Of a stretch of 64,000 nt of DNA, positions 1 to 64,000 are shown in pieces. The notes under the pieces are model-generated. The model was not told where the DNA came from, did no database searches, and was given only the letters and a program-made list of their open reading frames with translations. Made by a program: the position numbers and the translations under genes. Positions within the stretch are counted from its first letter, which is position 1, and each line of letters starts with the position of its first letter. The DNA comes from Gemmatimonadaceae bacterium (GTDB lineage Bacteria; Gemmatimonadota; Gemmatimonadetes; Gemmatimonadales; Gemmatimonadaceae), in NCBI GenBank assembly GCA_036003045.1, contig DASYSS010000052.1, positions 62,001 to 126,000 on the forward strand, given 5' to 3'.

Positions 1-2
1 TC

Positions 3-329
3 TTCGCCGACGCCGTGAGCGGGATCAGCGGATCTCGCTCGCTCGTCGACGCGTTCGTCGTCGCGGCGATCGCCGCCGGCGCGCTCGCGCTGGCCGACGG
101 GTTCAAAAGACACCACACGTCGAACGCGACGGCCGCGGCACACGCGCTCACGCGCGGCACGCAGGCGCGTCTCTTCTGGCTCTCGTTGGCACTCGGTGTC
201 GTGCTCGCGGTGCCGCTCGCGTTCGCCGGACTGGCCGGACTCCTCGCCGCGCCGCTGCTCGCGCTCGCGGGGCTGTGGCTCCACGGCCACGCGTTCATTC
301 TCGCCGGACAGGGCCCGCCCATCTCATGA
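3..329 (+). CDS. NrfD-like membrane subunit, C-terminal fragment
   Basis: The reading frame is open from the window edge, so the true start lies upstream; only about 108 residues are present. Two long hydrophobic stretches (near residues 10-28 and 53-95 of the fragment) flank a basic loop, as at the C-terminus of NrfD/PsrC-type quinone-linked membrane subunits. The stop TGA overlaps the ATG of the following molybdopterin oxidoreductase (ATGA at 326-329), so the two are translationally coupled. In such complexes the membrane subunit exchanges electrons between quinone and the molybdenum subunit through an Fe-S protein, which is not visible here and would lie upstream. The family call rests mainly on context and hydrophobicity. 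Confidence 0.6.
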   Translation, partial: FADAVSGISGSRSLVDAFVVAAIAAGALALADGFKRHHTSNATAAAHALTRGTQARLFWLSLALGVVLAVPLAFAGLAGLLAAPLLALAGLWLHGHAFILAGQGPPIS

Positions 330-3178
330 GCGCGACGTCATCTCGGGAAAGTCTTCATCCCTCCGACGACGGTCGGATGCAGAAGGGCTTCTCTGCGTTC
401 CCGCCGGTCGAGCGGTGGAACGATTGGGTCGAACGCGGACGACATTACAGTCTCGTTCCAACGACCTGCTTCAATTGCGAGGCGGCGTGCGGACTCGTCG
501 CGTACGTCGACAATGAGACGAAGGAAGTCCGCAAGTTCGAGGGCAATCCGTACCATCCCGGCAGTCGCGGGCGGAATTGCGCGAAAGGGCCCGCGACGCT
601 CAACCAGATCGCGGACCCCGAGCGAATCCTCTTTCCGCTGCGGCGTGTGGGCGCGCGCGGCGAGGGGGAGTGGGAGCGCGTGACGTGGAACGACGCGCTC
701 GACGACCTCGCCGGCCGCATCCGCCGCGCGATTCAGGCGCGCACGCCGAACAAGATCATGTACCACGTCGGGCGCCCGGGTGAAGATGGCTACACCGAGC
801 GGGTGCTCGCCGCGTGGGGCGTCGATGGACACAACAGCCACACGAACATCTGCTCGTCGGGCGCGCGCGCCGGCTACGCGTTCTGGATGGGGATGGACCG
901 GCCGAGCCCCGACTACGCGAACGCGAAGTGCATCCTGCTCATTTCGGCGCATCTCGAGAGCGGGCACTACTTCAATCCGCACGCGCAACGAATCATCGAG
1001 GCCAAGCAGCGAGGCGCGACGATCGTCGTCATGGATCCGCGCCTCTCCAACACCGCGACGCACGCCGATCATTGGCTGCCGACGTACCCGGGCAGCGAAG
1101 TCGACGTGCTGCTGACGATCGCCAACGTGCTGATCCGCGAGCAGCTCTACGACCGCGAGTTCGTGCGTCGGTGGGTGAACTGGGAAGAATACCTTCGCGC
1201 GATCCACCCCGGCGCCGCCGTGACCTTTGACGTATTCGCCTATGATCTCGAGCGAATTTACGCCGACTATACGCCCGAGCGCACGGAACGGGAGACCGGC
1301 GTGCCCGCAAAAACGATCGTCGAGGTCGCGCGCGCCATCGGCAAAGCGGGGTCGGCCTTCAGCGCGCACAATTGGCGCGCCGCCGCGGCGGGAAACCTCG
1401 GCGGTTGGATGACGGCGCGCTGTCTCTTTTTCCTCAACGTGCTCACGGGGAGCGTGGCCACCGAAGGCGGCGTCGTTCCGAATTCGTGGACCAAGTTCGT
1501 GCCCGCGCCTCACGCTCGGCCGCCGCACCCGACGACGTGGAACGAGCTGACGTGGCCCAAGGAGTACCCGCTCGCGTTCTTCGAGATGAGCTTCCTGCTT
1601 CCGCATTTCTTGAAGGAGGGACGCGGCTCGCTCGACGTGTACTTCACGCGCGTGTACAACCCGGTCTGGACGAACCCCGACGGGTTCTCGTGGATCGAGG
1701 CGCTGCGCGACGAGTCGATGATCGGCCGACACGCGGCGCTCACGCCAGTGTGGAGCGAGACCGCCTGGTTCGCCGACTACGTGCTGCCCGTCGGACTCGG
1801 CAGCGAGCGGCACGACCTGGCGAGCTTCGAGACGCACGCGGGAAGCTGGATCGGATTTCGTCAGCCCGTGAAGCGCGCGATCGAAGAGCGGCTCGGCCAC
1901 GACGTGGCCGATACGCGCGACGTCAACCCGGGCGAGGTCTGGGAGGAGAACGAATTCTGGATCGAGTTGTCGTGGCGCATCGACCCGGACGGCTCGATGG
2001 GAATTCGCAAACATTTCGAGTCGCCGTATCGGCCGGGCGAAAAGCTCCGCATCGACGAGTACTATCGATGGATCTTCGAGAACTCCGTGCCCGGGTTGCC
2101 CGAAGCGGCGGCGCGAGAGCAGCTCTCGCCGCTCGAGTTCATGCGTAAGTATGCGTCATTCGAGATTCCTGTGGGCGCGTACGGTCGGCACGAGGCGAAG
2201 GTGACGCCAGAGGAGATGGCCGAGTCGTCCGTCGACGAGCGGACGCAGCGCGTATTCACGGCGCGCGCGCCCCTGCCGTCGACGAACATCGTCCCGTTGC
2301 CGGCCCCGCCGGCGGATTCCCAAGGCAGACGCGCCGCGGGCGTGATGGTCGACGGCGAAGCGCTTCGTGGATTTCCGACGCCCTCGGGCAAGCTCGAGTT
2401 CTACTCGCCAACGCTCGCCGCGTGGGGCTGGCCCGAGCTGGCGATTCCGACGTCGATCGAGAGCCACGTTGCGACGTCGGCGCTCGACGTACACGCGGGC
2501 GAGGTCGTGCTTGTTCCGACCTTCCGGCTCCCGGTGCTCGTGCATACGAGAACTGGAAACGCGAAATGGCTGAACGAGATCGCTCACGCCAACCCGCTCT
2601 GGATTCATACGAGCGACGCCGCGAAGCTCGGTGTCGCGCTCGGGGATCTCGTGCGAGTCACCACGGAGATCGGGTACTTCGTGGTTCCCGCGTGGGTCAC
2701 CGAAGGAATTCGCCCCGGCGTCGTCGCGTGCTCGCACCACATGGGCCGCTGGCGCGTCGCCGACGACCAAGGTATGGATCGCTGGAGCTCCGCGCTCGTT
2801 CGCCTCGAGGAAGGCGGCAACGGTCGTTGGCGCATGCGTCGCATGAAGGGCGTCGAACCCTTCGCCAGCGACGATCGCGATTCGGGTCGCGTGTGGTGGC
2901 AGAGCGCCGGCGTCCATCAGAACCTCACGTTCCCCGTGCATCCCGATCCGATCAGCGGCGCACACGCGTGGCACCAAAAAGTGCGCGTGACGAAGGCGGA
3001 GCCAGGGGATCAGGAGGGCGACATCGTCGTCGATACAGCGCGGAGTCACGCCGTGTACAAGGAGTGGCTGGCGAAGACGCGACCGGCGCCGGGGCCGGAT
3101 GGGATGCGCCGGCCCTACTGGTTGCTGCGACCGTTGCGGCCGTCGATGGATGCCTATCGGCTTCCGGAAGAGCGCTAG
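326..3178 (+). CDS. Molybdopterin oxidoreductase (CISM family, catalytic subunit)
   Basis: This is a 950-residue Mo-bisMGD enzyme of the DMSO-reductase superfamily. A 4Fe-4S motif lies near the N-terminus (CFNCEAACG, then NCAKGP about 30 residues on). Molybdopterin-binding segments follow (HVGRPGEDGY, NICSSGARAGY, DPRLSNTATHADHWLP), and a C-terminal dinucleotide-binding domain contains HANPLWIHTSDAAKLG. The Cys of NICSSGA is the candidate Mo ligand, as in polysulfide/thiosulfate-reductase relatives. The start at 326 overlaps the NrfD-like stop. No twin-arginine signal is present at the N-terminus, so it is either cytoplasmic or carried by a partner. The redox substrate (sulfur, arsenic or other) cannot be decided from the sequence. 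Confidence 0.85.
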   Translation: MSATSSRESLHPSDDGRMQKGFSAFPPVERWNDWVERGRHYSLVPTTCFNCEAACGLVAYVDNETKEVRKFEGNPYHPGSRGRNCAKGPATLNQIADPERILFPLRRVGARGEGEWERVTWNDALDDLAGRIRRAIQARTPNKIMYHVGRPGEDGYTERVLAAWGVDGHNSHTNICSSGARAGYAFWMGMDRPSPDYANAKCILLISAHLESGHYFNPHAQRIIEAKQRGATIVVMDPRLSNTATHADHWLPTYPGSEVDVLLTIANVLIREQLYDREFVRRWVNWEEYLRAIHPGAAVTFDVFAYDLERIYADYTPERTERETGVPAKTIVEVARAIGKAGSAFSAHNWRAAAAGNLGGWMTARCLFFLNVLTGSVATEGGVVPNSWTKFVPAPHARPPHPTTWNELTWPKEYPLAFFEMSFLLPHFLKEGRGSLDVYFTRVYNPVWTNPDGFSWIEALRDESMIGRHAALTPVWSETAWFADYVLPVGLGSERHDLASFETHAGSWIGFRQPVKRAIEERLGHDVADTRDVNPGEVWEENEFWIELSWRIDPDGSMGIRKHFESPYRPGEKLRIDEYYRWIFENSVPGLPEAAAREQLSPLEFMRKYASFEIPVGAYGRHEAKVTPEEMAESSVDERTQRVFTARAPLPSTNIVPLPAPPADSQGRRAAGVMVDGEALRGFPTPSGKLEFYSPTLAAWGWPELAIPTSIESHVATSALDVHAGEVVLVPTFRLPVLVHTRTGNAKWLNEIAHANPLWIHTSDAAKLGVALGDLVRVTTEIGYFVVPAWVTEGIRPGVVACSHHMGRWRVADDQGMDRWSSALVRLEEGGNGRWRMRRMKGVEPFASDDRDSGRVWWQSAGVHQNLTFPVHPDPISGAHAWHQKVRVTKAEPGDQEGDIVVDTARSHAVYKEWLAKTRPAPGPDGMRRPYWLLRPLRPSMDAYRLPEER

Positions 3179-3194
3179 ACCGCTGCGCGAAACG

Positions 3195-3366
3195 CTAGTG
3201 TTTGCGGGGCCGCTCGACGGGCGTAAGCGCCTCTAGCCGTTTCCGCACTTCCGCGACGCGCGGCTGCAGTTCAGGGTCCGCGGTCTTCCACTGCTCCACG
3301 AGCGCGCGATATTGCGCGACGCTTTCGCCGTGTCGCCCTTCGCTTCGTACGCCGAGCGTTTTTTTT
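3195..3366 (-). pseudogene. Remnant of a TPR-type protein C-terminus, frameshifted
   Basis: Read leftwards, this stretch encodes VAQYRALVEQWKTADPELQ followed by PRVAEVRKRLEAL, ending at a stop at 3195-3197. This resembles the last helices of tetratricopeptide-repeat proteins, often kinase-linked. Just upstream, the neighbouring frame reads SAYEAKGDTAKA, which would join this sequence naturally if one base were restored near 3320. A run of eight T (3359-3366) marks the limit of recognisable sequence, and no start codon or upstream body exists. It is best read as the decayed end of a gene whose front part has been lost. Confidence 0.55.
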
Positions 3367-3527
3367 GGAGTTGCGCCGCAGATCCGAAGTCAGGGGGACC
3401 TCATCGTCGAGGGCCGGGGGACACGGGTGGGAGGAGACGGGGGAAGGTACGTCCTCGTAAGGCACGCCGCGAGGTTGGTGGTGACCGGTGTCCCCGTTCT
3501 TCTGCGTTCGACTCAGAAGAACTCACA

Positions 3528-4046
3528 CTGGAATTCGGAATCCTGGGCTCTCCCCTCATTTGGCTCGTTTTGGCCAGCGCCGCGGTCGTCGCGTGCGGGC
3601 GCGATTTCGCCACCACACCACACACGGAACCGCAGCCTGACTTCGACCTAGTGCGCGTCGAAGACAATGCGTTGCCCGCTTTCGACAGCGGGGACTCCGT
3701 CGATCTCCAGGGCCTCGTCGAATATCGTGAGATCTATTTGGAGCGGGGCACGCTCACGCTGACGCTGGAGCAGGGGTCGCCGCGATTCGAGACGCTGCTG
3801 CACTACGCGTGGTACGCGGTCACCATCGACGAATCCGGCCAGCGTCACCTCGATCCGCGTGGCCTTCTCGATATTCGCGATCGCGGCTCGGTCGAATCCG
3901 ATGCCTGGGGCAGGTTGCGTCTCAGATCCGATGTGTCGGGCGCCGAGCACATCGCGACGCCGACGAACGGCGGCTATTCCGTTCTTTACCGTCAGGTGGC
4001 GATCACGCAACCGCTGACATTGTTCTTCGGTCCACGGGCGCGCTAG
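3528..4046 (+). CDS. Putative lipoprotein of unknown function (start uncertain)
   Basis: About 172 residues. A hydrophobic segment (LIWLVLASAAVVAC) ends in a lipobox-like cysteine, followed by an acidic mature region (PQPDFDLVRVEDNALPAF) that alternates predicted strands, and it ends in FFGPRAR. The frame is open upstream to 3312, but that part overlaps the TPR remnant and looks non-coding. There is no ATG near the signal segment; the start given is a CTG at 3528 and is only a placeholder. The gene may have lost its proper 5' end in the same event that truncated the TPR gene. No family was recognised. Confidence 0.45.
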   Translation: MEFGILGSPLIWLVLASAAVVACGRDFATTPHTEPQPDFDLVRVEDNALPAFDSGDSVDLQGLVEYREIYLERGTLTLTLEQGSPRFETLLHYAWYAVTIDESGQRHLDPRGLLDIRDRGSVESDAWGRLRLRSDVSGAEHIATPTNGGYSVLYRQVAITQPLTLFFGPRAR

Positions 4047-4110
4047 TCGAAGTCCGCGTCGCTTCGTCGGCGGCGCGGCGGTGGCCGCTGCGTTAATGTC
4101 TTTCGTAGCC

Positions 4111-4530
4111 ATGGCGACACGATCCGACGTCCGCCGCATCGCGCTCTCGTTTCCTGAAACCGAGGAGACCGACGGCCGTTTTGCCTTCTCGGTTCGCAAC
4201 AAGAAAAAGCCGAAAGGCTTCGCCTGGGTCTGGATGGAGCGCGTCGTCCCCAAGAAGCCGCGCGTGGCCAACCCGGCGGTGCTTGCCGTGCGGGTGGCGA
4301 ACCTGGGACAGAAAGACGCGCTGCTCGCCGCCGAGCCGAAGAAGTTTTTCACCGAGCCGCACTACAACGGATTTCCGGCCATCCTGGTGCGGTTGTCCGA
4401 GGTGAAGGTCAGCGAGCTGCGCATGTTGCTCGAGGAGGCCTGGCGGTGCATGGCCCCGACCGATCTCGTCGAGCAGCCTACGGGTCCGCCGTCTCCTCGG
4501 CGCAAGGCGCGTTCGCGTAGCCGGACCTGA
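4111..4530 (+). CDS. MmcQ/YjbR family protein
   Basis: 139 residues. Family features are the N-terminal helix with LSFPETEETDGR, the central beta segment KGFAWVWMERVVP, and FFTEPHYNGFPAILVRLSEV, followed by LRMLLEEAWRCMAP. YjbR-like proteins are small, basic, single-domain proteins with a DNA-binding-like (CyaY-like) fold and no firmly known role. ATG at 4111 was chosen; an in-frame ATG at 4096 would add five residues. The basic tail (RRKARSRSRT) is probably disordered. Its 3' end overlaps the end of the convergent cupin gene by about 50 bases. Confidence 0.8.
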   Translation: MATRSDVRRIALSFPETEETDGRFAFSVRNKKKPKGFAWVWMERVVPKKPRVANPAVLAVRVANLGQKDALLAAEPKKFFTEPHYNGFPAILVRLSEVKVSELRMLLEEAWRCMAPTDLVEQPTGPPSPRRKARSRSRT

Positions 4531-5206
4531 ACGGCGTCACCGTTCCCGCTGCCGGATCGAACCTGTGCCGCCACACGCACGCGGTGTCGTTCGCCAGTAG
4601 ATGAATAGAGATCGACGGCTCGGCTGACGTCGTGCGTACGTAGTGGATGTCGTCCAACGGTGGAATGAGCGGGTAGAACTCGCCGGGACTCAGCGTTTGC
4701 TCCTTGGCGACCTCGAGCCGCGCACGCTTTTCGTCGCGGCCGTCGTCGAGACGGCGGTAGACGGTCTCGTGCTGCTCACCCCTGTAGATGCCGACGAGTC
4801 CCCACGCGAGGTGGTCGTGCACCGGGGTGGCCGCGCCCGCCGGAACGACGAGCGCGAATAGACAGAGCGAGCCGTCCTCGGCGCGGTAGAGCGCATATTG
4901 GCCGATGCCGTCGCCCATTCGGCTCGCGGTGTCCGCTCGCGTGTACTCGTCCGGCAGCCAACCGTCGGTCGACAGCAATTTTCCGAATGCCGGCTTGAGC
5001 CGCTCGATGCGTTCGGCGACGTCGTCGACAGTCGAACGCCGCTGAACCTCCTCGACCAATCCGCGAACCGCCGGAGCATCCACGAGAAATCCGAATCTGT
5101 CGTGATCGTGCCAGTGGTCTTGATTGCACACGGTAGAGCCTCGCTCGAGATGCGCCGCCTCCGACCGGGGCTGTGGATCGGGGGAACGCCGCATGAATGC
5201 GTCCAT
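4478..5206 (-). CDS. Cysteine-dioxygenase-like cupin
   Basis: About 242 residues from the ATG at 5206. The cupin metal site is visible as PVHDHLAWGLVGIYRGEQHE (HxH plus downstream Glu/His) and a later SISIHLLANDT histidine. This matches predicted metal-dependent cupins related to cysteine dioxygenase and 3-mercaptopropionate dioxygenase, which oxidise thiols with Fe(II) and O2. The N-terminal helical part (LVEEVQRRSTVDDVAERIE) is also as in that family. The frame is open further upstream to 5359 without coding character, so the internal ATG is preferred. Substrate is unknown. The convergent MmcQ gene overlaps its 3' end. Confidence 0.75.
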   Translation of the reverse strand: MDAFMRRSPDPQPRSEAAHLERGSTVCNQDHWHDHDRFGFLVDAPAVRGLVEEVQRRSTVDDVAERIERLKPAFGKLLSTDGWLPDEYTRADTASRMGDGIGQYALYRAEDGSLCLFALVVPAGAATPVHDHLAWGLVGIYRGEQHETVYRRLDDGRDEKRARLEVAKEQTLSPGEFYPLIPPLDDIHYVRTTSAEPSISIHLLANDTACVWRHRFDPAAGTVTPFRSGYANAPCAEETADP

Positions 5207-5492
5207 GCTAGGTCGCTCGTGCGATCGGTCGCAAGGAGCGCGCATCCAAGTCGGCTTCATCGTGACGGTGAGTGGGCTGATCCCTCGCTCGTCGCCCTCT
5301 ACGGCGCGTCGCCGACAATGGTGTGGCGCAGAGCGCCCAGGCCGGGGCCATCTATTCAACCGCCGTGACGTTGGTCCTCGTCAGCTCAGGCTTGGCGTAC
5401 TTGCTCGCGCTCGAGCGACTCCGGCCGGAACTCGACGACGAGCGGCAGTAGCTGCGCCGAAACGTTGCCCGTGTCGGCGCGGTTACCATTGG

Positions 5493-6176
5493 TTACTGGC
5501 GATGGTACGTGAGGCCGGCGCGCTGCGCCTGCTCGACCGCGATGACCATGCCGGGCACGAGACTGATACCCGGAATGATGTTCGCCTTGAGATCCTCGTA
5601 CACCACCTTCGAATCGAGGCCGCGCTTCGCGGCGAGCAGACCCGAGAAGATCTCGAGCGCGTTGTTGCAGACGATGAGCGTCGCGCCGCGCTTCTGAAGC
5701 GCCTCGATGCTCGCCGCCGGAAGCGACATGCCGAGAATCGTCGGCGACGTGCGCCAGGGATTCTTCAGCACCGGCTTGCCGGTGGCCGGATCGTTCTCCT
5801 GAAGGAACTCGCCGAGCTGGTACCTCGCCCACGCGGCGTCGGTGAGCGCAAAGAACGTCGTGCCACCGTAGAACGTGAGCACCGCGTTGACGTCGGCGTC
5901 CTTCACGTTGAACGCCTTGTTGTACGTCTCGTAGTACTCGAAGACGTGGACGAGCGCGATGCCACCGTTGGGCGACGGGTTGTCGAAGAACTGCTTGTGC
6001 TTCGCCTTGAGACCGTCGAGCCAGCGGTTGCTCGGCTGAATGCCGGGCGCCGCGGCCGCGGCGACGGCGTACTGCGCGAGAATCGGCGCCGGACGCGCGA
6101 TGACGGCGAGAACGGATGCCGCGACCGCGAGAACTGCCGAAACGATCGAGCGGTTGAGTCGGGTGGGATTGGACAT
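5493..6176 (-). CDS. Exported DsrE-like protein
   Basis: 227 residues starting at ATG 6176, preceded by GGAGAAAG at good spacing; an in-frame ATG at 6215 is less likely. A signal peptide (RSIVSAVLAVAASVLAVIARP, cleavage near ILAQ) shows export. The mature part contains ALVHVFEYYETYNKAF, VNAVLTFYGGTTFFAL, and GATLIVCNNALEIFSGLLAAK with a cysteine in the position of DsrE/DsrF-like sulfur-relay folds. Similar exported proteins are common in soil bacteria but uncharacterised. The gene stands alone, divergent from the DinB gene at 6302. Confidence 0.65.
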   Translation of the reverse strand: MSNPTRLNRSIVSAVLAVAASVLAVIARPAPILAQYAVAAAAAPGIQPSNRWLDGLKAKHKQFFDNPSPNGGIALVHVFEYYETYNKAFNVKDADVNAVLTFYGGTTFFALTDAAWARYQLGEFLQENDPATGKPVLKNPWRTSPTILGMSLPAASIEALQKRGATLIVCNNALEIFSGLLAAKRGLDSKVVYEDLKANIIPGISLVPGMVIAVEQAQRAGLTYHRQ

Positions 6177-6301
6177 TGCGACTTTCTCCAGTGAGTCGTG
6201 GTGTGAGCGACTCATTTTCTTTCGCTCACGTGCGCCTTAGACTCCGTGAATTCCGCCGCGAACCGGACATTACTCGACACGACATTCATTAGTGTTCAAA
6301 C

Positions 6302-6826
6302 ATGAATACAGAAGCGTTTTCGGATACACTATCCGCCCTCATGCGCGAGCTCGTGCACGGGTCGCCGGATCCGCGCGACGGCACCTACATGCTGAACCGC
6401 GGCGACCACGGACTCGTTGATTCGCTCGAGCGTGTATCCGCGGCCGCGGCGTCCGCTCCGCACGACGGCGGATCATCGATCGCGGCGCATGCCGATCACC
6501 TGCGCTACGGACTCTCGCTGCTCAACCGATGGTCGAACGGCGAAGTCGCGCCATGGCACGACGCCGACTGGACCGCGAGTTGGAAGAAAGGCGTCGTCAC
6601 CGACGCCGAGTGGCGGACGCTCCGCGACGATCTACGCGCCGAGGCCGAAGCGTGGGTCACCGCACTCGCCAAACCGCGCGAACTGAGCGGGCGCGAGTTG
6701 GGCTGGGTCGCCGGCAGCGTCGCGCATCTCGCCTACCACCTCGGCGCGATCCGCCAGATCAACCGAGCCGCGCGCGGCCCGACCGCCGAAGACGAACGCC
6801 GCGCCGAGGAGGAGCTCCGCGGATAA
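6302..6826 (+). CDS. DinB family protein
   Basis: 174 residues, predicted all-helical. Histidines typical of the DinB/YfiT metal site occur in IAAHADHLRYGLSLLNRW and in the C-terminal GSVAHLAYHLGAIRQINRA. DinB-fold proteins include metal-dependent thiol transferases and damage-induced proteins of unknown role. It begins at ATG 6302, immediately after an AT-rich stretch that probably holds its promoter, and diverges from the DsrE-like gene. The stop is followed closely by a short repeat that recurs near 9.89 kb. Confidence 0.75.
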   Translation: MNTEAFSDTLSALMRELVHGSPDPRDGTYMLNRGDHGLVDSLERVSAAAASAPHDGGSSIAAHADHLRYGLSLLNRWSNGEVAPWHDADWTASWKKGVVTDAEWRTLRDDLRAEAEAWVTALAKPRELSGRELGWVAGSVAHLAYHLGAIRQINRAARGPTAEDERRAEEELRG

Positions 6827-6833
6827 CTGCGGG

Positions 6834-6880
6834 TCACGGGGTCACCGGGCACGGGGATACCGGAACAGCGAGACGGGACC
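6834..6880. repeat. Intergenic repeat related to that at 9.88-9.98 kb
   Basis: Just after the DinB stop the DNA reads GTCACGGGGTCACCGGGCAC and continues GGGATACCGGAACAGCGAG. The second part (6854-6874) recurs with one mismatch at 9892-9912, again just downstream of a coding region. It belongs to the CCGG-rich short intergenic repeats scattered through the window. Confidence 0.6.
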
Positions 6881-6949
6881 GAGCGTAGCGCGCGCAACCG
6901 CGACCCCGGTGCGCATGGCGGGCTCCCACCACGAAACGCTGAACGCGGT

Positions 6950-8503
6950 CTAGACGACGGGACGACGCTCGCCGTGACGCGTCGCTTGCTCGAACGCGTG
7001 CGCGAGTTGCAGCACGCTCCAATCGCCGCGATGACGTCCCACGATCTGTAGCCCGACGGGCAGTCCGCTCGCGCTGAACCCCGCCGGCACCGAGATCGCC
7101 GGGTTCGACATGAAGGTCACGTACCAGCACGAGCGCATCCAATCGATGTAGGTCGGCATCGCCACGCCGTTGATCGACGTCGGATACTCGGTGGTGCTGT
7201 CGAAGGGCTCGACCTGCGTCACGGGAAGCACGAAGTACTCGTACCTCCGGAAAAACTCCGTCGTGTCGTGGTACAGCTTGGCCTGGCGCACGCTCGCGCG
7301 CGCCACGTCGGCCGCGGTCTGACGCTCGGCCTCGGCGATCTCCCACTTCACGGTCGCCTTCACCAGGTCGGGATGCTGGCGCGCGAGGGCCGCATAGCTC
7401 GAGTGGTATGAGAGATGTCGAATGACCGGGAACGCTTCGTCGACGCCGCTGAAATCGGGCTCGGCGTCCTCGACCACGCAACCGAGCTGCTCGAACGACT
7501 TGCGATTCGCGTTCACGACACGCGTGATCTCCGGCTCGAACGGTATTCCGCCGAGATCCTTGAACCAGGCGACGCGCACTCCCTTGAACGAGCGGGTGAG
7601 CGGTGCCCGAAAGCGCGCGGGATCCTCGTCGATCGTGAGCGGATCGCTGGCGAGCGGACCGGCGATCGCGCTGAAGAAGAGCGCGAGGTCGGCGACGGTG
7701 CGCGCCATCGGTCCGCTCGTCGAAAGCGGCGACCAGGTGCCGTCCTCGTGTGGTACGCGGCCCGGCGACGGCCGGAATCCAACGACGTTGTTCCACGCGG
7801 CGGGATTGCGCAGCGATCCGCCCGTGTCGCTGCCGTCGGCGATCGGTACCATCCCGGTCGTGAGCGACGCGGCCGCGCCGCCGCTGCTCCCACCCACCGT
7901 CTTCGCGAGATTGTACGGGTTGTGCGTCGCGCCGAACACCGGATTGAACGTGTTCGATCCGGCGCCGAACTCGGGCGTGTTCGTCTTCCCGAGCGTGATG
8001 GCGCCCGCCGCGCGAATGCGCGTCACGATGAGCGCGTCCTTCGTCGGGACGTTGTCCTTGTAGAACGGCGACCCGAACGTCGTGCGGATGCCGGCGGTCG
8101 GGACGAGATCCTTGTGCGCGACCGGCAGCCCGTGCAACACGCCGAGCGGGCGGCCGTGCGCCTGTTGCTCGTCCGCTCTCGCCGCGTCGGCCATCGCGCG
8201 GTCGGCGACGAGCGTCACGATCGCGTTGATCTTCGGGTTGACGCGCTCGATCCGGGCGAGGTGCGCGGTCATGACGTCGCGCGCCGACACCTGCTTCTGG
8301 CGAATGCGGCGCGCGAGCTCGATGGCTGAAAGCGTGCAGAGCTCATCGCTCGAATTCGAGAGCGGTGAAGGTGAAGGCCGCGTCGCTGGTCCCGCCCCGT
8401 TCTCCGGCATCGGATCTGATTGTTGAAGCGTGGGAAGGATGCCGCCCAGAGCCGCGGCGCCGACGATCTGGTTGAAGGTGCGGCGACTGATCGGATCCTG
8501 CAT
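6950..8503 (-). CDS. Tat-exported amidase (amidase signature family)
   Basis: 517 residues from ATG 8503. The N-terminus has a twin-arginine signal (SRRTFNQIVGAAALGG). The Ser-cisSer-Lys triad is complete: Lys131 in PVAHKDL, Ser206 in VGGSSGGAAA and Ser230 in GSDTGGSLRNPA. The length is normal for the family, which hydrolyses amides ranging from small aliphatic ones to fatty acid or peptide amides; the substrate cannot be told from sequence. The frame is open upstream to 8647, but the internal ATG puts the Tat motif at the right place. It diverges from the epoxide hydrolase with 143 bases between them, which must hold both promoters. Confidence 0.9.
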   Translation of the reverse strand: MQDPISRRTFNQIVGAAALGGILPTLQQSDPMPENGAGPATRPSPSPLSNSSDELCTLSAIELARRIRQKQVSARDVMTAHLARIERVNPKINAIVTLVADRAMADAARADEQQAHGRPLGVLHGLPVAHKDLVPTAGIRTTFGSPFYKDNVPTKDALIVTRIRAAGAITLGKTNTPEFGAGSNTFNPVFGATHNPYNLAKTVGGSSGGAAASLTTGMVPIADGSDTGGSLRNPAAWNNVVGFRPSPGRVPHEDGTWSPLSTSGPMARTVADLALFFSAIAGPLASDPLTIDEDPARFRAPLTRSFKGVRVAWFKDLGGIPFEPEITRVVNANRKSFEQLGCVVEDAEPDFSGVDEAFPVIRHLSYHSSYAALARQHPDLVKATVKWEIAEAERQTAADVARASVRQAKLYHDTTEFFRRYEYFVLPVTQVEPFDSTTEYPTSINGVAMPTYIDWMRSCWYVTFMSNPAISVPAGFSASGLPVGLQIVGRHRGDWSVLQLAHAFEQATRHGERRPVV

Positions 8504-8646
8504 CGGATGGGGGAGCGGAAGGAGGGAGGATCGCGGCGCAGAAGCTACGGCGGCTCCGAGTTCCGCGCCAACGCGCCCCAATGTCGTGGGGGACGCCTCG
8601 GAGGCACGGGCTCTGCGGGACGTACGACCCTCACTCCGAGGTGTCA

Positions 8647-9861
8647 ATGACAGCCGTTCCGTTCACGATCGACGTTCCTCAAGCGGTTCTCGACGATCTG
8701 CAACGCCGCCTTCAGGCGACCCGGTGGATCGACGACCTCAACGATCCCGGCTGGAGCCACGGGCTCAGCATTCCGTACATGCGCGAGCTCGTCGCTTACT
8801 GGCACAGCGCCTTCGACTGGCGAGCGCAAGAGGACTCGCTGAATGGTTTCCCGAACTTCCGTACCGACGTGAAGGGCGGGCAGATCATTCATTTCATTCA
8901 CGAACAGGGAAAAGGGCCCGATCCGCTGCCGATCATTCTCACGCACGGATTTCCCGATTCGGTGCTCCGGTTCGCCAAGCTCATTCCGATGCTGGCCGAC
9001 CCCGCCGCGTACGGCGGCGATCCCGCCGACGCGTTTCACGTCGTCGCGCCGAGCCTCCCAGGATACGGATTCTCCGACAAGCCGCATGACGGCACATCGC
9101 TATTTCAAGTCGGCGACATGTGGCACGACCTCATGACGCGCGTGCTCGGCTACGACCACTACGTCGCCCACGGCGGCGATTGGGGAAGCACGATCACCGA
9201 TTTTCTCGCGCGCGATCACAGCGACGCGGTGTTGGCGATTCACCTCACCGACGTTCCGTTCTATCACGCCCTCGCCGGGGCGCCCACTGATCCGAGTCGC
9301 GCCGAGCGGGACTATCTCGACTTCGTCGCGAAGTTTCAGCCGAGCCAAGGAGCGTACGCGTTCGTTCAGGGCGCGCAGCCCCAGGTCGTGGCGACGGGCC
9401 TGAACGACTCGCCGGCCGGACTGGCCGCGTGGATCGTCGAGAAGTTTCGTCGTTGGAGCGACTGCGACGGCGACGTCGAACGCGCGTTCACCAAGGACGA
9501 ACTGCTCGCCAACGTCATGCTGTACTGGGTCACGCAGACGATCAACTCGTCGTTCCTTCCGTACTACGATGTGACTCAAGCCGGAGCGATGACCTGGCTA
9601 CGCCAGAAGTTGAATGAATGGAAGGGCTCGGACGAAGTGCCGGCGGCGTTCGCGATGTTCCCGAAAGATCTTTCCAGCCCGCCGCGCGAATGGGCGGCAC
9701 GGTTCTACAACGTTCAGCGTTGGACACCGATGCCGCACGGCGGCCATTTCGCGGCGCTCGAGGAGCCGGACCTCCTCGCAAACGACCTCCGCACCTTCTT
9801 TCGGCCATTTCGCGGCATGATGGCCGCGATGCGAAGCGAATTGTTCAAGAGCGGAGACTGA
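8647..9861 (+). CDS. Epoxide hydrolase (microsomal type, alpha/beta fold)
   Basis: 404 residues. The N-terminal EHN lid domain (VPQAVLDDLQRRLQATRW, WRAQEDSLNGFPNF) is followed by the hydrolase core with LTHGFPDS (oxyanion loop), nucleophile Asp178 in AHGGDWGS, and the catalytic His in MPHGGHFAALEEP. This architecture opens epoxides to diols through a covalent ester with the Asp. There is no signal peptide, so it is probably cytoplasmic. ATG 8647 was chosen because it immediately precedes conserved sequence; an in-frame start at 8581 would add 22 unlikely residues. Confidence 0.9.
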   Translation: MTAVPFTIDVPQAVLDDLQRRLQATRWIDDLNDPGWSHGLSIPYMRELVAYWHSAFDWRAQEDSLNGFPNFRTDVKGGQIIHFIHEQGKGPDPLPIILTHGFPDSVLRFAKLIPMLADPAAYGGDPADAFHVVAPSLPGYGFSDKPHDGTSLFQVGDMWHDLMTRVLGYDHYVAHGGDWGSTITDFLARDHSDAVLAIHLTDVPFYHALAGAPTDPSRAERDYLDFVAKFQPSQGAYAFVQGAQPQVVATGLNDSPAGLAAWIVEKFRRWSDCDGDVERAFTKDELLANVMLYWVTQTINSSFLPYYDVTQAGAMTWLRQKLNEWKGSDEVPAAFAMFPKDLSSPPREWAARFYNVQRWTPMPHGGHFAALEEPDLLANDLRTFFRPFRGMMAAMRSELFKSGD

Positions 9862-9875
9862 CGCTCTCGGGTTAC

Positions 9876-9985
9876 CGGGAAACCGGGTACCGGGATACCG
9901 GAACGGCGAGACCAGGTGAACCGATGATGAGGCTCCGTCGTGTCACGCACTCCCGGTATCCCGGTGCCCGGCTCCCGGTTTCCCG
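9876..9985. repeat. Imperfect inverted repeat of CCGGGATACC-type units
   Basis: The left arm (9876-9901) is built of CCGGGAAACC, CCGGGTACC and CCGGGATACCGG. The right arm (9952-9984) is its reverse complement with one extra short unit. About 50 bases separate them, so the transcript could form a long hairpin between the epoxide hydrolase and RDD genes. The outer flank of the left arm is shared with the repeat after the DinB gene. Confidence 0.7.
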
Positions 9986-10017
9986 CTAGTCGTTAACAAC
10001 GATTTGTATCTTGCAGC

Positions 10018-10422
10018 ATGAGCACCGCAATGCCGGTCCGCCTGCAGCTCGCGACGCGATGGCAGCGTTTCGTGGGCCAGATGATCGACAGCGCATTCGG
10101 CGGCATTCCGCTCGCGCTCACGCCGGCGATCATGGGCTTCAACCCGGTGCTCGGAGCCATCTGGGGAAAGGCTGCCTGGGTCTGGATGGCGCTCTACTTG
10201 GCCTTCGGCGACGGGCTGCACGGCGGACAGAGCTTTGCCAAGCAATGGCTCGGCATGCGCGTCGTCGATGCAGACACCGGCGCGCCGTGCGGCTGGGGCG
10301 ATTCGTTCATCCGCAACGTCTTCTCGATCCTCGGCCCGATCGACGCGCTGTTCATCTTCGGCGAAGAGCATCAGCGTTTGGGCGACAAGGCCGCGGGAAC
10401 GGTCGTGATCGTGGCAGATTAG
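10018..10422 (+). CDS. RDD family membrane protein
   Basis: 134 residues with three predicted membrane segments. The N-terminal TRWQRFVGQMIDSAFGGIPL matches the RDD-domain opening, with Q-M-I-D in place of the usual R-x-x-D-D. The C-terminal GEEHQRLGDKAAGTVVIVAD is the characteristic RDD ending. RDD proteins are inner-membrane proteins of mostly unknown function, some linked to ion tolerance. It is a single gene downstream of an inverted repeat. Confidence 0.8.
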   Translation: MSTAMPVRLQLATRWQRFVGQMIDSAFGGIPLALTPAIMGFNPVLGAIWGKAAWVWMALYLAFGDGLHGGQSFAKQWLGMRVVDADTGAPCGWGDSFIRNVFSILGPIDALFIFGEEHQRLGDKAAGTVVIVAD

Positions 10423-10508
10423 CGGTTCCCCGGCCCCCCGGGCCCGCGGCTCAGCGGCCATTGCCTCAACACTTGATGTAGTGACCGGATCGTTGTATCG
10501 TGCCGAGC

Positions 10509-10859
10509 ATGACGACCCGCGAACTCGACCTACTGCAGGGCACGCTCGACGTGCTCGTGCTGCGCGCGCTGTCCTGGGGACCGATGCACGGATACGGCGT
10601 CGCGCGATTCATTCGTGACGGATCGGCCGGCAGCTTCAAGGTGCTCGACGGGGCGCTCTACACGTCGCTGCATCGCATGGAAGAGCGCGGCTGGGTGTCG
10701 TCGGAATGGGGCAGCTCCGACAAAAAGAAGCGCGCCAAGTTCTACCGGCTGACCGCGGGCGGCCGACGCGCGCTGCGTGCGGAGACGGAATCGTGGAACG
10801 ACTACGCGGCGGCGGTCGCGCGGGTGATGGTCGCCGTTCCGGCGGTCGCCGAGTCATGA
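10509..10859 (+). CDS. PadR family transcriptional regulator
   Basis: 116 residues with the PadR winged helix: LLQGTLDVLVLRALSWGPMHGYGVARFI, then the wing DGALYTSLHRMEERGWVSSEWG and KKKRAKFYRLTAGGRRAL. ATG 10509 is preferred to a GTG at 10500. Its stop overlaps the start of the permease gene (ATGA at 10856-10859), so the two are co-translated. In related genomes such PadR proteins sit directly in front of ADOP permeases and presumably repress them; the effector is unknown. Confidence 0.9.
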   Translation: MTTRELDLLQGTLDVLVLRALSWGPMHGYGVARFIRDGSAGSFKVLDGALYTSLHRMEERGWVSSEWGSSDKKKRAKFYRLTAGGRRALRAETESWNDYAAAVARVMVAVPAVAES

Positions 10860-13564
10860 CCGCGTCGCGCTGGTATCGCTACCTGCGCTTCTGGCGCCGC
10901 GACGTCCGCGCGGACATCGACGACGAGCTGCACTTCCACTTCGAAGCGCGCATCGAGGAGCTGACCTCGAGCGGGATGTCGCCCCGCGAGGCGCGTGCGC
11001 GGGCGATCGCCGAATTCGGCGACGTCGACGAAGTGCGCCGTGGGTTGCGCGAGATCGACGATCGCCTCGCTCGCCGCCGCGACCGGCTCGAGTGGTTCGA
11101 CGCGCTGCGACAGGACGTCGTCTACTCGCTTCGATCGCTGCGTCGCGCCCCCGCGGTGTCGCTCACGATCATCGTGACGCTTGCACTCGGACTCGGCGTG
11201 AACGCGGCGATGTTCTCGTTGCTCGACGCGATCTTCGTGCGGCCGCCGGCGGGAGTGGTGAGGCCGGCGGAAATACGCCGGCTCTGGAGCGAGCGGCGAT
11301 TCTCGAGCGGCAGACAGTTTTGGTCCGGATTCGACTACGCGTCCTACGACGCGATGCTGGCCTCACTCGGCGACAAGGCTGATCTCTTCTCGTACACGCC
11401 TCCGTGGCCAATCTCGATGGGCATCGGCGAGGATCCGCCGAAGGCGGAGGTGAGCAGCGCGAACGCCAACTACTTCCGCGTGCTCGGCATTCGGCCGGCG
11501 ATGGGACGCTTCTACACCGCCGAGGAAGATCGCGTCGATGCACCGGCCGCGGTCGTGGTGGTGAGCGATGCATTCTGGCGCCGGCGGTTGGACGCGGATC
11601 CCAAGGTCGTTGGACGATCGATCGAATTGCTCGAAGACCGATATGGCAAGCCTCTACTTCGGCCCTACACGATCATCGGAGTTACGCCACCACGATTTAC
11701 CGGCATCGATCTGGATGCCGCGGAAGTTTGGCGACCGATCGGTTCCGGTCTCCCGCAGGGAAAGGCGCCATGGTACCGCAGTCCGTTCGTAAACGGCTTT
11801 CAAGTCGTGATGCGTATGTCGCCGGACGCGCGCGAAGGTGAGCTTGCTCAACGGGCGACAAACCGGCTGCGCGCAGGGGACGTCGGCTATAGAAAAGACT
11901 CGACTACGGTGGCGGTCTTCGGCGCGATCGTCGCGGCGCGTGGGCCCGGAAAGCTCGATAGCAGCGTACAAGTCGCGACGCGGCTCGGTGGCGTCGCGAT
12001 CATCGTGCTGATCGTGGCGTGCGCGAACATCGTGAACCTGCTTCTCGCGCGGGCCGTGCGTCGCCGCCGAGAGATCGCAATCCGGCTCACGCTCGGCGTG
12101 TCGCGATCGCGGCTCGTGAGGCTGCTTGTCACTGAGAGCATCCTGTTGGCACTCGCCGCGGCGGCCGCCGCGGCGATCGCCGCGCTCTGGGGCGGAACAC
12201 TTCTTCGTCACCTGCTGACTCCCGAGATTCATTGGGCCGATTCGCCGTTGAACCCGCGCGTGCTGACATTCGCTGGTCTCGCGGCAATCACGTCAGGATT
12301 CATCGCCGGCCTCGTGCCCGCGCTGCAAACGCTCTCGCCGGATTTGACGAATGCCCTCAAGGCGGGAGCGCGCGAAGGGACGTCGCGCCCGTCGCGACTT
12401 CGGTCGTCGCTCATCGTGGTGCAGGCAGCGCTGTCCGTTGTGCTCGTCGTCGGCGCGGCGCTTTTCGTAAGAAGCCTGTCGAACGTCGAATCCTTCGACA
12501 TCGGCTATACCGTGAATCGTCTCGCCTTCGTTCGGCTCGCCAACGCCGCTCTCGACAGCACGGCGAAACGAGTGCAGTCCGATCGTTTGCTGGCGATGCG
12601 GGAGCGCTTCGAGAGAATTCCCGGCGTCGAACGAGTCGCCTACACGTCGAGTCGGCCGATCTACGCCATCCAGTTCATGGACTACGCGCCCGACGCCGAT
12701 ACACTCGCGCACAAGAAACCGCCCGGGATCTACACGGCCGTCTCCGCTGGATTCTTCGCCGCGACTGGGACGCGGTTGCTCCGCGGCCACGACTTTTCGC
12801 CGTCGCCCGGGCCGAGTGATCCCTACGGTGTGGTCGTGAATCAGGCCATGGCCGAGGCGCTCTGGCCGCACGAGGATCCCATCGGCCGGTGCATCCGCTT
12901 CGAGAAATCGCCGGTGTGCGCGACGGTGATCGGGGTCGCTCAGACGGCGATGCTCACGGAAGTCAGAGAGGATCCATCGCCGCACATGTACGTCCAATTG
13001 GACCACATGCCGTTCCGCGGCTGGGGCGTCGGCGACATCGTCCTGCGCGTCGATCCAAGCCGCACGACCGCCGTGCTCAACGAAATGCGGTCGATGCTGC
13101 GCAACGAATTTCCAAACGTCTACTCGCGCTCGACGACGATGGCCGCGTCGATGGAACCCGAGTATCGCCCGTGGCGACTCGGCGCGACGCTGTTCACGCT
13201 GTTCGGATTGCTCGCCCTCGTCGTCGCGGGGGTTGGTGTGTACAGCAGCGTGTCGTACGGCGTGAGCCAACGCACGCACGAGTTCGGCGTGCGCGCGGCG
13301 CTGGGCGCGACGACGAGCAACGTGCTGTCTCAGGTGCTCGGCGAAGGCCTTCGCACGGTCGCAATCGGCGTCGCCGTCGGTGTCGCGCTCGCGCTCGCCG
13401 CGGGTCGATTGGTCGCGTCGCTCCTCTACGGCGTCAAGGCAAACGATCCCGGCGCGATGACGATCGCCGCGATCGCCCTGCTTTCAATCGCCGCGGTCGC
13501 GTCGCTCGTTCCCGCATGGCGCGCCGCCAAGGCCGATCCGGTCGAAGCCTTGCGCGCCGAGTAG
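10856..13564 (+). CDS. ADOP-type ABC transporter permease (MacB/FtsX-like)
   Basis: 902 residues. A soluble prefix domain (DDELHFHFEARIEELTSSGM, EARARAIAEFGDVDEVRRGL) precedes the first membrane helix near residue 100. Two MacB-core/FtsX units follow; the first ends with LLARAVRRRREIAIRLTLGV and the second with YGVSQRTHEFGVRAALGA. The end (VPAWRAAKADPVEALRAE) is canonical. It has no ATPase domain, as is usual for these duplicated orphan permeases. The likely role is mechanotransmission or export with an ATPase encoded elsewhere; substrate unknown. It overlaps padR by four bases. Confidence 0.9.
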   Translation: MTASRWYRYLRFWRRDVRADIDDELHFHFEARIEELTSSGMSPREARARAIAEFGDVDEVRRGLREIDDRLARRRDRLEWFDALRQDVVYSLRSLRRAPAVSLTIIVTLALGLGVNAAMFSLLDAIFVRPPAGVVRPAEIRRLWSERRFSSGRQFWSGFDYASYDAMLASLGDKADLFSYTPPWPISMGIGEDPPKAEVSSANANYFRVLGIRPAMGRFYTAEEDRVDAPAAVVVVSDAFWRRRLDADPKVVGRSIELLEDRYGKPLLRPYTIIGVTPPRFTGIDLDAAEVWRPIGSGLPQGKAPWYRSPFVNGFQVVMRMSPDAREGELAQRATNRLRAGDVGYRKDSTTVAVFGAIVAARGPGKLDSSVQVATRLGGVAIIVLIVACANIVNLLLARAVRRRREIAIRLTLGVSRSRLVRLLVTESILLALAAAAAAAIAALWGGTLLRHLLTPEIHWADSPLNPRVLTFAGLAAITSGFIAGLVPALQTLSPDLTNALKAGAREGTSRPSRLRSSLIVVQAALSVVLVVGAALFVRSLSNVESFDIGYTVNRLAFVRLANAALDSTAKRVQSDRLLAMRERFERIPGVERVAYTSSRPIYAIQFMDYAPDADTLAHKKPPGIYTAVSAGFFAATGTRLLRGHDFSPSPGPSDPYGVVVNQAMAEALWPHEDPIGRCIRFEKSPVCATVIGVAQTAMLTEVREDPSPHMYVQLDHMPFRGWGVGDIVLRVDPSRTTAVLNEMRSMLRNEFPNVYSRSTTMAASMEPEYRPWRLGATLFTLFGLLALVVAGVGVYSSVSYGVSQRTHEFGVRAALGATTSNVLSQVLGEGLRTVAIGVAVGVALALAAGRLVASLLYGVKANDPGAMTIAAIALLSIAAVASLVPAWRAAKADPVEALRAE

Positions 13565-13584
13565 TCACCGGGCGCTGTGAGCGC

Positions 13585-14130
13585 TCACGATCGCCGGCGA
13601 TGGTAGTAGAAGTCGTATGTCGTCGTCCACGTCGCGCCGCCGTCGTTCGACAGCTCGCCGTGCTGGCGCACGGTGCTGTCGTTCACCGGTGTGAACGTGA
13701 GCCGCTGCAGCCGTTGCGCGGGCGCTGACGCCGCGGGTCGCGCGATCAGCGACAACGATCCGTCGTGCCACTCGCTCTCGCGATACTCGGTCACGGCGCC
13801 GCCCTGTCCCACCCAGTACTGCTGCCACTGTTTCGCAGCCGGGTTGAACGCGTTGAGACTCTTGCCGGTCGTGCCGTTCAACGCGGTCCAGTTTTCGAGC
13901 AACCCGCATCCGCCGGCCATCGACTGCACGCTGCTCGATCCCACGGCGTGGCCGTCGGGAGTTGTGACCTGCCATTCGCCGACCCAGAAGTCGAAGCGAT
14001 GCCGATCCGCGTTGCCGGCGCACGGGTTCGGCGGAGGTCCGCTGGGAGCCGAGGCCCCGGTCTGACCTGGTGCGACTCGCGCGCAGGCGACGAGAGTCGC
14101 GACGGTGATGACTCGGCTGAGTGAACGCAT
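13585..14130 (-). CDS. Exported protein of unknown function with an FDFWVGEW motif
   Basis: 181 residues. A short signal peptide ends near VAPGQT. The mature protein opens with HRFDFWVGEWQVTTPDG and contains AGGCGLLENWTALNG, LNAFNPAAKQWQQYWV and GELSNDGGATWTTTYDFYYH. This pattern of beta strands with W-x-G-x-W is seen in DUF1579-like lipocalin-type exported proteins, whose function is unknown. It is convergent with the preceding ADOP gene, whose stop is 20 bases away, and diverges from the DUF305 gene. Confidence 0.65.
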   Translation of the reverse strand: MRSLSRVITVATLVACARVAPGQTGASAPSGPPPNPCAGNADRHRFDFWVGEWQVTTPDGHAVGSSSVQSMAGGCGLLENWTALNGTTGKSLNAFNPAAKQWQQYWVGQGGAVTEYRESEWHDGSLSLIARPAASAPAQRLQRLTFTPVNDSTVRQHGELSNDGGATWTTTYDFYYHRRRS

Positions 14131-14224
14131 GCGGCCTCCCTGGTGGCGCGACGGGTCGCATTCTACGTCGCGCGGCCGGCGGAGCCATTGTTTAGGCCAA
14201 AGGCTTACAAGACTCGCGGGGTTT

Positions 14225-14268
14225 GTTAACGGGGGACGGGTTGGACGGGTGGACCGGTGGACCGGTTA
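14225..14268. repeat. GGTGGACC-type short tandem repeat
   Basis: The stretch GGGTTGGACGGGTGGACCGG followed by TGGACCGGTT consists of degenerate 8-base units. It sits in the upstream region of the DUF305 gene, about 12 bases before its start codon. The same units occur at 32.3, 46.8 and 63.2 kb. Confidence 0.7.
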
Positions 14269-14280
14269 AAATTCAGACAT

Positions 14281-14892
14281 ATGACTCGGCAACTTCGGTT
14301 TCTCGTTTGCGCTTCGACTGCTCTGGTGGTCGGCGCGTGTCGCGCCGCGGATCAGCCGGCGATGTCGATGGCGGAGATCAAGATCCCGCCGGGCGCCAAT
14401 TATACGGCGGCGGATGTCCGCTTCATGCAGGGCATGATCCACCATCACGGGCAGGCGCTGAAGATGGCGGCGATGGCGCCGACGCACGGCGCGGGGCCTT
14501 CGGTAAAGCTCCTCTGCGAGAAGATCAACGTCTCGCAGAAGGACGAGATCGCGTCGATGACGACGTGGCTCAAGGAGCGAAATCAGGCCGTCCCCGACCC
14601 GAACGATCCGCATCCGATGATGATGCCCGGGATGCTGACCGATGCGCAGCTCGCGGCACTCGACCAGGCGCGCGACACCACGTTCGACCGATTGTTTCTC
14701 ACCGACATGATCCAGCACCACGAAGGCGCGATCAAAATGGTCAAGGATCTCTTCGCGACGCCGGGTGCGGGGCAGGCATCGGAGATGTTTCGCTTCGCGT
14801 CGGACGTGGACGCGGACCAGCGAGGTGAGATTGCGCGAATGCAGGCCATGCTGGCGTCGCCGACGCACAGCGTGACCACTCCCGCTCAATAG
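14281..14892 (+). CDS. DUF305 family lipoprotein
   Basis: 203 residues with a lipobox (ALVVGAC, Cys20). The DUF305 signature is duplicated: FMQGMIHHHGQALKMAAMA and LTDMIQHHEGAIKMVKDL, each with H-H and a following Glu/Gln and Met. DUF305 proteins are ferritin-like four-helix proteins often found with copper genes; a metal-binding role is inferred. Start ATG 14281 follows the short repeat. The 3' end abuts the convergent zinc-ribbon gene with only one base between their stops. Confidence 0.85.
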   Translation: MTRQLRFLVCASTALVVGACRAADQPAMSMAEIKIPPGANYTAADVRFMQGMIHHHGQALKMAAMAPTHGAGPSVKLLCEKINVSQKDEIASMTTWLKERNQAVPDPNDPHPMMMPGMLTDAQLAALDQARDTTFDRLFLTDMIQHHEGAIKMVKDLFATPGAGQASEMFRFASDVDADQRGEIARMQAMLASPTHSVTTPAQ

Positions 14893-14893
14893 C

Positions 14894-15493
14894 TCAGCGG
14901 CGCGGCCGAGTGCCGCTCGGAACTGAAGGTGCGCCGGGCCGGGTACCGCTGGGGACCGATGGCGATCCGGGGGGTCGCGTTCCGCTCGGGACTGACGAGG
15001 GCGGAACGGGAGGCACGGCCGGTCTCACTCCGCTCGTTGCGGGCGGCATTCCGGGGCGAGTCCCGCTCGGCACGGACGGCGCACCGGGAGAGGCTGCCGC
15101 CGCGACCGACGGTGCGCTCGGCACGGCAGCTTCGCCGGTCGCGGGGGTCGTTACCTTCGCCTCGGGGACGAAGACGTCCACTGAGAAGCTGAACGAGCGC
15201 TGCTCGCCCGGCTCGAGCGCGCCGACGTTGACCACCTGTCGCGCGACCTCCTCGCCCTTTTCGTTCTTGATGGAAACGAGGACCGAGTACTCCCACGCCT
15301 GACCGACGTTGGGATGCTTCACCGCGCCCTCGAGGGACAGCGCGGAAAAGCTCGGCGCGGGGTTTGCCGCCGCGCCGGGCTCGAACTTCAGATGCTTCCT
15401 ACACGCCGGGCAACTGCTCGCGCTCTGAAGAATTACTGCCCGGCAATGCGGGCAAAGGCGAGTTGCCCCCGCCGGCGTTCGGAACGTGCTCAC
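14894..15493 (-). CDS. Zinc-ribbon protein with Pro/Ser/Gly-rich repeat tail
   Basis: 199 residues. An N-terminal four-cysteine zinc ribbon (LCPHCRAVI and SSCPACRKH) is followed by a beta-rich domain (FSALSLEGAVKHPNVGQAWE, VNVGALEPGEQRSFSF). The last 75 residues are low complexity, with repeats of PSVPSGTRPG. It starts with GTG at 15493, sharing one base with the TAG of the bactofilin gene (TAGTG), so translation is coupled. The pairing suggests a partner or accessory of the bactofilin polymer; that is inference. Confidence 0.75.
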   Translation of the reverse strand: MSTFRTPAGATRLCPHCRAVILQSASSCPACRKHLKFEPGAAANPAPSFSALSLEGAVKHPNVGQAWEYSVLVSIKNEKGEEVARQVVNVGALEPGEQRSFSFSVDVFVPEAKVTTPATGEAAVPSAPSVAAAASPGAPSVPSGTRPGMPPATSGVRPAVPPVPPSSVPSGTRPPGSPSVPSGTRPGAPSVPSGTRPRR

Positions 15494-16008
15494 TAGAGCG
15501 TGCCTGTCCCCAGCTTGAGAGCGGGTTTCGACACAACCTCGTCACCCCAGCCGAATTCCGAGCGTCCGCGCATGCGCGAGCCGGCGGCGACGGTGAGCGT
15601 GCCAGCCTTGAGGTCTCCGTTCAGGACACCCGTCTCCTGAAGCTCGACGCGCTGGGCGCTCTCGATGTTGCCCTCGACCTCACCGGCGATGACGACGGCG
15701 TTGGCTCGCACGCTTCCGGTGAGCTTGGCGCCGGCTTCGATCGTGAGGTCACCCTGGATGCTGACGTCACCCTTGAAGCGACCGGCGAGGCGCACGTTGC
15801 CGGCGCCCTCGATCTTGCCCTCAATGGTGATGTCGGCTGCAATCATGGATTCACGCGCCTCGCGCGCGGGACGGCGCATCGAGCTTGAATTAAACGAGTT
15901 GTCCATGGAGGAGTCGGGCTCTCTTCGGAAAGCTGGTTCTGGGGCGGCGGGGGCAGGAGTCATCGGGGCGTCCTTTTTCGGTGAAGTTGCGTCCTTCCAA
16001 ATCGCCAT
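15493..16008 (-). CDS. Bactofilin
   Basis: 171 residues. The bactofilin beta-helix core runs from about residue 60: IAADITIEGKIEGAGNVRLAG, then repeats such as GRFKGDVSIQGDLTIEAGAKLTG and ANAVVIAGEVEGNIESAQRV, ending TVAAGSRMRG. N- and C-terminal flanks are Pro/Ala-rich and unstructured, as usual. Bactofilins form membrane-associated filaments affecting cell shape, stalks or chromosome arrangement. ATG 16008 has a GAGGAG site upstream. It is first in a two-gene operon with the zinc-ribbon protein. Confidence 0.92.
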   Translation of the reverse strand: MAIWKDATSPKKDAPMTPAPAAPEPAFRREPDSSMDNSFNSSSMRRPAREARESMIAADITIEGKIEGAGNVRLAGRFKGDVSIQGDLTIEAGAKLTGSVRANAVVIAGEVEGNIESAQRVELQETGVLNGDLKAGTLTVAAGSRMRGRSEFGWGDEVVSKPALKLGTGTL

Positions 16009-16279
16009 TGCTCGGGGCTCCTCTAGAGATGCGGAATTGCGTGCAGAGGAATACTTGCCGATGGACGCGCCCGCCGTCAGGTGCGTCACACGAATGTGGA
16101 TTTTCTTCGACAAACCCCGGTCGGGCCCGCTACGGCAATGGTGTTTCGCCCCCCGGGATCGACAATGTAGCCGTGGTACCGCGTGCAAGCCGGACCGTCC
16201 CCGACCAAGCTCGCGGCTCACGCTCCAAGCTCTTGCTCAAGGCTAGGCTCGCTTCGCAGGTCGAGGCAACGCTGATGCG

Positions 16280-18106
16280 CTATAGCCTCGGCTTTGTCTT
16301 TCTCGGCGCCTTGCCGCAGTTCAGCGGCCAATTCGCCGGCCACGTCCCTGGCGAGCGATCGCGCGCGATGAAGTCGGGATCCTCCGACGCCAAGTACACG
16401 AGCATCGCGGCCAACGTCGCGTTGTGCTTGAGATCGTCGAACGCAATCTTGTCGTACGTGTCGCGGTTGGTGTGCCACGTATACGTACCGTAATTCCAAC
16501 CCACCGCGCCGAGTCCGAACGACGGCGTGCCCTTGCAGGCGAACACGGCGCCGTCCGTGCCGCCGGGATTTCCGGTCGGGACGTCGTTGAAGCTCCACGA
16601 CACCACGTTGGGGCTCGTGCTGTCGGTGAAGAAGCTCGGCAGCTTCTCGTACCAGGCCTTGAGATGGTGGCCGATGTCGCTCAGTCCCGACGACGACACG
16701 CCCTGAATGCGGCCCGTGCCGTTGTCCTGGTTGAAGAGCGCCTGGAGACCCTTCATCACCTCGGGGTGGTCTTCGGTGAACGCGGTCGAGCCGTTGAGTC
16801 CCTGTTCTTCGCTGGCCCAATGGCCGACGATGATCGTTCGCTTCGGGTGCGGATAGGCCGTTTTCAGAATCCTCATTGCTTCCATGGCCATCATCGTACC
16901 CGTGCCATTATCCGTCGCACCGGACGAGCCGTCCCACGAGTCGAAGTGCGCCGAGAGCATAACGTATTCGTTCGGCTTCTCCGTGCCCTTGATCGTGCCG
17001 ACCGTGTTGAACACCGGCTGCTCGCCGAGCAGCTGCGCGTCGAGGTCGAGGCGGACCTTCGGCTTCTGATTGTTCTCGGCGAGGCGATAGAGCAGCCCGT
17101 AGTCCTCGCAGGTGAGCGTGACCGCGGGCGCGATCTTGTTGTACGACTCGAAGACCTCGATGGTCCCCCAGCCGCCGGAACCGGTTCCAGGAGCGCCGCC
17201 GCGACCGCCGCCGCGGCCTTCGCCGGCGTTGCCCGCCTGCACGATGCCGCCCGCGGTGACCGATGCGCCGGGGCCGCCGCCGCCGCGTGCGGTCGCCGGA
17301 CCCGGAGTCAGATTTCCGCGACCGCCTCGTCCTCCGCGGCCGTTGTCCGCCACCGGGAACGGGTTCGGGAATCCGGAGAACTTCGTGCGCGACGTGATCA
17401 TCCCCGCGACGCCCGCCTTCTCGAGACGCATGCCGAGCGTGCCGGTGCCGAGCGCCAGCGAGTAGCCGGTGCCGCGATAGAGCTTCGTGCTGTCGGAGCT
17501 CGCCGCCCAGTCGCGCTGCATCTCGGCGATGAGCGTGTCCATGCGCGCCATCGATTCGGGCGTGGACCAGCGGTACCAGTCTTCGCTGGGCCGACACGTT
17601 GGCCACGCGGGCGAGAGCATGACGATCTTGCCGCGTGCCTTCGGGAGCCATTTCACGAATTCGGTGCTGTCGGCGAACTTCGGGAGCACGACCACCGGCG
17701 CCGTCACGGGGCGCCCGTTCGTGCCGGGACTCCAGGCCAACATCATCCCCTCGAGCGAGCGCACGCGCGGCGACACGAGGTCGATATGCGAGACGCCGCG
17801 CCGCCAGCCGCGCCACGTTCCGTAAGGCTCTCGCTTCGCTTCGATGCCCCACGACTTGTACATGTTGATGACCCAATTGCTCGCGGCCTTGATGCCGGGG
17901 CCGCCGGTGAGACGCGGGCCGATGGAGTCGAAGAGGGTCTGCGACAGCTTCTGGACGTGCGAGCTGTCCATGCCGAGTCGCCAGATGCGCTGAAGCGTGG
18001 CGTCGTCGGTGGGGAAGTGGGGAGGAGGCGCGGTCTGCGCGGCGGCGGAAGCGGCGAGCGCGACGCTTGCCAACGAGGACCGAAGGAGGAGGCGACGGAG
18101 AGCCAT
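16280..18106 (-). CDS. Secreted M28 family metallopeptidase
   Basis: 608 residues with a signal peptide (LLLRSSLASVALAASAAAQ). The M28 two-zinc site is complete: His/Asp in SAHFDSWDG, Asp in GATDNGTG, Glu-Glu in WASEEQGLNG, Asp in FNQDNGTGRI and His in YTWHTNRDTYDKI. A PA-like region lies between residues 130 and 380 and contains Gly/Arg-rich insertions (GRGGRGGRGN, GEGRGGGRGGAPG). Such enzymes are exported aminopeptidases or carboxypeptidases. ATG 18106 is preferred to an upstream in-frame start at 18184. Copies of a 17-base sequence lie inverted on both sides of the gene. Confidence 0.88.
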   Translation of the reverse strand: MALRRLLLRSSLASVALAASAAAQTAPPPHFPTDDATLQRIWRLGMDSSHVQKLSQTLFDSIGPRLTGGPGIKAASNWVINMYKSWGIEAKREPYGTWRGWRRGVSHIDLVSPRVRSLEGMMLAWSPGTNGRPVTAPVVVLPKFADSTEFVKWLPKARGKIVMLSPAWPTCRPSEDWYRWSTPESMARMDTLIAEMQRDWAASSDSTKLYRGTGYSLALGTGTLGMRLEKAGVAGMITSRTKFSGFPNPFPVADNGRGGRGGRGNLTPGPATARGGGGPGASVTAGGIVQAGNAGEGRGGGRGGAPGTGSGGWGTIEVFESYNKIAPAVTLTCEDYGLLYRLAENNQKPKVRLDLDAQLLGEQPVFNTVGTIKGTEKPNEYVMLSAHFDSWDGSSGATDNGTGTMMAMEAMRILKTAYPHPKRTIIVGHWASEEQGLNGSTAFTEDHPEVMKGLQALFNQDNGTGRIQGVSSSGLSDIGHHLKAWYEKLPSFFTDSTSPNVVSWSFNDVPTGNPGGTDGAVFACKGTPSFGLGAVGWNYGTYTWHTNRDTYDKIAFDDLKHNATLAAMLVYLASEDPDFIARDRSPGTWPANWPLNCGKAPRKTKPRL

Positions 18107-18191
18107 GGCTGGACTGAGGGAAACGGGGGAACTGAACAAAAACAAAAAGCACCGGGCGGCGAAAGTCTCGCCGCCCGGCGCCATGCATTTT

Positions 18192-18250
18192 TCAGCTCGA
18201 AGCGAGCCTAGCCTCGAGCGGCAAGCTATCCAGCAGAAGCTTCGAGCTGA
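18192..18250. other. Hairpin-forming intergenic sequence
   Basis: TCAGCTCGAAGC at 18192-18203 pairs perfectly with GCTTCGAGCTGA at 18239-18250, leaving a 35-base loop. It lies just beyond the stop of the leftward gene ending at 18256. No U-tract follows in that direction, so it is a weak terminator at best. The left arm overlaps one copy of the 17-base inverted sequence also present at 16240-16256. Confidence 0.4.
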
Positions 18251-18255
18251 TTTCG

Positions 18256-18966
18256 TTACGGCGTGGTCTTGGTCAGACCCGTCACCATCCCCTCGGTATT
18301 GTGCGCGAAACGGATGCCGTACACGCCGTCGAGCGACTTGAGCTTGCCGGGTCCGACGAGATCGGCCTTGCTGTACGTGCCGACGACCGTGCCGTTCACC
18401 GAGCAGGTCACTTTGTCGCCCTTCACCGACATCGCGATATCCTGCGTGACTTTCTCGCCCTTGGCCGCGGCCTTGTGGATCGCCGCGTTCGGCTCACCCT
18501 CGCCGCCGTTCATCTGGAACGGGGCGGGGCCGAAACCGCGCACGATGAATTTCCCGCTGCCGTACGTAGCGCAGTAGAGGTACGTCGCCTGGGCCGTCCC
18601 CATGTCGTTCCCACCGATGGCAATGCCGTACGGATGATCGTGGCTGTTCAGATTCATGAATTGCGGTTCGGTGAACGTCGCCTTGATGGTGTAATCGCCC
18701 GACGCCGTGTTGGCGGGGTTCCAGTACACGATCTGCGGACCGGTCACGATGTGCAGCGCATCGCCTTCCTTGGTGAGCTTCGCGCTCTCCACCGTCAACC
18801 CGCGTCGCGACTGGCTCGGGTCCACCTGGCCCATCCAACCGGGTACGGAGATTCCCCCTCCGGCGACTGCCTTGGAGGCGTCCATTGCTTGGCCCTGCGC
18901 CACGCCGATCCACGGCACGAGCGCGAGAGCGGCGGTGAGGGCGGTGGGAACGAATGCGCGGCGCAT
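18256..18966 (-). CDS. Exported protein of unknown function
   Basis: 236 residues with a cleavable signal peptide (ALTAALALVPWIGVAQGQAM). The mature part is beta-rich, with IVTGPQIVYWNPANTASGDY, TFTEPQFMNLNSHDHPYGIA and KGDKVTCSVNGTVVGTYSKA, resembling concanavalin-A-like lectin/glucanase or DUF1080-type jelly rolls. No catalytic residues can be named. It is a single gene, upstream of the M28 peptidase in the same orientation with a 149-base gap, so co-transcription is possible. Confidence 0.65.
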   Translation of the reverse strand: MRRAFVPTALTAALALVPWIGVAQGQAMDASKAVAGGGISVPGWMGQVDPSQSRRGLTVESAKLTKEGDALHIVTGPQIVYWNPANTASGDYTIKATFTEPQFMNLNSHDHPYGIAIGGNDMGTAQATYLYCATYGSGKFIVRGFGPAPFQMNGGEGEPNAAIHKAAAKGEKVTQDIAMSVKGDKVTCSVNGTVVGTYSKADLVGPGKLKSLDGVYGIRFAHNTEGMVTGLTKTTP

Positions 18967-19140
18967 GGTCTGTCCTCTCGAGTGGTGTGAGGTGAACGGC
19001 CTAACTATACCCGGCGGACACCGGGCAAGGCCACGCCTCTACACCACCCTTACCAGGCCGCAGGTCCCCCTTGAGTCGAGAGCGTGATGACCATCACTTT
19101 GGAACCGACGAATTCAACCATTCCCCCCGTCGACCCTGTG

Positions 19141-22100
19141 ATGACTCGACTCGTTCGTCCCGCGCTCGCGATCACCCTCATCTCGAGCCTCGTCACCACC
19201 GCCCGCTCGCAAACCAGCGACGTGAACCTGCTCCACTGGCGAGCCATTGGTCCGACGCGCGCCGGTCGTGCGCGCGCCCTGGCGGGCGTGCCCTCACAGC
19301 CCAACGTCTTCTACGCCGGCTTCGACAACGGCGGAGTGTGGCGATCCACCGACTACGGCTCGACGTGGCTGCCGCTCTTCGACAGCCAGCCGACCGGATC
19401 GATCGGCGCCATCGGCGTCGCGGCGTCCGATCCCAACGTCATTTACGTCGGCAGCGGCGCGGGCATCATCCGCCCCGACCTCGCCATCGGCGACGGCATC
19501 TACAAATCCACCGACGGCGGCAAGACGTGGACGCACCTCGGTCTTCGCGACAGCCAGATGATCGCGATGATCGACGTCGACCCGACGAACCCGAACCGCC
19601 TCTTCGTCGCCGCACTGGGGCACCCGTACGGACCCAACGCCGAGCGCGGAATCTTCCGCTCGACCGACGGCGGACAGACGTTCCAGAAAGTCCTATATAA
19701 GGATGAATACACGAGCGGCAACGACGTCCGGATCGACCCGGCGAACGTGAACATCGTCTACGCGACGCTCTGGCAGCAGCAGCAAAGCTTCATCGAGGGC
19801 GGCGGTTTTGGCGGCGCAGGCACAGGCCTCTACAAATCAATCGACGGTGGCACCACGTGGAAGCCGCTCACCGACGGACTGCCGCAGGTCATCCAGGCGA
19901 ACCTCGCGATCGCGCCGAGCAACTCGCGGACGATCTACGCAACCATCGCCGGCGATTTCGGGACGGGCGGTGGCGGGCGAGCGGGTCCGGCGAACATCAC
20001 GGGCACGGTTGCTTTCTACAGATCGACTGACGCTGGCGAACATTGGGCGCCGGTGCTCAATCCAGGTCTCACCGGCGGCGGCCGCGGCGGCGGGCGAGGC
20101 GGTGGCGGTCTGCAGCAAGATCCTCGTCCCCTCGCGCGCATCGGCGGCGGCGATCTGCCGACGCTCGCTGTGGACTCCAAGAACGAGAACGTCGTCTACA
20201 GCGCGTCCACCGTTCTATGGCGAACGGAAGACGGCGGCGTCACTTGGTCCGCCGTGCGCGGCGCGCCGGGCGGCGACGACTATCAGAAGATCTGGGTCAA
20301 CCCTAACAACCCGAGCATTCTGCTCGTCGTTTCGGACCAAGGCGCCGTGATCTCGGCGAACCGCGGTCTCTCGTGGAGCAACTGGTACACGCAGCCGACG
20401 GCGGCGATGTACCACGTCTCGACCGACAACTCGTTCCCCTATCGCGTCTGCAGCGGCCAGCAGGATTCCGGCTCGGCGTGCGTCGACAGCCGAGGAAACG
20501 ACGGCGAGATCACCTTCCACGACTGGCATCCGGTGAACATCCAGGAGTACGGCGAGGCCGCGCCGGACCCGAAGGACCCGGACATGGTGTACGGCAGCCA
20601 GCGCACCGGGGTCTCGCTGTACAACCGCAAAACGGGACAGACGTCGGCCGTGGGCCCAAGCGCCGAGCAGCGCGGACTGCCGCGCGTGGATGAAAATGGC
20701 GTGGTCCTCGCGGCGGAGTTCGGACGCAACGTGCGCACGATGCCGATCGAGTGGTCGCCTGTCGATCACGCGACGCTATTCTATGCGTCGAACGCCGTGT
20801 TCAAATCGGTGGACCACGCGCACAGCTGGACGCGGATTAGCGGCGATCTTACTCGGCAAACCTGGGAGCCGCCGGCGAGCGCTGGGAAATACTCCGCCAT
20901 CGTCAAGCCGGCGCCGTTGGGAAGCATCACAGCGCTCTCGCCTTCGCCGCGCGACATCAAGACGATCTGGACCGGATCCGACGACGGCGTGATTCAGGTG
21001 ACGACGGACGGCGGCGCAACGTGGAAAAACGTGACGCCGGCCGCGATCAAGCCGTGGACCCGCATCTTCAACATCGAGGCGGGTCACTTCGATGGATCGA
21101 CCGCGTACGCCGCGGCGAACACGCTGCGCATCGACGACGCCAACCCGCATTTCTGGCGCACGCACGACGGCGGCAAGACGTGGACTGAGATCAACACTGG
21201 AATCGCCGGCGGCGCCGCGGCGAACTCGATCCGCGAGGACCCTCGAAAAAAGGGGCTGCTCTACGCCGCGACCGACGTGCAGGTGTGGGTGTCGTTCGAC
21301 GACGGCGATCATTGGCAATCCCTCCGCTTCAACATGCCGGCGATCTCGGTGCGCGATCTCGAGCTCAAGGACGACAGCACGTGCCTGTGCGCCGATCTCG
21401 TCGCGGGCACGCACGGCCGCGGCTTCTGGATTCTCGACGACGTGACGCCACTGCGGCAGCAAGCCGAGGCGCGAGCGGCGCAAAACGCGCGGGCGGCATT
21501 TCTGTTCAAGCCGGCGACCGCGATTCGCGTTCGGTATGGAATGAACGACCCGACGCCCTGGCCGCCGGAATGGCCGGCGGGTGAGAACCCGATGCCTGGC
21601 GGCATCATCGACTACAACCTCGCGGACAACGCGTCCGCGCCGGTGACGCTCGAGATCCTCGAGGGAACCAAGGTCATCCGGCACTACTCGAGCGCCGACC
21701 CGGTGATGAACCCGCACCCGGCGCTCGATCCGGAAGCCTACGATCAGATTTGTCGCAAGACCCCGTCGGCGCCGGACTGCGCGCTTCCATTGTACTGGCC
21801 CGGCGCGCCGATCGTGTTGTCACAGCGCGCCGGATTCCACCGCTTCTCGTGGGATCTGAAGCTGGATCCGATCGGGGCCGGCGGTGGGGGCGGAGGAGGC
21901 GGCGCCGGCGGCGCGGTGCCGCACCACACGTACCCCTCGGTCGCTTCGCCCTGGGCGCCGCCGGGGAATTACACCGTGCGGCTCACCGTCGACGGCAAGC
22001 AATACACGCAGCCGATCACGGTGCGTCTGGATCCGCGAGTCAAGACGCCGGCCGTCGCGCTGGCACAGCTCACGTCGATGACGCGCGAGATGTACAACGG

Positions 22101-22524
22101 CGCGGAAGCGGCGCGCGCGGCGTACGAGCAGGCGCGCGCGTTGTCGGCGAAGCTCGAGAGCGCGGGCGGCGATGACGCGGCCGCGTTCAAGCGCGAAGTC
22201 GATTCGCTCGCGCCGCCGGCGCCGACGGGTGGACGTGGCGGCGGTCGCGGGGGCGGAGGTGGCGGCCGCGGCGGACGCGGTGGCGCGCCGGAAGCGCACA
22301 ATCTCGAGACGGTGATGGCGTCGCAAATGGCGGCCGCGATGGCGATGCAATCCGCCGAGGTCGCTCCGACGGCGTCTCAGATCGCGGCGGTTACAAAGGC
22401 GCGCGGTGACGCGGTCGCGGTGATGAAGCGCTGGACGACGCTCAAGACGACCGGTCTGGCGGCACTCAACGCGAAACGGAAAAAAGCGGGACAGAGCACG
22501 ATCGACCTGCCCGCCGCGGAATAA
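19141..22524 (+). CDS. Large exported Sortilin/BNR-repeat protein (VPS10-like beta-propeller)
   Basis: 1127 residues with a signal peptide (PALAITLISSLVTTARSQ). The N-terminal 750 residues form one or two beta-propellers marked by Asp-box repeats: STDYGSTW, STDGGKTW, STDGGQTF, SIDGGTTW, TEDGGVTW, TTDGGATW, THDGGKTW. C-terminal parts contain an Ig-like region (YTVRLTVDGKQYTQPITVRL) and Gly/Arg-rich linkers (GGRGGGRGGGGGGRGG). Similar giant proteins are abundant in Gemmatimonadota and are annotated as glycosyl hydrolases, without proof of activity. ATG 19141 was chosen because it begins the signal peptide; in-frame 19084 is possible. Confidence 0.85.
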   Translation: MTRLVRPALAITLISSLVTTARSQTSDVNLLHWRAIGPTRAGRARALAGVPSQPNVFYAGFDNGGVWRSTDYGSTWLPLFDSQPTGSIGAIGVAASDPNVIYVGSGAGIIRPDLAIGDGIYKSTDGGKTWTHLGLRDSQMIAMIDVDPTNPNRLFVAALGHPYGPNAERGIFRSTDGGQTFQKVLYKDEYTSGNDVRIDPANVNIVYATLWQQQQSFIEGGGFGGAGTGLYKSIDGGTTWKPLTDGLPQVIQANLAIAPSNSRTIYATIAGDFGTGGGGRAGPANITGTVAFYRSTDAGEHWAPVLNPGLTGGGRGGGRGGGGLQQDPRPLARIGGGDLPTLAVDSKNENVVYSASTVLWRTEDGGVTWSAVRGAPGGDDYQKIWVNPNNPSILLVVSDQGAVISANRGLSWSNWYTQPTAAMYHVSTDNSFPYRVCSGQQDSGSACVDSRGNDGEITFHDWHPVNIQEYGEAAPDPKDPDMVYGSQRTGVSLYNRKTGQTSAVGPSAEQRGLPRVDENGVVLAAEFGRNVRTMPIEWSPVDHATLFYASNAVFKSVDHAHSWTRISGDLTRQTWEPPASAGKYSAIVKPAPLGSITALSPSPRDIKTIWTGSDDGVIQVTTDGGATWKNVTPAAIKPWTRIFNIEAGHFDGSTAYAAANTLRIDDANPHFWRTHDGGKTWTEINTGIAGGAAANSIREDPRKKGLLYAATDVQVWVSFDDGDHWQSLRFNMPAISVRDLELKDDSTCLCADLVAGTHGRGFWILDDVTPLRQQAEARAAQNARAAFLFKPATAIRVRYGMNDPTPWPPEWPAGENPMPGGIIDYNLADNASAPVTLEILEGTKVIRHYSSADPVMNPHPALDPEAYDQICRKTPSAPDCALPLYWPGAPIVLSQRAGFHRFSWDLKLDPIGAGGGGGGGGAGGAVPHHTYPSVASPWAPPGNYTVRLTVDGKQYTQPITVRLDPRVKTPAVALAQLTSMTREMYNGAEAARAAYEQARALSAKLESAGGDDAAAFKREVDSLAPPAPTGGRGGGRGGGGGGRGGRGGAPEAHNLETVMASQMAAAMAMQSAEVAPTASQIAAVTKARGDAVAVMKRWTTLKTTGLAALNAKRKKAGQSTIDLPAAE

Positions 22525-22543
22525 GCGGCGTCCGGAGGCACCA

Positions 22544-23287
22544 ATGCCGAACTACGACAGCGGCCCGATTCGCGATCACGCCGTGGTCGCGCACGACGCT
22601 TGGGTCGAGGCTCGCCTCGATCTCCTGCGGCGCGAAAAGGAGTTCTCGAAAGCCCGAGACGAGATCGCGCGCGCGCGCCGCGCGTTGCCGTGGGAGAGGG
22701 TCACCAAAGCGTACGCGTTCGACGGTCCTCACCCCAAGGGGCGACGAACCTTGGCCGATCTATTCGACGGACGGCGACAACTCGTCGTCTACCACTTCAT
22801 GTTCGATCCGTCGTGGAAGGAGGGATGCGCGCATTGTTCGTTCTGGGCGGACAGTTTCAACGCGCTCGGCGACGGCTCGCACCTCAACCATCGCGACACC
22901 ACCTTCGTCGCCATTTCCCGCGCTCCGCTCGACAAGCTCGACGCGTTCAAGAAGCGAATGGGCTGGTCGTTCAAGTGGGTCTCGTCGTCGCCGAGCGATT
23001 TCAACTTTGATTACGGCGTGTCGTTCACGCCGGATGAGCAATCGCACGCGACGGGCGTGTACAACTACACGCCCGTCGAGAGCGGGAGCGAGCGCGAAGG
23101 AGCGAGCGTCTTCTACCAGGACGACCACGGAGACATCTACCACACCTACTCGACCTACGCGCGCGGGATCGACCTGCTGAACGTCACGTACAATTTTCTC
23201 GACCTCACGCCAAAGGGGCGCGACGAGGCCCACTTGTCCGACTCACAGGCGTGGGTTCGGCACCACGACAAGTACAACAACTCATGA
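22544..23287 (+). CDS. DUF899 family thioredoxin-fold protein
   Basis: 247 residues. DUF899 hallmarks are visible: a helical N-terminus (EARLDLLRREKEFSKARDEI), WERVTKAYAFDGP, the core VVYHFMFDPSWKEGCAHCSF with a CxxC pair (Cys95, Cys98), and a C-terminal ASVFYQDDHGDIYHTYSTYA. The fold is thioredoxin-like, and a redox or sensing role is presumed but unproven. It starts 19 bases after the Sortilin gene and its stop overlaps the MOSC start by four bases. Confidence 0.85.
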   Translation: MPNYDSGPIRDHAVVAHDAWVEARLDLLRREKEFSKARDEIARARRALPWERVTKAYAFDGPHPKGRRTLADLFDGRRQLVVYHFMFDPSWKEGCAHCSFWADSFNALGDGSHLNHRDTTFVAISRAPLDKLDAFKKRMGWSFKWVSSSPSDFNFDYGVSFTPDEQSHATGVYNYTPVESGSEREGASVFYQDDHGDIYHTYSTYARGIDLLNVTYNFLDLTPKGRDEAHLSDSQAWVRHHDKYNNS

Positions 23288-23847
23288 CAGGGTCGGGCGA
23301 CAATCTTGGCGGCAGGATCGTCGCCGTGAGTCGAAGCGAGACGCACTCGTTCGCAAAGGCGACCCGCGACGAGGTGCGCCTGGTCGAGGGGTTCGGCGTC
23401 GAGGGAGACGCGCATGGCGGCGCGACGGTCAAGCATCGCTCTCGCGTCTCGCGTGACCCGACTCATCCCAACCTGCGACAGGTGCACCTCATTCACGCCG
23501 AACTGCTGGACGAACTGTCTGCCGCCGGCTTCGACGTGCCCGCCGGGGCACTCGGCGAGAATTTGACGACGCGCGGCATCCGCCTTCTCGAATTGCCGAC
23601 CGGTTCTCGTCTGCGCATCGGGGACGAAGCGGTCATCGAGCTCACGGGGCTGCGCAATCCGTGCGTCCAGATCGACCGGTTCAAGTCAGGACTGCTGGCG
23701 AAGGTCGTCGCGCGGAGCGACGCGGGCGAGCCGGTCCGCCGCGCGGGCGTGATGAGCGTCGTCGTCGTGGGTGGACTCGTGCGAGCGGGCGACGCCGTCG
23801 TCGCCGAGCTGCCGCCGGAACCTCATCGGCCGCTGGAGCCGGTATGA
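23284..23847 (+). CDS. MOSC domain protein
   Basis: 187 residues. MOSC features include IVAVSRSETHSFAK, GFGVEGDAHGG, LGENLTTRGIRLLELPTG and the cysteine motif LTGLRNPCVQIDRF, where the cysteine is thought to handle sulfur or bind the molybdenum cofactor. Stand-alone MOSC proteins such as YiiM reduce N-hydroxylated bases. ATG 23284 overlaps the DUF899 stop (ATGA), and its own stop overlaps the alkyltransferase start the same way, which fits a detoxification operon. Confidence 0.88.
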   Translation: MTGSGDNLGGRIVAVSRSETHSFAKATRDEVRLVEGFGVEGDAHGGATVKHRSRVSRDPTHPNLRQVHLIHAELLDELSAAGFDVPAGALGENLTTRGIRLLELPTGSRLRIGDEAVIELTGLRNPCVQIDRFKSGLLAKVVARSDAGEPVRRAGVMSVVVVGGLVRAGDAVVAELPPEPHRPLEPV

Positions 23848-24395
23848 GCAACAAGGTCGCGGCGACGCAGGTGGCGTGGCTGGCCGACGTCGACACCCCG
23901 ATCGGCGAGATGATCGCCGGCGCGACGGACACGCACCTCGTACTTCTCGAGTTCGCGCGGCGGCGAACGCTGGACGCGCAGTTGGAGCGCCTCACGCGCA
24001 TGACGGGGTTCATGCTCGAGCGCGGTGAGTCGCGCATCGTGCGCGACCTTGGGCGCGAGCTCGGCGAATATTTTGGCGGCGAGCGCAAGGAGTTCAGCAT
24101 TCCCATCGACGCGCGCGGCACTCCCTTTCAGATGCGCGTGTGGACAGCGCTTCGCCAAATCCCGACCGGAACCACGACCAGCTACGGACGCTTGGCGATG
24201 TCGCTCGGTCAAGCGTCGGCGACGCGCGCGGTGGCGCGAGCGAACGGCGACAATCCGATCGCGATCCTGATCCCCTGTCATCGAGTGATCGGCTCCGACG
24301 GATCGCTGACCGGATACGGCGGTGGGCTGTGGCGAAAAAAGAAACTGCTCGAGCTCGAGGCGCGCGCCGAAGCCCTTCGCCTGCCCGGGTTCTGA
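23844..24395 (+). CDS. ogt: Methylated-DNA-protein cysteine methyltransferase
   Basis: 183 residues. It has the complete active site with Cys145 in AILIPCHRVIGSDG, the helix-turn-helix segment FQMRVWTALRQIPTGTTTSY and the Gly-rich end LTGYGGGLWRKKKLLELE. It removes O6-alkyl groups from guanine by irreversible transfer to the cysteine. It is the third gene of the DUF899-MOSC-ogt overlap chain, consistent with defence against base modification. A strong hairpin follows at 24415. Confidence 0.92.
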   Translation: MSNKVAATQVAWLADVDTPIGEMIAGATDTHLVLLEFARRRTLDAQLERLTRMTGFMLERGESRIVRDLGRELGEYFGGERKEFSIPIDARGTPFQMRVWTALRQIPTGTTTSYGRLAMSLGQASATRAVARANGDNPIAILIPCHRVIGSDGSLTGYGGGLWRKKKLLELEARAEALRLPGF

Positions 24396-24414
24396 CCCGT
24401 CACGAAACGACGAA

Positions 24415-24445
24415 CGGCCCGCCGTGACCGAGTCACGGCGGGCCG
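24415..24445. terminator. Strong bidirectional hairpin
   Basis: CGGCCCGCCGTGAC at 24415-24428 and its perfect reverse complement at 24432-24445 make a 14-bp GC-rich stem with a three-base loop. It lies between the convergent ogt and PEP-CTERM genes and can serve both. A classic T-run is absent on both sides. Confidence 0.75.
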
Positions 24446-24469
24446 CACTTGTCGTGTGGATTCGCCGTG

Positions 24470-24634
24470 CTACTTCTTGCGGCGGCGGATCCAGGCCGCC
24501 ACGCCAACCACGGCGGCTCCGGTTGCGACCAGTGTAATCGTCGCCGGTTCCGGCGTCGTGACCGGGACGCCGCCGGCGTACGCCGGCGCGGCCGTGACGA
24601 CAAGCAGTACCAACGCCCGTGCGATGTTCTTCAT
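24470..24634 (-). CDS. Minimal PEP-CTERM protein (copy 2)
   Basis: Only 54 residues: a signal peptide (MKNIARALVLLVVTAAPAYA), a spacer of about eight residues, then a full PEP-CTERM sorting region (TTPEPATITLVATGAAVVGV, then a Trp and RRRKK). The start is fixed by a GGAGG site six bases upstream of ATG 24634. PEP-CTERM tails are recognised by exosortase, which cuts near the PEP motif. After processing almost nothing would remain of the mature protein. It is 58 bases downstream of a near-identical copy. Confidence 0.8.
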   Translation of the reverse strand: MKNIARALVLLVVTAAPAYAGGVPVTTPEPATITLVATGAAVVGVAAWIRRRKK

Positions 24635-24692
24635 GCCGTCCTCCGATGGAGATATGCCAACGACAGAGCCACGCCAAGAATTTCTGAGCGCG

Positions 24693-24854
24693 TTACTTCT
24701 TGCGCCGACGGACCCACGCCGCCACGCCAACCACGGCCGCTCCGGTCGCGACCAGCGTGATCGTCGCCGGCTCCGGAGTGGTGGTGATCGTGCCGGCGTG
24801 CGCCGGTACGGCGGCGACGACGAGCAGCGCCAGCGCCCGTGCGATGTTCTTCAT
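24693..24854 (-). CDS. Minimal PEP-CTERM protein (copy 1)
   Basis: 53 residues, almost identical to its downstream neighbour: MKNIARALALLVVAAVPAHA, then GTIT and TTPEPATITLVATGAAVVGV ending WVRRRKK. A GGAGG site precedes ATG 24854. The two differ mainly in the short spacer and in third codon positions, so they arose by recent tandem duplication and are under protein-level constraint. No exosortase gene is in the window, but an exosortase-type CPBP protease lies 2.1 kb away. Confidence 0.8.
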   Translation of the reverse strand: MKNIARALALLVVAAVPAHAGTITTTPEPATITLVATGAAVVGVAAWVRRRKK

Positions 24855-24994
24855 GCCTTCCTCCAATGAGAAAACGCTAACGCCAGAAATCTTGCGGCGA
24901 GCCCCGCCGTTGGCGGCCGCGCCGAGCTGTCTGTACGCTGAGAATGGAACGGTCTGCATGGAGCGTCAAGCCGCGCGCCCGCTGTAACGAAACG

Positions 24995-26929
24995 TTACTG
25001 CGCCGGACCCAGCGCCGGATTTCTATTGAAGTAGCCCACCGGCACGAGGCTGAAGCCGGCGGTCTGCACCGGCATCACCGGCCAGTCCTCCGGACGAGGG
25101 ACGTGCGTGACGCCGACGGTGTACCAGAGCACGACGTCGGTATCGAGGACCGATCGGCCGCCGCGTGTCCATCGGGCGAGCCCGTCGCCGCCGCGCGATT
25201 GATTCGGATAGTCGCCGGCCGACCATCGCTCGGAGTCCACTTGGGGCGTAACCCACAGTGGCGCGCCTAGAAAGCCGGCGCGGCGGCGAATCGCGCTGGC
25301 CGAGTCCGCCATCGAGAGAACGATCTCGCCGGGAACGAGCTCGTACCCTGTCGGGCCGCCGAGCCCGTTTCGCTTGCCCGAATTCGAGATGAGCCAGCCC
25401 GCGGGAGAACCGACCGCGCTCCCGTCGATCGCCTCGCGCTCGGTCGACCAGGTTCGTGCGTGCGTGGCGAAGCCACCGCCGCGACCCGCCGTGGACAACG
25501 GATGAGTCGCCAGGTCCTCGACTCGATTGGGCGACGCGCCGTCGACGTCGAGATCGAGTCGGTAGTTGAAGAAGTGTTGATGGTTCACCGCCGCGATTCC
25601 CGCCGCCACCTGTTCGGCGAGCGAGTCGGAAACCGCGGCGGCCTTGGGAGCCATCACGCCCGTGAGCAGAACTCGGTGGCCGATCGTTCCGTCTTCTCGA
25701 AAGATCCACTCGAAACCATAGTCGTAGTTGCCGAGCCGGCTCTCGGAAAACACGACGAGTTCGCGAGCGCGAGCGCCCGCTCCGCCGTGTCTCCACGCGA
25801 TACCTCCATCCCGCTCGTACACGGCGATCGCGCGTGGCACGTGCCGAGGCGCGCCGGAGGGGTCCGCGAACGCGGCGTCGATGAAGTTGCTGCCCGCGGG
25901 GCAATCGAGGCCCGGCGCAAGCATCGAAACGGCGGTGCCGATTCCGAGCTCGCCCACGTCGAACGTGTTCCGGAAGTACCACGCTGCGGCGGGATCGCCG
26001 TACGGCACGACCATCTCCGACAGCGAGGCGCGGTAGATGACGCTGCGCACGCCGGTGCCGTCGTCGAAGCCGACGCCGTAGAGCACGAGCCCTTCGCGCG
26101 GCCGTACTCCGGCGTGAAGGCGCCAACGTCCCCACGTGATCGCATGGCCGTTCACGTCGATGTCCGCCGAGCGCGCCGAGGATTCTTCGCGCGCCGAGAG
26201 CCGCGGGCCGCGCGTCGCCGGACGGGGAAGGGGCTGCCACGCGTCACGCTCGCTCGCGGCGGTGGGCGTCGCGACGCTCCCGGAATCGTGGACGTCGAGC
26301 ACGCGGCGACCGGCGACGTCGACCAGCACGACGAGTCCTTCCACCGGACGCGAGAACTCGTTCGGCGATGCCGCGCGCACGACCGTGAGCGCGCGCACCA
26401 GCCGACCGCGAGCCGGATCTTCGTTTCCCTCCGCGAAGTTCCCCGCGGTCCAAGCCATCACGGCGACATCGTTCGGTGAGAGGCCGCGCCTGGCCAGCGC
26501 TTGGCGCCACGCGCCATTGCCGCGCGTCACCGATTCGGCGACGTCGGCGTCCACGCCGTCGAGATGCGGCTCGACGCCGGGCACGTCGCGCGTGCTCTCG
26601 AGCGTCCGATCGTCGACGTTGACGACGGCTTCACTCGTCGAGTTGCGCGCCGGGTCGTACAGCACGACGAACGCCTTTCGTGGCTCGGGCGCGTTTTGAA
26701 GGACAACCCGCTTGGAAGGCTCGAGCAGATCGATCGTGCTCACGCGGCGCGAGCCCCCCCCGCCGAGGAGCGAATGCGCGTCGAGCACCGCGCGCACGCG
26801 GTCGATCTCGCCGGTCGTGAGTGGATCGAGCGCGTGTCGCGAGGCGGCGATGTTCTGCCGGCATCCCACGAACGCGACGATCAGAATCGGGAGAGCAGCC
26901 GCAACGGAGCGAAGTTGCATCGAGGGCAT
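24995..26929 (-). CDS. Copper amine oxidase (lipoprotein)
   Basis: 644 residues. The N-terminal ILIVAFVGC resembles a lipobox. The catalytic domain shows the Asp base (RNTFDVGELG, Asp324), the topaquinone precursor Tyr402 in LGNYDYGFEW, two copper histidines in VNHQHFFNYRLDLD and a third in VTHVPRPEDWPVMPV. This is the full active-site set for oxidising primary amines to aldehydes with H2O2 and ammonia. Its exported location suggests use of extracellular amines. ATG 26929 was used; 26920 is also possible. It diverges from the CPBP gene with 42 bases between. Confidence 0.88.
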   Translation of the reverse strand: MPSMQLRSVAAALPILIVAFVGCRQNIAASRHALDPLTTGEIDRVRAVLDAHSLLGGGGSRRVSTIDLLEPSKRVVLQNAPEPRKAFVVLYDPARNSTSEAVVNVDDRTLESTRDVPGVEPHLDGVDADVAESVTRGNGAWRQALARRGLSPNDVAVMAWTAGNFAEGNEDPARGRLVRALTVVRAASPNEFSRPVEGLVVLVDVAGRRVLDVHDSGSVATPTAASERDAWQPLPRPATRGPRLSAREESSARSADIDVNGHAITWGRWRLHAGVRPREGLVLYGVGFDDGTGVRSVIYRASLSEMVVPYGDPAAAWYFRNTFDVGELGIGTAVSMLAPGLDCPAGSNFIDAAFADPSGAPRHVPRAIAVYERDGGIAWRHGGAGARARELVVFSESRLGNYDYGFEWIFREDGTIGHRVLLTGVMAPKAAAVSDSLAEQVAAGIAAVNHQHFFNYRLDLDVDGASPNRVEDLATHPLSTAGRGGGFATHARTWSTEREAIDGSAVGSPAGWLISNSGKRNGLGGPTGYELVPGEIVLSMADSASAIRRRAGFLGAPLWVTPQVDSERWSAGDYPNQSRGGDGLARWTRGGRSVLDTDVVLWYTVGVTHVPRPEDWPVMPVQTAGFSLVPVGYFNRNPALGPAQ

Positions 26930-26971
26930 GATAGTGCAGCCGGCCGTCGCGCGGTGCTATACTCTGGCGCG

Positions 26972-27712
26972 ATGACGGACACCGAAGCCGGCGCGCCCCC
27001 GCCACCTGTTTCGCGCCAGGTCGAAACGACGCCGCGGAACGGCTCGGGCCCCCGGACGGCCGGAACGATCGCGTGGGCCGGTCCTTTCGTCGTCTTCGCG
27101 GCGTGGCTGCTGCTCGACACGCACATTCCGCTCGCGAATCCGTGGAAGGAGATCGCCCGCGACGCCGTTCTCGCCGCGTCGATACTGATTTTCTCGCGAC
27201 GAGTCCTTCCGAGATCGGCGCCACACTGGAGAACGAGCGTGGCGATCGGCGTCGGCGTGTGCGCGCTCTGGGTGGCGCCCGATCTATTGATCCCCGGATG
27301 GCGGTCGAGCGTCGTCTTTCAGAACGGAATCCTGGGCCGCGTCACCATCTCGATCGATCCGCGAGAGCTGACACCGCTCATGCTCGCGCTCCGGACGATG
27401 CGCGCTGCCCTGCTCGTCCCTGTGCTCGAGGAGCTGTTCTGGCGCGGCTGGCTCCCGCGATGGCTTCAGGACCCGCAGTTCAATCGCGTTCCGCTCGGCC
27501 AGTACTCCTCGCTCGCGTTTTGGGCGACGGCCGTGCTCTTCGCCGCCGAGCACGGGCCGTTCTGGGAGGTGGGACTCGTCACAGGCTTGGTCTACAACTG
27601 GTGGATGCGCCGCACGCGGTCGTTGGGAGACCTGATGGTCTGCCACGCCACGACCAACCTCGCGCTCTCGGTGTTCGTGATCGTAACGCAGCGGTGGGGG
27701 TTCTGGATGTGA
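26972..27712 (+). CDS. CPBP intramembrane glutamic protease, exosortase-associated type
   Basis: 246 residues with a disordered N-terminus and six to eight membrane segments. The CPBP motifs are complete: Glu153-Glu154 and Arg158 in VLEELFWRGWLPRWL, His194 in FAAEHGPFWEVG and His225/Asn229 in LMVCHATTNLA. The wording of these motifs (FWRGWL, EHGPFWEVGL, YNWWMRRTRSLGD) is that of the CAAX-protease-related family found in exosortase/PEP-CTERM genomes. It may process or survey PEP-CTERM proteins such as the two encoded nearby; that is inference. Confidence 0.8.
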   Translation: MTDTEAGAPPPPVSRQVETTPRNGSGPRTAGTIAWAGPFVVFAAWLLLDTHIPLANPWKEIARDAVLAASILIFSRRVLPRSAPHWRTSVAIGVGVCALWVAPDLLIPGWRSSVVFQNGILGRVTISIDPRELTPLMLALRTMRAALLVPVLEELFWRGWLPRWLQDPQFNRVPLGQYSSLAFWATAVLFAAEHGPFWEVGLVTGLVYNWWMRRTRSLGDLMVCHATTNLALSVFVIVTQRWGFWM

Positions 27713-27784
27713 GCCGGGGACGCGAGGTACTTTGGACGCGCGAAGGACGGTAGCGCCTCTTAACTCCTCCCACTGGAGCCGCGT

Positions 27785-28150
27785 ATGGCGACGCACATCA
27801 AGGTCCTTGCTTGGCTGCACATCGTGTTCGGATTGTTCGGCGCATTCACCGCCGTCGTCGTGCTTGGTGGAACCATGTTCGGCGCCGCGTTCGCCGGCAG
27901 TTTAAAGGACTCGGCAATCGTCGGTTTGGCGGGCGGATTCGCGGCCGTCTTCCTCGGCGCGATGGCGGCGTTTCAGTTGATCGCCGGCTGGGGACTACTG
28001 CGTCGTATGCCGTGGGCGCGGATCCTCATGATCGTCCTGGGCGTGATCTCGCTGATCCGATTCCCATTCGGAACCGCGCTCGGCATCTACACGCTGTGGG
28101 TGTTGCTGAGCAAAGAGGGCGCGGCACAATTCGGGGTGACGTCGGCGTAA
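27785..28150 (+). CDS. Small membrane protein of unknown function
   Basis: 121 residues with four predicted membrane helices (LAWLHIVFGLFGAFTAVVVL, IVGLAGGFAAVFLGAMAAFQ, ARILMIVLGVISLIRFPFG, ALGIYTLWVLLS). The helical-hairpin pattern with a conserved LIAGWGLLRRMPWAR is common in small uncharacterised bacterial membrane proteins. It is a single gene 72 bases after the CPBP gene in the same orientation, possibly co-transcribed. Confidence 0.75.
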   Translation: MATHIKVLAWLHIVFGLFGAFTAVVVLGGTMFGAAFAGSLKDSAIVGLAGGFAAVFLGAMAAFQLIAGWGLLRRMPWARILMIVLGVISLIRFPFGTALGIYTLWVLLSKEGAAQFGVTSA

Positions 28151-28227
28151 GGGCGGTCACGAGCCGCGCGTTGTTGTTCGAGGTGATGAGCATTTCAACG
28201 CCGATGCCGCAGATTTCAAAACAGCAC

Positions 28228-28268
28228 TGCCGCAGTAACAACAGAGGCTTTTGTTGTTATCTGCGGCA
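28228..28268. terminator. Hairpin between convergent genes
   Basis: TGCCGCAGTAACAACA at 28228-28243 pairs with TGTTGTTATCTGCGGCA at 28252-28268, with one bulged A and an eight-base loop. It lies between the small membrane protein gene and the convergent ADOP gene. The outer motif TGCCGCAGAT also occurs at 28205, so this is part of a small repeat cluster. Confidence 0.65.
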
Positions 28269-28359
28269 CTCGCTTTTCAGATCTGCATCATCTGCGTCAA
28301 GTAGTCGTGGCGGTACTCGTGAGTCGCCACCGCTACTCCGACCAGTCGTGTCGCTCCCG

Positions 28360-30849
28360 CTATTCCGACCTCAGGGCGACGTTCGGGTCGACCTTTGACG
28401 CTCGCAGCGCGGGCAGCCAACTGGCGGCGATTGCGGTCGCGAGCAGGACGAGCACTACGGCGCCGAACACGATCGGATCCGTCGGCGAAACGTCGAAGAG
28501 CAGAGGCTTGACCCACCGCGCCGCGTAGAGCGCCGCGGCCGCGCCGATCACGACGCCGGCGACCGCCAGGCGAAGTCCGTCGGTCACGACGAGGCGAATC
28601 AGATCCGCGGCCTGCGCTCCGATCGCGACGCGCACTCCGAGCTCGTGCGTGCGCTGCGCGACGTTGTACGCGATGACGCTGTACAAGCCGATCGCCGCGA
28701 GCGCGAGCGCGAGGACGCCGAACGCGACGAACATCGTCGCGCCGAGGTGCCACGACCGCGTTTCGCCGCCGATGACCTTTTCCATCGGCGTCGTCGTGAC
28801 GTACGACGCGCCCGGCATCTCGCGCTGCAATCGCCGGCGGATGCCGTCGGCAGCCTGCGCGGCGCTGCCGTTCACACGCACGAACAGGCCGGTCTGGTCC
28901 GGGTGGAACTGTGCCGCGGGCAAATAGTAGTTGTACAGCGCCGAGTCGACGCCGAGACTGCGTTGCTTGATGTTCTCGGCGACGCCGACCACATAGGTGC
29001 AGGGCATCGTATCCGCCGTGACGCGGATGCATTGGCCGATCGGATCCTTGCCCGGCCAGAGCGTCTGGCCCATGCCTTCGCTCACCACCATCGTGCGCGG
29101 CGCATGGTCGACGTCCTGCGGTCCGATGCCTCGCCCGCGGAGAATGCGCGTACCGAACGTGGCGAAGAAATCCGGTGACACGGCGTTGAGGTTGAACTGG
29201 CCGAGCTTCCCGACGGTGTCGATCCCTTGGACGTAAAGTCCGATGCTCCACGTGCTCCAGAACGGCACGGAGACCTGCGCGCTCACGTGCGTCACGCCGG
29301 GAATCGTCGTCGCGGCTTGGAGCAGCCGCTGCCGAAGCCCAATCGCCGCCACGCTGTCCAATTTTTCGCCGCGCATGTTCAGGTCGACGAGTAGCACCGG
29401 GTCGACGTCGTAGCCGAGCTTGACGCCGTTGACGTTCTTGAGGCTGCGCACGAAAAGTCCCGCGCCGACGAGCAGTACAACCGACAGCGCGCCTTGCAGC
29501 ACGAGCAGCGCGGTTCTCGCGCGCGAGCGATGCAGCGTTCCCTCGCGCGAGCCGGATTTGAGATCCGACGTCAGATCGGTACGGCCGGCCTGGAGGATCG
29601 GCGCGAGCCCGGTGAGCAGCCCCACACCGACGGCCACGCCGAGCGCGAAGAGCACCGTCCGGGGATCGCGAAGCCCGGCGGGCGCTTCGCTCTGATCGAG
29701 CACGACGGCGCGCAACACCGCGCCGCCCCAATGCGCGACGAACAGTCCCATCACACCGCCAAGCAGCGCGAGGAGAAGCGTCTCCGTCAGCAGTTGAGAG
29801 ACAAGCCGTGCTCGGCCGACACCGAGCGCGAGACGCAACGCGATCTCACGCCGCCTGCGGAGCGCCCGGGCGAGCAACAGGTTTGCGACGTTGGCGCAGG
29901 CGATGAGAAGCACGATCAACGACACGCCGCCGACCCACGTCGCAACCTTGGCGACCGGCGACTCGTTCGGCCCGCGCTCCGCGATGATCGAGCCCGCGAT
30001 GGCGCGCGGACGGGCGAGCGCCAGTGGCGTCGACCGCGTCTGCTCGACGAGTTGCGACTGATAGCTCTTGACCGCCGCTTGCGTGAGATCGGCGTTGGCG
30101 CGCGCCAAGGACACACCGGGCTTCCGTCGCGCCATCACGGAAAGCCAACCCCAGCTGTAGGTCTTCCACCAGCTCGTCCTGAGGTTCGGGTTGTTCTTCC
30201 CCTGGGCCGCACCGAAGGTCGTGATCGGGATGAAATAGGCCGGCGGTTGATCCGCCCACAGACCGACGAAGCCGGGCGGCGCCACGCCGATGATCGTGTA
30301 GACGACCGATGCGATCTGAACTTTCGAGCCGAGCACATCGCGACGCCCGCCATATTGGGTCTGCCACATCGCGTCGCTGACGACGGCGACCGGCGAGCCG
30401 TCGGGAATCGAGTCTTCGGCGGCCGTGAAGTACCGGCCCAGCGCAGGGGGCGCGTCGAAGAAGCCGAAAAAGTTGGAGCTGACGACGCCGACACTCATTT
30501 CGCGCGCCGATTCCCCGACGCCGACAGCGAGGCGCCGGAACGCGTAGCCGGCGACGCTCGAGAACGAGGTCGTCCACCGCTCGAAATCCTTGTAGCGCGC
30601 GTACTGTCCTCCGAAACCCACCCGTTCCTTGCCGCGGAAGGTGGAGTATCCGTATACGCGATGAGCCGTGGCCGGATCGCGGAGGAGATTTGGCGGGCGG
30701 AAGAGCAGGCGGTCGACGATGCCGAACATCGCCGCGTTGGCGCCGATCCCGAGGCCGATCGTACTGACGACCGCGATGGCGAAGGCCGGTTTGAGCCGCA
30801 GACCGCGCGCGGCGTACTTCAGGTCTTGGCGGAGGCTCTCGAAGGTCAT
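28360..30849 (-). CDS. ADOP-type ABC transporter permease without prefix domain
   Basis: 829 residues. It begins directly with MTFESLRQDLKYAARGL and the first helix (PAFAIAVVSTIGLGIGANAA), so the soluble prefix seen in the other two ADOP proteins is missing. Two MacB-core/FtsX units follow; junction motifs are LLARALRRRREIALRLALGV and YNVAQRTHELGVRVAIGA, and the end is LPALRASKVDPNVALRSE. No PadR gene adjoins it, so its regulation differs from that of the others. The substrate is unknown. Confidence 0.9.
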   Translation of the reverse strand: MTFESLRQDLKYAARGLRLKPAFAIAVVSTIGLGIGANAAMFGIVDRLLFRPPNLLRDPATAHRVYGYSTFRGKERVGFGGQYARYKDFERWTTSFSSVAGYAFRRLAVGVGESAREMSVGVVSSNFFGFFDAPPALGRYFTAAEDSIPDGSPVAVVSDAMWQTQYGGRRDVLGSKVQIASVVYTIIGVAPPGFVGLWADQPPAYFIPITTFGAAQGKNNPNLRTSWWKTYSWGWLSVMARRKPGVSLARANADLTQAAVKSYQSQLVEQTRSTPLALARPRAIAGSIIAERGPNESPVAKVATWVGGVSLIVLLIACANVANLLLARALRRRREIALRLALGVGRARLVSQLLTETLLLALLGGVMGLFVAHWGGAVLRAVVLDQSEAPAGLRDPRTVLFALGVAVGVGLLTGLAPILQAGRTDLTSDLKSGSREGTLHRSRARTALLVLQGALSVVLLVGAGLFVRSLKNVNGVKLGYDVDPVLLVDLNMRGEKLDSVAAIGLRQRLLQAATTIPGVTHVSAQVSVPFWSTWSIGLYVQGIDTVGKLGQFNLNAVSPDFFATFGTRILRGRGIGPQDVDHAPRTMVVSEGMGQTLWPGKDPIGQCIRVTADTMPCTYVVGVAENIKQRSLGVDSALYNYYLPAAQFHPDQTGLFVRVNGSAAQAADGIRRRLQREMPGASYVTTTPMEKVIGGETRSWHLGATMFVAFGVLALALAAIGLYSVIAYNVAQRTHELGVRVAIGAQAADLIRLVVTDGLRLAVAGVVIGAAAALYAARWVKPLLFDVSPTDPIVFGAVVLVLLATAIAASWLPALRASKVDPNVALRSE

Positions 30850-30917
30850 GCGTATCTGACACGCCGGACTGCGCGAGCGTTGCGCCGCCGGTGTGCGGAC
30901 GGGTAGGTTGGCGGAAC

Positions 30918-30944
30918 CCGGTCACAGGTCACCGGTCACCGGTC
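30918..30944. repeat. GGTCACC-type short repeat
   Basis: CCGGTCACAGGTCACCGGTC and the following ACCGGTCC form three near-copies of GGTCACC. It lies in the divergent region between the orphan ADOP gene and the dipeptidase, about 25 bases before the dipeptidase start. It is related to the hairpin at 60.74 kb. Confidence 0.6.
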
Positions 30945-30969
30945 CCTCCTCTTAGACACAAATCCTTCT

Positions 30970-32286
30970 ATGCGCGCCCGATTTCCATTGCTTGGCGCTA
31001 TTTGCGCGACCGTTGGCATCGCGGGCCTCGTCGGCGCCCAAGCGCCGCGCGACTCGAACATGGCGCGCGCCCTGCGCGTTCTTCGTGCCTCACCCGTCAT
31101 GGACGGGCACAACGATTTGCCATGGCGCATTCGCGAAGACTCGCTCCATCCGATGGACGTCGAGGCGTACGATCTGCGCAAGCGGACTCCGGGCATGACC
31201 GATCTCGCGCGACTCTCCGCGGGGCACGTCGGCGCGCAATTCTGGTCGATCTACACGCCCGGAGAGCCCACGGACCCGGCGTACAAATCGAAGGGAGCGG
31301 TGGCGAGCAAGCCCGGCTACGCCCGCGTACAGCTCGAGCAGTTCGACATCGCGAAGCGGGTCATCGCGAAGTATCCGGAGCTCGCGTGGACGCCGAGCGC
31401 CGCGCAGGCGAAGACAGCGATGGCCAAGGGAAAGATCGCGTCGCTCCTCGGCCTCGAGGGCGGCCACGCGATCGAGAATTCGCTCCCGGTGCTCCGCCAA
31501 TACTATGAAATGGGCGCGCGCTACATGACGCTCACGCACAACGTCACCCTCGACTGGGCCGACGCCGCGCTCGACAGCGCGAAACACCACGGGCTCACTC
31601 CCTTTGGGCGCGAAGTGGTCCGCGAGATGAACCGACTCGGCATGCTCGTGGATCTGTCCCACGTGTCGCCGGGCACGATGAGCGCGGCGCTCGACGTGAC
31701 GCAAGCGCCGGTGATCTTCTCGCATTCGGGCGCTCGCGCGCTCGTCGACCACCGGCGCAACGTTCCCGACTCGATTCTCGCGCGCGTGCCGAAGAACGGC
31801 GGGGTCGTGATGGTGCCGTTCGTGACGTCGTTCGTGTCGGCCGCGGTCCTCGCCGATGACAATGCGCTCGAGGCGGAGACCGCCGCCGCGACGAAGCGTC
31901 ATCCTCACGACAGCGTCGCGGTGAAAAAGGACGTCGACGCGTGGCGCGCGGCTCACGTTCGCCCCACGGCGACCATCACCGACGTCGCGAACACCATCGA
32001 CCACGTTCGCCAAATCGCCGGGGTCGATCACGTCGGGATCGGCAGCGACCTGGACGGCATCACCGAGACCGTCGTCGGCCTCGAGGACGTCTCCAAATTC
32101 CCCGCGCTATTCGCCGAACTGGCCCGTCGCGGTTGGACCGACGCGGACCTGGCGAAACTGTCCAACGGAAACGTCCTCCGCGTGCTTGCCGAGGCGGAAC
32201 GCGTATCGGCGAAGCTCCGCGCGACGACGAAGCCGTCGGAGGCGACGATCGAGGTTCTGGATCGGGCGACGAAGGCAGTGCCTTAG
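30970..32286 (+). CDS. Exported membrane dipeptidase (M19 family)
   Basis: 438 residues with a signal peptide ending near GLVGAQ. Zinc ligands of the renal-dipeptidase family are visible: His-x-Asp in VMDGHNDLPW, the bridging Glu in LLGLEGGHAIEN, His in VDLSHVSPGTM, His in VIFSHSGARAL and Asp in GIGSDLDGI. These enzymes split dipeptides, often with D-amino acids or dehydro-peptides. The length is normal. It probably works in the periplasm with the other peptidases encoded here. The stop is followed at once by a six-unit tandem repeat. Confidence 0.92.
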   Translation: MRARFPLLGAICATVGIAGLVGAQAPRDSNMARALRVLRASPVMDGHNDLPWRIREDSLHPMDVEAYDLRKRTPGMTDLARLSAGHVGAQFWSIYTPGEPTDPAYKSKGAVASKPGYARVQLEQFDIAKRVIAKYPELAWTPSAAQAKTAMAKGKIASLLGLEGGHAIENSLPVLRQYYEMGARYMTLTHNVTLDWADAALDSAKHHGLTPFGREVVREMNRLGMLVDLSHVSPGTMSAALDVTQAPVIFSHSGARALVDHRRNVPDSILARVPKNGGVVMVPFVTSFVSAAVLADDNALEAETAAATKRHPHDSVAVKKDVDAWRAAHVRPTATITDVANTIDHVRQIAGVDHVGIGSDLDGITETVVGLEDVSKFPALFAELARRGWTDADLAKLSNGNVLRVLAEAERVSAKLRATTKPSEATIEVLDRATKAVP

Positions 32287-32292
32287 ACGGCG

Positions 32293-32346
32293 GACGGGTG
32301 GACGGGTGGACGGGTGGACGGGTGGACGGGTGGACGGGTGGACCGG
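32293..32346. repeat. Tandem repeat, six copies of GACGGGTG
   Basis: Six perfect eight-base units run from 32293 to 32340, followed by GACCGG. The array starts seven bases after the dipeptidase stop codon and precedes the gene starting at 32421. It is the most regular member of the GGTGGACC/GGTGGACG family. Perfect copies suggest recent slippage, so copy number probably varies between strains. Confidence 0.9.
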
Positions 32347-32420
32347 AACTGCCTGCCTGGACAGATTTGTATGCATTGCGCACGTTATCCCGACCACTCT
32401 CTTCCGCAATCGGAGAATCC

Positions 32421-32960
32421 ATGCGACGACTTTTGGTTGCCGGCTTGGCTACGGCTCTGGCGTGTGCGGGCGCGAGCCCAAGCGTCGGTTCGGCGCCGGC
32501 TGAACAGCACGTGGCCGTTCCCGGTTCCGGGACGACGCTCAACGTCGTCGCCACCTCGGGCGTCTCGAGACGAGAGTTCGCCGCGCCGCTCGACAAAGTG
32601 TGGAGGGTGCTCCCGGCGGTCTTCGACTCGCTCTCGATGCCCGTTTCATTTCTCGATCCCAGCACGCATTCGGTGGGCAATCGCGGCTACAAGGTCCGCG
32701 GCAAGCTCGGCAAGGTCGGACTGGCCCGCTACATCGATTGCGGCACGACGCAGATCGGACCCAACGCCGAGTCGTACGACGTCACACTGACGCTGAACAC
32801 GACGCTCACGAAAACGGGCGAGGGCGCGACGGCGATGACGATCGACTTCGAGGCGTCCGCGAAACCGATGGCGTTTGCTCAGGAACCGTTCCGGTGCTCC
32901 ACCAAAGGAACCCTCGAGCAGCGCGTCAACGACTTGACGGCCGCCTTGGTCAGCCGCTGA
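32421..32960 (+). CDS. Putative lipoprotein of unknown function
   Basis: 179 residues. A short signal peptide (LLVAGLATALACAG) has a possible lipobox at ALAC. The mature region is probably alpha/beta: SREFAAPLDKVWRVLPAVFD, FLDPSTHSVGNRGYKVRGKL, YIDCGTTQIGPNAESYDVTL, FRCSTKGTLEQRVNDLTAAL. Two cysteines could form a disulfide. Similar small exported proteins occur in Gemmatimonadota without known function. ATG 32421 has GGAGA upstream. The end overlaps the convergent symporter gene by 11 bases. Confidence 0.7.
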   Translation: MRRLLVAGLATALACAGASPSVGSAPAEQHVAVPGSGTTLNVVATSGVSRREFAAPLDKVWRVLPAVFDSLSMPVSFLDPSTHSVGNRGYKVRGKLGKVGLARYIDCGTTQIGPNAESYDVTLTLNTTLTKTGEGATAMTIDFEASAKPMAFAQEPFRCSTKGTLEQRVNDLTAALVSR

Positions 32961-34224
32961 CCGCCACGCCCACCTCGGCGCGCTGACGCGCCGGATCGAG
33001 CCGCGCGAGAACGAGCGCGGTGGAGACGTGCGCCGTCACGTTGAGGAGCGTCTTGAAGATGTCGGGGATCGCGTCGAGCGCGATGAGAATGCCGATCGCC
33101 TGAATTGGTAGGCCGAGGCTGGGCAGGTAAGGAGCGGCGACGAGGAACCCGCCGCTCGGGATCCCCGGAACGCTGAAGCTGAGCGCGATCGACCCAAGGG
33201 CGACCCACAGAATCGCGGTCGCGCTCACCGACACGCCGTACAGCTTGGCCAGAAAGACGACCTGAATGATCCACGACATCGCGATGTTCGCTCGCAACAG
33301 CGCGACGCCGAGCGGGATCGCGAACCCCGCGATCTCCGGTGAGATCTCGAGCTCGCGCTGCGCGCCCTCGAGCATCGCCGGGAGCGCGGCAAGCGACGAT
33401 CGCGTGCTCACCACGACGACCTGCGCCGGCATCATCGCCCGCGCGAAACGCGCGATCGGCGTTCCGGTCACGAGCGGTATGACGAGATAAAAGATCACGC
33501 CCACGGCGGCGTGAAACCCGACCATCGCGGCGATGTAGAACGCAATCGCGCCGGCGGCTTGATTGCCGAGGTGTGTCGCGAGCGGAACGGCGAGGGCAAA
33601 GGCGCCGATGGGCGCGAACAGCAGCACCCATCGGACGATCTGGATCATGGCGTCGGACACGGCTCGCAGCACGGTGACGAGCCGCGACGACATCTCGTTT
33701 GCGCGCGCGAGGCCGAGGCCGAGCAGCGTCGCGAACACGATGATGGGGAGCATCGCGCCGTCCGCCGCCGCCTTTACGACGTTCGCCGGCGCCAAACCGA
33801 TGATCCACTGCGAAAAGCCCGGCGTCTGTGTCAACGACGGCTCGGCGGCGCTGGCGCGCAACGATGCGGCCGCCGCGGGATCTACCGTCAACAGCGAGAA
33901 GACGGGCGGCACCGCGGCGATGCCGATGACGGCGATGACGAACAGAAAAACGAAGAAGACCACGAACGCGCGACGGCCGAGGCGGCCGAACGAACGGGCG
34001 CCGTCGCCCGAGGCCAGGGTGGCGATCAGCAGCGACGCGACGAGCGGCACGACGGTCATGCGAAGCGCGTTCACCCAGATCGTGCCGATCGGCGTTACCG
34101 CCGCGGCGAACGCTTGTCCCGGGCGAGACCCGCTCCACGATATCACGCCGCCCGTGATCAACCCGAGCGCGAGTCCAACCATCGCGCTCGTGGCCGGCGA
34201 GCGCCACATCGAGCTACGGCTCAC
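32950..34224 (-). CDS. SLC1 (dicarboxylate/amino acid:cation) symporter, atypical
   Basis: 424 residues, about eight membrane helices and two re-entrant loops. SLC1 signatures include LRMTVVPLVASLLIATLASG, the serine-rich HP1 tip VVSTRSSLAALPAML and the HP2 tip VPGIPSGGFLVAAPYLPSLG. The usual N-(M/L)-D-G-T motif of helix 7 is absent: the position reads IPLGVALLRANIAMSW. Since that motif binds sodium and substrate, coupling or substrate must differ. A GTG start at 34224 overlaps the OsmC stop (GTGA); ATG 34209 is the alternative. Confidence 0.8.
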   Translation of the reverse strand: MSRSSMWRSPATSAMVGLALGLITGGVISWSGSRPGQAFAAAVTPIGTIWVNALRMTVVPLVASLLIATLASGDGARSFGRLGRRAFVVFFVFLFVIAVIGIAAVPPVFSLLTVDPAAAASLRASAAEPSLTQTPGFSQWIIGLAPANVVKAAADGAMLPIIVFATLLGLGLARANEMSSRLVTVLRAVSDAMIQIVRWVLLFAPIGAFALAVPLATHLGNQAAGAIAFYIAAMVGFHAAVGVIFYLVIPLVTGTPIARFARAMMPAQVVVVSTRSSLAALPAMLEGAQRELEISPEIAGFAIPLGVALLRANIAMSWIIQVVFLAKLYGVSVSATAILWVALGSIALSFSVPGIPSGGFLVAAPYLPSLGLPIQAIGILIALDAIPDIFKTLLNVTAHVSTALVLARLDPARQRAEVGVAVSG

Positions 34225-34739
34225 GCACCGTCCGCTTGCGGCGAGGAGACGATGGCGTCGTCGGCGAGCACGAGTTTCGGCTTGCAGCCGACCGGAAACG
34301 CGACGCTGCTCGCGACGTAGCACAGCTCGTGCGCGCGATCGTGCAGACGCTCGACGAGCTGCTCGTCGACGGGCCCGCGCGCTGTGACGACGGGATGCAG
34401 CGTGACTTCGGTGAACCTGCCGCCGCCATCGCGTGTCTCGACCATCGTGCCGGTCGCGTCGTCGCGGTAGTCGACGACGACGATTCCGTTGTCGGCCGCG
34501 AGGTGCAGATACCACAGCATGTGGCACGACGAGAGCGACGCCACGAGCAGCTCTTCGGGATTGTATCGCCCTCGGTCGCCGAGGAAGGTCGGATCGGCCG
34601 AACAAAGCAGCGTGGGTTTGCCCGCCGCGCGAATCTCGTGCGCGCGATCGTAGGCGCGATAGGTGCTCGTTCCGGATCCGCGATTGCCGGTCCAGACGAC
34701 GTGCGTCCGGTATGAATGGGTAGTCGGTTTGGCTGGCAC
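34221..34739 (-). CDS. OsmC family peroxiredoxin
   Basis: 172 residues. The two catalytic cysteines are present: Cys72 in ASLSSCHMLWYLH and Cys140 in AHELCYVASSVAFP. The N-terminal strands (YRTHVVWTGN) and RYNPEELLVASL are typical. OsmC/Ohr proteins reduce organic hydroperoxides using these thiols. It is the first gene of a pair with the SLC1 symporter, coupled by a four-base overlap; a link between peroxide stress and transport is suggested only by context. Confidence 0.88.
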   Translation of the reverse strand: MPAKPTTHSYRTHVVWTGNRGSGTSTYRAYDRAHEIRAAGKPTLLCSADPTFLGDRGRYNPEELLVASLSSCHMLWYLHLAADNGIVVVDYRDDATGTMVETRDGGGRFTEVTLHPVVTARGPVDEQLVERLHDRAHELCYVASSVAFPVGCKPKLVLADDAIVSSPQADGA

Positions 34740-34859
34740 GGTGGGTCGGATGCGGTGTACCGTGGACTACATTCTGCATGATAGCCTCGGGCCGCCGCTC
34801 CCGCGATGAGCCGCATCGCCCGCAACCCTTACACATCCTTTCCAGTGGCCGAGCATCCG

Positions 34860-36584
34860 ATGACACATCTACGCCAACTCGCCGCTGCCGCCCTGTTGTG
34901 CGGCGTCGCGGGTGCGTGCACCTCCGAAAAAACGGCGGCAACCGCGTCCGACGCCGGCGTCGATTCGGCCGCGCAAGTGATCACGCCGAACGCCCTTCTC
35001 CAGCACATCGCCGATCTCTCGGCCGATTCCATGGAAGGACGAGCGCCGGGGACGCCGGGTGAGGCGAAGGCGATCGCCTACATGCAGGGACAGTTCAAGG
35101 CAATCGGGCTCGAGCCGGGGAACCCGGACGGCACCTATCTCCAGAACGTCGACTTGATCGGGTACAAGGCGCATCCGACGGCGTCGTTCTCGGCCGGCGC
35201 CAAGACGATCGCCCTCAAGTATCCGGCGGACTTCATCGCCAACTCGCGCCACGACAAGCGGGAGACGAAGATCGACAAATCGGACATCGTGTTCGTCGGC
35301 TACGGCGTCGTCGCGCCGGAATACGGTTGGGACGACTACAAGGGCGTCGACGTGAAGGGAAAGACGATCCTCATGCTTGTGAACGATCCGCCGGTGCGCG
35401 TCGCCGGAGATACGTCGCTCGACACGGCGATGTTCAAGGGGCGCGCGATGACGTACTACGGACGCTGGACGTACAAGTACGAGATCGCGTCCGAGAAAGG
35501 CGCCGCCGCCGCGATCATCATCCACGAGACGGGTCCGGCCGGCTATCCCTACGCCGTCGTCAGCAGCAGCAACTCGCAGGAGCAGTTCGATGTGATCTCG
35601 CCGGACGCCGAAAAGCGTGTGCAGGTCGAAGGGTGGATCACGCTCGACAAGGCGAAGGAGCTGCTGCGCGACGCGGGCCAGAATTTCGATTCACTCAAGG
35701 CGTCGGCGGCGACGAAGCAATTCAAGCCGGTGCCGCTCAACGCCACCGCCACGTTCGACGTGAAGATCGACGTGCGGAAGATTCAGTCGCACAACGTCGT
35801 CGCCAAGCTTTCCGGCTCCGACAAGAAAGACGAGTACGTCGTCTACTCGGCGCACTGGGACCACCTCGGCCGGGACACCACGCTCAAGGGCGACCAGATC
35901 TTCAACGGCGCGATGGACAACGCAAGCGGAAGCTCGGCGCTGCTCGAGATCGCTCGCGCGTTCAAGAAGCTGCCTACGCCTCCGCGGCGATCGATCCTGT
36001 TCTTGTCGGTAACGGCCGAAGAAAAAGGGTTGGTGGGATCGAAGTACTACGCGACGCATCCCCTGTATCCGCTCACGAACACGGTCGCGAACATCAACAT
36101 CGACGGCTTCAATCAATGGGGGAAAACCAAGGACTTCACCGTGATCGGGCTTGGAAACTCGACCCTCGATGACGTATTGGACGGCGTCCTCAAAAATGAG
36201 GATCGGGTCGTTCGTCCGGACGCCGAGCCGGAGAAAGGCTTCTACTATCGCTCAGACCACTTCGAGTTCGCGAAGGTCGGTGTGCCGGCGCTCGATACGG
36301 ACGCGGGGATCGACTACATCGGCAAGCCGCCCGGCTACGGTATGCAGAAACGCGACGAGTACACGAACAACGACTACCACGCCGTGTCGGACGAAGTGAA
36401 GACCGATTGGGACTTGAGCGGCGCCGTGCAAGACATGGCGACGCTCTTCCGGGTTGGTGTCGGAGTCGCCGCGGCGCCGGACATTCCTCAATGGAAGCCC
36501 GGCACCGAGTTCAAGGCGCGGCGCGACTCGATGATGGCAGCCCGCACCGACGCCGCGAAGCCAGTGGAATTGAAGAAGCCGTAG
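34860..36584 (+). CDS. M28 family peptidase lipoprotein with PA domain
   Basis: 574 residues. Signal and lipobox ([13 protein letters not shown]) anchor it to a membrane. A PA domain spans roughly residues 100-260 ([31 protein letters not shown]). The M28 site follows: YSAHWDHLG (His, Asp), GAMDNASG (Asp), TAEEKGLVG (Glu-Glu), NIDGFN (Asp) and [16 protein letters not shown]. These enzymes act as aminopeptidases on extracellular peptides. ATG 34860 places the lipobox correctly; an upstream in-frame ATG at 34806 is unlikely. Confidence 0.9.
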
Positions 36585-36618
36585 AGATTGGCCGACGCGG
36601 CTGGGGCGGACGTGGGTC

Positions 36619-37569
36619 TCAGCCCACTTTCGCCGGGCCGCTCAACACGGGCAGTGCCGCTTCGATCTGCGCGCGGTGCGGCTCGAGCCACGGCGGGAGC
36701 ACGAGTGTCTCGCCCAAGTGCTCGAGCGGTTCGTCCGCGGTGAAGCCTGGACCTTCCGTCGCCAGCTCGAACAACACGCCGCCGGGCTCGAGGAAGTAGA
36801 CCGACTTGAACCAGAATCGGTCGATCACCTCGGTCGGGCGGCGGTTTGCTTTCGCGATTCGCTCGCGGAGCTTGAGCTCGACCGACTCGTCGGCGACGCG
36901 CCACGCCACGTGATGCATCGTGCCGATACCCCACGCCCCGCGTCGCTCATTGGGCATCTCGCGAATCTCGATGTGCTCCCCGGAGCCGCCGGAGCCGACG
37001 CCGAAGCGATGCCAGCCGTCTTCCTCGCCGAAATTCTGAAAGCCGAGGATCTGCGAGAGGAACGAAGTCGTGGCGTCCATGTCGCGCTCCCAGACGCGTA
37101 CGGCGTGGAGACCGAGGATCTGTTTGTCGGCCGGCACGGAGCTCTTGTCCCACGCGGCGAAGTCGCGACGCTCGGGTGCCTCGACGAGCGCGAGGTGTTG
37201 GCCGTGCGGGTCCGTCAGCTTGATCGCGCGATCCCCGCGGCGCTGCTCGGTGCCGGTCACGTTCGCGCCGAGGTCCGCCAGGCGCTCGTTCCAGTACTCT
37301 TGGCTGCCTTTGGGAATCGCGAGCGCGATCTCGACGCCAAGCCCGACGCCGAGATGCCCGGGCGCGGAAAACCGGAATGGAAAGAAGGTCAAATCCGTGC
37401 CGGGATGTCCGTCGGCGTCGGCGTAGAACAAGTGATACGTGCCCGGATCGTCCTGGTTGACGCTGCGTTTTACGAGCCGCATGCCGAATACACTCGTATA
37501 AAAATCGAGGTTCTCCTGGGCGTCACCCGCGATGGCAGTGATGTGATGGATTCCGGTGATCTCGGACAT
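36619..37569 (-). CDS. Ring-cleaving-dioxygenase-type VOC protein
   Basis: 316 residues with two vicinal-oxygen-chelate modules. Module one starts ITGIHHITAIAGDAQENLDF and continues through DPHGQHLALVEAPERR; module two has LGLHAVRVWERDMDAT, GIGTMHHVAWRVADE and FLEPGGVLFELATEGPGF. Candidate metal ligands are the His of GIHHIT, the His of MHHVAW and the Glu of LFELATE. This is the MhqO/LinE-like family annotated as ring-cleaving dioxygenases; the real substrate is unknown and may be a hydroquinone. It diverges from cydA with only 38 bases between. Confidence 0.85.
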   Translation of the reverse strand: MSEITGIHHITAIAGDAQENLDFYTSVFGMRLVKRSVNQDDPGTYHLFYADADGHPGTDLTFFPFRFSAPGHLGVGLGVEIALAIPKGSQEYWNERLADLGANVTGTEQRRGDRAIKLTDPHGQHLALVEAPERRDFAAWDKSSVPADKQILGLHAVRVWERDMDATTSFLSQILGFQNFGEEDGWHRFGVGSGGSGEHIEIREMPNERRGAWGIGTMHHVAWRVADESVELKLRERIAKANRRPTEVIDRFWFKSVYFLEPGGVLFELATEGPGFTADEPLEHLGETLVLPPWLEPHRAQIEAALPVLSGPAKVG

Positions 37570-37607
37570 TCGCGTCGGCCTCGTCGGGTTGGCTTAAACT
37601 TATTGCC

Positions 37608-38900
37608 GTGTCGAACCTGCTTGCCGCTCGCGCGCAGATGGCCATCTCTCTCGGCTTTCACATCATCTTCGCCGAGATCGGCATCGCCATGCCGGCAATG
37701 ATGGTGCTCGCCGAGTGGCGTTGGCGGAAGACTAGCGACGACGTGTGGCTCGAGCTCGCCAAGCGGTGGGCCAAAGGCACGGCGATTCTCTTCGCCATCG
37801 GCGCGGTGTCGGGGACGGTTCTGTCGTTCGAGCTCGGGTTGCTCTGGCCGCGGTTCATGGAATTCGCCGGCCCGATCATCGGCATCCCGTTCTCGCTCGA
37901 GGGATTCGCGTTCTTCACCGAGGCGATCTTCCTCGGCATCTATCTCTACGGGTGGGAGAAAGTTTCGCCGAGAGCGCATTTGTTCGCCGGCGTCGTCGTG
38001 GCGCTCAGCGGAGCGGCGTCGGCCATTTTCGTCGTCACGGTCAACGCATGGATGAACACGCCGCGCGGCATGACGCTCGCCGACGGCCGGATCGCCGCCG
38101 TCGACCCGATCGCGGGAATGCTCAATCCGTCGACGTTCCAGCAGGCGCTGCACATGGTGCTCGCCGCGTACGCCGCGACCGGCCTCGCAGTGGCCGGAGT
38201 GCACGCGATCATGCTGCTTCGCGGAAGCACGCGGCGCTTTCACCGGGCCGCGCTGGTGGCGTCGCTCGCGATCGGTGCACCGGCCGCGGTGCTGCAACCG
38301 ATCTCCGGCGACCTGAGCGCGCGCACGGTCGCGCAGACTCAGCCGGCCAAGCTCGCGGCGCTCGAGGGGCAGTTCGAAACGGAACCCGGTGCGCCTTTGC
38401 GCATCGGCGGTTGGCCCGACGTCGACGCACGGCGTACGCGTTTCGCGATCGAGATCCCGCGGGGACTGTCATTGCTCGCGTTCCACGACCCCGGGGCGAC
38501 GGTGCAAGGGCTGGCGGAATTCGATCGAGCCCTCTGGCCGCCCGTGCTTCCCGTCCACCTCGGTTTTCAAATCATGGTCGCACTTGGCACGCTGATGGCG
38601 CTCGTCGCCGCGTGGTCGCTCGCCGTACTTCTGCGAGGCGACGACCTTCTGTCGCGGCGCCGGCTGCTTTTCGCGCTCGCGATCGTGACACCGTTCGGCT
38701 TCATCGCCACCGAGGCCGGATGGACGGTGACCGAAGTCGGACGCCAGCCGTGGGTGGTGCAGGGAATACTTCGCACGGCCGACGCGGTGACGCCGATGCC
38801 CGGCGTCGCCGTGCCGATGGCGGGGTTCACGATTCTCTACATCGGTCTCGCCGCGATCGTCGTCGTGCTCATCAAATCGCTGGTCGGCGAGACGCGATGA
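37608..38900 (+). CDS. cydA: Cytochrome bd-type quinol oxidase subunit I
   Basis: 430 residues, GTG start, nine or so membrane helices. Family motifs include RAQMAISLGFHIIFAEIGIA (heme-ligand His), FSLEGFAFFTEAIFLGIYLY, VNAWMNTPRGM and GFIATEAGWTVTEVGRQPWV. The quinol-binding loop is short, as in CIO-type (cyanide-insensitive) enzymes. It oxidises quinol and reduces O2 with high affinity without pumping protons. It overlaps cydB by four bases. The promoter must lie in the 38-base gap to the divergent VOC gene or inside that gene. Confidence 0.93.
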   Translation: MSNLLAARAQMAISLGFHIIFAEIGIAMPAMMVLAEWRWRKTSDDVWLELAKRWAKGTAILFAIGAVSGTVLSFELGLLWPRFMEFAGPIIGIPFSLEGFAFFTEAIFLGIYLYGWEKVSPRAHLFAGVVVALSGAASAIFVVTVNAWMNTPRGMTLADGRIAAVDPIAGMLNPSTFQQALHMVLAAYAATGLAVAGVHAIMLLRGSTRRFHRAALVASLAIGAPAAVLQPISGDLSARTVAQTQPAKLAALEGQFETEPGAPLRIGGWPDVDARRTRFAIEIPRGLSLLAFHDPGATVQGLAEFDRALWPPVLPVHLGFQIMVALGTLMALVAAWSLAVLLRGDDLLSRRRLLFALAIVTPFGFIATEAGWTVTEVGRQPWVVQGILRTADAVTPMPGVAVPMAGFTILYIGLAAIVVVLIKSLVGETR

Positions 38901-39949
38901 TTCCTGTGTTCACGATCGGCCTGCCGGAAATCGTGGCGGCGGCGATCATCGTCGCGCTGACCGGTTACGCGCTCACGGGCGGCGCCGACTACGGCGGCGG
39001 CGTGTGGGATTTGCTGGCGATCGGACCGCGCCGCGACGAACAGCGGCGTCTGATCGCGGACTCGATCGGTCCGATCTGGGAAGCCAACCATGTTTGGTTG
39101 ATCGTCGCGGTGGTCGTGTTGTTCACCGGATTCCCCGCCGCGTTCGGCGTGCTCGGTACGGTGTTGCACGTTCCGCTCACGATTCTTCTGGTCGGCATCG
39201 TACTGCGCGGGTCGGCGTTCGTCTTCCGAAGCTATGGCCGCGCGGAGCGGCGGATCGTCGAGCGATGGGGGCTCGTGTTCTCGATCGCGAGCGTCGTCAC
39301 GCCGCTCTGCTTCGGGATCGCGATCGGCGCCATCTCGAGCGACGCGGTCGGCAGAGCGGCAAGCAACGTCGCGACGATGTCGTACTCTTCCGTCTACATC
39401 GCGCCGTGGGCGGCGCTGTACGCGATGACGGTCGGCGTTTTCGCGCTCGCCCTCTTCGCGATGCTTGCGGCGGTCTATCTAGCGCACGCCGCGACTGAAC
39501 CGGCGTTGCGCGAGGACTTCCGCCGGCGAGCGCTCGTCGCGGTTGTCGTCGTCGCAATCGTCGGCGCCGTGGTGCTCGCGACCTCCGAATCGTCGGCGCC
39601 CCGCGTCGCGCACGGCGTCACCGCGTCGTCGTGGGCATTCGTGCTCCACGCCTGCACGGGCGTCGCGACGATCGCCGTCGTCGCCGCGCTCTGGCTTCGT
39701 CGCTATCACGTCGCTCGCGTCGCCGCCGCCGCGCAGGTGACCTTCGTCATCTGGGGCTGGGCGCTGGCACAATACCCGTTCATCATTCCGCCCACGCTCA
39801 CGATTCGTAACGCCGCCGCGCCGGCGGCGACGCTCGAGCTGCTGATCGCCGGCCTCGTCGGCGGAGCGTTGATCCTGATTCCCTCGCTGGGCTTCCTCTT
39901 CAAGACGTTCGCGTCGGCGCCGGCTACCGGCGCCGGATCAACGCACTGA
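38897..39949 (+). CDS. cydB: Cytochrome bd-type quinol oxidase subunit II
   Basis: 350 residues with eight or nine membrane helices. It has the CydB opening (LTGYALTGGADYGGGVWDLL), GPIWEANHVWLIVAVVVLFT and GIVLRGSAFVFRSYG. The ATG at 38897 overlaps the cydA stop. It is the partner of CydA in the inner-membrane terminal oxidase. No cydX-like small ORF was evident downstream: its last 26 bases overlap the convergent VWA gene. Confidence 0.93.
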   Translation: MIPVFTIGLPEIVAAAIIVALTGYALTGGADYGGGVWDLLAIGPRRDEQRRLIADSIGPIWEANHVWLIVAVVVLFTGFPAAFGVLGTVLHVPLTILLVGIVLRGSAFVFRSYGRAERRIVERWGLVFSIASVVTPLCFGIAIGAISSDAVGRAASNVATMSYSSVYIAPWAALYAMTVGVFALALFAMLAAVYLAHAATEPALREDFRRRALVAVVVVAIVGAVVLATSESSAPRVAHGVTASSWAFVLHACTGVATIAVVAALWLRRYHVARVAAAAQVTFVIWGWALAQYPFIIPPTLTIRNAAAPAATLELLIAGLVGGALILIPSLGFLFKTFASAPATGAGSTH

Positions 39950-41888
39950 CCACGGCGAGCAACGCCGACGGGAGTTGCTCCGGCCGCTGCACCATGCGGT
40001 GACCGGCGCGGCCGAAGATCCTCGGCAGATACTCTGAGGCGTTGGCGTCGACGGTGAGGCAGAACGGAAAGATGCCCGACGCTCGCGCTTCGAGAATCGC
40101 CTGACGCGCGTCTTCGACGCCGTGCGGCCCTTGGTAGCGATCGACGTCGTTCGGCCGGCCGTCGGAAAGAATCAGCAACAGACGATGTCCAGCCGATCGC
40201 CGCGCGAGATGGCGCGACGCGAAGCGAACCGCCGCGCCGAGCCGCGTGAACCCGCCGGGCTCGATTCCGGCGACGCGCCGCCGAATGCGATCGCCGTTGT
40301 GCTCGGTGAAGTCCTTGATGCGTTGCACGCGGACGTCGTCGGCGGTTTTTCCGGCGAAGGTGTGCACCGCGAACGAATCGCCAAGCGCGTCGAGCGCGTC
40401 GCTCGCCAAGAGCAGCGCGATCTTCTCGAGATCGACGATTCTGAGCCCGTCGCTCACCCGCGTCTCCGTCGATCCGCTGACGTCCACGAGGAGCGAGAGG
40501 GCCAACCCTCGTCGTGCGGGCCTGGCTTCGCGATAGAAACGATCGTCGGGCGCGTCGCCGACACGGCGGTCGATCACCGCGTCCACCCAAGCCGCGACGT
40601 CGAGCTCGTCGCCGGAAACCCGACGGTTCAACAGCATGCGGCGCGCGCGAAGGCGCTCGAAGTGATGGCGAATCGTGCGCACGAGCGCGCTGTGTCGCTG
40701 CATCACGTCGGCCGCCCACGCCACGTCGCCGTCGATTGGGTCCTGCAGCCGCACGAGCGCGACGCGCTTGTCGTAACGGCCGGCGGCCGAATCCCATTCG
40801 TCTTGCGCCGCAACGACCGGCGGAAGTAAGCGCAATTCGTCGAGATCGATCGTCGGCAATCGGTCCTGCGTGTGCTCGAATGCGTTCGTCCCTCGAAGCG
40901 CTCGGCGATCGGGATCGGGCCTCGCGTACGGGTCGAACGCCGATGACTCGTCTTCGAGCCGCTCGTCCGGCGGCGCGGTCGGGTCGAAGGCTTTTCCCTG
41001 CGACTCGGCTTCGTCATCAGACTTGCGCTCCTCCGCTTGGTCGATCGAGGCGGAGCGACGCGTCGGGGCGGCGTCAGATCCGGCGATGGGCAGGCGCTCC
41101 GGGGCGCGGTCGAACGGATTGTCGGATTCGCGAATGACCTCCGCCCCCGCCACCGTGCCCCAGTGCATCGTGGGAGGCAATCCACGGTAGCGGCCGCCGA
41201 GCCGGCGAATGCGCGACGCGGCTTCTCGCGCCCAAGCCAACGAGTCACCGGGGGTGGCGTGCATCGCGGCGGGTTGGTCGGACCCGCGCAGCGCATCGCG
41301 CAGAAGCATCTCGACATCGCGCTCCTGTGGCGAGAGCGACGAGAGCATCGGCCGCGTTTCCAGCGCCGACGCGCGTTCGGCGCCGAGCGACTCGGCCAAC
41401 CCCGGGTGGCGCCGCATGAGATCAGCGTCGATGGACGTCCCCTCGCGCAGCAGATAGAGATCGCGCTCGAGGGGATCGGCGGTCGGCAAGTGGCGCGGCG
41501 TTCCGCGCGCGATTCGCTCGGCTTGCTCGATCGCGAGAATGCGATAGCGGGCCACGGCCGACGCCTGGCCGTCCGGCGCGTCGAGAAATTCCGGCAACCG
41601 GATCGTCTCGCCGTCGACGGAAGGTGTCGTTCGGCGCGCGTCGGCTTGGGCGCCGAGAAACCTCGCGAGTCGGTCGACCCAACCATTTGGCGCGCGCTCC
41701 GTCATCGCCAACGCCATCGGCCGTCCGTACAGCGCGGCGACGACCAATTCGAGCCTCCGCTGCACGGTCTCGAGGCGGACGTCGGGGCGCCGCGATGAGA
41801 ATCGCGCGCGCACACGTTCGCGCAGTCGCCGCGCGGTATGCTCGGCCTTGCGCACGAGCCGTCTCGCGCGTGAAACCGTGTGCGGCAC
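39924..41888 (-). CDS. VWA-domain protein, NorD/CbbO-like
   Basis: 654 residues. The C-terminal 200 residues are a von Willebrand A domain with the MIDAS motif LSLLVDVSGSTETRV and LLLILSDGRPNDVDRY. The N-terminal part is helical and basic, and a central acidic, disordered stretch (EERKSDDEAESQGKAFDPTA) links them. NorD/CbbO proteins work with a MoxR-type ATPase to activate or insert metal into nitric oxide reductase or Rubisco. GTG start at 41888 shares one base with the TAG of the upstream ATPase gene. It is convergent with cydB, with overlapping 3' ends. Confidence 0.85.
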   Translation of the reverse strand: MPHTVSRARRLVRKAEHTARRLRERVRARFSSRRPDVRLETVQRRLELVVAALYGRPMALAMTERAPNGWVDRLARFLGAQADARRTTPSVDGETIRLPEFLDAPDGQASAVARYRILAIEQAERIARGTPRHLPTADPLERDLYLLREGTSIDADLMRRHPGLAESLGAERASALETRPMLSSLSPQERDVEMLLRDALRGSDQPAAMHATPGDSLAWAREAASRIRRLGGRYRGLPPTMHWGTVAGAEVIRESDNPFDRAPERLPIAGSDAAPTRRSASIDQAEERKSDDEAESQGKAFDPTAPPDERLEDESSAFDPYARPDPDRRALRGTNAFEHTQDRLPTIDLDELRLLPPVVAAQDEWDSAAGRYDKRVALVRLQDPIDGDVAWAADVMQRHSALVRTIRHHFERLRARRMLLNRRVSGDELDVAAWVDAVIDRRVGDAPDDRFYREARPARRGLALSLLVDVSGSTETRVSDGLRIVDLEKIALLLASDALDALGDSFAVHTFAGKTADDVRVQRIKDFTEHNGDRIRRRVAGIEPGGFTRLGAAVRFASRHLARRSAGHRLLLILSDGRPNDVDRYQGPHGVEDARQAILEARASGIFPFCLTVDANASEYLPRIFGRAGHRMVQRPEQLPSALLAVVSALIRRR

Positions 41889-42733
41889 TACAACAACGCC
41901 GCGACGAGATCGGCGATGGCGCTCACGAGATCGGGGTCGTCCGTCAGCGGCCCGACGAACGCCGCCTGACATGCATCCTGCGCCGACACGCCATCGGCGA
42001 TCAGCTTGGCGGCAGAGACGAGCAAGCGTGTCCCCGGTCCCTCCGCCAAGCCTTGATCTTTGAGCCGCCGGACCTTGTGCGCGAGCTCGACGAGCGCTTG
42101 CGCGGTGCCGCGCTTCACGCCGCTCTCGTGCGCCACGATCTCCGCCTCGGCGCCCGCCGCAGGAAAATCGAACTCGAGCGTGACGAATCGCTGTCGCGTG
42201 CTCGGCTTCAAATCCTTGATCGCGTGCTGATAGCCCGGGTTGTACGAGATCACGAGCTGGAAGCCCGGCGCCGCCTCGACGACGTCGCCCGTTTTTTCGA
42301 TCGGCAGCAGACGCCGATCGTCGGTGAGCGGATGAATCACGACGACCGTGTCCTGCCGCGCCTCGACCACTTCGTCGAGATAACAGATCGCGCCAAGCCG
42401 AGCCGCGGTCGTGAGCGGGCCGTCGACCCAAACCGTCTCGTCGCCCTTGATCAGGAAGCGGCCCGTGAGATCGCTCGCCGAGAGATCGTCGTGGCACGCG
42501 ATGGTGACGAGCGGCCGTCCGAGCTTCCACGCCATGTGCTCGATGAACCGCGTCTTCCCGCACCCCGTCGGCCCCTTGAGCATGACCGGCAGCCCGCGCG
42601 CGTGACACTTGGCGAACACCTCGACCTCGTCTCCCGACGCGAGATAGTACGGCTCCCGCGCCACCCACCGCGCGCCGTGTTCGGCCGAGTGCACGAGGTC
42701 CGGCGACAACGTTTGGCGACTCTGTTTCAGCAT
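41888..42733 (-). CDS. MoxR-family AAA+ ATPase, NorQ/CbbQ-like
   Basis: 281 residues. Walker A is [15 protein letters not shown], Walker [17 protein letters not shown], and sensor/arginine regions appear in [20 protein letters not shown]. The N-terminal [20 protein letters not shown] and C-terminal [20 protein letters not shown] match NirQ/NorQ/CbbQ. It is a chaperone-like ATPase that remodels a metalloenzyme together with the VWA partner. No nor, nos or cbb target gene lies in the window. Confidence 0.9.
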
Positions 42734-42924
42734 CGTGAGTTCAGGTGAGAATTCGCAGCATGATGTGCGGTCTCGTACTCGCTAGGCCAGTTCCATGACG
42801 AATTTCGGACAATCGAGTTCGTCCGCGCGCGTCCACGTTGATACCCGCGCCGGCGAGAGATGACCCCCCCGAAAATCCTCAGGCCGTCTTCCCACGCGAG
42901 CCCGGGCTCAACAACTTCCCGCCC

Positions 42925-44271
42925 ATGAACCGACGCGATTTCAACGCCATAGCGGCAACCGGCGCGGCCACGGCGTTTTTTCGTCGTATTGCCGGCGGCT
43001 CCGCGGCCCCGCAGACCGCCGGCCTCCCGGCCTCCCCGCAGCCCGATCTCCACGTCAACGCCGACCGCATCAACTCGCACCTCGCCGCGCTCGGCGAGTT
43101 CGGCAAGAACCCCGAGGGCGGTGTGTCGCGCGTGGCGTACAGCGACGCCGACAAGGCGGCACGGGCGAAGGTCATGGAGTGGATGCGCGCGGCGAAGCTC
43201 GAGCCGAGCATCGACTTCGCCGGAAACATCATCGGCCGTCGCGCCGGAAGCGACGCGTCGCTCCATCCGCTCCTCTTCGGCTCACATATCGACTCGGTTC
43301 CCGGCGGCGGTGACTACGACGGACAAGTCGGATCCACGTCCGCGATCGAAGTCGCCCAGACGCTGGCTGAGCATTCGATCGTCACGCGGCATCCGCTCGA
43401 GGTCGTGATCTGGCAGAATGAAGAGGGTGGGCTGTTCGGCAGCCGCGCGGTGAGCGGCCAACTCACGGCGGCCGAGCTCAAGACCGTCTCGAGCAGCGGC
43501 AAGACGGTCGAAGACGGGATTCGCTTCATCGGCGGCGATCCCGCGCGCCTCGCCGACGTCAAGCGTCCGAAGGGATCGATCGCCGGATACTTCGAGCTGC
43601 ACATCGAGCAGGGCGGCACGCTCGACGCGGCCAAGGTCGACATCGGCGTAGTGGAGGGAATCGTCGGCATCAAGCAGTGGGAGGTCACGGTCGCCGGATT
43701 CCAGAACCACGCCGGTACGACCGCGATGAATCAGCGGCACGACGCGCTGCTCGCCGCCGCGCGCTTCGTGGACATGGTGAATCGTGTCGTAGTCGGCATC
43801 GCGGGGCGACAGGTCGGAACGGTCGGTCGGATACAGGCGTTCCCCGGCGCGCCGAACGTCATTCCGGGCAAGGTTGTCTGCACGCTCGAGCTGCGCGACC
43901 TCGACGACGCCAAAATCGACTCGATGTACGCGACGATTCGCAAGAACGCCGACGCGATCGGAAAGCAGAACGGAACGTCGTTCGCGTTCGCCGAGCTGCA
44001 TGCCAACGTCGCCGCGCCGACCGATCCGCGCATGCGCAAGATCATCGCCGATTCGGCGGCGTCACTCCACCTCTCGACTCGACAGATGCCGAGCGGCGCC
44101 GGGCACGACGCTCAGGCGATGGCGGTGATCGGTCCGATCGGGATGATCTTCATTCCGAGCGTCGGCGGCATCAGCCACTCGCCGAAGGAGTTCTCGAAGC
44201 CGGCGGACATCGCCAACGGCGCGAACGTCTTGCTGCGCTCCGTGCTCGCGGCGGACAAGGCGCTCGCGTAG
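42925..44271 (+). CDS. M20 family hydrolase (N-carbamoyl-L-amino-acid hydrolase type), Tat-exported
   Basis: 448 residues. The N-terminus MNRRDFNAIAATGAATAFF is a Tat signal. The metal site of the M20 carbamoylase/ureidoglycolate group is visible: FGSHIDSVPGGGDYDG (His, Asp), WQNEEGGLFGSRA (Glu-Glu), FELHIEQGG (His) and SVGGISHSPKEF (His). The dimerisation domain contains FQNHAGTTAMNQRHDAL. Such enzymes hydrolyse N-carbamoyl amino acids, allantoate or beta-ureido acids; export is less usual. ATG 42925 is preferred over an upstream in-frame start at 42838. Confidence 0.88.
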   Translation: MNRRDFNAIAATGAATAFFRRIAGGSAAPQTAGLPASPQPDLHVNADRINSHLAALGEFGKNPEGGVSRVAYSDADKAARAKVMEWMRAAKLEPSIDFAGNIIGRRAGSDASLHPLLFGSHIDSVPGGGDYDGQVGSTSAIEVAQTLAEHSIVTRHPLEVVIWQNEEGGLFGSRAVSGQLTAAELKTVSSSGKTVEDGIRFIGGDPARLADVKRPKGSIAGYFELHIEQGGTLDAAKVDIGVVEGIVGIKQWEVTVAGFQNHAGTTAMNQRHDALLAAARFVDMVNRVVVGIAGRQVGTVGRIQAFPGAPNVIPGKVVCTLELRDLDDAKIDSMYATIRKNADAIGKQNGTSFAFAELHANVAAPTDPRMRKIIADSAASLHLSTRQMPSGAGHDAQAMAVIGPIGMIFIPSVGGISHSPKEFSKPADIANGANVLLRSVLAADKALA

Positions 44272-44325
44272 CGCTCGATTTCAGCGCGCGCCGCGGCGGC
44301 CGCAGCCACCCGCCGCCTCCACTCC

Positions 44326-44862
44326 CTACCGTTGTTGCCAGTCAGTGAACCTCGGCGGAGTGGAGAAGGGCGGACCGGCCTCGATGACCACGTCGGTGTG
44401 ACGGAGAAGCGGAATCTTCGCCGGGTCGCCGGAATACGGCTTCCCGTCGACCCACACCTTGAGCTTTGATCCCGTCTTCGCGAACGCCGTCGCTGCCCGC
44501 GTCTCGCTCAGCGGTTGCCCCCAGATCGCGAAGAAGTCGCCGAGCGTGAACGTGCGGTTCGCGGGCGACTCGATGTGAATCACGCCGTCCGGCGTGTGCG
44601 TGTGTACCCAGTAAAGGCACTGACCGCCCAACGGCCGGCCGACGTTGTTCGGGATGTCGACCGATTTGCCGCGGTCGAGGATCAGCAGATGCTGATGGAT
44701 GTGGATCCGCTGCCCCTCCATCTCGTCGCACGAAATCCCGCCCACCGGCTGCCCCGTCGGTACGGTCGAGATTCGCTGCGCGACGAGCGGCGTCGCGCCT
44801 ACGAGCAGGGCGATCGCTGCGAGCGTACTCGCGGCCGCGGCGGCCCGCGTCAACGGCGTCAT
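44326..44862 (-). CDS. Exported His-rich protein of unknown function
   Basis: 178 residues from ATG 44862, which has GGAGAG at good spacing; an in-frame ATG at 44880 lacks one. After the signal peptide (ASTLAAIALLVGATPLVAQ) comes SCDEMEGQRIHIHQHLLILD, then CLYWVHTHTPDGVIHIESP and FTLGDFFAIWGQPLS. The clustered His residues (HIHQH, HTHTPDGVIHIE) and two cysteines look like a metal site. The family is not recognised. It is the last gene of the leftward run starting at 51061, 43 bases after the cyclase gene. Confidence 0.7.
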   Translation of the reverse strand: MTPLTRAAAAASTLAAIALLVGATPLVAQRISTVPTGQPVGGISCDEMEGQRIHIHQHLLILDRGKSVDIPNNVGRPLGGQCLYWVHTHTPDGVIHIESPANRTFTLGDFFAIWGQPLSETRAATAFAKTGSKLKVWVDGKPYSGDPAKIPLLRHTDVVIEAGPPFSTPPRFTDWQQR

Positions 44863-44905
44863 GAACGTTCTCTCCGGCATCGGTTGCGATGAGACGAAGG
44901 ACTGA

Positions 44906-45703
44906 TCAAGCGGGCGCGATCGCGAGCACGCGCAGCGGACTCCCGCTGCCATTCACGATCTTGAGCGGCGCCGCGATCACGATGGCGCCCGTGGCTGGAA
45001 GCTGATCGAGGTTGCGAAGGCTCGCCAGTCCGAACTTCCCGGCTCCGTGCATCGTCGCGTGATTCGGAAACGGCGGATCGAACGTACCCGCCTGGCCGGC
45101 GTCCGTTCCCACCGTCTCCACGCCGACGCCGAGCACCCCGCGGTCCTTTGCCAGCAGCTCGGACGTCGTCTTGTGAAATCCCGGACTGTGCGGGCCGTCG
45201 TCCTTCACGTTGAGGAACGACTTCGGATCGGAGCGCTTGCTCCAGTCCGTCCGCAGGAGGAACCACGAGCCTGTCGGGATCCGGCCGTGCTCCTTCTCCC
45301 AGGCCGTGACGTGGTCCGGCATCAGGATGAAGTCCTCGTTCTTCGCGACCTCGCGCGACACGTCCATCACGCATGCGGGGCCGACGAACCGACGCGCCGG
45401 AATCGTGTCGCAGCGGTTGTCGGGCAGGTCCTTGCCCGAGATCCAATGCACCGGCGCGTCGAAGTGCGTGCCGGTGTGCTCACCGAGGTGGAGCACGTTC
45501 CAGTACCACGCCGGCCCTTTGTCGTCGAAGTGCGAGATGACCTCCATCGTCAGCCCCGGCGATTGGCCGAAGATCGGTGGAAGTCCGATGACCGGCGTTT
45601 CCGGCCCGAGCGGTTGCGTGAGGTCGACGACCTTGAGCTTTCCCGCGTTGAGCTCGTCCACCAATTGCGTGAGAATCGTCGTCGTCATTGTCATTGTGGC
45701 CAT
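44906..45703 (-). CDS. Cyclase-family hydrolase (kynurenine-formamidase-like)
   Basis: 265 residues. The metal motif is HTGTHFDAPVHW (H-x-G-T-H-x-D-x-P-x-H), with supporting motifs VDLTQPLGPETPV, WFLLRTDWSKR and GVETVGTDAGQ, as in KynB and related Mn/Zn hydrolases. No signal peptide; cytoplasmic. KynB opens formylkynurenine, but relatives act on isatin and other lactones or amides, so the substrate is open. It starts two bases after the stop of the decarboxylase small-subunit gene. Confidence 0.85.
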   Translation of the reverse strand: MATMTMTTTILTQLVDELNAGKLKVVDLTQPLGPETPVIGLPPIFGQSPGLTMEVISHFDDKGPAWYWNVLHLGEHTGTHFDAPVHWISGKDLPDNRCDTIPARRFVGPACVMDVSREVAKNEDFILMPDHVTAWEKEHGRIPTGSWFLLRTDWSKRSDPKSFLNVKDDGPHSPGFHKTTSELLAKDRGVLGVGVETVGTDAGQAGTFDPPFPNHATMHGAGKFGLASLRNLDQLPATGAIVIAAPLKIVNGSGSPLRVLAIAPA

Positions 45704-45705
45704 GA

Positions 45706-46290
45706 TCAGCTCGACCGTTGAGAAGTCTGAAGGCTGCGGAGGTGGCGCTGAAACTGGTACCGATTCTCGAGCAGCGAGAGGTCCGTCACGTAGCCCGCCG
45801 GTCCCACCGCTTCGACCTTGGCGACGATCGTCGTGACTTCGTGCGCGGCGAGCGCCTCGGCGAACTGGGTCTTGAATTCGTCGATCGTCGTCACGGTGTG
45901 CGTCCGCGGTATTCCCGCCGCGGACGCGATCCCGGCGAGGTCGCTGCCGGTGGACGTCGCCGTCGGAAAACCGCCGACCGAGAGCAGGCTTTCGTTGTCG
46001 AATACGACGTGAATCAGATTTTTCGGACGATATCGCGCGAGCGTCGTGAGCCCGCCGAGGTTCATGAGCACCGACCCGTCGCCGTCGAACACGACCACGG
46101 TCAGCTCGGGGCGGCTCAGCGCGATGCCCAATCCCATCGACGACGCCAACCCCATCGCGTGTTGCAAGTAGAAGAAGTTCGGCTTGTGGCCGATCGACTG
46201 AAGCTCCGCGGCCACCGCGCCCATGATCGTCACGACGATGCAGCGATCCAGCTCGCCGTAAATGGCTTCCATCGCGTCTCGGCGCTTCAT
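45706..46290 (-). CDS. TPP-dependent decarboxylase, beta (cofactor-binding) subunit
   Basis: 194 residues corresponding to the PP domain alone: FFYLQHAMGLASSMGLGIAL, the TPP-Mg motif VVFDGDGSVLMNLGGL and HVVFDNESLLSVGG. In size and wording it resembles the beta subunit of sulfopyruvate decarboxylase (ComE) or the C-terminal part of phosphonopyruvate decarboxylase. ATG 46290 has GGGAGGAAGC in front and overlaps the alpha-subunit stop (ATGA). The substrate (sulfopyruvate, phosphonopyruvate or another 3-substituted pyruvate) is not decided by the sequence. Confidence 0.85.
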   Translation of the reverse strand: MKRRDAMEAIYGELDRCIVVTIMGAVAAELQSIGHKPNFFYLQHAMGLASSMGLGIALSRPELTVVVFDGDGSVLMNLGGLTTLARYRPKNLIHVVFDNESLLSVGGFPTATSTGSDLAGIASAAGIPRTHTVTTIDEFKTQFAEALAAHEVTTIVAKVEAVGPAGYVTDLSLLENRYQFQRHLRSLQTSQRSS

Positions 46291-46802
46291 GCTTCCTCCC
46301 ACATCAGATCGCGCGCGAGCAGGAGCGCGACCGGCCGGCTCGCCGAGTAGGCGAGCGTCTGCGCCTTATTGATGCGGCGAGCTACGTGATCGGGCGAATC
46401 GAGCAGCATGTGCGGTATTCGGAGCGCGTCGAGCACGTGCGTCGTCACGCCGCCGCCCTCGGTTTGCCACGGATCTCGCTCGCCGAATTCGCCGCGGTGG
46501 CTGATGAACATCAAGAGCGGGATGCGGTAGAGCTGCGCGCACGACACGATGCCGTTGACCGACGCGAGAAATCCGTGGTTCTGCATCAACATCGCCGACT
46601 TCACGCCGGCGAGATGCGCGCCCGCGGAAATGCCGACGCCCTCCTCTTCCTTCGCGAGGCGCACGAGCATCATCTCCGGATCGTCCTCTGCCATCCGGAT
46701 CAGATGCACCAGCCACGTTTCGGGCAGCGCGGACACGATCCGCACGCCGACGTCGCGGAGGCACTGGTAGATCAGCTTGGAGCTCGAGACGGAGACGGGC
46801 AT
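46287..46802 (-). CDS. TPP-dependent decarboxylase, alpha (Pyr-domain) subunit
   Basis: 171 residues forming the Pyr domain: SALPETWLVHLIRMAEDD, LAKEEEGVGISAGAHLAG (catalytic Glu) and MLMQNHGFLASVNGIVSCAQ, as in ComD and phosphonopyruvate decarboxylase. It pairs with the downstream beta gene by a four-base overlap. ATG 46802 has no Shine-Dalgarno sequence; instead a GGTGGACC-type repeat ends seven bases upstream of it. Translation may therefore depend on coupling or be weak. Confidence 0.85.
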   Translation of the reverse strand: MPVSVSSSKLIYQCLRDVGVRIVSALPETWLVHLIRMAEDDPEMMLVRLAKEEEGVGISAGAHLAGVKSAMLMQNHGFLASVNGIVSCAQLYRIPLLMFISHRGEFGERDPWQTEGGGVTTHVLDALRIPHMLLDSPDHVARRINKAQTLAYSASRPVALLLARDLMWEEA

Positions 46803-46808
46803 GAAGCA

Positions 46809-46832
46809 GGTGGACCGGTGGACAGGTGGACC
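46809..46832. repeat. GGTGGACC-type repeat inside an operon
   Basis: Three eight-base units (GGTGGACC, GGTGGACA, GGTGGACC) fill half of the 50-base gap between the NSS symporter stop and the decarboxylase alpha start. They occupy the place where a ribosome-binding site is expected. Confidence 0.8.
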
Positions 46833-46852
46833 GCGAAAAACAAAACGACGAG

Positions 46853-48244
46853 CTAGACCGGCTTTACGGTACTGAAAACGCTCGACAGCAGCCACCAGAC
46901 GCCCACGCCCCCGATCGCCGCGGGTATTCCGAAACGCACCCAGTAGTAGAGCAGGGCGGGGACCGGCACCTCGCCGCGCTCGCCGAGTTGCTTGAGTGCG
47001 TCGCCTCGCTTCATGAACCAACCGACGGCGAGCACCGCGACCAATGCGCCGAGCGTCTGCATGCCGGATCCGAACGTCAGGTCCCACGGCACGAAGATGC
47101 CGGTGTTGATCGCCGGCGGAATGGCAGCAAGAAAAATCGCGATTGTCACGAGTGCGACCGCGCGCTCGCGCGACATCTTCGTGTTGTCGGTCAGCCCGGC
47201 CACCAGCACCTCGAACGCGCCGACGTCGGATAGATAGCCGGCGCACGAGAGCCCGATGAAAAACACCGCGCCGAACAGCGCTCCCGCCGGCATTTCGGCG
47301 AACACCTTCGGCAGCGTCGCGAAGATGAGCCCCGGGCCGGACGTCGGTTCGAGGTTGAACGCGAACACCGCCGGGATCACGGCAAAGCCCGCGAGCAGAG
47401 ACGACCCCGTATCGCCGATCACGGTCCACAGCGCCGGGCGCGCCACGCTCTCGTCGTGCTTCATGTACGAGCCATACACCACCATGAATGTCCCGCCGAG
47501 GGACAACGAAAAGATCGCGTGGCCGATCGCCGCGACCATCACCGTCGGCGTCAGATCCGCCCATCGGAATTTCAAGATGTACCATCGCACGCCCGCCATG
47601 GCGCCGGGCAGCGTGAGCGATCGGACCATCAGCAGCACGAGCGCGACGAGCAGCACCGGCATGACCCACGCACTCGCACGCTCGATCCCCGCTCTCAACC
47701 CTTTCGCGACGACGACCGCGCAAGCGAGAGCTACGATCGCCGTGAAGCAGAGTTGCAGCACGAACGACGTGAGGTCGAACCCGTGCTCGGGCGGAAGAAT
47801 GGCCGAGGCTTGGATGTGCATCCCGAAACCGGCGCCGACCTGCGCCACCGCGTGATACAACACCCAGCCGACGACGGCCGTGTAGTAGCCCGTCGCCGCG
47901 ATCACGATGACGAAGAAGAACCAACCCACGGCTGTTCCGCCGGGGAGGCCTGCCGCCTTGAACGCGCCCACCGGACCACGTCGCGCGAACCGGCCCAGCG
48001 CGAACTCCGCCATTAACGCCGGCATGCCGATGGCGACGGCGACGAAAACATAAAAGAGAACGAACGCCGCCCCGCCGAACTTTCCGACGAGGTACGGATA
48101 CCGCCACACGTTGCCGAGCCCGATCGCGACGCCGATGACCGTGACGAGCGTCCCGAATCTCGTCGCGAACGTCTCGCGCGCTCTCGTCGTCGATCCGCGC
48201 CCGGCCTTCTGGCGCGGCTTCGCCGCCATTCCGTCGACAGGCAT
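46853..48244 (-). CDS. Sodium-dependent transporter of the NSS/SNF family
   Basis: 463 residues, about 11 or 12 membrane helices. The helix-1 motif VIGVAIGLGNVWRYPYLVGK is the family hallmark; AATGYYTAVVGWVLYH and FSLSLGGTFMVVYGSYM are also typical. NSS members carry amino acids, taurine or similar zwitterions with sodium. The ATG at 48244 shares one base with the TGA of the kinase gene (TGATG), so the transporter is translationally coupled to the kinase. Substrate is unknown; the neighbouring enzymes suggest an amino or sulfonic acid. Confidence 0.9.
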   Translation of the reverse strand: MPVDGMAAKPRQKAGRGSTTRARETFATRFGTLVTVIGVAIGLGNVWRYPYLVGKFGGAAFVLFYVFVAVAIGMPALMAEFALGRFARRGPVGAFKAAGLPGGTAVGWFFFVIVIAATGYYTAVVGWVLYHAVAQVGAGFGMHIQASAILPPEHGFDLTSFVLQLCFTAIVALACAVVVAKGLRAGIERASAWVMPVLLVALVLLMVRSLTLPGAMAGVRWYILKFRWADLTPTVMVAAIGHAIFSLSLGGTFMVVYGSYMKHDESVARPALWTVIGDTGSSLLAGFAVIPAVFAFNLEPTSGPGLIFATLPKVFAEMPAGALFGAVFFIGLSCAGYLSDVGAFEVLVAGLTDNTKMSRERAVALVTIAIFLAAIPPAINTGIFVPWDLTFGSGMQTLGALVAVLAVGWFMKRGDALKQLGERGEVPVPALLYYWVRFGIPAAIGGVGVWWLLSSVFSTVKPV

Positions 48245-49866
48245 CAACTACCTCGCCTCCAGCGTTCCAATTCGGCGACGCGCGTTTCGAGCGCGTCGAT
48301 GCGGTCGGGCGCGCGCACCCCCCCGCCGGCTGGCTTCACGGACGACGTGGGGGCGCGCTTCGCCGCGGCAACGTGAGCGGCGCTGGCAATACCGCTCGCG
48401 GAATGGGGACGCGCGACGCCGCGCCCCGCCGCTCGAGTGAATGTTCGGCCGAGCGGTCCAAGCCAAACCAGTCGGAACAGTCGCTCGCCGAGCGGCATTC
48501 GGAACGGGCTGCGCAGCAGCAACGCGAGCGAGACGCCGAACAAGACGACGCCGCCGAAGATGAGGAGCAGTCCGGCGACCGGCGTTTGATACGAGTGCGG
48601 ACCGACCTGCTTTCTCATCGTGAACGCCCACCACGCCATTCCGAACCCCACAATGGGAGCGGCGGCCAGAATCGCGACGCTTCGCCGGCGCGCGTGTCGC
48701 GCGGCGGGGTCGGCCCGCAAGGCGTCGCGCTGCGACTGCCGCTCCGCGAGCACGGCGACCAGCCCTCGATGCACCGCGTCGGCGCTGAACCCGTTGACCG
48801 CCAACCGCCGTGCTTCGCCGAAGGTCTGTGCGACGCGCGTGACCAGGACGCCCGCGAGCAACAAGACCGGCAGCAGCATGTCGACCGATCCGCCGTCCCC
48901 GGCGGAGACGGATTGCGCCATGAAATAGGCGAGGATGGTCCCCATCACCAACACCAACGACAGCGTGCCCGCCTCCTGCACGAACAGCCGAATGGGGACC
49001 GGCACTTCGGGCGCGGTGAGCTGCGCGGCGTCGAGCGCCTCGACCAGCTCCTCGGCGCGCGCGAAACGCGCGTCCGGATCCTTGAGCAGGCAGCGATCGA
49101 TCGCGTCGGCTAACGGCGCCGGCAAATCCGAACGCACGGTCGCCATCGGCGCGAGGGTTTCCGTGATCTGTTTGACGAGCGCTTTGCCCGTGGAATCCGC
49201 CGCCATCGCGACGCGGCCGGTCAGCGCATAGTACGCCGTGAGGCCGAGTGAATAGAGATCGCTTCGTCCGTCGACTCGATCGCCAGTCGCCTGCTCGGGA
49301 CTCATGTATTCCGCGGTGCCCACGACTTCCCCGACGCGGGTGAGCCCCGCACCGGCGCCGTCGTCCGGCGCGGCGATCGTTCTCGACACGCCGAAGTCCA
49401 TGACCAGCGCGCGACTCGTCGCGCGCTCGATCATGATGTTGTCCGGCTTGATGTCGCGATGGACGATGCCGCGCCCGTGCGCGTACGCCAACGCGTAGCC
49501 GGTGTCTTGCAGCAGACGGACGACTTCCCGCACGCTCAGCGGCCCCGCGCGCCGCACGCGCTCGGCCACGCTCTCGCCTTCGATGTAACCCATCACATAC
49601 GCGAGGAAGTCGTCGCTCTCCTCGACCGCGTAGACGGGCACGATGTTCGGGTGGGAGAAGCTCGCCGCCATTCGCGTCTCGCGAAGAAACCGATCGCGAA
49701 GGGCGGACGCGGTCGCGAACTCGGCGGGCAATACCTTGAGGGCGACCGGACGTCCCAGCTTCACGTCGCGCGCCAGATACACGGCCCCCATGCCGCCGCG
49801 ACCGAGCTCCCGCTCGATCTCGTATCGTCCGCCGAGTCGCTGCTGAAGGTCGCCGAGGCTCGTCAT
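48244..49866 (-). CDS. Membrane-bound Ser/Thr protein kinase
   Basis: 540 residues. The kinase domain fills residues 14-285: GRGGMGAVYLARD, Lys44, catalytic loop IVHRDIKPDNIM (Asp138) and MDFGVSR (Asp157), then GTAEYMSPEQATGD. Four hydrophobic helices follow (near 300-320, 330-350, 395-415, 430-455), and the protein ends in a short coiled-coil-like DRIDALETRVAELERW. It is a Hanks-type kinase fixed in the membrane. It overlaps the NSS transporter gene by one base and follows the class V PLP gene by 34 bases, so it probably modulates this transport/catabolic operon. Confidence 0.92.
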   Translation of the reverse strand: MTSLGDLQQRLGGRYEIERELGRGGMGAVYLARDVKLGRPVALKVLPAEFATASALRDRFLRETRMAASFSHPNIVPVYAVEESDDFLAYVMGYIEGESVAERVRRAGPLSVREVVRLLQDTGYALAYAHGRGIVHRDIKPDNIMIERATSRALVMDFGVSRTIAAPDDGAGAGLTRVGEVVGTAEYMSPEQATGDRVDGRSDLYSLGLTAYYALTGRVAMAADSTGKALVKQITETLAPMATVRSDLPAPLADAIDRCLLKDPDARFARAEELVEALDAAQLTAPEVPVPIRLFVQEAGTLSLVLVMGTILAYFMAQSVSAGDGGSVDMLLPVLLLAGVLVTRVAQTFGEARRLAVNGFSADAVHRGLVAVLAERQSQRDALRADPAARHARRRSVAILAAAPIVGFGMAWWAFTMRKQVGPHSYQTPVAGLLLIFGGVVLFGVSLALLLRSPFRMPLGERLFRLVWLGPLGRTFTRAAGRGVARPHSASGIASAAHVAAAKRAPTSSVKPAGGGVRAPDRIDALETRVAELERWRRGS

Positions 49867-49900
49867 CGCGGCGAGAATATACCGCGAAGCGTCCGTGCGT

Positions 49901-51061
49901 TCACTGCGCGGCCAAAAGCGATGCCAGCGTGTCGAGGGCCGTGTCCACGTCCTCGACCGAGCTATAGAAGTGCGGCGATAGCCGGATCACGGGTCCGCGC
50001 GCCGACGCGATGACGCCTCGCTCGCGCATCTTCGATTCGACGAGGTGCGAGTCGCCGACGACGAATGCCGTGGTCGCGGTCTTGTGCGTCATGTCATCCG
50101 TGCCAAGCAGCTCGAGCCCGCGGGCGCGCCCACCGTCGATCAGCCGCTGCCCGAGGACCTCGAGCCACGAGCGAATCGCCGGAACTCCGATATCGTTGAT
50201 GATCCGCATTCCGGCACGCGCGACGTAGGCGTTCACGATCGGTGGCGTTCCGGTGTCGAACCGGCTCGCCGACGCGGACCAGTCCAGCCGCTTCACCGCG
50301 AAGTCGAACGGATTGGCGCGGCCGAACCACCCGGTCACCGCGGGCTCGAGCGTCGCGGCGAGATCCCGCCGCACGTAGAGAAACGCGATTCCAGGAATCC
50401 CCATGAGAAACTTGAGATTCCCCGCAGCCAAGAAGTCCAAGCCGAGCGTTCGAACGTCGATCGGCACCGTTCCCAGCGTTTGGTAGCCGTCGACGTAGAG
50501 CAGCGCGCCGCGGTCGTGCGCCGCGCCCGCCAAGTGAGCGAGATCCTGCTTGAATCCGTTGAGGAAGTAGCCGTGCGTCGCCGAAACGATCGCCGTTCGG
50601 TCGTCCACGACGCGCTCGTACTCGCGCTCGTCGATCCGCCCGTCGTATACGGGGATCCACTCGACGTGCGCGCCGCGCCCCCGCTGCGCGAGCCACACGT
50701 GGCCGATCGTCGGAAACTCGGCCTCGGTTACCACGACCTTCGTACGACCGCGCGCGAAATCGATCGCGCTCGCGACCGCGCTCGTCGCCTCGGAGACCGA
50801 ACTGAAGACGGCGATTTCGCCTGGCGATGCATTGATCAGCCGCGCGAACTCAGCCTTCGCCGCATCCACCTCCGCCATCCACGCATCCCAATCCATGGCG
50901 CGCGTACTCCACGACTCCAGATACCGCTCCGCCGCCGCTCGCGTCGCGATCGTCTGCGGCGCCTGCGAGCAATTGTTCATCGGAATCGTCGTGGCGAGGA
51001 TCGGAATCCCCGCACGCGCGGCAGCCAGATCGTACGCGGGCAGGACGGCGGTCTCGGGCAT
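49901..51061 (-). CDS. Class V PLP-dependent aminotransferase/lyase
   Basis: 386 residues from ATG 51061. The PLP lysine is Lys217 in LAAGNLKFLMGIPGIAFLYV, preceded by the cofactor Asp191/Gln194 in LLYVDGYQTLGTVP. FSSVSEATSAVASAI binds the phosphate, and DTGTPPIVNAYVARAG is typical of the CsdB/kynureninase/isopenicillin-epimerase-like branch. No catalytic cysteine of cysteine desulfurases is evident near the C-terminus. It heads the leftward seven-gene run. The reaction (transamination, beta-elimination or desulfuration) is open. Confidence 0.85.
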   Translation of the reverse strand: MPETAVLPAYDLAAARAGIPILATTIPMNNCSQAPQTIATRAAAERYLESWSTRAMDWDAWMAEVDAAKAEFARLINASPGEIAVFSSVSEATSAVASAIDFARGRTKVVVTEAEFPTIGHVWLAQRGRGAHVEWIPVYDGRIDEREYERVVDDRTAIVSATHGYFLNGFKQDLAHLAGAAHDRGALLYVDGYQTLGTVPIDVRTLGLDFLAAGNLKFLMGIPGIAFLYVRRDLAATLEPAVTGWFGRANPFDFAVKRLDWSASASRFDTGTPPIVNAYVARAGMRIINDIGVPAIRSWLEVLGQRLIDGGRARGLELLGTDDMTHKTATTAFVVGDSHLVESKMRERGVIASARGPVIRLSPHFYSSVEDVDTALDTLASLLAAQ

Positions 51062-51145
51062 GGCTCGAATCTGAGCCCGGGCTCGGCGATGGCAACCCTG
51101 TTGTAGCACACGCTCGGCGTGTGACGCTCGAGTGCCCCCCAGCGT

Positions 51146-52342
51146 TTAGCGCGAGGTCTCGATTACGTCGCTGTACGTCGCGAGCTTGCCGGCGCGGAAT
51201 GCCGTCACTTGCGCGAGCATCGACCCCAGCATCTGTCGCGCGCGCATGTACCCCCCAAACGGCGGCGCCCCTCGGTAGTAGACCGCGCCGTCGAACACGG
51301 ACCGGATGAACGTGCTCGTCGAATCGAGCGGCAGCTCGCCGACGTTGTCGAAGAAATGCCGCCAGTCGTCACCCTGCTGAAACAGGTACTGCTCGACGTT
51401 CGACAGATAAAAAGCGGTGACGCCGGCGTGGTGGTCCTTGAGGTACGTGCCCACGGCGCGGATGGCGGTCGGACCGGCGAAGTCCCCGACGAGCGGAACG
51501 ACCAGGTTGTCCGTCTCGAGCTGCTTGAGCGCGCGGAAGTTCGCCTCGTTCGCCATGTAGCTGCGATGAAGCCCGGCGCTGTCCGTCTCGATCTGCAGCT
51601 GCGCGAAGCTCGGCATGCGGCCGTAACCCGAATTGCGCGATTGGCTCGAGTTGTACGTGATGTCCGGCCCGTATGCGACGAATGACCGATACACGTAGCC
51701 GATCGACGCCGTGTCATCGGAGGTAAGCGCGAAATGATGCTTCTTCGACAGTTGGTCGATGATCGACGCCATGTTGCGGCGGTACGCGGCGCTGTCCGGC
51801 GGCACGAGCTGGTACGCGACGAAGAGCGACTCGGGTGCCGTCAGCGTGTCGAGATGCGCCGGACGCGGACGCGAGAACAATCGCGACAGAAAATCGGCGC
51901 GGTCGGCCGACTGCTCGATCAGCGCCTTGTACATCAGGTGCGTCAGCATGTTCTGACGCCTGATGTCGAAGATGAATGCGATCTTCGGATGCAGCGCGAC
52001 CAGGTACGTGAAGTTCTGATCGGGCCCGACGCCGAGGTACACACCGCCCGGCTTCGTTGTGCGGAGAAGCTCGGGGATCACCCATTGATAGCTCGTCTCG
52101 TTCGAGACGAAGTTGTCCGAGCGAAAGTAGCCCCCGGGCTCCGACGTGGTCGTGACCAGCCGCCAGAATGTGCTGTCGGCGAGCCGCGTCGGGAGCGCCT
52201 CCCACCGATTGCTGCTGGCAAGCTCCTGGGCGGCTACACGCGCCGGCCGAACGGCGAGGAGTCCCAGGGGCACCACGAGTCGCGCGAGCCGCGACGTCCA
52301 TCTGCGCGTCCATCTTCCGCGAGCACCGAGCATGACTGCCAT
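51146..52342 (-). CDS. Exported protein with methyltransferase-like motif
   Basis: 398 residues with a signal peptide (LARLVVPLGLLAVRPARVAA). The mature part contains KPGGVYLGVGPDQNFTYLVA followed by FIFDIRRQNMLTHLMYKALI, which looks like motifs I and II of a Rossmann-fold methyltransferase. The C-terminal half has LVGDFAGPTAIRAVGTYLKD and VTAFYLSNVEQYLFQQGDDW. It resembles a family known from Leptospira (LIC_10091 type) of unknown role. A SAM-like fold in an exported protein is unusual. ATG 52342 was used; 52330 is an alternative. Confidence 0.65.
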   Translation of the reverse strand: MAVMLGARGRWTRRWTSRLARLVVPLGLLAVRPARVAAQELASSNRWEALPTRLADSTFWRLVTTTSEPGGYFRSDNFVSNETSYQWVIPELLRTTKPGGVYLGVGPDQNFTYLVALHPKIAFIFDIRRQNMLTHLMYKALIEQSADRADFLSRLFSRPRPAHLDTLTAPESLFVAYQLVPPDSAAYRRNMASIIDQLSKKHHFALTSDDTASIGYVYRSFVAYGPDITYNSSQSRNSGYGRMPSFAQLQIETDSAGLHRSYMANEANFRALKQLETDNLVVPLVGDFAGPTAIRAVGTYLKDHHAGVTAFYLSNVEQYLFQQGDDWRHFFDNVGELPLDSTSTFIRSVFDGAVYYRGAPPFGGYMRARQMLGSMLAQVTAFRAGKLATYSDVIETSR

Positions 52343-52403
52343 GACGAGTCCGGTCGTCCGATGATCCGTGAAGATGAATGCAGCTTACAAGCCGCGGTAG
52401 CCC

Positions 52404-52449
52404 GACCAAAGAAAACAGCGGCGCAGCGGAGAGTCCGCTACGCCGCTGT
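52404..52449 (-). terminator. Intrinsic terminator of the duplicated-domain protein gene
   Basis: A 16-bp stem with one mismatch (arms 52415-52430 and 52434-52449, loop GAG) lies 54 bases beyond the stop of the leftward gene ending at 52503. In the leftward transcript it is followed by TTTTCTTT, giving a proper U-rich tail. Confidence 0.8.
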
Positions 52450-52502
52450 CGTTCTACATCGCGAATCGCAAAGGCGGCGCGATCTCGAACGCGAGGTCTT
52501 CG

Positions 52503-53306
52503 TTACTGCCACATCAGGTTGAAATCGTAATATCCGTAGCCGCCCTGCGGGTCTCGAATGCGTATCACGGTCGTATAGTTGTTCCACGACGCAGGCTGCT
52601 GCACCACGGTTACGCTGCCTCGACCGCTGTTCTGAACAACCGCCACGTTCGCGTTGCCACGCGGCATGTCCATGTTGCCGGCGTCGAAGCGCTCGTTCAT
52701 CAATTGCTTGCCGCTGAGCGTGCGCGAGAAGACGCGGCCGTTCTGGATGCGAAGCTCGACTTGGTCGTCGACCTGGCCGCTCCAGTGCAGCATGGTGCGA
52801 TTGCCATTGCGCCCGCGGTCGCCGCGGTCGCCGCGGTCGCCATAGCCGCCGTTGCTATTGTTCGGATAGTCACGGTCGCGTCCACGGCCTCGGCCCGGCC
52901 AACCGACGTACTCGCCGTTGGAGTAGCCCTCCCAATATCCGACGAGACGATACGAGTCCGACCCGCTGCGCGGGTCCTGAATGCGGACGACCGTCGTGAA
53001 GCCGTTCTGCGCATTCGGCTGCTGAATCACGGCGACGTCACCCCGGCCTTGCATCACCTGCACGCGAACGACGCCGTTCTGCCGAGGCAGGTCGGTCATC
53101 GCCCGGCCGCGCTGGAAGTTGGGCTCGGTTGCGCCGATTTTCTGCGTCCAGATCTGATTGCCCCGCATATAGATCTGAACCTCGCGGTCGACTCGACCGG
53201 TCCAGTCGAAAAGCTGCTGACCCTGCGCCATGACCACCGGTGCCGCGCCGACGAGGGCGGCGGCTGCCAATGGAATCGAGCGCTGAATCCACGTGAGTTT
53301 TGACAT
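52503..53306 (-). CDS. Exported protein with two copies of a beta domain
   Basis: 267 residues with a signal peptide ending at MAQGQ and an AGGAGC ribosome site. Two homologous domains of about 90 residues are separated by an Arg/Gly/Asp-rich linker (DRGDRGDRGRNGN). Copy one: FDWTGRVDREVQIYMRGNQI ... RGDVAVIQQPNAQNGFTTVV; copy two: LHWSGQVDDQVELRIQNGRV ... RGSVTVVQQPASWNNYTTVI. Each ends with RIQDPRSG or RIRDPQGG. The pattern suggests an internal duplication of a small binding domain. The family is not recognised. Confidence 0.7.
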   Translation of the reverse strand: MSKLTWIQRSIPLAAAALVGAAPVVMAQGQQLFDWTGRVDREVQIYMRGNQIWTQKIGATEPNFQRGRAMTDLPRQNGVVRVQVMQGRGDVAVIQQPNAQNGFTTVVRIQDPRSGSDSYRLVGYWEGYSNGEYVGWPGRGRGRDRDYPNNSNGGYGDRGDRGDRGRNGNRTMLHWSGQVDDQVELRIQNGRVFSRTLSGKQLMNERFDAGNMDMPRGNANVAVVQNSGRGSVTVVQQPASWNNYTTVIRIRDPQGGYGYYDFNLMWQ

Positions 53307-53612
53307 TTTCTTGCTCCTGGTTGAGACCGGCCCGGGTTTGGTGGCCGGCCTGAGCCCATTGTTTCGCAGCGCCCATGCCGCACCGGCCCGTTCACGCTGG
53401 AACTCGGCTCTGCATGCTGTAAGTTCTTGTCGTTACGTTCTTTAGGCGATCCTGACACCGCCAGGTAACCGCGCATTTGTGACGCGCGCCGCAGCCATGC
53501 CTAGGCACATCGTCCCCGCCCCTGGACAGTTTTGCGTCCGACGTTCAAGACAGCCGCGTTCGCCGAGAAACTACTGGCCGGCCCACCCTCGTTCGGCCAG
53601 GTTTCCGCGCCC
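53307..53612. other. Divergent intergenic region, nothing recognised
   Basis: About 306 bases separate the leftward duplicated-domain gene from the rightward APC permease. Both promoters must lie here. An in-frame TTG at 53532 could extend the permease, but the added sequence looks non-coding. No hairpin, repeat or RNA gene was recognised. Confidence 0.5.
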
Positions 53613-54935
53613 ATGCTTTCGCGTTCCATAAACCAGCTCGACGCCACCGCGCTCGTCGTCGGCATCATCATTGGCGCGTCGATCTTCGTGCAGCCGTCGG
53701 TGATCACCGGCGCGGTTCCGACCGTGAGCGGCGTCTTCGCCGTCTGGCTCGCCTCGGGAGTTCTGACGCTCTTCGGCGCGCTGATCGCGGCCGAGCTCGC
53801 GTCGGCCTTCCCGCGCGCGGGCGGCGTTTACGTCTTCTTGAAAGAGAGCTTCTCGCCTGCCGTCGGGTTTTTGTGGGGCTGGGCGATGTTCTGGACGATG
53901 CACACCGGAATCATCGCGGTCATCGCGACCGTCTTCGCGCGCTACGCCACGTTCTTTTTCCCGACCAACGACTTCGGCGCGCGCGCCATCGCGGTCGGCG
54001 CCGTGGTGATCCTCACGGCGATCAATTACGTCGGCGTGAAGCAGGGGAGCGTCGTGCAGACGACGTTCACGCTGCTCAAGGTCGCGGCCATCGTCCTCAT
54101 CATCGCCGTCGCGTTCGCGCTCGGGCCGCGCTCGCCCCTCACCCCTGGCGTCTCGACTGCCGGTGGCTCGCTGACTCTCTCGAGCGTTCCGCCCGCCATC
54201 GTCGCCGGCCTATTTGCGTTCGGCGGATGGCACATGGTCACGTACGCGGCCGAGGAGACGCGGACTCCGGAGCGCACGATTCCGCGTGCGCTCGTCGCGG
54301 GCGTGCTGCTGGTTACTGCCTGCTACATCGCGCTCAACGCGGCCTACTTCCACGTGCTGAGCCCCGATCGGATCGCGGGCTCCTCGCGCGTCGCGGCCGA
54401 CGCGGCCGACGCGGTACTCGGACGGGGCGGCGCCGCGCTCATGTCAGCCATCGTCGCCGTGTCCACCTTCGGTGCGCTGAACGGCGTGATTCTCTCCGGC
54501 CCGCGCGCCTACCTCGCGATGGCGCGCGACGGGCTGCTCGCGTCGTGGGCCGCCGCGATCCATCCGCGCTTCCGCACCCCGCACCGGGCGATCCTCCTTC
54601 AAGGCGCGTGGGCGGTGATTCTCGTCTCCACGGGCACCTATCGCGCGCTCTTCACGCGCGTCGTGTACACCGAATGGATCTTCTTCGCGCTCATGGCGGC
54701 CGGGCTCTTTCGTCTGCGGGCACGCGGCACCTATCAACCGGCGTACCGCGTGTGGGGCTTTCCGGCGGTGCCGATCATTTTCATTCTGGCGTCCGGCTTC
54801 ATTGTGGCGCACCAGCTCGTAACCGACGCGGCGAACGCGTGGACGGGGCTCCTCTTCGTCGCGGCCGGGTTGCCCGTCTACCTTGTCTTCTTCCGCAAGT
54901 CCTCCCTCTCGCAAACTCCACGACATGCTGATTGA
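53613..54935 (+). CDS. APC family amino acid permease
   Basis: 440 residues with about 12 membrane helices. The helix-1 motif LVVGIIIGASIFVQPSVI and the helix-2 region ALIAAELASAFPRAGGVYVF are those of LAT/YfnA-like permeases; FAFGGWHMVTYAAEETRTPE and RTIPRALVAGVLLVTACYIA are also conserved. It imports or exchanges amino acids or polyamines. ATG 53613 is preferred over an upstream TTG. Its 3' end overlaps the amidohydrolase gene by 11 bases, so the two form an operon and the permease substrate may feed that enzyme. Confidence 0.9.
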   Translation: MLSRSINQLDATALVVGIIIGASIFVQPSVITGAVPTVSGVFAVWLASGVLTLFGALIAAELASAFPRAGGVYVFLKESFSPAVGFLWGWAMFWTMHTGIIAVIATVFARYATFFFPTNDFGARAIAVGAVVILTAINYVGVKQGSVVQTTFTLLKVAAIVLIIAVAFALGPRSPLTPGVSTAGGSLTLSSVPPAIVAGLFAFGGWHMVTYAAEETRTPERTIPRALVAGVLLVTACYIALNAAYFHVLSPDRIAGSSRVAADAADAVLGRGGAALMSAIVAVSTFGALNGVILSGPRAYLAMARDGLLASWAAAIHPRFRTPHRAILLQGAWAVILVSTGTYRALFTRVVYTEWIFFALMAAGLFRLRARGTYQPAYRVWGFPAVPIIFILASGFIVAHQLVTDAANAWTGLLFVAAGLPVYLVFFRKSSLSQTPRHAD

Positions 54936-55902
54936 CGTTCACAACCACTTCTATCCGCCCGAATATCTCGACGCGCTCAAGGCCGGCGACAGCGCGGTCA
55001 AGCTGACGATTGACGCCGAGGGCAATCCATGTCTCCACTATCCCGGTGACTACAACGTCGCCGTGCGCGGACATCGGGACATCGGGTATCGCCAGGACGT
55101 TCTGATCAAAGAAGGCGTCGACACGCAGATCATCACCTTTACGACGCCGGGCACGCACGTCGAGCCGCCCGACCGCGCCGTGCGCTTCGCGCGTCTCGTG
55201 AACGACGCGTTCGCGACGGTGGTGCGCGAACGCTCGCCGCGCTTCGCCGCGCTGGCGACGCTTCCGCTGTGCGACCCGGCGGCCTCGGTCGCCGAGCTCA
55301 CGCGCGCCGTCACGCAACTCGGCATGCCCGGCGCGATGTTGTTCAGCAACGTCAACGGCGTCGCGCTCGCCGACAAACGCTTCGAGCCGCTCTACGCCGA
55401 AGCCAACCGGCTCGGCGCGATTCTACACATCCATCCGACGGATCCGGTCGGCGTCGAAGCGATGACCGACTACTGGCTCATGCCGCTCATCGGATTCTTG
55501 GGCGATACGACGCTGGCCGCGGCGAAGCTCGTCTTCGCCGGCGTGCCCGAGCGCTACCCGAACATCAAATGGGTGCTTGGCCACCTCGGCGGGGCGATTC
55601 CATATCTGGTGGAGCGACTCGACCGCGGGTTCGAGGCTTTTCCCGATTGTCGCGCCGACATCTCGATCAAGCCGAGCGAGTATCTGCGGAACTTCTACTA
55701 CGACGGTGTGAACTTCGACCCGCGCGCCGTGCGGCTCTGCGTGGACTTTGCCGGCGCGAGTCAGGTGCTCGCGGCAAGCGACTACCCGCACCAGATCGGC
55801 AGCATCCCGAAGATGAAGTCGAGTCTCGCCGCGCTCAGCGTGTCGGACGCTGAGCGCAAGAAGATCATGGGCGAAAATGCGAAAGCGCTCTACAAGCTGT
55901 AG
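54925..55902 (+). CDS. Amidohydrolase family protein, ACMSD-like
   Basis: 325 residues. The metal motif MLIDVHNHFYPPEY is at the extreme N-terminus (His6, His8). Further ligands are candidates in LHIHPTDPVG and KWVLGHLGGAIPYLVERLDR, with the catalytic Asp in ASDYPHQIG. This is the amidohydrolase-2 branch that includes aminocarboxymuconate-semialdehyde decarboxylase and related (de)carboxylases. The precise substrate is unknown. It is the second gene of the APC permease operon. Confidence 0.85.
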   Translation: MLIDVHNHFYPPEYLDALKAGDSAVKLTIDAEGNPCLHYPGDYNVAVRGHRDIGYRQDVLIKEGVDTQIITFTTPGTHVEPPDRAVRFARLVNDAFATVVRERSPRFAALATLPLCDPAASVAELTRAVTQLGMPGAMLFSNVNGVALADKRFEPLYAEANRLGAILHIHPTDPVGVEAMTDYWLMPLIGFLGDTTLAAAKLVFAGVPERYPNIKWVLGHLGGAIPYLVERLDRGFEAFPDCRADISIKPSEYLRNFYYDGVNFDPRAVRLCVDFAGASQVLAASDYPHQIGSIPKMKSSLAALSVSDAERKKIMGENAKALYKL

Positions 55903-55931
55903 CGGCGTAGTTGCGTTGCGCGCGCGGAACA

Positions 55932-58598
55932 TCAGTCAGCGCGCAACGCGACGAGCGGATCGCTTCGCGACGCGCGAAGCGCCGGTACGAAGCACGACGC
56001 CACGGCGACCGCGGCGAGCAACGCCGACAGCGTGACGAACACGACCGGATCCGTCGGGCTGACGTCGTAGAGCAGCGACGCCATCCACCGCGTCGCGACG
56101 AGGGCGCCGATCACGCCGATGCCGATTCCCGCGGCAGCGACGATCGCGCCTTCGCGCAGCACGAGCCGCACGAGCGCGCGAGGTTCCGCGCCGACGGCGA
56201 GGCGGACTCCGAACTCGCGCCGGCGATTCGCCACCGAGAGCGACATCACGCCGTAGATCCCGACGGCGGCCAGCAGCACGGCCACCGCCGCGAAGGCGGC
56301 GAGCAGGATCTCGGTCAACCGCTTCGTCGCCAACGAATCCCCGACGACGGATCCCAGGGTCCGAACGCCGTCGAGCGGAATCGCCGAGTCGAGTCTCGAG
56401 ATCGTCGACCGCACTGAGCGAACGGCGCCGGCGCCGTCCATGTCGGCGCGGATCGCCAACGAGACCCGCTGGGAGCCGCTCTGCGCGAGGCTCACGTATA
56501 GATGCGGCGCCGGCAGCCGCGTCGCGTCGCCGTCGTGGATCGCGCCGACGACGCCGACGATCGTGAGCCACGTCGTGTCGCCGGTCGTGCGAATGCGTTT
56601 TCCGAGCGCGTCGGGTCCCTTCCAGTATCGTTTGGCGATCGATTCGTCGATCAACGCGATCGGAACGCTCGTCGTGTCGTCGCTGGCCGACACGTCGCGC
56701 CCGAACAGGAGCGGAATGCCCATCGTCGCGAAGTAACCCGGGCTCACGCCGATCTGATACGTCTGGCCTTCTGCGCCGGACGATGGCGCCGGGCGGTCGC
56801 CGACCAAAAAACCGTCGTAGTTCGACTCGCCCTCGAACGGCAAGCCCCAGGCGAGCGCCGCCGAGCGCACGCCTGGCACCGCGCGAACCTGCTCGAGGAT
56901 CGTCGCGAAGAACGGATTCGCCGTCGACGCGCTGTTGTACTTGGATGGAAGTGGAAGCGCGATCGACGTGATACCCTCCGGGCGAAAGCCGAGGTTGACC
57001 GCGGTGAGGCGCTGGAAGCTCTCGAGCATGAGTCCCGCGGCGATCAACAGAATCACCGACAGCGCGAGCTGCGCGACGACGAGTCCGCTGTTCAGCCGGC
57101 GCACCGAGCGCTGGGCGGTCTCGCGCATCGTGAGCTCCCCCGTGGTCCGGGCGCGAACGCTTTGCAGGGCGGGCAGGAGGCCAAAGAGAACGCCGCTCAG
57201 CACGGAGATCGCGAGCGTCACCGCCAACACGCGGCCGTCGACATGGACTTCGTGCAAGCGGGGGAGCGCGACGAGCCGAGAGTTGGTGAAGACTCGCACC
57301 GCTGCGAACGCCATGGCGACGCCGGCCGCGGCGCCCAGCAGCGCCAGCGCGACGCTCTCGGTGAGCAGTTGGCGAATCACGCGGCTGCCGGTCGCGCCCA
57401 GCGCGGCGCGAAGTCCAATCTCACGCTGGCGAATCGCGGCGCGGCTCGACAGCAATGTCGCGACGTTGGCGATCGCGATCAACAGGATGAGTCCAACGGC
57501 GGCGAGCAGCACGATGAGAGGTCGGGCAGTCCGTTTCGTCATCGCTTCCTGAAGCGGCCCGACGATCGTCGCCATGTGCGTGCGCGCCGGATCGACCGAC
57601 TTGCTACGGGCCACGTTGGGCCCGCGGCGCGCCCAATCCCACATGATCGCCGTCGTCTGCCGGCGCGCGTGCTCGACCGAGACTCCCGGTTTCAGTCGAG
57701 CGATACCGACGTTCGTGAATCCGAATTGCCGCGACGGATCGAGACCCATCGGCAGCCAGACTTGGGTCCCGGCGGTCGGGAACGCGAATCCCGAAGGCAT
57801 CACACCGATGACGCGGATCGGGCTTCCGTCAAGATCGATCGTCGAGCCGATCGCATCGATTCGCCCGGCGAATCGCGAACGCCAGAACGCGTCGCTGAGA
57901 ATGGCGACGCTATTGTTTCCCTTCGTGTCTTCGTCGCGAGTAAAGGGCCGACCGCGCGCAGGGTCGACGCCGAGCACGTGAAAGAAGTCGGCGGTCACCA
58001 ACGCCGCGTCGACTCGTTCCGCGCGGCCGCCGGCGGCGAGCGTCATCCCGTTCGTTCGATATCCCGCGAACGACTCGAAATCGGTCGCGCCGTCGCGGTA
58101 CAGCGCGATATTCGCCTGCGAGATGCCCCACGTGGCGAGCCCGATCTCCGGATACGATTGAATGAGCCGAACGATCCGATCGGCGTTGGGATAGGGCAGC
58201 GGCCGCAGGAGGATCTCGTCGACGAGGGTGAACATCGCCGTGGTCGCGCCGATGCCGAGGGCGAGCGTGAGCGTGGCGACGAGCGTGAACGCCGGCATGC
58301 GGCGGAGCGTGCGGAACGCGTACCGGAGGTCGGACCACACGGATTCGATCCATTCCATGACACGCACCTCTCGCGCATAGCGCTGGTCGATGGTGACGCA
58401 CTCGTCGCGTACTGGTCCCGGGTCGCCGAACCTCGCGCGCGCCTGGGCCTCGGCGTCGGTCGGCGACGCGCCCAAGCGGCGCAGCTTCTCCTCGCGCATA
58501 GCGAGATGAAACGCGATCTCGTCGTCGACGTCGCGACGCGCCGATTGGCCGTCGCGTGAGATTCGGAAGAACCGGCGCCAGCCCCGCCCGACGCTCAC
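55932..58598 (-). CDS. ADOP-type ABC transporter permease (MacB/FtsX-like)
   Basis: 888 residues. GTG start at 58598 overlaps the padR stop (GTGA), and the prefix domain follows (DVDDEIAFHLAMREEKLRRL, EAQARARFGDPGPVRDEC). First helix LVATLTLALGIGATTAMFTL; the unit junctions are SSRAAIRQREIGLRAALGAT and LSVANRRREFGVRLAVGA; the end is VPALRASRSDPLVALRAD. Like the copy at 10856 it lacks an ATPase domain. It is convergent with the ACMSD-like gene, with 29 bases between stops. Confidence 0.9.
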   Translation of the reverse strand: MSVGRGWRRFFRISRDGQSARRDVDDEIAFHLAMREEKLRRLGASPTDAEAQARARFGDPGPVRDECVTIDQRYAREVRVMEWIESVWSDLRYAFRTLRRMPAFTLVATLTLALGIGATTAMFTLVDEILLRPLPYPNADRIVRLIQSYPEIGLATWGISQANIALYRDGATDFESFAGYRTNGMTLAAGGRAERVDAALVTADFFHVLGVDPARGRPFTRDEDTKGNNSVAILSDAFWRSRFAGRIDAIGSTIDLDGSPIRVIGVMPSGFAFPTAGTQVWLPMGLDPSRQFGFTNVGIARLKPGVSVEHARRQTTAIMWDWARRGPNVARSKSVDPARTHMATIVGPLQEAMTKRTARPLIVLLAAVGLILLIAIANVATLLSSRAAIRQREIGLRAALGATGSRVIRQLLTESVALALLGAAAGVAMAFAAVRVFTNSRLVALPRLHEVHVDGRVLAVTLAISVLSGVLFGLLPALQSVRARTTGELTMRETAQRSVRRLNSGLVVAQLALSVILLIAAGLMLESFQRLTAVNLGFRPEGITSIALPLPSKYNSASTANPFFATILEQVRAVPGVRSAALAWGLPFEGESNYDGFLVGDRPAPSSGAEGQTYQIGVSPGYFATMGIPLLFGRDVSASDDTTSVPIALIDESIAKRYWKGPDALGKRIRTTGDTTWLTIVGVVGAIHDGDATRLPAPHLYVSLAQSGSQRVSLAIRADMDGAGAVRSVRSTISRLDSAIPLDGVRTLGSVVGDSLATKRLTEILLAAFAAVAVLLAAVGIYGVMSLSVANRRREFGVRLAVGAEPRALVRLVLREGAIVAAAGIGIGVIGALVATRWMASLLYDVSPTDPVVFVTLSALLAAVAVASCFVPALRASRSDPLVALRAD

Positions 58599-58942
58599 GA
58601 TGGCTCCGGTGATTTGCGCGCGAGCGCCGCGACGATCGCGTTCGCGTGCCGATGCCAGATCGGCGACTCGGCGCGAAAGCGCGACCGTCCGGCGCTCGTG
58701 AGCTTGTAGAACTTCGCGCGGCGATTGTTGTCGGACACGCCCCATTCCGCCGCGATCCACCCTCGCCGCTCGAGGCGGTGCAGGGCGGGGTAGAGCGTGC
58801 CCTCCTCGAGGAGGAGGACGGATTCGCTGGCGCCCTCGATCCATTCACTGATCCCGTAGCCGTGGAGCGGACCCCACGAGAGGGCTTTCAGGATGAGGAG
58901 ATCGAGGCTACTGCGGAGAAGGTCGGATTGGGCGTCGGCCAT
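58595..58942 (-). CDS. PadR family transcriptional regulator
   Basis: 115 residues: LLRSSLDLLILKALSWGPLHGYGISEWI, wing EGTLYPALHRLERRGWIAAEWG and NNRRAKFYKLTSAGRSRF. ATG 58942 gives the normal PadR length; the frame is open to 59200 only through the repeat array. Coupled to the ADOP gene by a four-base overlap, exactly as in the module at 10.5 kb. Its promoter must sit beside or within the repeat array upstream. Confidence 0.9.
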   Translation of the reverse strand: MADAQSDLLRSSLDLLILKALSWGPLHGYGISEWIEGASESVLLLEEGTLYPALHRLERRGWIAAEWGVSDNNRRAKFYKLTSAGRSRFRAESPIWHRHANAIVAALARKSPEPS

Positions 58943-59008
58943 GGTCGCTCGGGAATCTTCCACCCTGTGTGACACAAGGGAAGAAGAAAAGGTTGGGCGA
59001 CTGAAAAG

Positions 59009-59312
59009 GCCAGACTCCGAAGCGGCCGAGCCCCGAGACGGCCGAACTCCGAAACGGCCAGACTCCGAGGGGGGCGAAACGGCCGAACTCCGAATAGGCC
59101 AAGCTCCGAAGGGTCGAACTCCGAGTACGCGCACCAGCGACGCGCCCCACCCTTCCGCTTCCGGACGTTTCGGTCTTCGGCCGTTTCGGTCTTCGGCCAT
59201 TTCGGCGTCTCGGCTTTCGGCAGTTTCGGCTTTCGGCAGCTTCGGCTTTCGGCAGTTTCGGCTCTCGGCGGTTCGGCTCTCGGCAGTTCGGCTCTCGGCA
59301 GTTTCGGGGCCG
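59009..59312. repeat. Inverted array of 16-base CCGAAAC/GTTTCGG units
   Basis: The left half (59009-59126) holds seven degenerate 16-base units of type GGCCGAACTCCGAAAC. The right half (59169-59312) holds about nine units of type TTTCGGCTTTCGGCAG, which is the same motif inverted. A 42-base unique spacer separates the halves, so single-stranded DNA or RNA could fold into one very long hairpin. The array fills most of the 451-base gap between padR (leftward) and the RidA gene (rightward). It has no coding character. Confidence 0.85.
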
Positions 59313-59393
59313 GTCGTTTTAGAGTTCGGCAGTCTCGGGCTACCGCCCTGGACCTCCCCCCGCCATCATGGTCGCAACTCTTTCCCCGCCCCC

Positions 59394-59828
59394 ATGCTCC
59401 GGACTCTGCGTCTCGTCGCTCTGGCCTCGCTCGCTGCCGCGTGCGCCCGCCCGAACGCGCTCGAGGTCGAATGGATTCCTTCTCCTCGACCCGCCGCTCC
59501 CTTTTCCGAGTTGGTTCGTGTCGGCGACGTGCTCTATCTCGCGGGTCAAATCGGTACCGACTCGACCGGTCGCCTCGTACCCGGCGGTCTCCAGACCGAG
59601 GCTCGGCAGGCGCTCAACAACATCAAGGCGACGCTCGAGCGGCACGGCTCCGGGCTCGACCGTGTCGTGAAGTGCACCGTGTTCCTCGCCGACATTCGCG
59701 ACTACAATGATTTCAACGAGATCTACCTCACGTATTTCCGCGCGCGCAAACCGGCGCGGAGCGCGATGGCGGCGTCGGGGCTGGCGCTGAACGCGCGCGT
59801 CGAGATCGAGTGCATGGCGGTGACGTAA
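59394..59828 (+). CDS. RidA-family lipoprotein
   Basis: 144 residues. A lipobox (LASLAAACARP, Cys17) precedes a full RidA/YjgF domain: PSPRPAAPFSELVRVGDVLY, LAGQIGTDSTGRLVPGGLQT, EARQALNNIKATLERHGSGL, KCTVFLADIRDYNDFNEIYL and RSAMAASGLALNARVEIECM. The Arg of PARSA and the terminal Glu of EIECMA, which bind and hydrolyse imine intermediates in RidA, are present. RidA is normally cytoplasmic; an exported, lipid-anchored form is unusual. The next gene starts 18 bases on. Confidence 0.88.
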   Translation: MLRTLRLVALASLAAACARPNALEVEWIPSPRPAAPFSELVRVGDVLYLAGQIGTDSTGRLVPGGLQTEARQALNNIKATLERHGSGLDRVVKCTVFLADIRDYNDFNEIYLTYFRARKPARSAMAASGLALNARVEIECMAVT

Positions 59829-59846
59829 GGGGGGCGGGCGGGCACG

Positions 59847-60734
59847 ATGATTCCACGAGCACGAATGCGCTCGCGCCGCTGCCTCACCGGCGTCGCTCAC
59901 CTCTGCGCGATCCTCGCCTTCGTCACGAGCCGCGCGAACGCCCAACGTACGGACCGTCCGACGCACGATTCGTCCGCTCGCGCGACCGCGGCGCGCCTTC
60001 ACGGAGTGGTCACGAATCAAAATGGAAAGACGCCGGTCGCCGAGGCCGAGGTCTGGTTCGTTTCGCTCGATCGGCGAACGCGAACCGATTCGACGGGCGA
60101 GTTCCAGGTCGACGGCTTGCCGGCGGGCCAACTTCTCATCGAGATCCGCCACATCGGTTTCGACGCGCGACGTGAGACGATCAAGCTCGACGGCGGGAAG
60201 GAGACCACGCACCGCTTTTCGCTGACGCCCAACGCTCAGCCGCTCGACACCATGCGGTCGGTCGCCAGGGAATCGACGTATATCTCGCCGATGCTGCGGG
60301 GGTTCGAGGAGCGGCGCCACTCCGGTCAGGGGGGACGTTTCATCTCCGACAGCGTGTTGCGCGCGAACGAGAGTGACGTGCTCGCGAACATCGTCGCCAG
60401 CCGTCTCCCCGGGGCGATGCTGACCACCGGGCAGCTTGGCGCACGGTGGCTGGTCTCGACTCGCAAGGGCTGCCTGGGCCTTGCGTTCCACGTATGCACT
60501 CAGCCCAACTGCTACGTCGAGATCTACATCGACGGCGCGCTGATCTACTATCCGGGGATGACCCAGAAAAATCCGAAAGACCCCGGGCTTCAGCCACCGG
60601 ATCTCTCAAAGATGGGCGTCACCGAATTTGCCGGCGTCGAATTCTATCCCGACGCTGCGTCGATGCCGATCGGCATGCACACAAGCACCGACCAAGGTTG
60701 CGGCTCCCTATGGCTCTGGACCCGCGAGAAGTAG
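59847..60734 (+). CDS. Exported carboxypeptidase-regulatory-like protein with plug-like domain
   Basis: 295 residues with a signal peptide ending near RANAQR. A carboxypeptidase-regulatory-like (CnaB-type) domain spans about residues 50-130: ARLHGVVTNQNGKTPVAEAE, TRTDSTGEFQVDGLPAGQLL, IEIRHIGFDARRETIKLDGG. The C-terminal half (ISDSVLRANESDVLANIVAS, YVEIYIDGALIYYP, GVEFYPDAASMP) resembles a TonB-receptor plug without a barrel. Four cysteines suggest disulfides. It is probably in an operon with the RidA lipoprotein. Confidence 0.75.
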   Translation: MIPRARMRSRRCLTGVAHLCAILAFVTSRANAQRTDRPTHDSSARATAARLHGVVTNQNGKTPVAEAEVWFVSLDRRTRTDSTGEFQVDGLPAGQLLIEIRHIGFDARRETIKLDGGKETTHRFSLTPNAQPLDTMRSVARESTYISPMLRGFEERRHSGQGGRFISDSVLRANESDVLANIVASRLPGAMLTTGQLGARWLVSTRKGCLGLAFHVCTQPNCYVEIYIDGALIYYPGMTQKNPKDPGLQPPDLSKMGVTEFAGVEFYPDAASMPIGMHTSTDQGCGSLWLWTREK

Positions 60735-60740
60735 CTACCA

Positions 60741-60759
60741 GTGACCGGACACCGGTCAC
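60741..60759. terminator. Perfect hairpin between convergent genes
   Basis: GTGACCGG, loop ACA, CCGGTCAC: an eight-bp perfect stem occupying nearly the whole 25-base gap between the plug-like gene and argJ. It belongs to the GGTGACC repeat family. Confidence 0.6.
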
Positions 60760-61932
60760 CTAGCTGGAATAGTACGCCGCGTTCTCCTCGACGTAGCCCT
60801 TGGTCAGATCGCATCCATAAGCCGTCGCCGAGCCATCGCCGACGCCGAGCGACACCTCGAGATCCACCCGCTCGGCGGCGAGCGTCGAGCGAACCACCGC
60901 GTCGTCGAAGTCGAGCCGCCGTCCGCCTCGCACGACTTGATGTCCATTGATCGACGCGTCCGTGCGGCTCGGGTCGATGCGAACGTCGACGCATTTGCCG
61001 ACAGCCATCAGCAGGCGTCCCACGTTCGGGTCGGCGCCGTGGACCATCGTCTTGACGAGAGGCGAGTTCACGAGCGACTTGGCGACTCGCCGCGCTTCAT
61101 CCTCGTTCGCCGCGCCGCGCACCGCCGCGCGGATGAGATGCTCGGCGCCCTCGCCGTCACGCGCGAGCATTTCCGTCATCCGAATGCAGCCGGCGGTGAG
61201 CGCGGCGGCGAACGCGCGCATGTCGATGGGCCCCGCGAGCCCGTTCGCGAGAATTGCGCACGTGTCCGAGGTACTCGTGTCGGTGTCGACCGAAAGCATG
61301 TTGAACGAGACGTGCACCGCGTCGCGCAGCGCGCGATCGAGCGAAGCGGCATCGAGCTCGGCATCCGTGAAGATGTAGACGAGCATCGTCGCCATGTTCG
61401 GCTCGATCATCCCCGAGCCCTTTGCGACCCAGGTGATCGTCGCGCGGCTGTTCGGCACAGACACCGACAACGCCTTCGCGTACGTGTCGGTCGTCATGAT
61501 GCCCTCGGCGCCGACGAGCGGGTCCGGCACCAAGTCTCGAGACATGCCGACGATACCGGCCTCGATCGTCTCGATCGGCAGCCGCACGCCGATCACGCCG
61601 GTCGAGCTCACCAGCACGCGCGACGCTTCGCTGCCGACTTCCTCCGCCGCGGCGGCCGCCATCCGTCGAGCGGACTCCAACCCCTCCGGGCCGGTCGCGA
61701 CGTTGCTGTACTTGCTGTTCGCGACGATCGCCCGGAGGGAGCCGCCTCGGATCGTCTCTCGGCCGAGCACGACCGGCGCGCCGGGAAACTGGTTTCGCGT
61801 GAAGACCGCCGCCGAGGCGGCATCGATGTCGCTCACGAAGAGGGCGAGGTCTTTCGCCTGCGGCTTGAGGCCGCAATTCCGGCTCGCGCACTTGAATCCG
61901 CGCGGGAAAATGGGCGTCGCGTGAAAGTCCAT
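60760..61932 (-). CDS. argJ: Bifunctional ornithine acetyltransferase/N-acetylglutamate synthase
   Basis: 390 residues. The self-cleavage site is KGSGMIEPNMATMLVYIFTD, with nucleophile Thr182 after Ala181. Other family motifs are DLALFVSDIDAASAAVFTRN, ANSKYSNVATGPEGLESARR, VSSTGVIGVRLPIE and MVHGADPNVGRLLMAVG. It cycles acetyl groups in arginine synthesis and, if bifunctional, makes N-acetylglutamate from acetyl-CoA. ATG 61932 gives the normal length. No other arg gene adjoins it. It diverges from the DinB-like gene with 51 bases between. Confidence 0.95.
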   Translation of the reverse strand: MDFHATPIFPRGFKCASRNCGLKPQAKDLALFVSDIDAASAAVFTRNQFPGAPVVLGRETIRGGSLRAIVANSKYSNVATGPEGLESARRMAAAAAEEVGSEASRVLVSSTGVIGVRLPIETIEAGIVGMSRDLVPDPLVGAEGIMTTDTYAKALSVSVPNSRATITWVAKGSGMIEPNMATMLVYIFTDAELDAASLDRALRDAVHVSFNMLSVDTDTSTSDTCAILANGLAGPIDMRAFAAALTAGCIRMTEMLARDGEGAEHLIRAAVRGAANEDEARRVAKSLVNSPLVKTMVHGADPNVGRLLMAVGKCVDVRIDPSRTDASINGHQVVRGGRRLDFDDAVVRSTLAAERVDLEVSLGVGDGSATAYGCDLTKGYVEENAAYYSS

Positions 61933-61983
61933 GCGAGAAGCGGGTGTAGACGGGGAACGGGAAGCGCATAAGATACACGTACC

Positions 61984-62508
61984 ATGTACATCACGGATTT
62001 CACCGACGAGTATCGCCGCTGGCGCCTTGCCGCCGAAAAGGCCATCGGGCAGGTCGGCGACGATGATCTCAACCGCATCCTCGCGAAGGACGGCAACTCG
62101 ATCGCGATGTTGATGCGCCACGTGGGCGGCAACCTCAAATCGCGCTTCAGCGATTTTCTCACGTCGGATGGAGAGAAGCCCTGGCGCGACCGGGACAGCG
62201 AGTTCGACGAGGGACCCTTCGTGCGCGCCGACGTGCGCGCGCTCTGGGACACCGGCTGGGGCACTCTCGAAGCCACTCTCGCGTCACTCACCGACGACGA
62301 CTTCGGAAAGACGGTCTACATTCGCGGGCAGGGCGCCAGCGTGCACGCGCAGCTGACCCGATCCCTCTCGCACATCGCCAACCATTGCGGGCAGATCATC
62401 ATCGTCGCCCGCGTCCTCACCAGCGATTGGCAATGGATCACCATTCCGAAAGGCAAATCGCGGGAATACAACCAGAATCCGATTTTCGAGCGACCAGCCT
62501 CACGGTGA
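61984..62508 (+). CDS. DinB-like protein of the DUF1572 type
   Basis: 174 residues, all-helical: YRRWRLAAEKAIGQVGDDDL, NSIAMLMRHVGGNLKSRFSD, and QLTRSLSHIANHCGQIIIVA with the His of the DinB metal site. The C-terminal WITIPKGKSREYN is characteristic of DUF1572 proteins. Function unknown. Its stop overlaps the cutC start (GTGA at 62505-62508). Confidence 0.8.
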   Translation: MYITDFTDEYRRWRLAAEKAIGQVGDDDLNRILAKDGNSIAMLMRHVGGNLKSRFSDFLTSDGEKPWRDRDSEFDEGPFVRADVRALWDTGWGTLEATLASLTDDDFGKTVYIRGQGASVHAQLTRSLSHIANHCGQIIIVARVLTSDWQWITIPKGKSREYNQNPIFERPASR

Positions 62509-63161
62509 ACGTGCTCGTCGAGGGCTGTGTCGACAGCGTCGAGTCGGCCCTCGCCGCCGAGCGGGGCGGAGCCGGCCGGCTGGAGCTCTGCGCGCAGCTC
62601 GACGTCGGCGGCACGACGCCCAGCGCCGAGCTGATCGCCGCCGTGAAGAAGGCAGTGAAGATTCCCGTGTTCGTGATGATCCGTCCGCGCGGCGGCTCGT
62701 TCGTGTACACGGCCGCCGAAACGGACCAGATGCGCAAATCCATAGACGCCGCCCTCAACCTCGGCGCGGACGGATTGGTGGTCGGCGCATTGAACGAGAT
62801 GGGCGACGTGAATCGCGCGCTCACCCGCGAGCTGGTCGAGCGCGCGTCGCTGCATCCCGTCACTTTCCACCGCGCCTTCGATCAAGCGCGGAGTCAGGCG
62901 ACGGCGCTCGAGGCGCTCGTCGAGGCCGGCGTCGATCGCGTGCTCACCGGCGGCGGTCCCGGCGCCGCCGTCGAAGGCATCGACCTGCTGCGCGATCTCG
63001 TCTTCGAGGCACTCGGCCGCATCACGATCATGGCCGGCGGAAAAGTGCGCGGTGACAACGCCCGCTCAATCGTCGACCAAACCGGCGTCGCGGAATTGCA
63101 CGCCCGCTGCGAGCTGGATCCGACGAGAATCAGCGGCATCGTCGCCGCCGTTCGCAGTTAG
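62505..63161 (+). CDS. cutC: CutC family protein
   Basis: 218 residues, TIM-barrel CutC: VLVEGCVDSVESALAAERGG, RLELCAQLDVGGTTPSAELI, VFVMIRPRGGSFVYT, VTFHRAFDQARSQATALEAL, DRVLTGGGPGAAVEG and ITIMAGGKVRGDNA. Once linked to copper tolerance, the family is now thought to have a different or broader role. GTG start at 62505 overlaps the preceding stop. The E. coli protein is about 30 residues longer, mainly at the ends. Confidence 0.92.
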   Translation: MNVLVEGCVDSVESALAAERGGAGRLELCAQLDVGGTTPSAELIAAVKKAVKIPVFVMIRPRGGSFVYTAAETDQMRKSIDAALNLGADGLVVGALNEMGDVNRALTRELVERASLHPVTFHRAFDQARSQATALEALVEAGVDRVLTGGGPGAAVEGIDLLRDLVFEALGRITIMAGGKVRGDNARSIVDQTGVAELHARCELDPTRISGIVAAVRS

Positions 63162-63189
63162 TCACCGGTCCACCGGTCCACCGGCCTAC
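63162..63189. repeat. GGTGGACC-type repeat filling a convergent gap
   Basis: TCACCGGTCCACCGGTCCAC and CGGCCTAC make up the 24-base gap between cutC and the M1 peptidase, and overlap the peptidase stop. These are inverted copies of the units at 14.2 and 46.8 kb. Confidence 0.75.
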
Positions 63190-64000
63190 CGTCGCCGCGG
63201 CCAGGCATTGTTCGTTCGGTCGACATCAGGCACTGCGTTCCGTGGATCAAGCACTATCAGCTGAACCGCCTTCGTCCCCGGCACGTGATACGTGAATCGA
63301 TCGCCAAGATTCCACATCTCGATCGGCAACTTGACGTCTTGCGTCGTGCCGTCGGAGAACGTGATCGCGAGCGTCGCGGGCATGACCATGGTGCCGCGGT
63401 TGGAGAGGTAGACGCTCGTCTGACCGTCGGACCCGCGGGCGACCGAGTCCACTGCCTGGTCGAGTCGGGCCGTCGTGAAAATCCAATCGCGCCAGAACCA
63501 GTCGAGCTCCATTCCCGACTGGTCGCGCATCATTCGGAAAAAGTCCGACGGCGTCGGATGCTTGAACGCCCACGCGCGAATGTAGGCGCGGAACGCGGGA
63601 TCGAAACGATCTTTGCCGAGCACCTCGTAGCGGAGCATCTGCATCATGAGCGCGGGCTTCTGATAGCCACCCCAAAAAAGGTCGCGCACTTCGACGGGCT
63701 TCTCGATCAGCGGCTGCTCGTTGCCCGGCACGCCGTGCTCCGCGTACAGGTGCAGCGGATGCACCTCGATCGTGTCGCCGTACGGCGTGCCCGCGAAGTA
63801 CTTCGCCGCGTTGCCCAAGTCGATGAACGTGTTGAAGCCTTCGTCCATCCACGGATAGAGGCGCTCATTCGAGCCGACGACCATCGGGAACCACTCGTGG
63901 CCGAATTCGTGCGCGATCACCCACTGTTGATCTTCGCGCGTCGGGCTGTTGGGCGTGAACGTGAGCATCGGGTACTCCATGCCCTCGATCGGACCCTCGA
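63186..64000 (-). CDS. M1 family metallopeptidase, C-terminal part
   Basis: About 271 residues; the frame stays open to the window edge, so the N-terminus lies outside. The GxMEN-equivalent (IEGMEYPMLTF) and zinc site (WVIAHEFGHEWFPMVVGSNE, then PWMDEGFNTFIDL) are complete. The rest is the catalytic helical part (YIRAWAFKHPTPSDFFRMMR, WFWRDWIFTT) and a terminal beta domain. M1 enzymes are aminopeptidases; this one resembles large exported gluzincins of Gemmatimonadota. It is convergent with cutC across a 24-base repeat. Confidence 0.9.
   Translation of the reverse strand, partial: EGPIEGMEYPMLTFTPNSPTREDQQWVIAHEFGHEWFPMVVGSNERLYPWMDEGFNTFIDLGNAAKYFAGTPYGDTIEVHPLHLYAEHGVPGNEQPLIEKPVEVRDLFWGGYQKPALMMQMLRYEVLGKDRFDPAFRAYIRAWAFKHPTPSDFFRMMRDQSGMELDWFWRDWIFTTARLDQAVDSVARGSDGQTSVYLSNRGTMVMPATLAITFSDGTTQDVKLPIEMWNLGDRFTYHVPGTKAVQLIVLDPRNAVPDVDRTNNAWPRRR

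Follow-up and report, generated by a model that had tools for sequence, protein, structure and literature searches.

An exported copper amine oxidase and a cargo-less PEP-CTERM protein as a candidate surface module in Gemmatimonadaceae

Two tandem genes in a 64,000-nucleotide stretch of a Gemmatimonadaceae genome (the window) encode PEP-CTERM proteins that consist of little more than an export signal and a sorting tail. An exported copper amine oxidase precedes them, and comparison across genomes suggests that this enzyme and such a mini gene form an unrecognised two-gene surface module. As a tentative explanation, which we put at somewhat below even chances, the minis are cargo-less exosortase substrates that stand in one unit with the amine oxidase, one or two per unit, and serve the enzyme. 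The amine oxidase neighbour was overlooked by the original prediction, which dealt with the tandem genes themselves.

The tandem genes and the neighbouring enzyme

The description of genes A and B (Table 1) as a tandem PEP-CTERM pair with almost no mature domain was borne out by their layout. Gene A consists of a 20-aa signal peptide, the 6-residue linker GTITTT and a 27-aa PEP-CTERM tail; in gene B the 7-residue linker GGVPVTT joins a signal peptide and a tail of the same lengths. The linkers were counted from the predicted signal-peptidase site, between AxA and G, to PEP, and come close to the eight or so residues given by the original prediction; the site was placed by eye, as were all signal peptides, cleavage sites and lipoboxes in this work. 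Both tails score above the 16-bit cut-off of the PEP_CTERM model TIGR02595 (A, 23.6 bits; B, 22.0 bits). The expected GGAGG is found before each gene, five bases 5′ of both ATGs, while 'near-identical' translates into 85% amino-acid identity.

The 25 nucleotide differences between A and B are distributed 6, 4 and 15 over codon positions 1, 2 and 3, and dN/dS is approximately 0.19, a rough figure from 52 codons. Because of the third-position bias, this ratio and the related minis at the equivalent site in five other genomes, A and B look, at the sequence level, like real genes under purifying selection, beyond what chance would give. Frames of 86–88 aa, which begin at upstream starts in the frames of A and B, were set aside because the short versions are favoured both by the GGAGG ahead of their ATGs and by the N-termini of related minis. 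A hairpin 3′ of gene B separates it from a convergent MGMT-like gene (−41.7 kcal/mol over a 66-nt region, z −6.7). Its T-tract is weak, and it is a probable terminator common to the two genes.

The amine oxidase is encoded on the same strand, 140 nt from gene A, and scores 385.8 bits against PF01179. Its best match among solved structures is the Arthrobacter phenylethylamine oxidase (Arthrobacter globiformis, PDB 1av4), which aligns over nearly the full length (E 6.5e-98). Residues Y402, D324, H450, H452 and H609 are invariant in the six mini-linked enzymes described below, with NY as the TPQ motif. By comparison with the Arthrobacter enzyme, we take Y402 to be the TPQ tyrosine, D324 the aspartate base and H450, H452 and H609 the copper histidines. 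A lipobox-like cysteine closes the signal peptide in all six (by eye), and these enzymes are probably lipid-anchored. The lipobox was rejected as a mark of the clade, since it also occurs in other, mini-less amine oxidases of the phylum. Divergent from the amine oxidase, a polytopic membrane protein is encoded on the + strand at 26965–27712; by eye it has the look of a CPBP/CAAX-type protease, and Pfam gave no match for the stretch searched, which was possibly in the wrong frame.

Table 1. Coordinates of the mini genes and associated features. Positions refer to the window unless another locus is named.
Feature	Position	Strand	Remarks
Mini PEP-CTERM gene A	24693..24854	−	53 aa, MKNIARALALLVVAAVPAHAGTITTTPEPATITLVATGAAVVGVAAWVRRRKK
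Mini PEP-CTERM gene B	24470..24634	−	54 aa, MKNIARALVLLVVTAAPAYAGGVPVTTPEPATITLVATGAAVVGVAAWIRRRKK
GGAGG ribosome-binding site of gene A	24860..24864	−	5 nt before ATG
GGAGG ribosome-binding site of gene B	24640..24644	−	5 nt before ATG
PEP-CTERM tail of A, including stop codon	24693..24776	−	PEP motif, hydrophobic stretch ending AWV, RRRKK
PEP-CTERM tail of B, including stop codon	24470..24553	−	
Perfect 14-bp inverted repeat, 3-nt loop	24415..24445	.	between MGMT-like gene and gene B
Exported copper amine oxidase (PF01179)	24995..26929	−	directly upstream of the minis; lipobox-like Cys at signal peptide end
Mini relative in G112 (C53), locus L209	~7944-8099		55 aa, short linker; nearly identical to the next
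Mini relative in G113 (C215), locus L210	4384-4539		55 aa, short linker; nearly identical to the preceding

Linkage of the enzyme and the mini gene

A search of 179 Gemmatimonadaceae genomes with the window amine oxidase returned 25 loci in 23 genomes. At the best six loci, which lie in the window, G064, G020 (Gemmatirosa kalamazoonensis), G114, G127 and G125, a mini gene follows downstream on the same strand. The enzyme-to-mini gaps are 110–283 nt, and most minis have a clear ribosome-binding site. There are eight linked copies in the six genomes (53–77 aa), the gene being doubled in the window and in G125; the original prediction had proposed a search for further very short PEP-CTERM genes, and other genomes of the family do contain them. 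No mini gene was found within 1.5 kb of the other 19 amine oxidase loci of the family, within 1.5 kb of 10 additional loci taken from 395 sampled genomes of the phylum, or in flanks of up to 5 kb at 80 loci of other phyla, and a PEP-CTERM tail fused to any related amine oxidase was not seen.

A tree of 44 enzymes places the mini-linked amine oxidases, all six, in one clade (support 97/95), and the mini-gene label requires a single change on this tree (0 of 500 shuffles). The sister group comprises seven enzymes from Acidobacteriota; none has a mini gene, and no equivalent small membrane gene was recognised 3′ of them; exosortase was found in 9 of the 10 Acidobacteriota genomes tested. Within the clade the enzymes have diverged to ~42% identity and the mini gene has been kept in all six. 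When the six neighbourhoods were compared by all-against-all blastp, the amine oxidase was the sole gene common to all, and the neighbours that differ include release factor 3, an amidohydrolase, a citrate-type transporter, a PIG-L protein and the MGMT-like protein. Since the enzymes form one clade and the other neighbours differ, the enzyme and the mini appear to stay together as a unit. The comparison is strong evidence that they are functionally coupled and have a single origin, although the pair itself is patchy (6 of 179 family genomes). In the stretch between enzyme and mini, a search for a leader RNA or promoter gave no Rfam match above the gathering score and no sigma-70 match; folding was not unusually stable, nor could a convincing element be aligned.

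The signal peptide and the tail are conserved among the eight linked copies; the mature segment is not. Each copy has, by eye, the N-terminal features of a Sec signal peptide (Lys/Arg start, hydrophobic core, AxA site), and the PEP motif is invariant. The linkers (GTITTT, GGVPVTT, GILPVTVT, GNENWQQPTTRV and others) range from 6 to ~30 residues and have almost only the first glycine in common. The tails also differ from the ordinary tails of the family, with a median hydrophobic core of 19 versus 17 residues and a tryptophan in 6 of 9 minis versus 5 of 66 ordinary tails from the loci covered (Fisher p ~0.0002, with related sequences counted as independent).

A profile built from the eight copies scored them at 78–97 bits and ordinary long PEP-CTERM proteins at less than 49 bits. 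The next matches were the two relatives from G112 and G113 (66 bits), which adjoin a CBS-domain-like gene and no amine oxidase; DUF305-like and LVIVD-like genes were noted nearby, by eye. The amine oxidase link thus marks the main mini group, and very short PEP-CTERM genes occur elsewhere in the family too. Most genomes rich in PEP-CTERM genes carry no linked mini. A stand-alone mini in G013 (C168, L077 2643–2882; 45 bits) is convergent to a cluster of Fur-like, SCO1-like, PCuAC and cupredoxin-like genes, so that copper appears again beside a mini, possibly by coincidence. Other short PEP-CTERM frames in G013, G125, G064, G051 and G114 were not accepted as minis, being mostly contig-edge fragments or truncated copies; that at G051 (C11, L080 5063–5356) lies in a tandem array, where it is a truncated copy of an adjacent PEP-CTERM gene and apparently a remnant.

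Exosortases and the role of the mini proteins

The genomic counterpart that the original prediction called for, an exosortase, is present in the window genome as one gene on a separate contig (PF09721, 200.7 bits, above the TIGR02602 cut-off). An EpsI gene overlaps its 3′ end and a PEP-CTERM gene lies just upstream. The genome has five PEP-CTERM genes above the TIGR02595 cut-off, A and B included. Exosortase is present in four of the six mini-gene genomes; in G064 (92% complete) and G125 (88% complete) none was found even at E 10. The six genomes span 3 to 46 PEP-CTERM genes, with only three in G064 and 19 in G125. Given these 19 genes, the absence in G125 is probably an assembly gap, for which the three genes of G064 give less reason; for the two incomplete genomes together, such gaps would be a likely cause. 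The exosortases of the family fall into two classes, one of ~300–400 aa frames scoring ~190–220 bits and the other mostly longer (~470–615 aa, ~140–160 bits), the latter perhaps EpsI fusions; mini genes co-occur with both.

If the minis are exosortase substrates serving the enzyme, the amine oxidase and the minis would be co-transcribed. The mini protein would be exported by Sec and cut by signal peptidase between AxA and the glycine that follows, after which its tail would hold it in the inner membrane for processing there by exosortase. The product would be a peptide of 6–30 residues, usually with an N-terminal glycine. This stub would stay bound to the cell surface or be set free there, at the site of action of the amine oxidase, which is itself probably lipid-anchored. 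The benefit probably lies either in the stub left by exosortase or in the processing step itself, for example as a surface anchor or cap near the enzyme. It is probably not a specific message, since conservation is confined to the export signal and the sorting tail. A more particular version, which we consider very improbable, makes the stub the partner substrate or anchor of the amine oxidase, the free N-terminal glycine amine of the surface peptide being oxidised by the enzyme to an aldehyde that cross-links surface polymers; exosortase would then deliver a reactive handle, not a protein. Against exosortase substrates in general stand the two genomes in which no exosortase was found, the Acidobacteriota sister enzymes, which work without a mini despite the presence of exosortase in nearly all genomes tested, and the unusual mini tails, which might reflect some other role in the membrane than processing.

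Such a role is the basis of an alternative that we regard as somewhat unlikely, in which the mini escapes processing and serves as a one-helix membrane subunit to bind or position the amine oxidase, its PEP-CTERM likeness being inherited and exosortase unused. The strict linkage to one enzyme clade, the longer hydrophobic core with a tryptophan at its inner border and the two genomes lacking a detected exosortase are all in keeping with this. However, a plain membrane anchor has no need of PEP, which all eight linked copies retain; the segment that would face the enzyme is unconserved, and four of the six genomes do have exosortase. There is also a small chance that the mini is an incidental passenger, which arose once 3′ of the amine oxidase and has persisted only because it travels with the enzyme. 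The patchy distribution and the one origin on the tree would fit, but not the retention in all six genomes after the enzyme had diverged so far, the duplication in two of them, or the purifying selection between the window copies.

The roles put forward by the original prediction fared less well. A decoy or flux regulator, an empty substrate that competes for exosortase and so tunes the sorting of other PEP-CTERM proteins, agrees with the cargo-less, exosortase-type appearance of the minis, their strong ribosome-binding sites and the two copies, so that part of the idea stands. It leaves the amine oxidase link unexplained, in that the mini is retained beside this enzyme in genomes with few or many PEP-CTERM genes and is absent from most genomes with many, and we think it improbable. 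The chance of a sequence-specific secreted signalling peptide, freed by signal peptidase and exosortase, seems slight. Size, architecture and the duplicated gene would suit such a peptide, but no receptor or regulator is conserved near the six loci, and a sequence-specific pheromone is unlikely because the linker is unconserved save for its leading glycine, its length and sequence varying even between A and B. A raw cassette for domain fusion is likewise disfavoured by the maintenance of the mini gene as such beside one enzyme through its divergence, and outside the tail the minis have, by eye, no resemblance to the remaining three PEP-CTERM genes of the genome.

Relation to known systems

The minis share with the PEP-CTERM/exosortase (EpsH) system (TIGR02595, PF09721) the signal peptide, PEP motif, membrane stretch, basic end and a genomic exosortase. 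They differ in having essentially no mature domain and in their fixed partner, which is a copper amine oxidase and not an exopolysaccharide gene. Within the phenylethylamine-oxidase type, the window enzyme is set apart by the lipobox-like cysteine after its export signal and by the downstream mini. A literature search, outside which most subscription journals fell, found nothing that pairs PEP-CTERM with copper amine oxidase and nothing on Gemmatirosa with amine oxidase.

To our knowledge, the chemistry of exosortase in bacteria is still largely unsolved. The mini genes come near to the smallest possible natural test substrate for it, tied to one enzyme, and Gemmatirosa kalamazoonensis, a named species whose genome is near-complete, carries one copy. 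They also indicate that a PEP-CTERM gene of this small size can be authentic, conserved and tied to a constant partner.

GlyGly-CTERM and MYXO-CTERM tags likewise combine a short motif, a membrane stretch and a basic end (PMC3237569, PMC11980579). These C-terminal tags of the rhombosortase and myxosortase systems resemble the mini tails in plan but differ in motif, and A and B score 14.3 and 12.5 bits against the MYXO-CTERM model, below its cut-off of 20. The closest parallel in size class is PExPT-CTERM (TIGR04200, targ_of_XrtJ, 57 positions), in which a signal peptide and a sorting tail also enclose almost no cargo. With 20.2 bits for A and 17.8 for B, however, both proteins stay far below the 40-bit cut-off of that model. 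A further difference from PExPT-CTERM is that the only exosortase of the window genome is on another contig than the minis; no XrtJ model is among its NCBIfam matches, in a library that may hold none. Minimal exosortase targets are thus already modelled in PExPT-CTERM, and what is new here is the variant linked to an amine oxidase.

Follow-up and report, generated by a model that had tools for sequence, protein, structure and literature searches.

A dispersed, genome-specific inverted octamer array in a Gemmatimonadaceae bacterium as a putative two-way transcription barrier

Introduction

What does a long inverted array of short degenerate units do between two divergent genes? Such an array lies between a padR-like gene and a ridA gene of a Gemmatimonadaceae bacterium, in the window (the whole 64,000-nucleotide stretch of DNA that was analysed). 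Intergenic 7-bp tandem repeats at many sites, with no common function among the adjoining genes, are familiar from the STRR heptamers of cyanobacteria. In Xanthomonas and Nostoc, GGGAATC and GGGGA(C/T)T units form numerous tandem arrays between genes, and the function of these arrays is left open in the part of the report drawn on here (PMC4692102). According to the same part, each Xanthomonas genome has 70-75 inverted convergent pairs; the arrays adjoin ordinary genes and are under-represented in divergent regions; a lineage carries one heptamer type, whose units form G-quadruplexes and whose arms contain 2 to 26 units; and most heptamer repeats sit between identical genes in two species with the unit unchanged (PMC4692102). 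Here we describe the array at the padR/ridA interval, the dispersed family to which it belongs, and the arrays of related genomes, and we weigh what such elements may do.

Results

Structure of the array at the padR/ridA interval

The array consists of two arms of opposite orientation. The left arm (59003-59125, + strand, 123 bp), delimited with a trained unit model, a 29-arm alignment, a repeat finder and TRF, is a head-to-tail run in which an 8-bp half unit separates the first four units from the last three; each unit is a degenerate 16-mer with the consensus TGCCGAACTCCGAAAC / GGCCGAACTCCGAAAC, built from two related octamers. The right arm (59153-59338, - strand, 186 bp; repeat finder and unit model) holds the units in inverted order and mainly of the GCCGAAAGCCGAAAC subtype. 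The 27 bp between both arms (59126-59152) would be the loop of a potential hairpin. The initial annotation had counted seven units on the left, which stands with the half unit added, and about nine on the right, which does not, as the right arm is longer and reaches 59338; the unit-free middle that it placed between the arms exists, but spans 27 bp by the trained unit model instead of 42.

To the left of the array lies the padR-like regulator gene (58595-58942, - strand; Pfam PF03551, E 5.8e-20), with about 60 bp between its start codon and the left arm, followed by a MacB/FtsX-like permease gene originally labelled ADOP (55932-58598, - strand; Pfam PF12704 and PF02687). To the right, about 55 bp separate the arm from the start codon of the RidA-family gene (59394-59828, + strand; Pfam PF01042, E 2.8e-34). 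The best-matching relatives of this RidA point, by their names, to a source within the Gemmatimonadaceae. A short palindrome, TGTGTGACACA, is located between the padR start codon and the left arm (58966-58976) and might be the operator of the padR-like regulator. Reading frames stay open across the array on both strands (58893-59828 on the + strand, 58595-59200 on the - strand), so automatic annotation may wrongly extend RidA or PadR.

The inverted array is real and beyond chance: allowing at most three mismatches, the unit 16-mer has 8 matches in the window, every one inside the array, against 1.44 expected, and none of 100 shuffles reached this number. The suggestion that the array could extrude a cruciform or form a long hairpin is backed by arm complementarity, with 68-nt inverted arms that are 75% complementary, and by folding of 58990-59350, which gives -179.1 kcal/mol for the + strand (z -4.0, 0/100 shuffles) and -166.3 kcal/mol for the - strand (z -2.9, 1/100 shuffles). 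It was rightly set apart from CRISPR, the units being head-to-tail without unique spacers, and from known RNAs, as Rfam 15 gave no match above the gathering score in the window. A search of 58850-59450 for a GC hairpin followed by a T run, the canonical intrinsic terminator, found none, and the window copy is without a U-tract; no canonical promoter was found near it. At some other loci of the family (L032, L042), a canonical terminator is visible by eye behind or between the arms.

Further arrays are present in the window. An inverted short-unit array of unrelated sequence occupies 9867-9990, with CCGGGTA/CCGGGAA octamers and a purine-rich left arm (TRF, inverted arms and purine fractions), and a single array of the genome's second octamer family, with 6.5 units of GGTGGACG, occupies 32283-32352 on the + strand.

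A dispersed family of ordered arms

The window array is a single copy of an intergenic repeat that is dispersed over this genome and specific to it. Over all 106 contigs of the genome (5.37 Mb), the 16-base unit has 97 matches at up to two mismatches, whereas the reversed control has 4, which rules out a random frequency of the motif; a 22-base pattern at up to three mismatches has 156 matches and its control none. In 58 related genomes the 22-base pattern gives 15 matches in total, spread over 12 genomes, against 4 for the control. With the unit at up to two mismatches, 87 matches in this genome compare with 1 in 178 other Gemmatimonadaceae genomes, and the 16-base unit is thus essentially confined to this genome. 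Exact matches to the repeat in IMG/VR numbered zero, and spread by viruses was rejected on this ground; the exact pattern was likewise absent from a wider collection of genome contigs, which may omit this genome.

The trained unit model marked 59 stretches, of which those below 45 log-odds units were dropped and neighbours merged, giving 51 arms at 38 loci within 809 kb. These 809 kb, in which gene calls came from a home-made hexamer model, comprise 30 stretches holding unit matches, 10 background stretches and the window; they were picked to hold unit matches, and densities within them are therefore not genome averages. The unit recurs on numerous contigs next to ordinary genes, which makes an assembly artefact unlikely. 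Some arrays are nevertheless close to contig ends, no more than about 600 bp from the ends of contigs C10 and C23 and from the start of C53 of G000, and so probably break the assembly.

Within the family, the unit has a conserved core, CCGAA, with 8/16-bp periodicity, and its consensus is free of any run of three G; a lag scan of intergenic DNA of this genome is likewise dominated by period 8 and its multiples. We aligned the 29 of 51 arms that are 100-145 bp long, and these share one architecture of about 122 bp, which has a G-rich start and continues with four units, a half unit and three units. The half unit is at the identical place in 26 of the 29, and the choice of A or G after CCGA depends on the index of the unit (chi2 80.1, 13 d.f., p 1e-11), from which it follows that the arms descend from an ordered ancestor and not from free slippage at each site. 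Units are closer within an arm than between arms (2.36 versus 2.93 differences). We infer that the family spread within the genome by copying of whole arms, together with slippage by one octamer at a time. A further repeat in the genome, with the unit CGCTGACGTCCTTAGAG and period 17 (L036:8584-8839 and L036:12741-12854), forms a long inverted pair between convergent genes and is without purine polarity.

Fixed geometry beside ordinary genes

Wherever two arms occur at one locus, they are arranged as '+-' (13/13), with '-+', '++' and '--' absent; these are 13 of the 38 loci, the remaining 25 having one arm only at the threshold used. Paired arms thus face each other, with their 5' ends toward the genes and their 3' ends toward the intergenic middle. 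Single arms show the same tendency: 18 have the 5' end closer to a gene and 3 the 3' end, and in one the distances are equal (p 0.0015). Arms often start 0-31 bp from a stop codon, and by manual count about 28 of the 51 start close behind the end of a gene on the same strand. Between co-oriented genes, the locus is nearer the stop codon of the upstream gene in 14 of 20 cases (Wilcoxon p 0.044), and single arms in such pairs run along the genes in 8 cases and against them in 5. Convergent pairs are not significantly enriched in this genome (8/32 versus 97/486, p 0.49). In the relative G002, arrays, mostly of TCATCC-type repeats, are between convergent genes in 6 of 9 cases (p 0.004 against all intervals).

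The neighbours of the arms are ordinary chromosomal genes, among them those for peptide methionine sulfoxide reductase, SHMT, GMP synthase, ribosomal protein S20, phosphofructokinase and AcrB (48 of 66 listed flanking proteins were scanned, plus the permease of the window). A gene-cassette reading, with a hairpin behind each gene, was rejected, since flanking genes are ordinary and orientations mixed. Only 5 of 32 occupied intergenic regions separate divergent genes, and the window copy therefore belongs to a minority type. Its place between padR and ridA is as first described; a tie of the element to their promoters falls away, because the family to which the element belongs is dispersed beside ordinary genes. 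At L055:9998-10139, an arm ends 58 bp before the start of a second padR-like gene, the distance in the window being 60 bp.

Purine polarity and the behaviour of the stem

Outside the 16-base-unit family, the purine-rich arm precedes the other in 20 of 21 polar inverted pairs, from a set of 24 pairs (19 purine-first, 1 reverse, 4 neutral) to which the array at 9867-9990 of the window was added by hand. The sole exception is at L220:15929 of G020; counted by unit family, in our own grouping, the ratio is 11 to 1. As a control we took exact 10-bp inverted repeats away from arrays, which are purine-first in intergenic DNA (106:43, p 2.5e-7) and without bias within genes (179:198). The purine-rich strand also reads away from the nearest gene in arrays outside the family (28:8, p 0.0012), a count of 36 arrays in which both arms of a pair may figure, with 15 ambiguous and 2 gene-less arrays set aside. 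The 16-base-unit arms themselves are weakly purine-rich (0.55), being A-rich, with C above G and few T.

Partner arms have a similarity of 0.43, against 0.46 for random arms of other pairs (p(perm>=obs) 0.94), and are no more alike than random arms, so the stem shows no co-evolution and compensatory pairing of partner arms was rejected. Selection at the RNA level on one strand was also rejected, with the sense strand folding better than the antisense in only 7 of 16 cases.

Unrelated units on a shared plan in relatives

Nine related genomes, sampled at 18-223 kb each, carry arrays of unrelated 7-, 8-, 13- or 15-bp units, often as inverted pairs. Within 200 bp, 20 of the 45 arrays in this sample have a partner in inverted orientation and 5 one in direct orientation; for the other array families of our genome the figures are 7 and 1 of 28. 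The relative G014 has no array and G016 a single unpaired one, and the habit is therefore not universal in Gemmatimonadaceae. The units are specific to their genomes: triplets of TGGGCGTR number 102 in G004 and those of AGGGCAGG 350 in G020, with 0 in the other 58 genomes in both cases, and triplets of GGTGGACS number 233 in this genome and 2 in the other 58. The inverted AGGGCAGG arrays of G020 are presumably the short repeats of Gemmatirosa kalamazoonesis. Inverted repeats of TCATCCTGAGCGAAGCGAAGGATC type were seen in G002 (L109:4698-5044 and L109:9821-9991) and G004 (L197:9059-9160), some with tandem copies of one half.

We compared this genome with its relatives at adjacent gene pairs that are conserved. 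In 85 comparisons, 3 intervals hold arrays in both genomes, 4 in our genome only, 3 in the relative only and 75 in neither (Fisher p 0.006, or p 0.039 for intervals of at least 40 bp, from comparisons that are few and not independent). The three shared intervals are all in one 20-kb stretch, L059, two of them shared with G003 (4689-4964 and 12762-13085) and one with G004 (9695-9895). In G003, an inverted GGTGGAAC/GGATGAAC array lies downstream of SHMT; in G004, an inverted TGGGCGTR array adjoins an acyl-CoA dehydrogenase gene. A TCATCCTGAGCGAAGCGAAGGATC-type hairpin fills the SHMT interval in G004. Shared occupation could reflect intervals that are merely permissive.

Discussion

Our analysis places the array between padR and ridA in a dispersed family to which, among published cases, the Xanthomonas arrays of the GGGAATC heptamer, polarised and inverted, come closest. 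As in Xanthomonas and Nostoc, one short unit forms many intergenic arrays (38 loci and 51 arms here), and the portion of the earlier report considered here likewise describes inverted convergent pairs, corresponding to our 13/13 '+-' loci, and a repeat strand that reads away from the neighbouring gene, corresponding to our 18 versus 3 single arms (PMC4692102). The arrays differ in that the unit here is 8/16 bp without a three-G run, as opposed to a 7-bp G-quadruplex unit; in that many arms are one ordered element of about 122 bp, whereas 2-26 units are given in that portion (PMC4692102); and in that species of one genus have different units. The TAACTGA repeats of Beggiatoaceae are also intergenic 7-bp tandem repeats at many sites with no common gene function, but those described in the sections drawn on are short, nearly always in direct orientation and for the most part located immediately before start codons (PMC4679880). 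Gemmatirosa kalamazoonesis, of the same bacterial family, has 471 repeats, most of them in two classes of short length, 90 and 150 bp, for which the excerpt used here reports number and position, not unit structure, inversion or polarity (PMC11237797). REP/BIME and REPIN elements (PMC3116915, PMC2817692) are likewise dispersed intergenic inverted repeats, though REPs are 20-40-bp palindromes tied to a Y1 transposase, whereas the arms here are tandem arrays in a genome without one. Intrinsic terminators of the bidirectional type, as far as the source is used here, share a hairpin beside gene ends, unlike which our stem is many times longer and repeat-built, with no U-tract in the window copy (PMC8355165). 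No description of octamer arrays in Gemmatimonadota was found in the literature searched, in which subscription journals are thinly covered. New are the octamer-based, ordered, genome-specific arrays, the turnover of units at shared intervals, and a polarity rule across unit families.

Bidirectional intrinsic terminators have a purine-rich 5' arm and a pyrimidine-rich 3' arm on both strands, and RNA-DNA hybrids with pyrimidine RNA are weaker. The explanation that we favour, tentatively and as somewhat short of probable, is that the dispersed long-hairpin repeat is a putative two-way transcription barrier whose sequence is free to turn over. RNA polymerase leaving a gene would meet the purine-rich arm first, and its transcript would fold back into a long, imperfect hairpin at the time when the enzyme is on the pyrimidine-rich arm; the weak RNA-DNA hybrid there may slow or end transcription. 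As an inverted pair looks identical from either side, the barrier would work in both directions, and as it would depend on polarity and pairing, not on sequence, units could turn over while the site stays occupied. The window copy would then separate the divergent padR and ridA units. We count in favour of such a barrier the ordered element, the fixed '+-' geometry, the single arms with the 5' end toward a gene, the loci closer to the stop codon between co-oriented genes, the purine-first polarity, the purine-rich strand that reads away from genes, the control in which intergenic and not genic repeats share the polarity, the turnover at conserved sites, and the inverted partners of arrays in relatives. 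Counted against it are the lack of co-evolution of partner arms and of a sense-strand folding bias, the convergent pairs that are not enriched, the 25 of 38 loci with a single arm, the weak purine excess of the 16-base-unit arms, the conservation of sites in three intervals of one stretch, and the window copy itself, which is without a U-tract and separates divergent genes, an arrangement that needs no terminator.

That partner arms do not co-evolve makes a near-neutral repeat a serious rival, and one that we consider quite possible. Slippage would expand the units, recombination or template switching would copy the arms, and the hairpin would have no role, with arms persisting wherever neither gene nor promoter is broken; this would agree with folding that has no strand preference, flanking genes that share no common function, a unit sequence limited to one genome and units more alike inside arms than between them. 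It accounts less readily for an inverted polarity fixed in 13/13 pairs, for purine-first arms in unrelated unit families as in ordinary intergenic but not genic hairpins, and for unrelated units in identical intervals. An ordered element of about 122 bp at about forty places, with arms in inverted pairs, also brings to mind a non-autonomous mobile element of fold-back or REP-like type with its transposase in trans. This is unlikely, since PF01797 (Y1, RAYT type) has no match in the whole genome, with a control positive in 5 of 14 known genomes, target duplication is not apparent by eye in the flanks, and the unrelated units of relatives keep the geometry; RAYT-type mobility in particular was rejected, there being no Y1 transposase in the genome.

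The periodic CCGAA core and the strand symmetry of the inverted geometry would also suit a DNA-level role in which transcription is irrelevant, either as a multimeric binding array for a nucleoid or looping protein or as a cruciform. We regard this as decidedly unlikely, because unit sequences are wholly different between members of one genus and a new protein specificity would therefore be needed each time. Rho could instead load at single arms that are C-rich and U-poor and follow stop codons, in keeping with the frequent starts behind same-strand gene ends and with the excess of C over G and scarcity of T. Against this, single arms in co-oriented pairs run both along and against genes, paired arms would hide the loading site, and the arms of relatives are G-rich, so that Rho loading appears very improbable.

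Returning to the two-way barrier, unrelated arrays built on one plan, sometimes between identical genes, suggest that such barriers may be disposable. A broader proposition, which we regard as doubtful, would make inverted short-unit arrays a sequence-independent class of bidirectional transcription barriers, including the heptamer arrays of Xanthomonas and Nostoc, in which geometry and purine-first polarity are selected at given intervals and units of 7, 8, 13 or 15 bp are rewritten between species by a unit-copying process. For genome analysis, a caution is that arrays of this kind can interrupt assemblies and give rise to spurious reading frames. Intergenic heptamer arrays have been known in few bacteria, with no function assigned, and their geometry now recurs with unrelated units in one bacterial family, which shifts the question from what the sequence does to what the geometry does.
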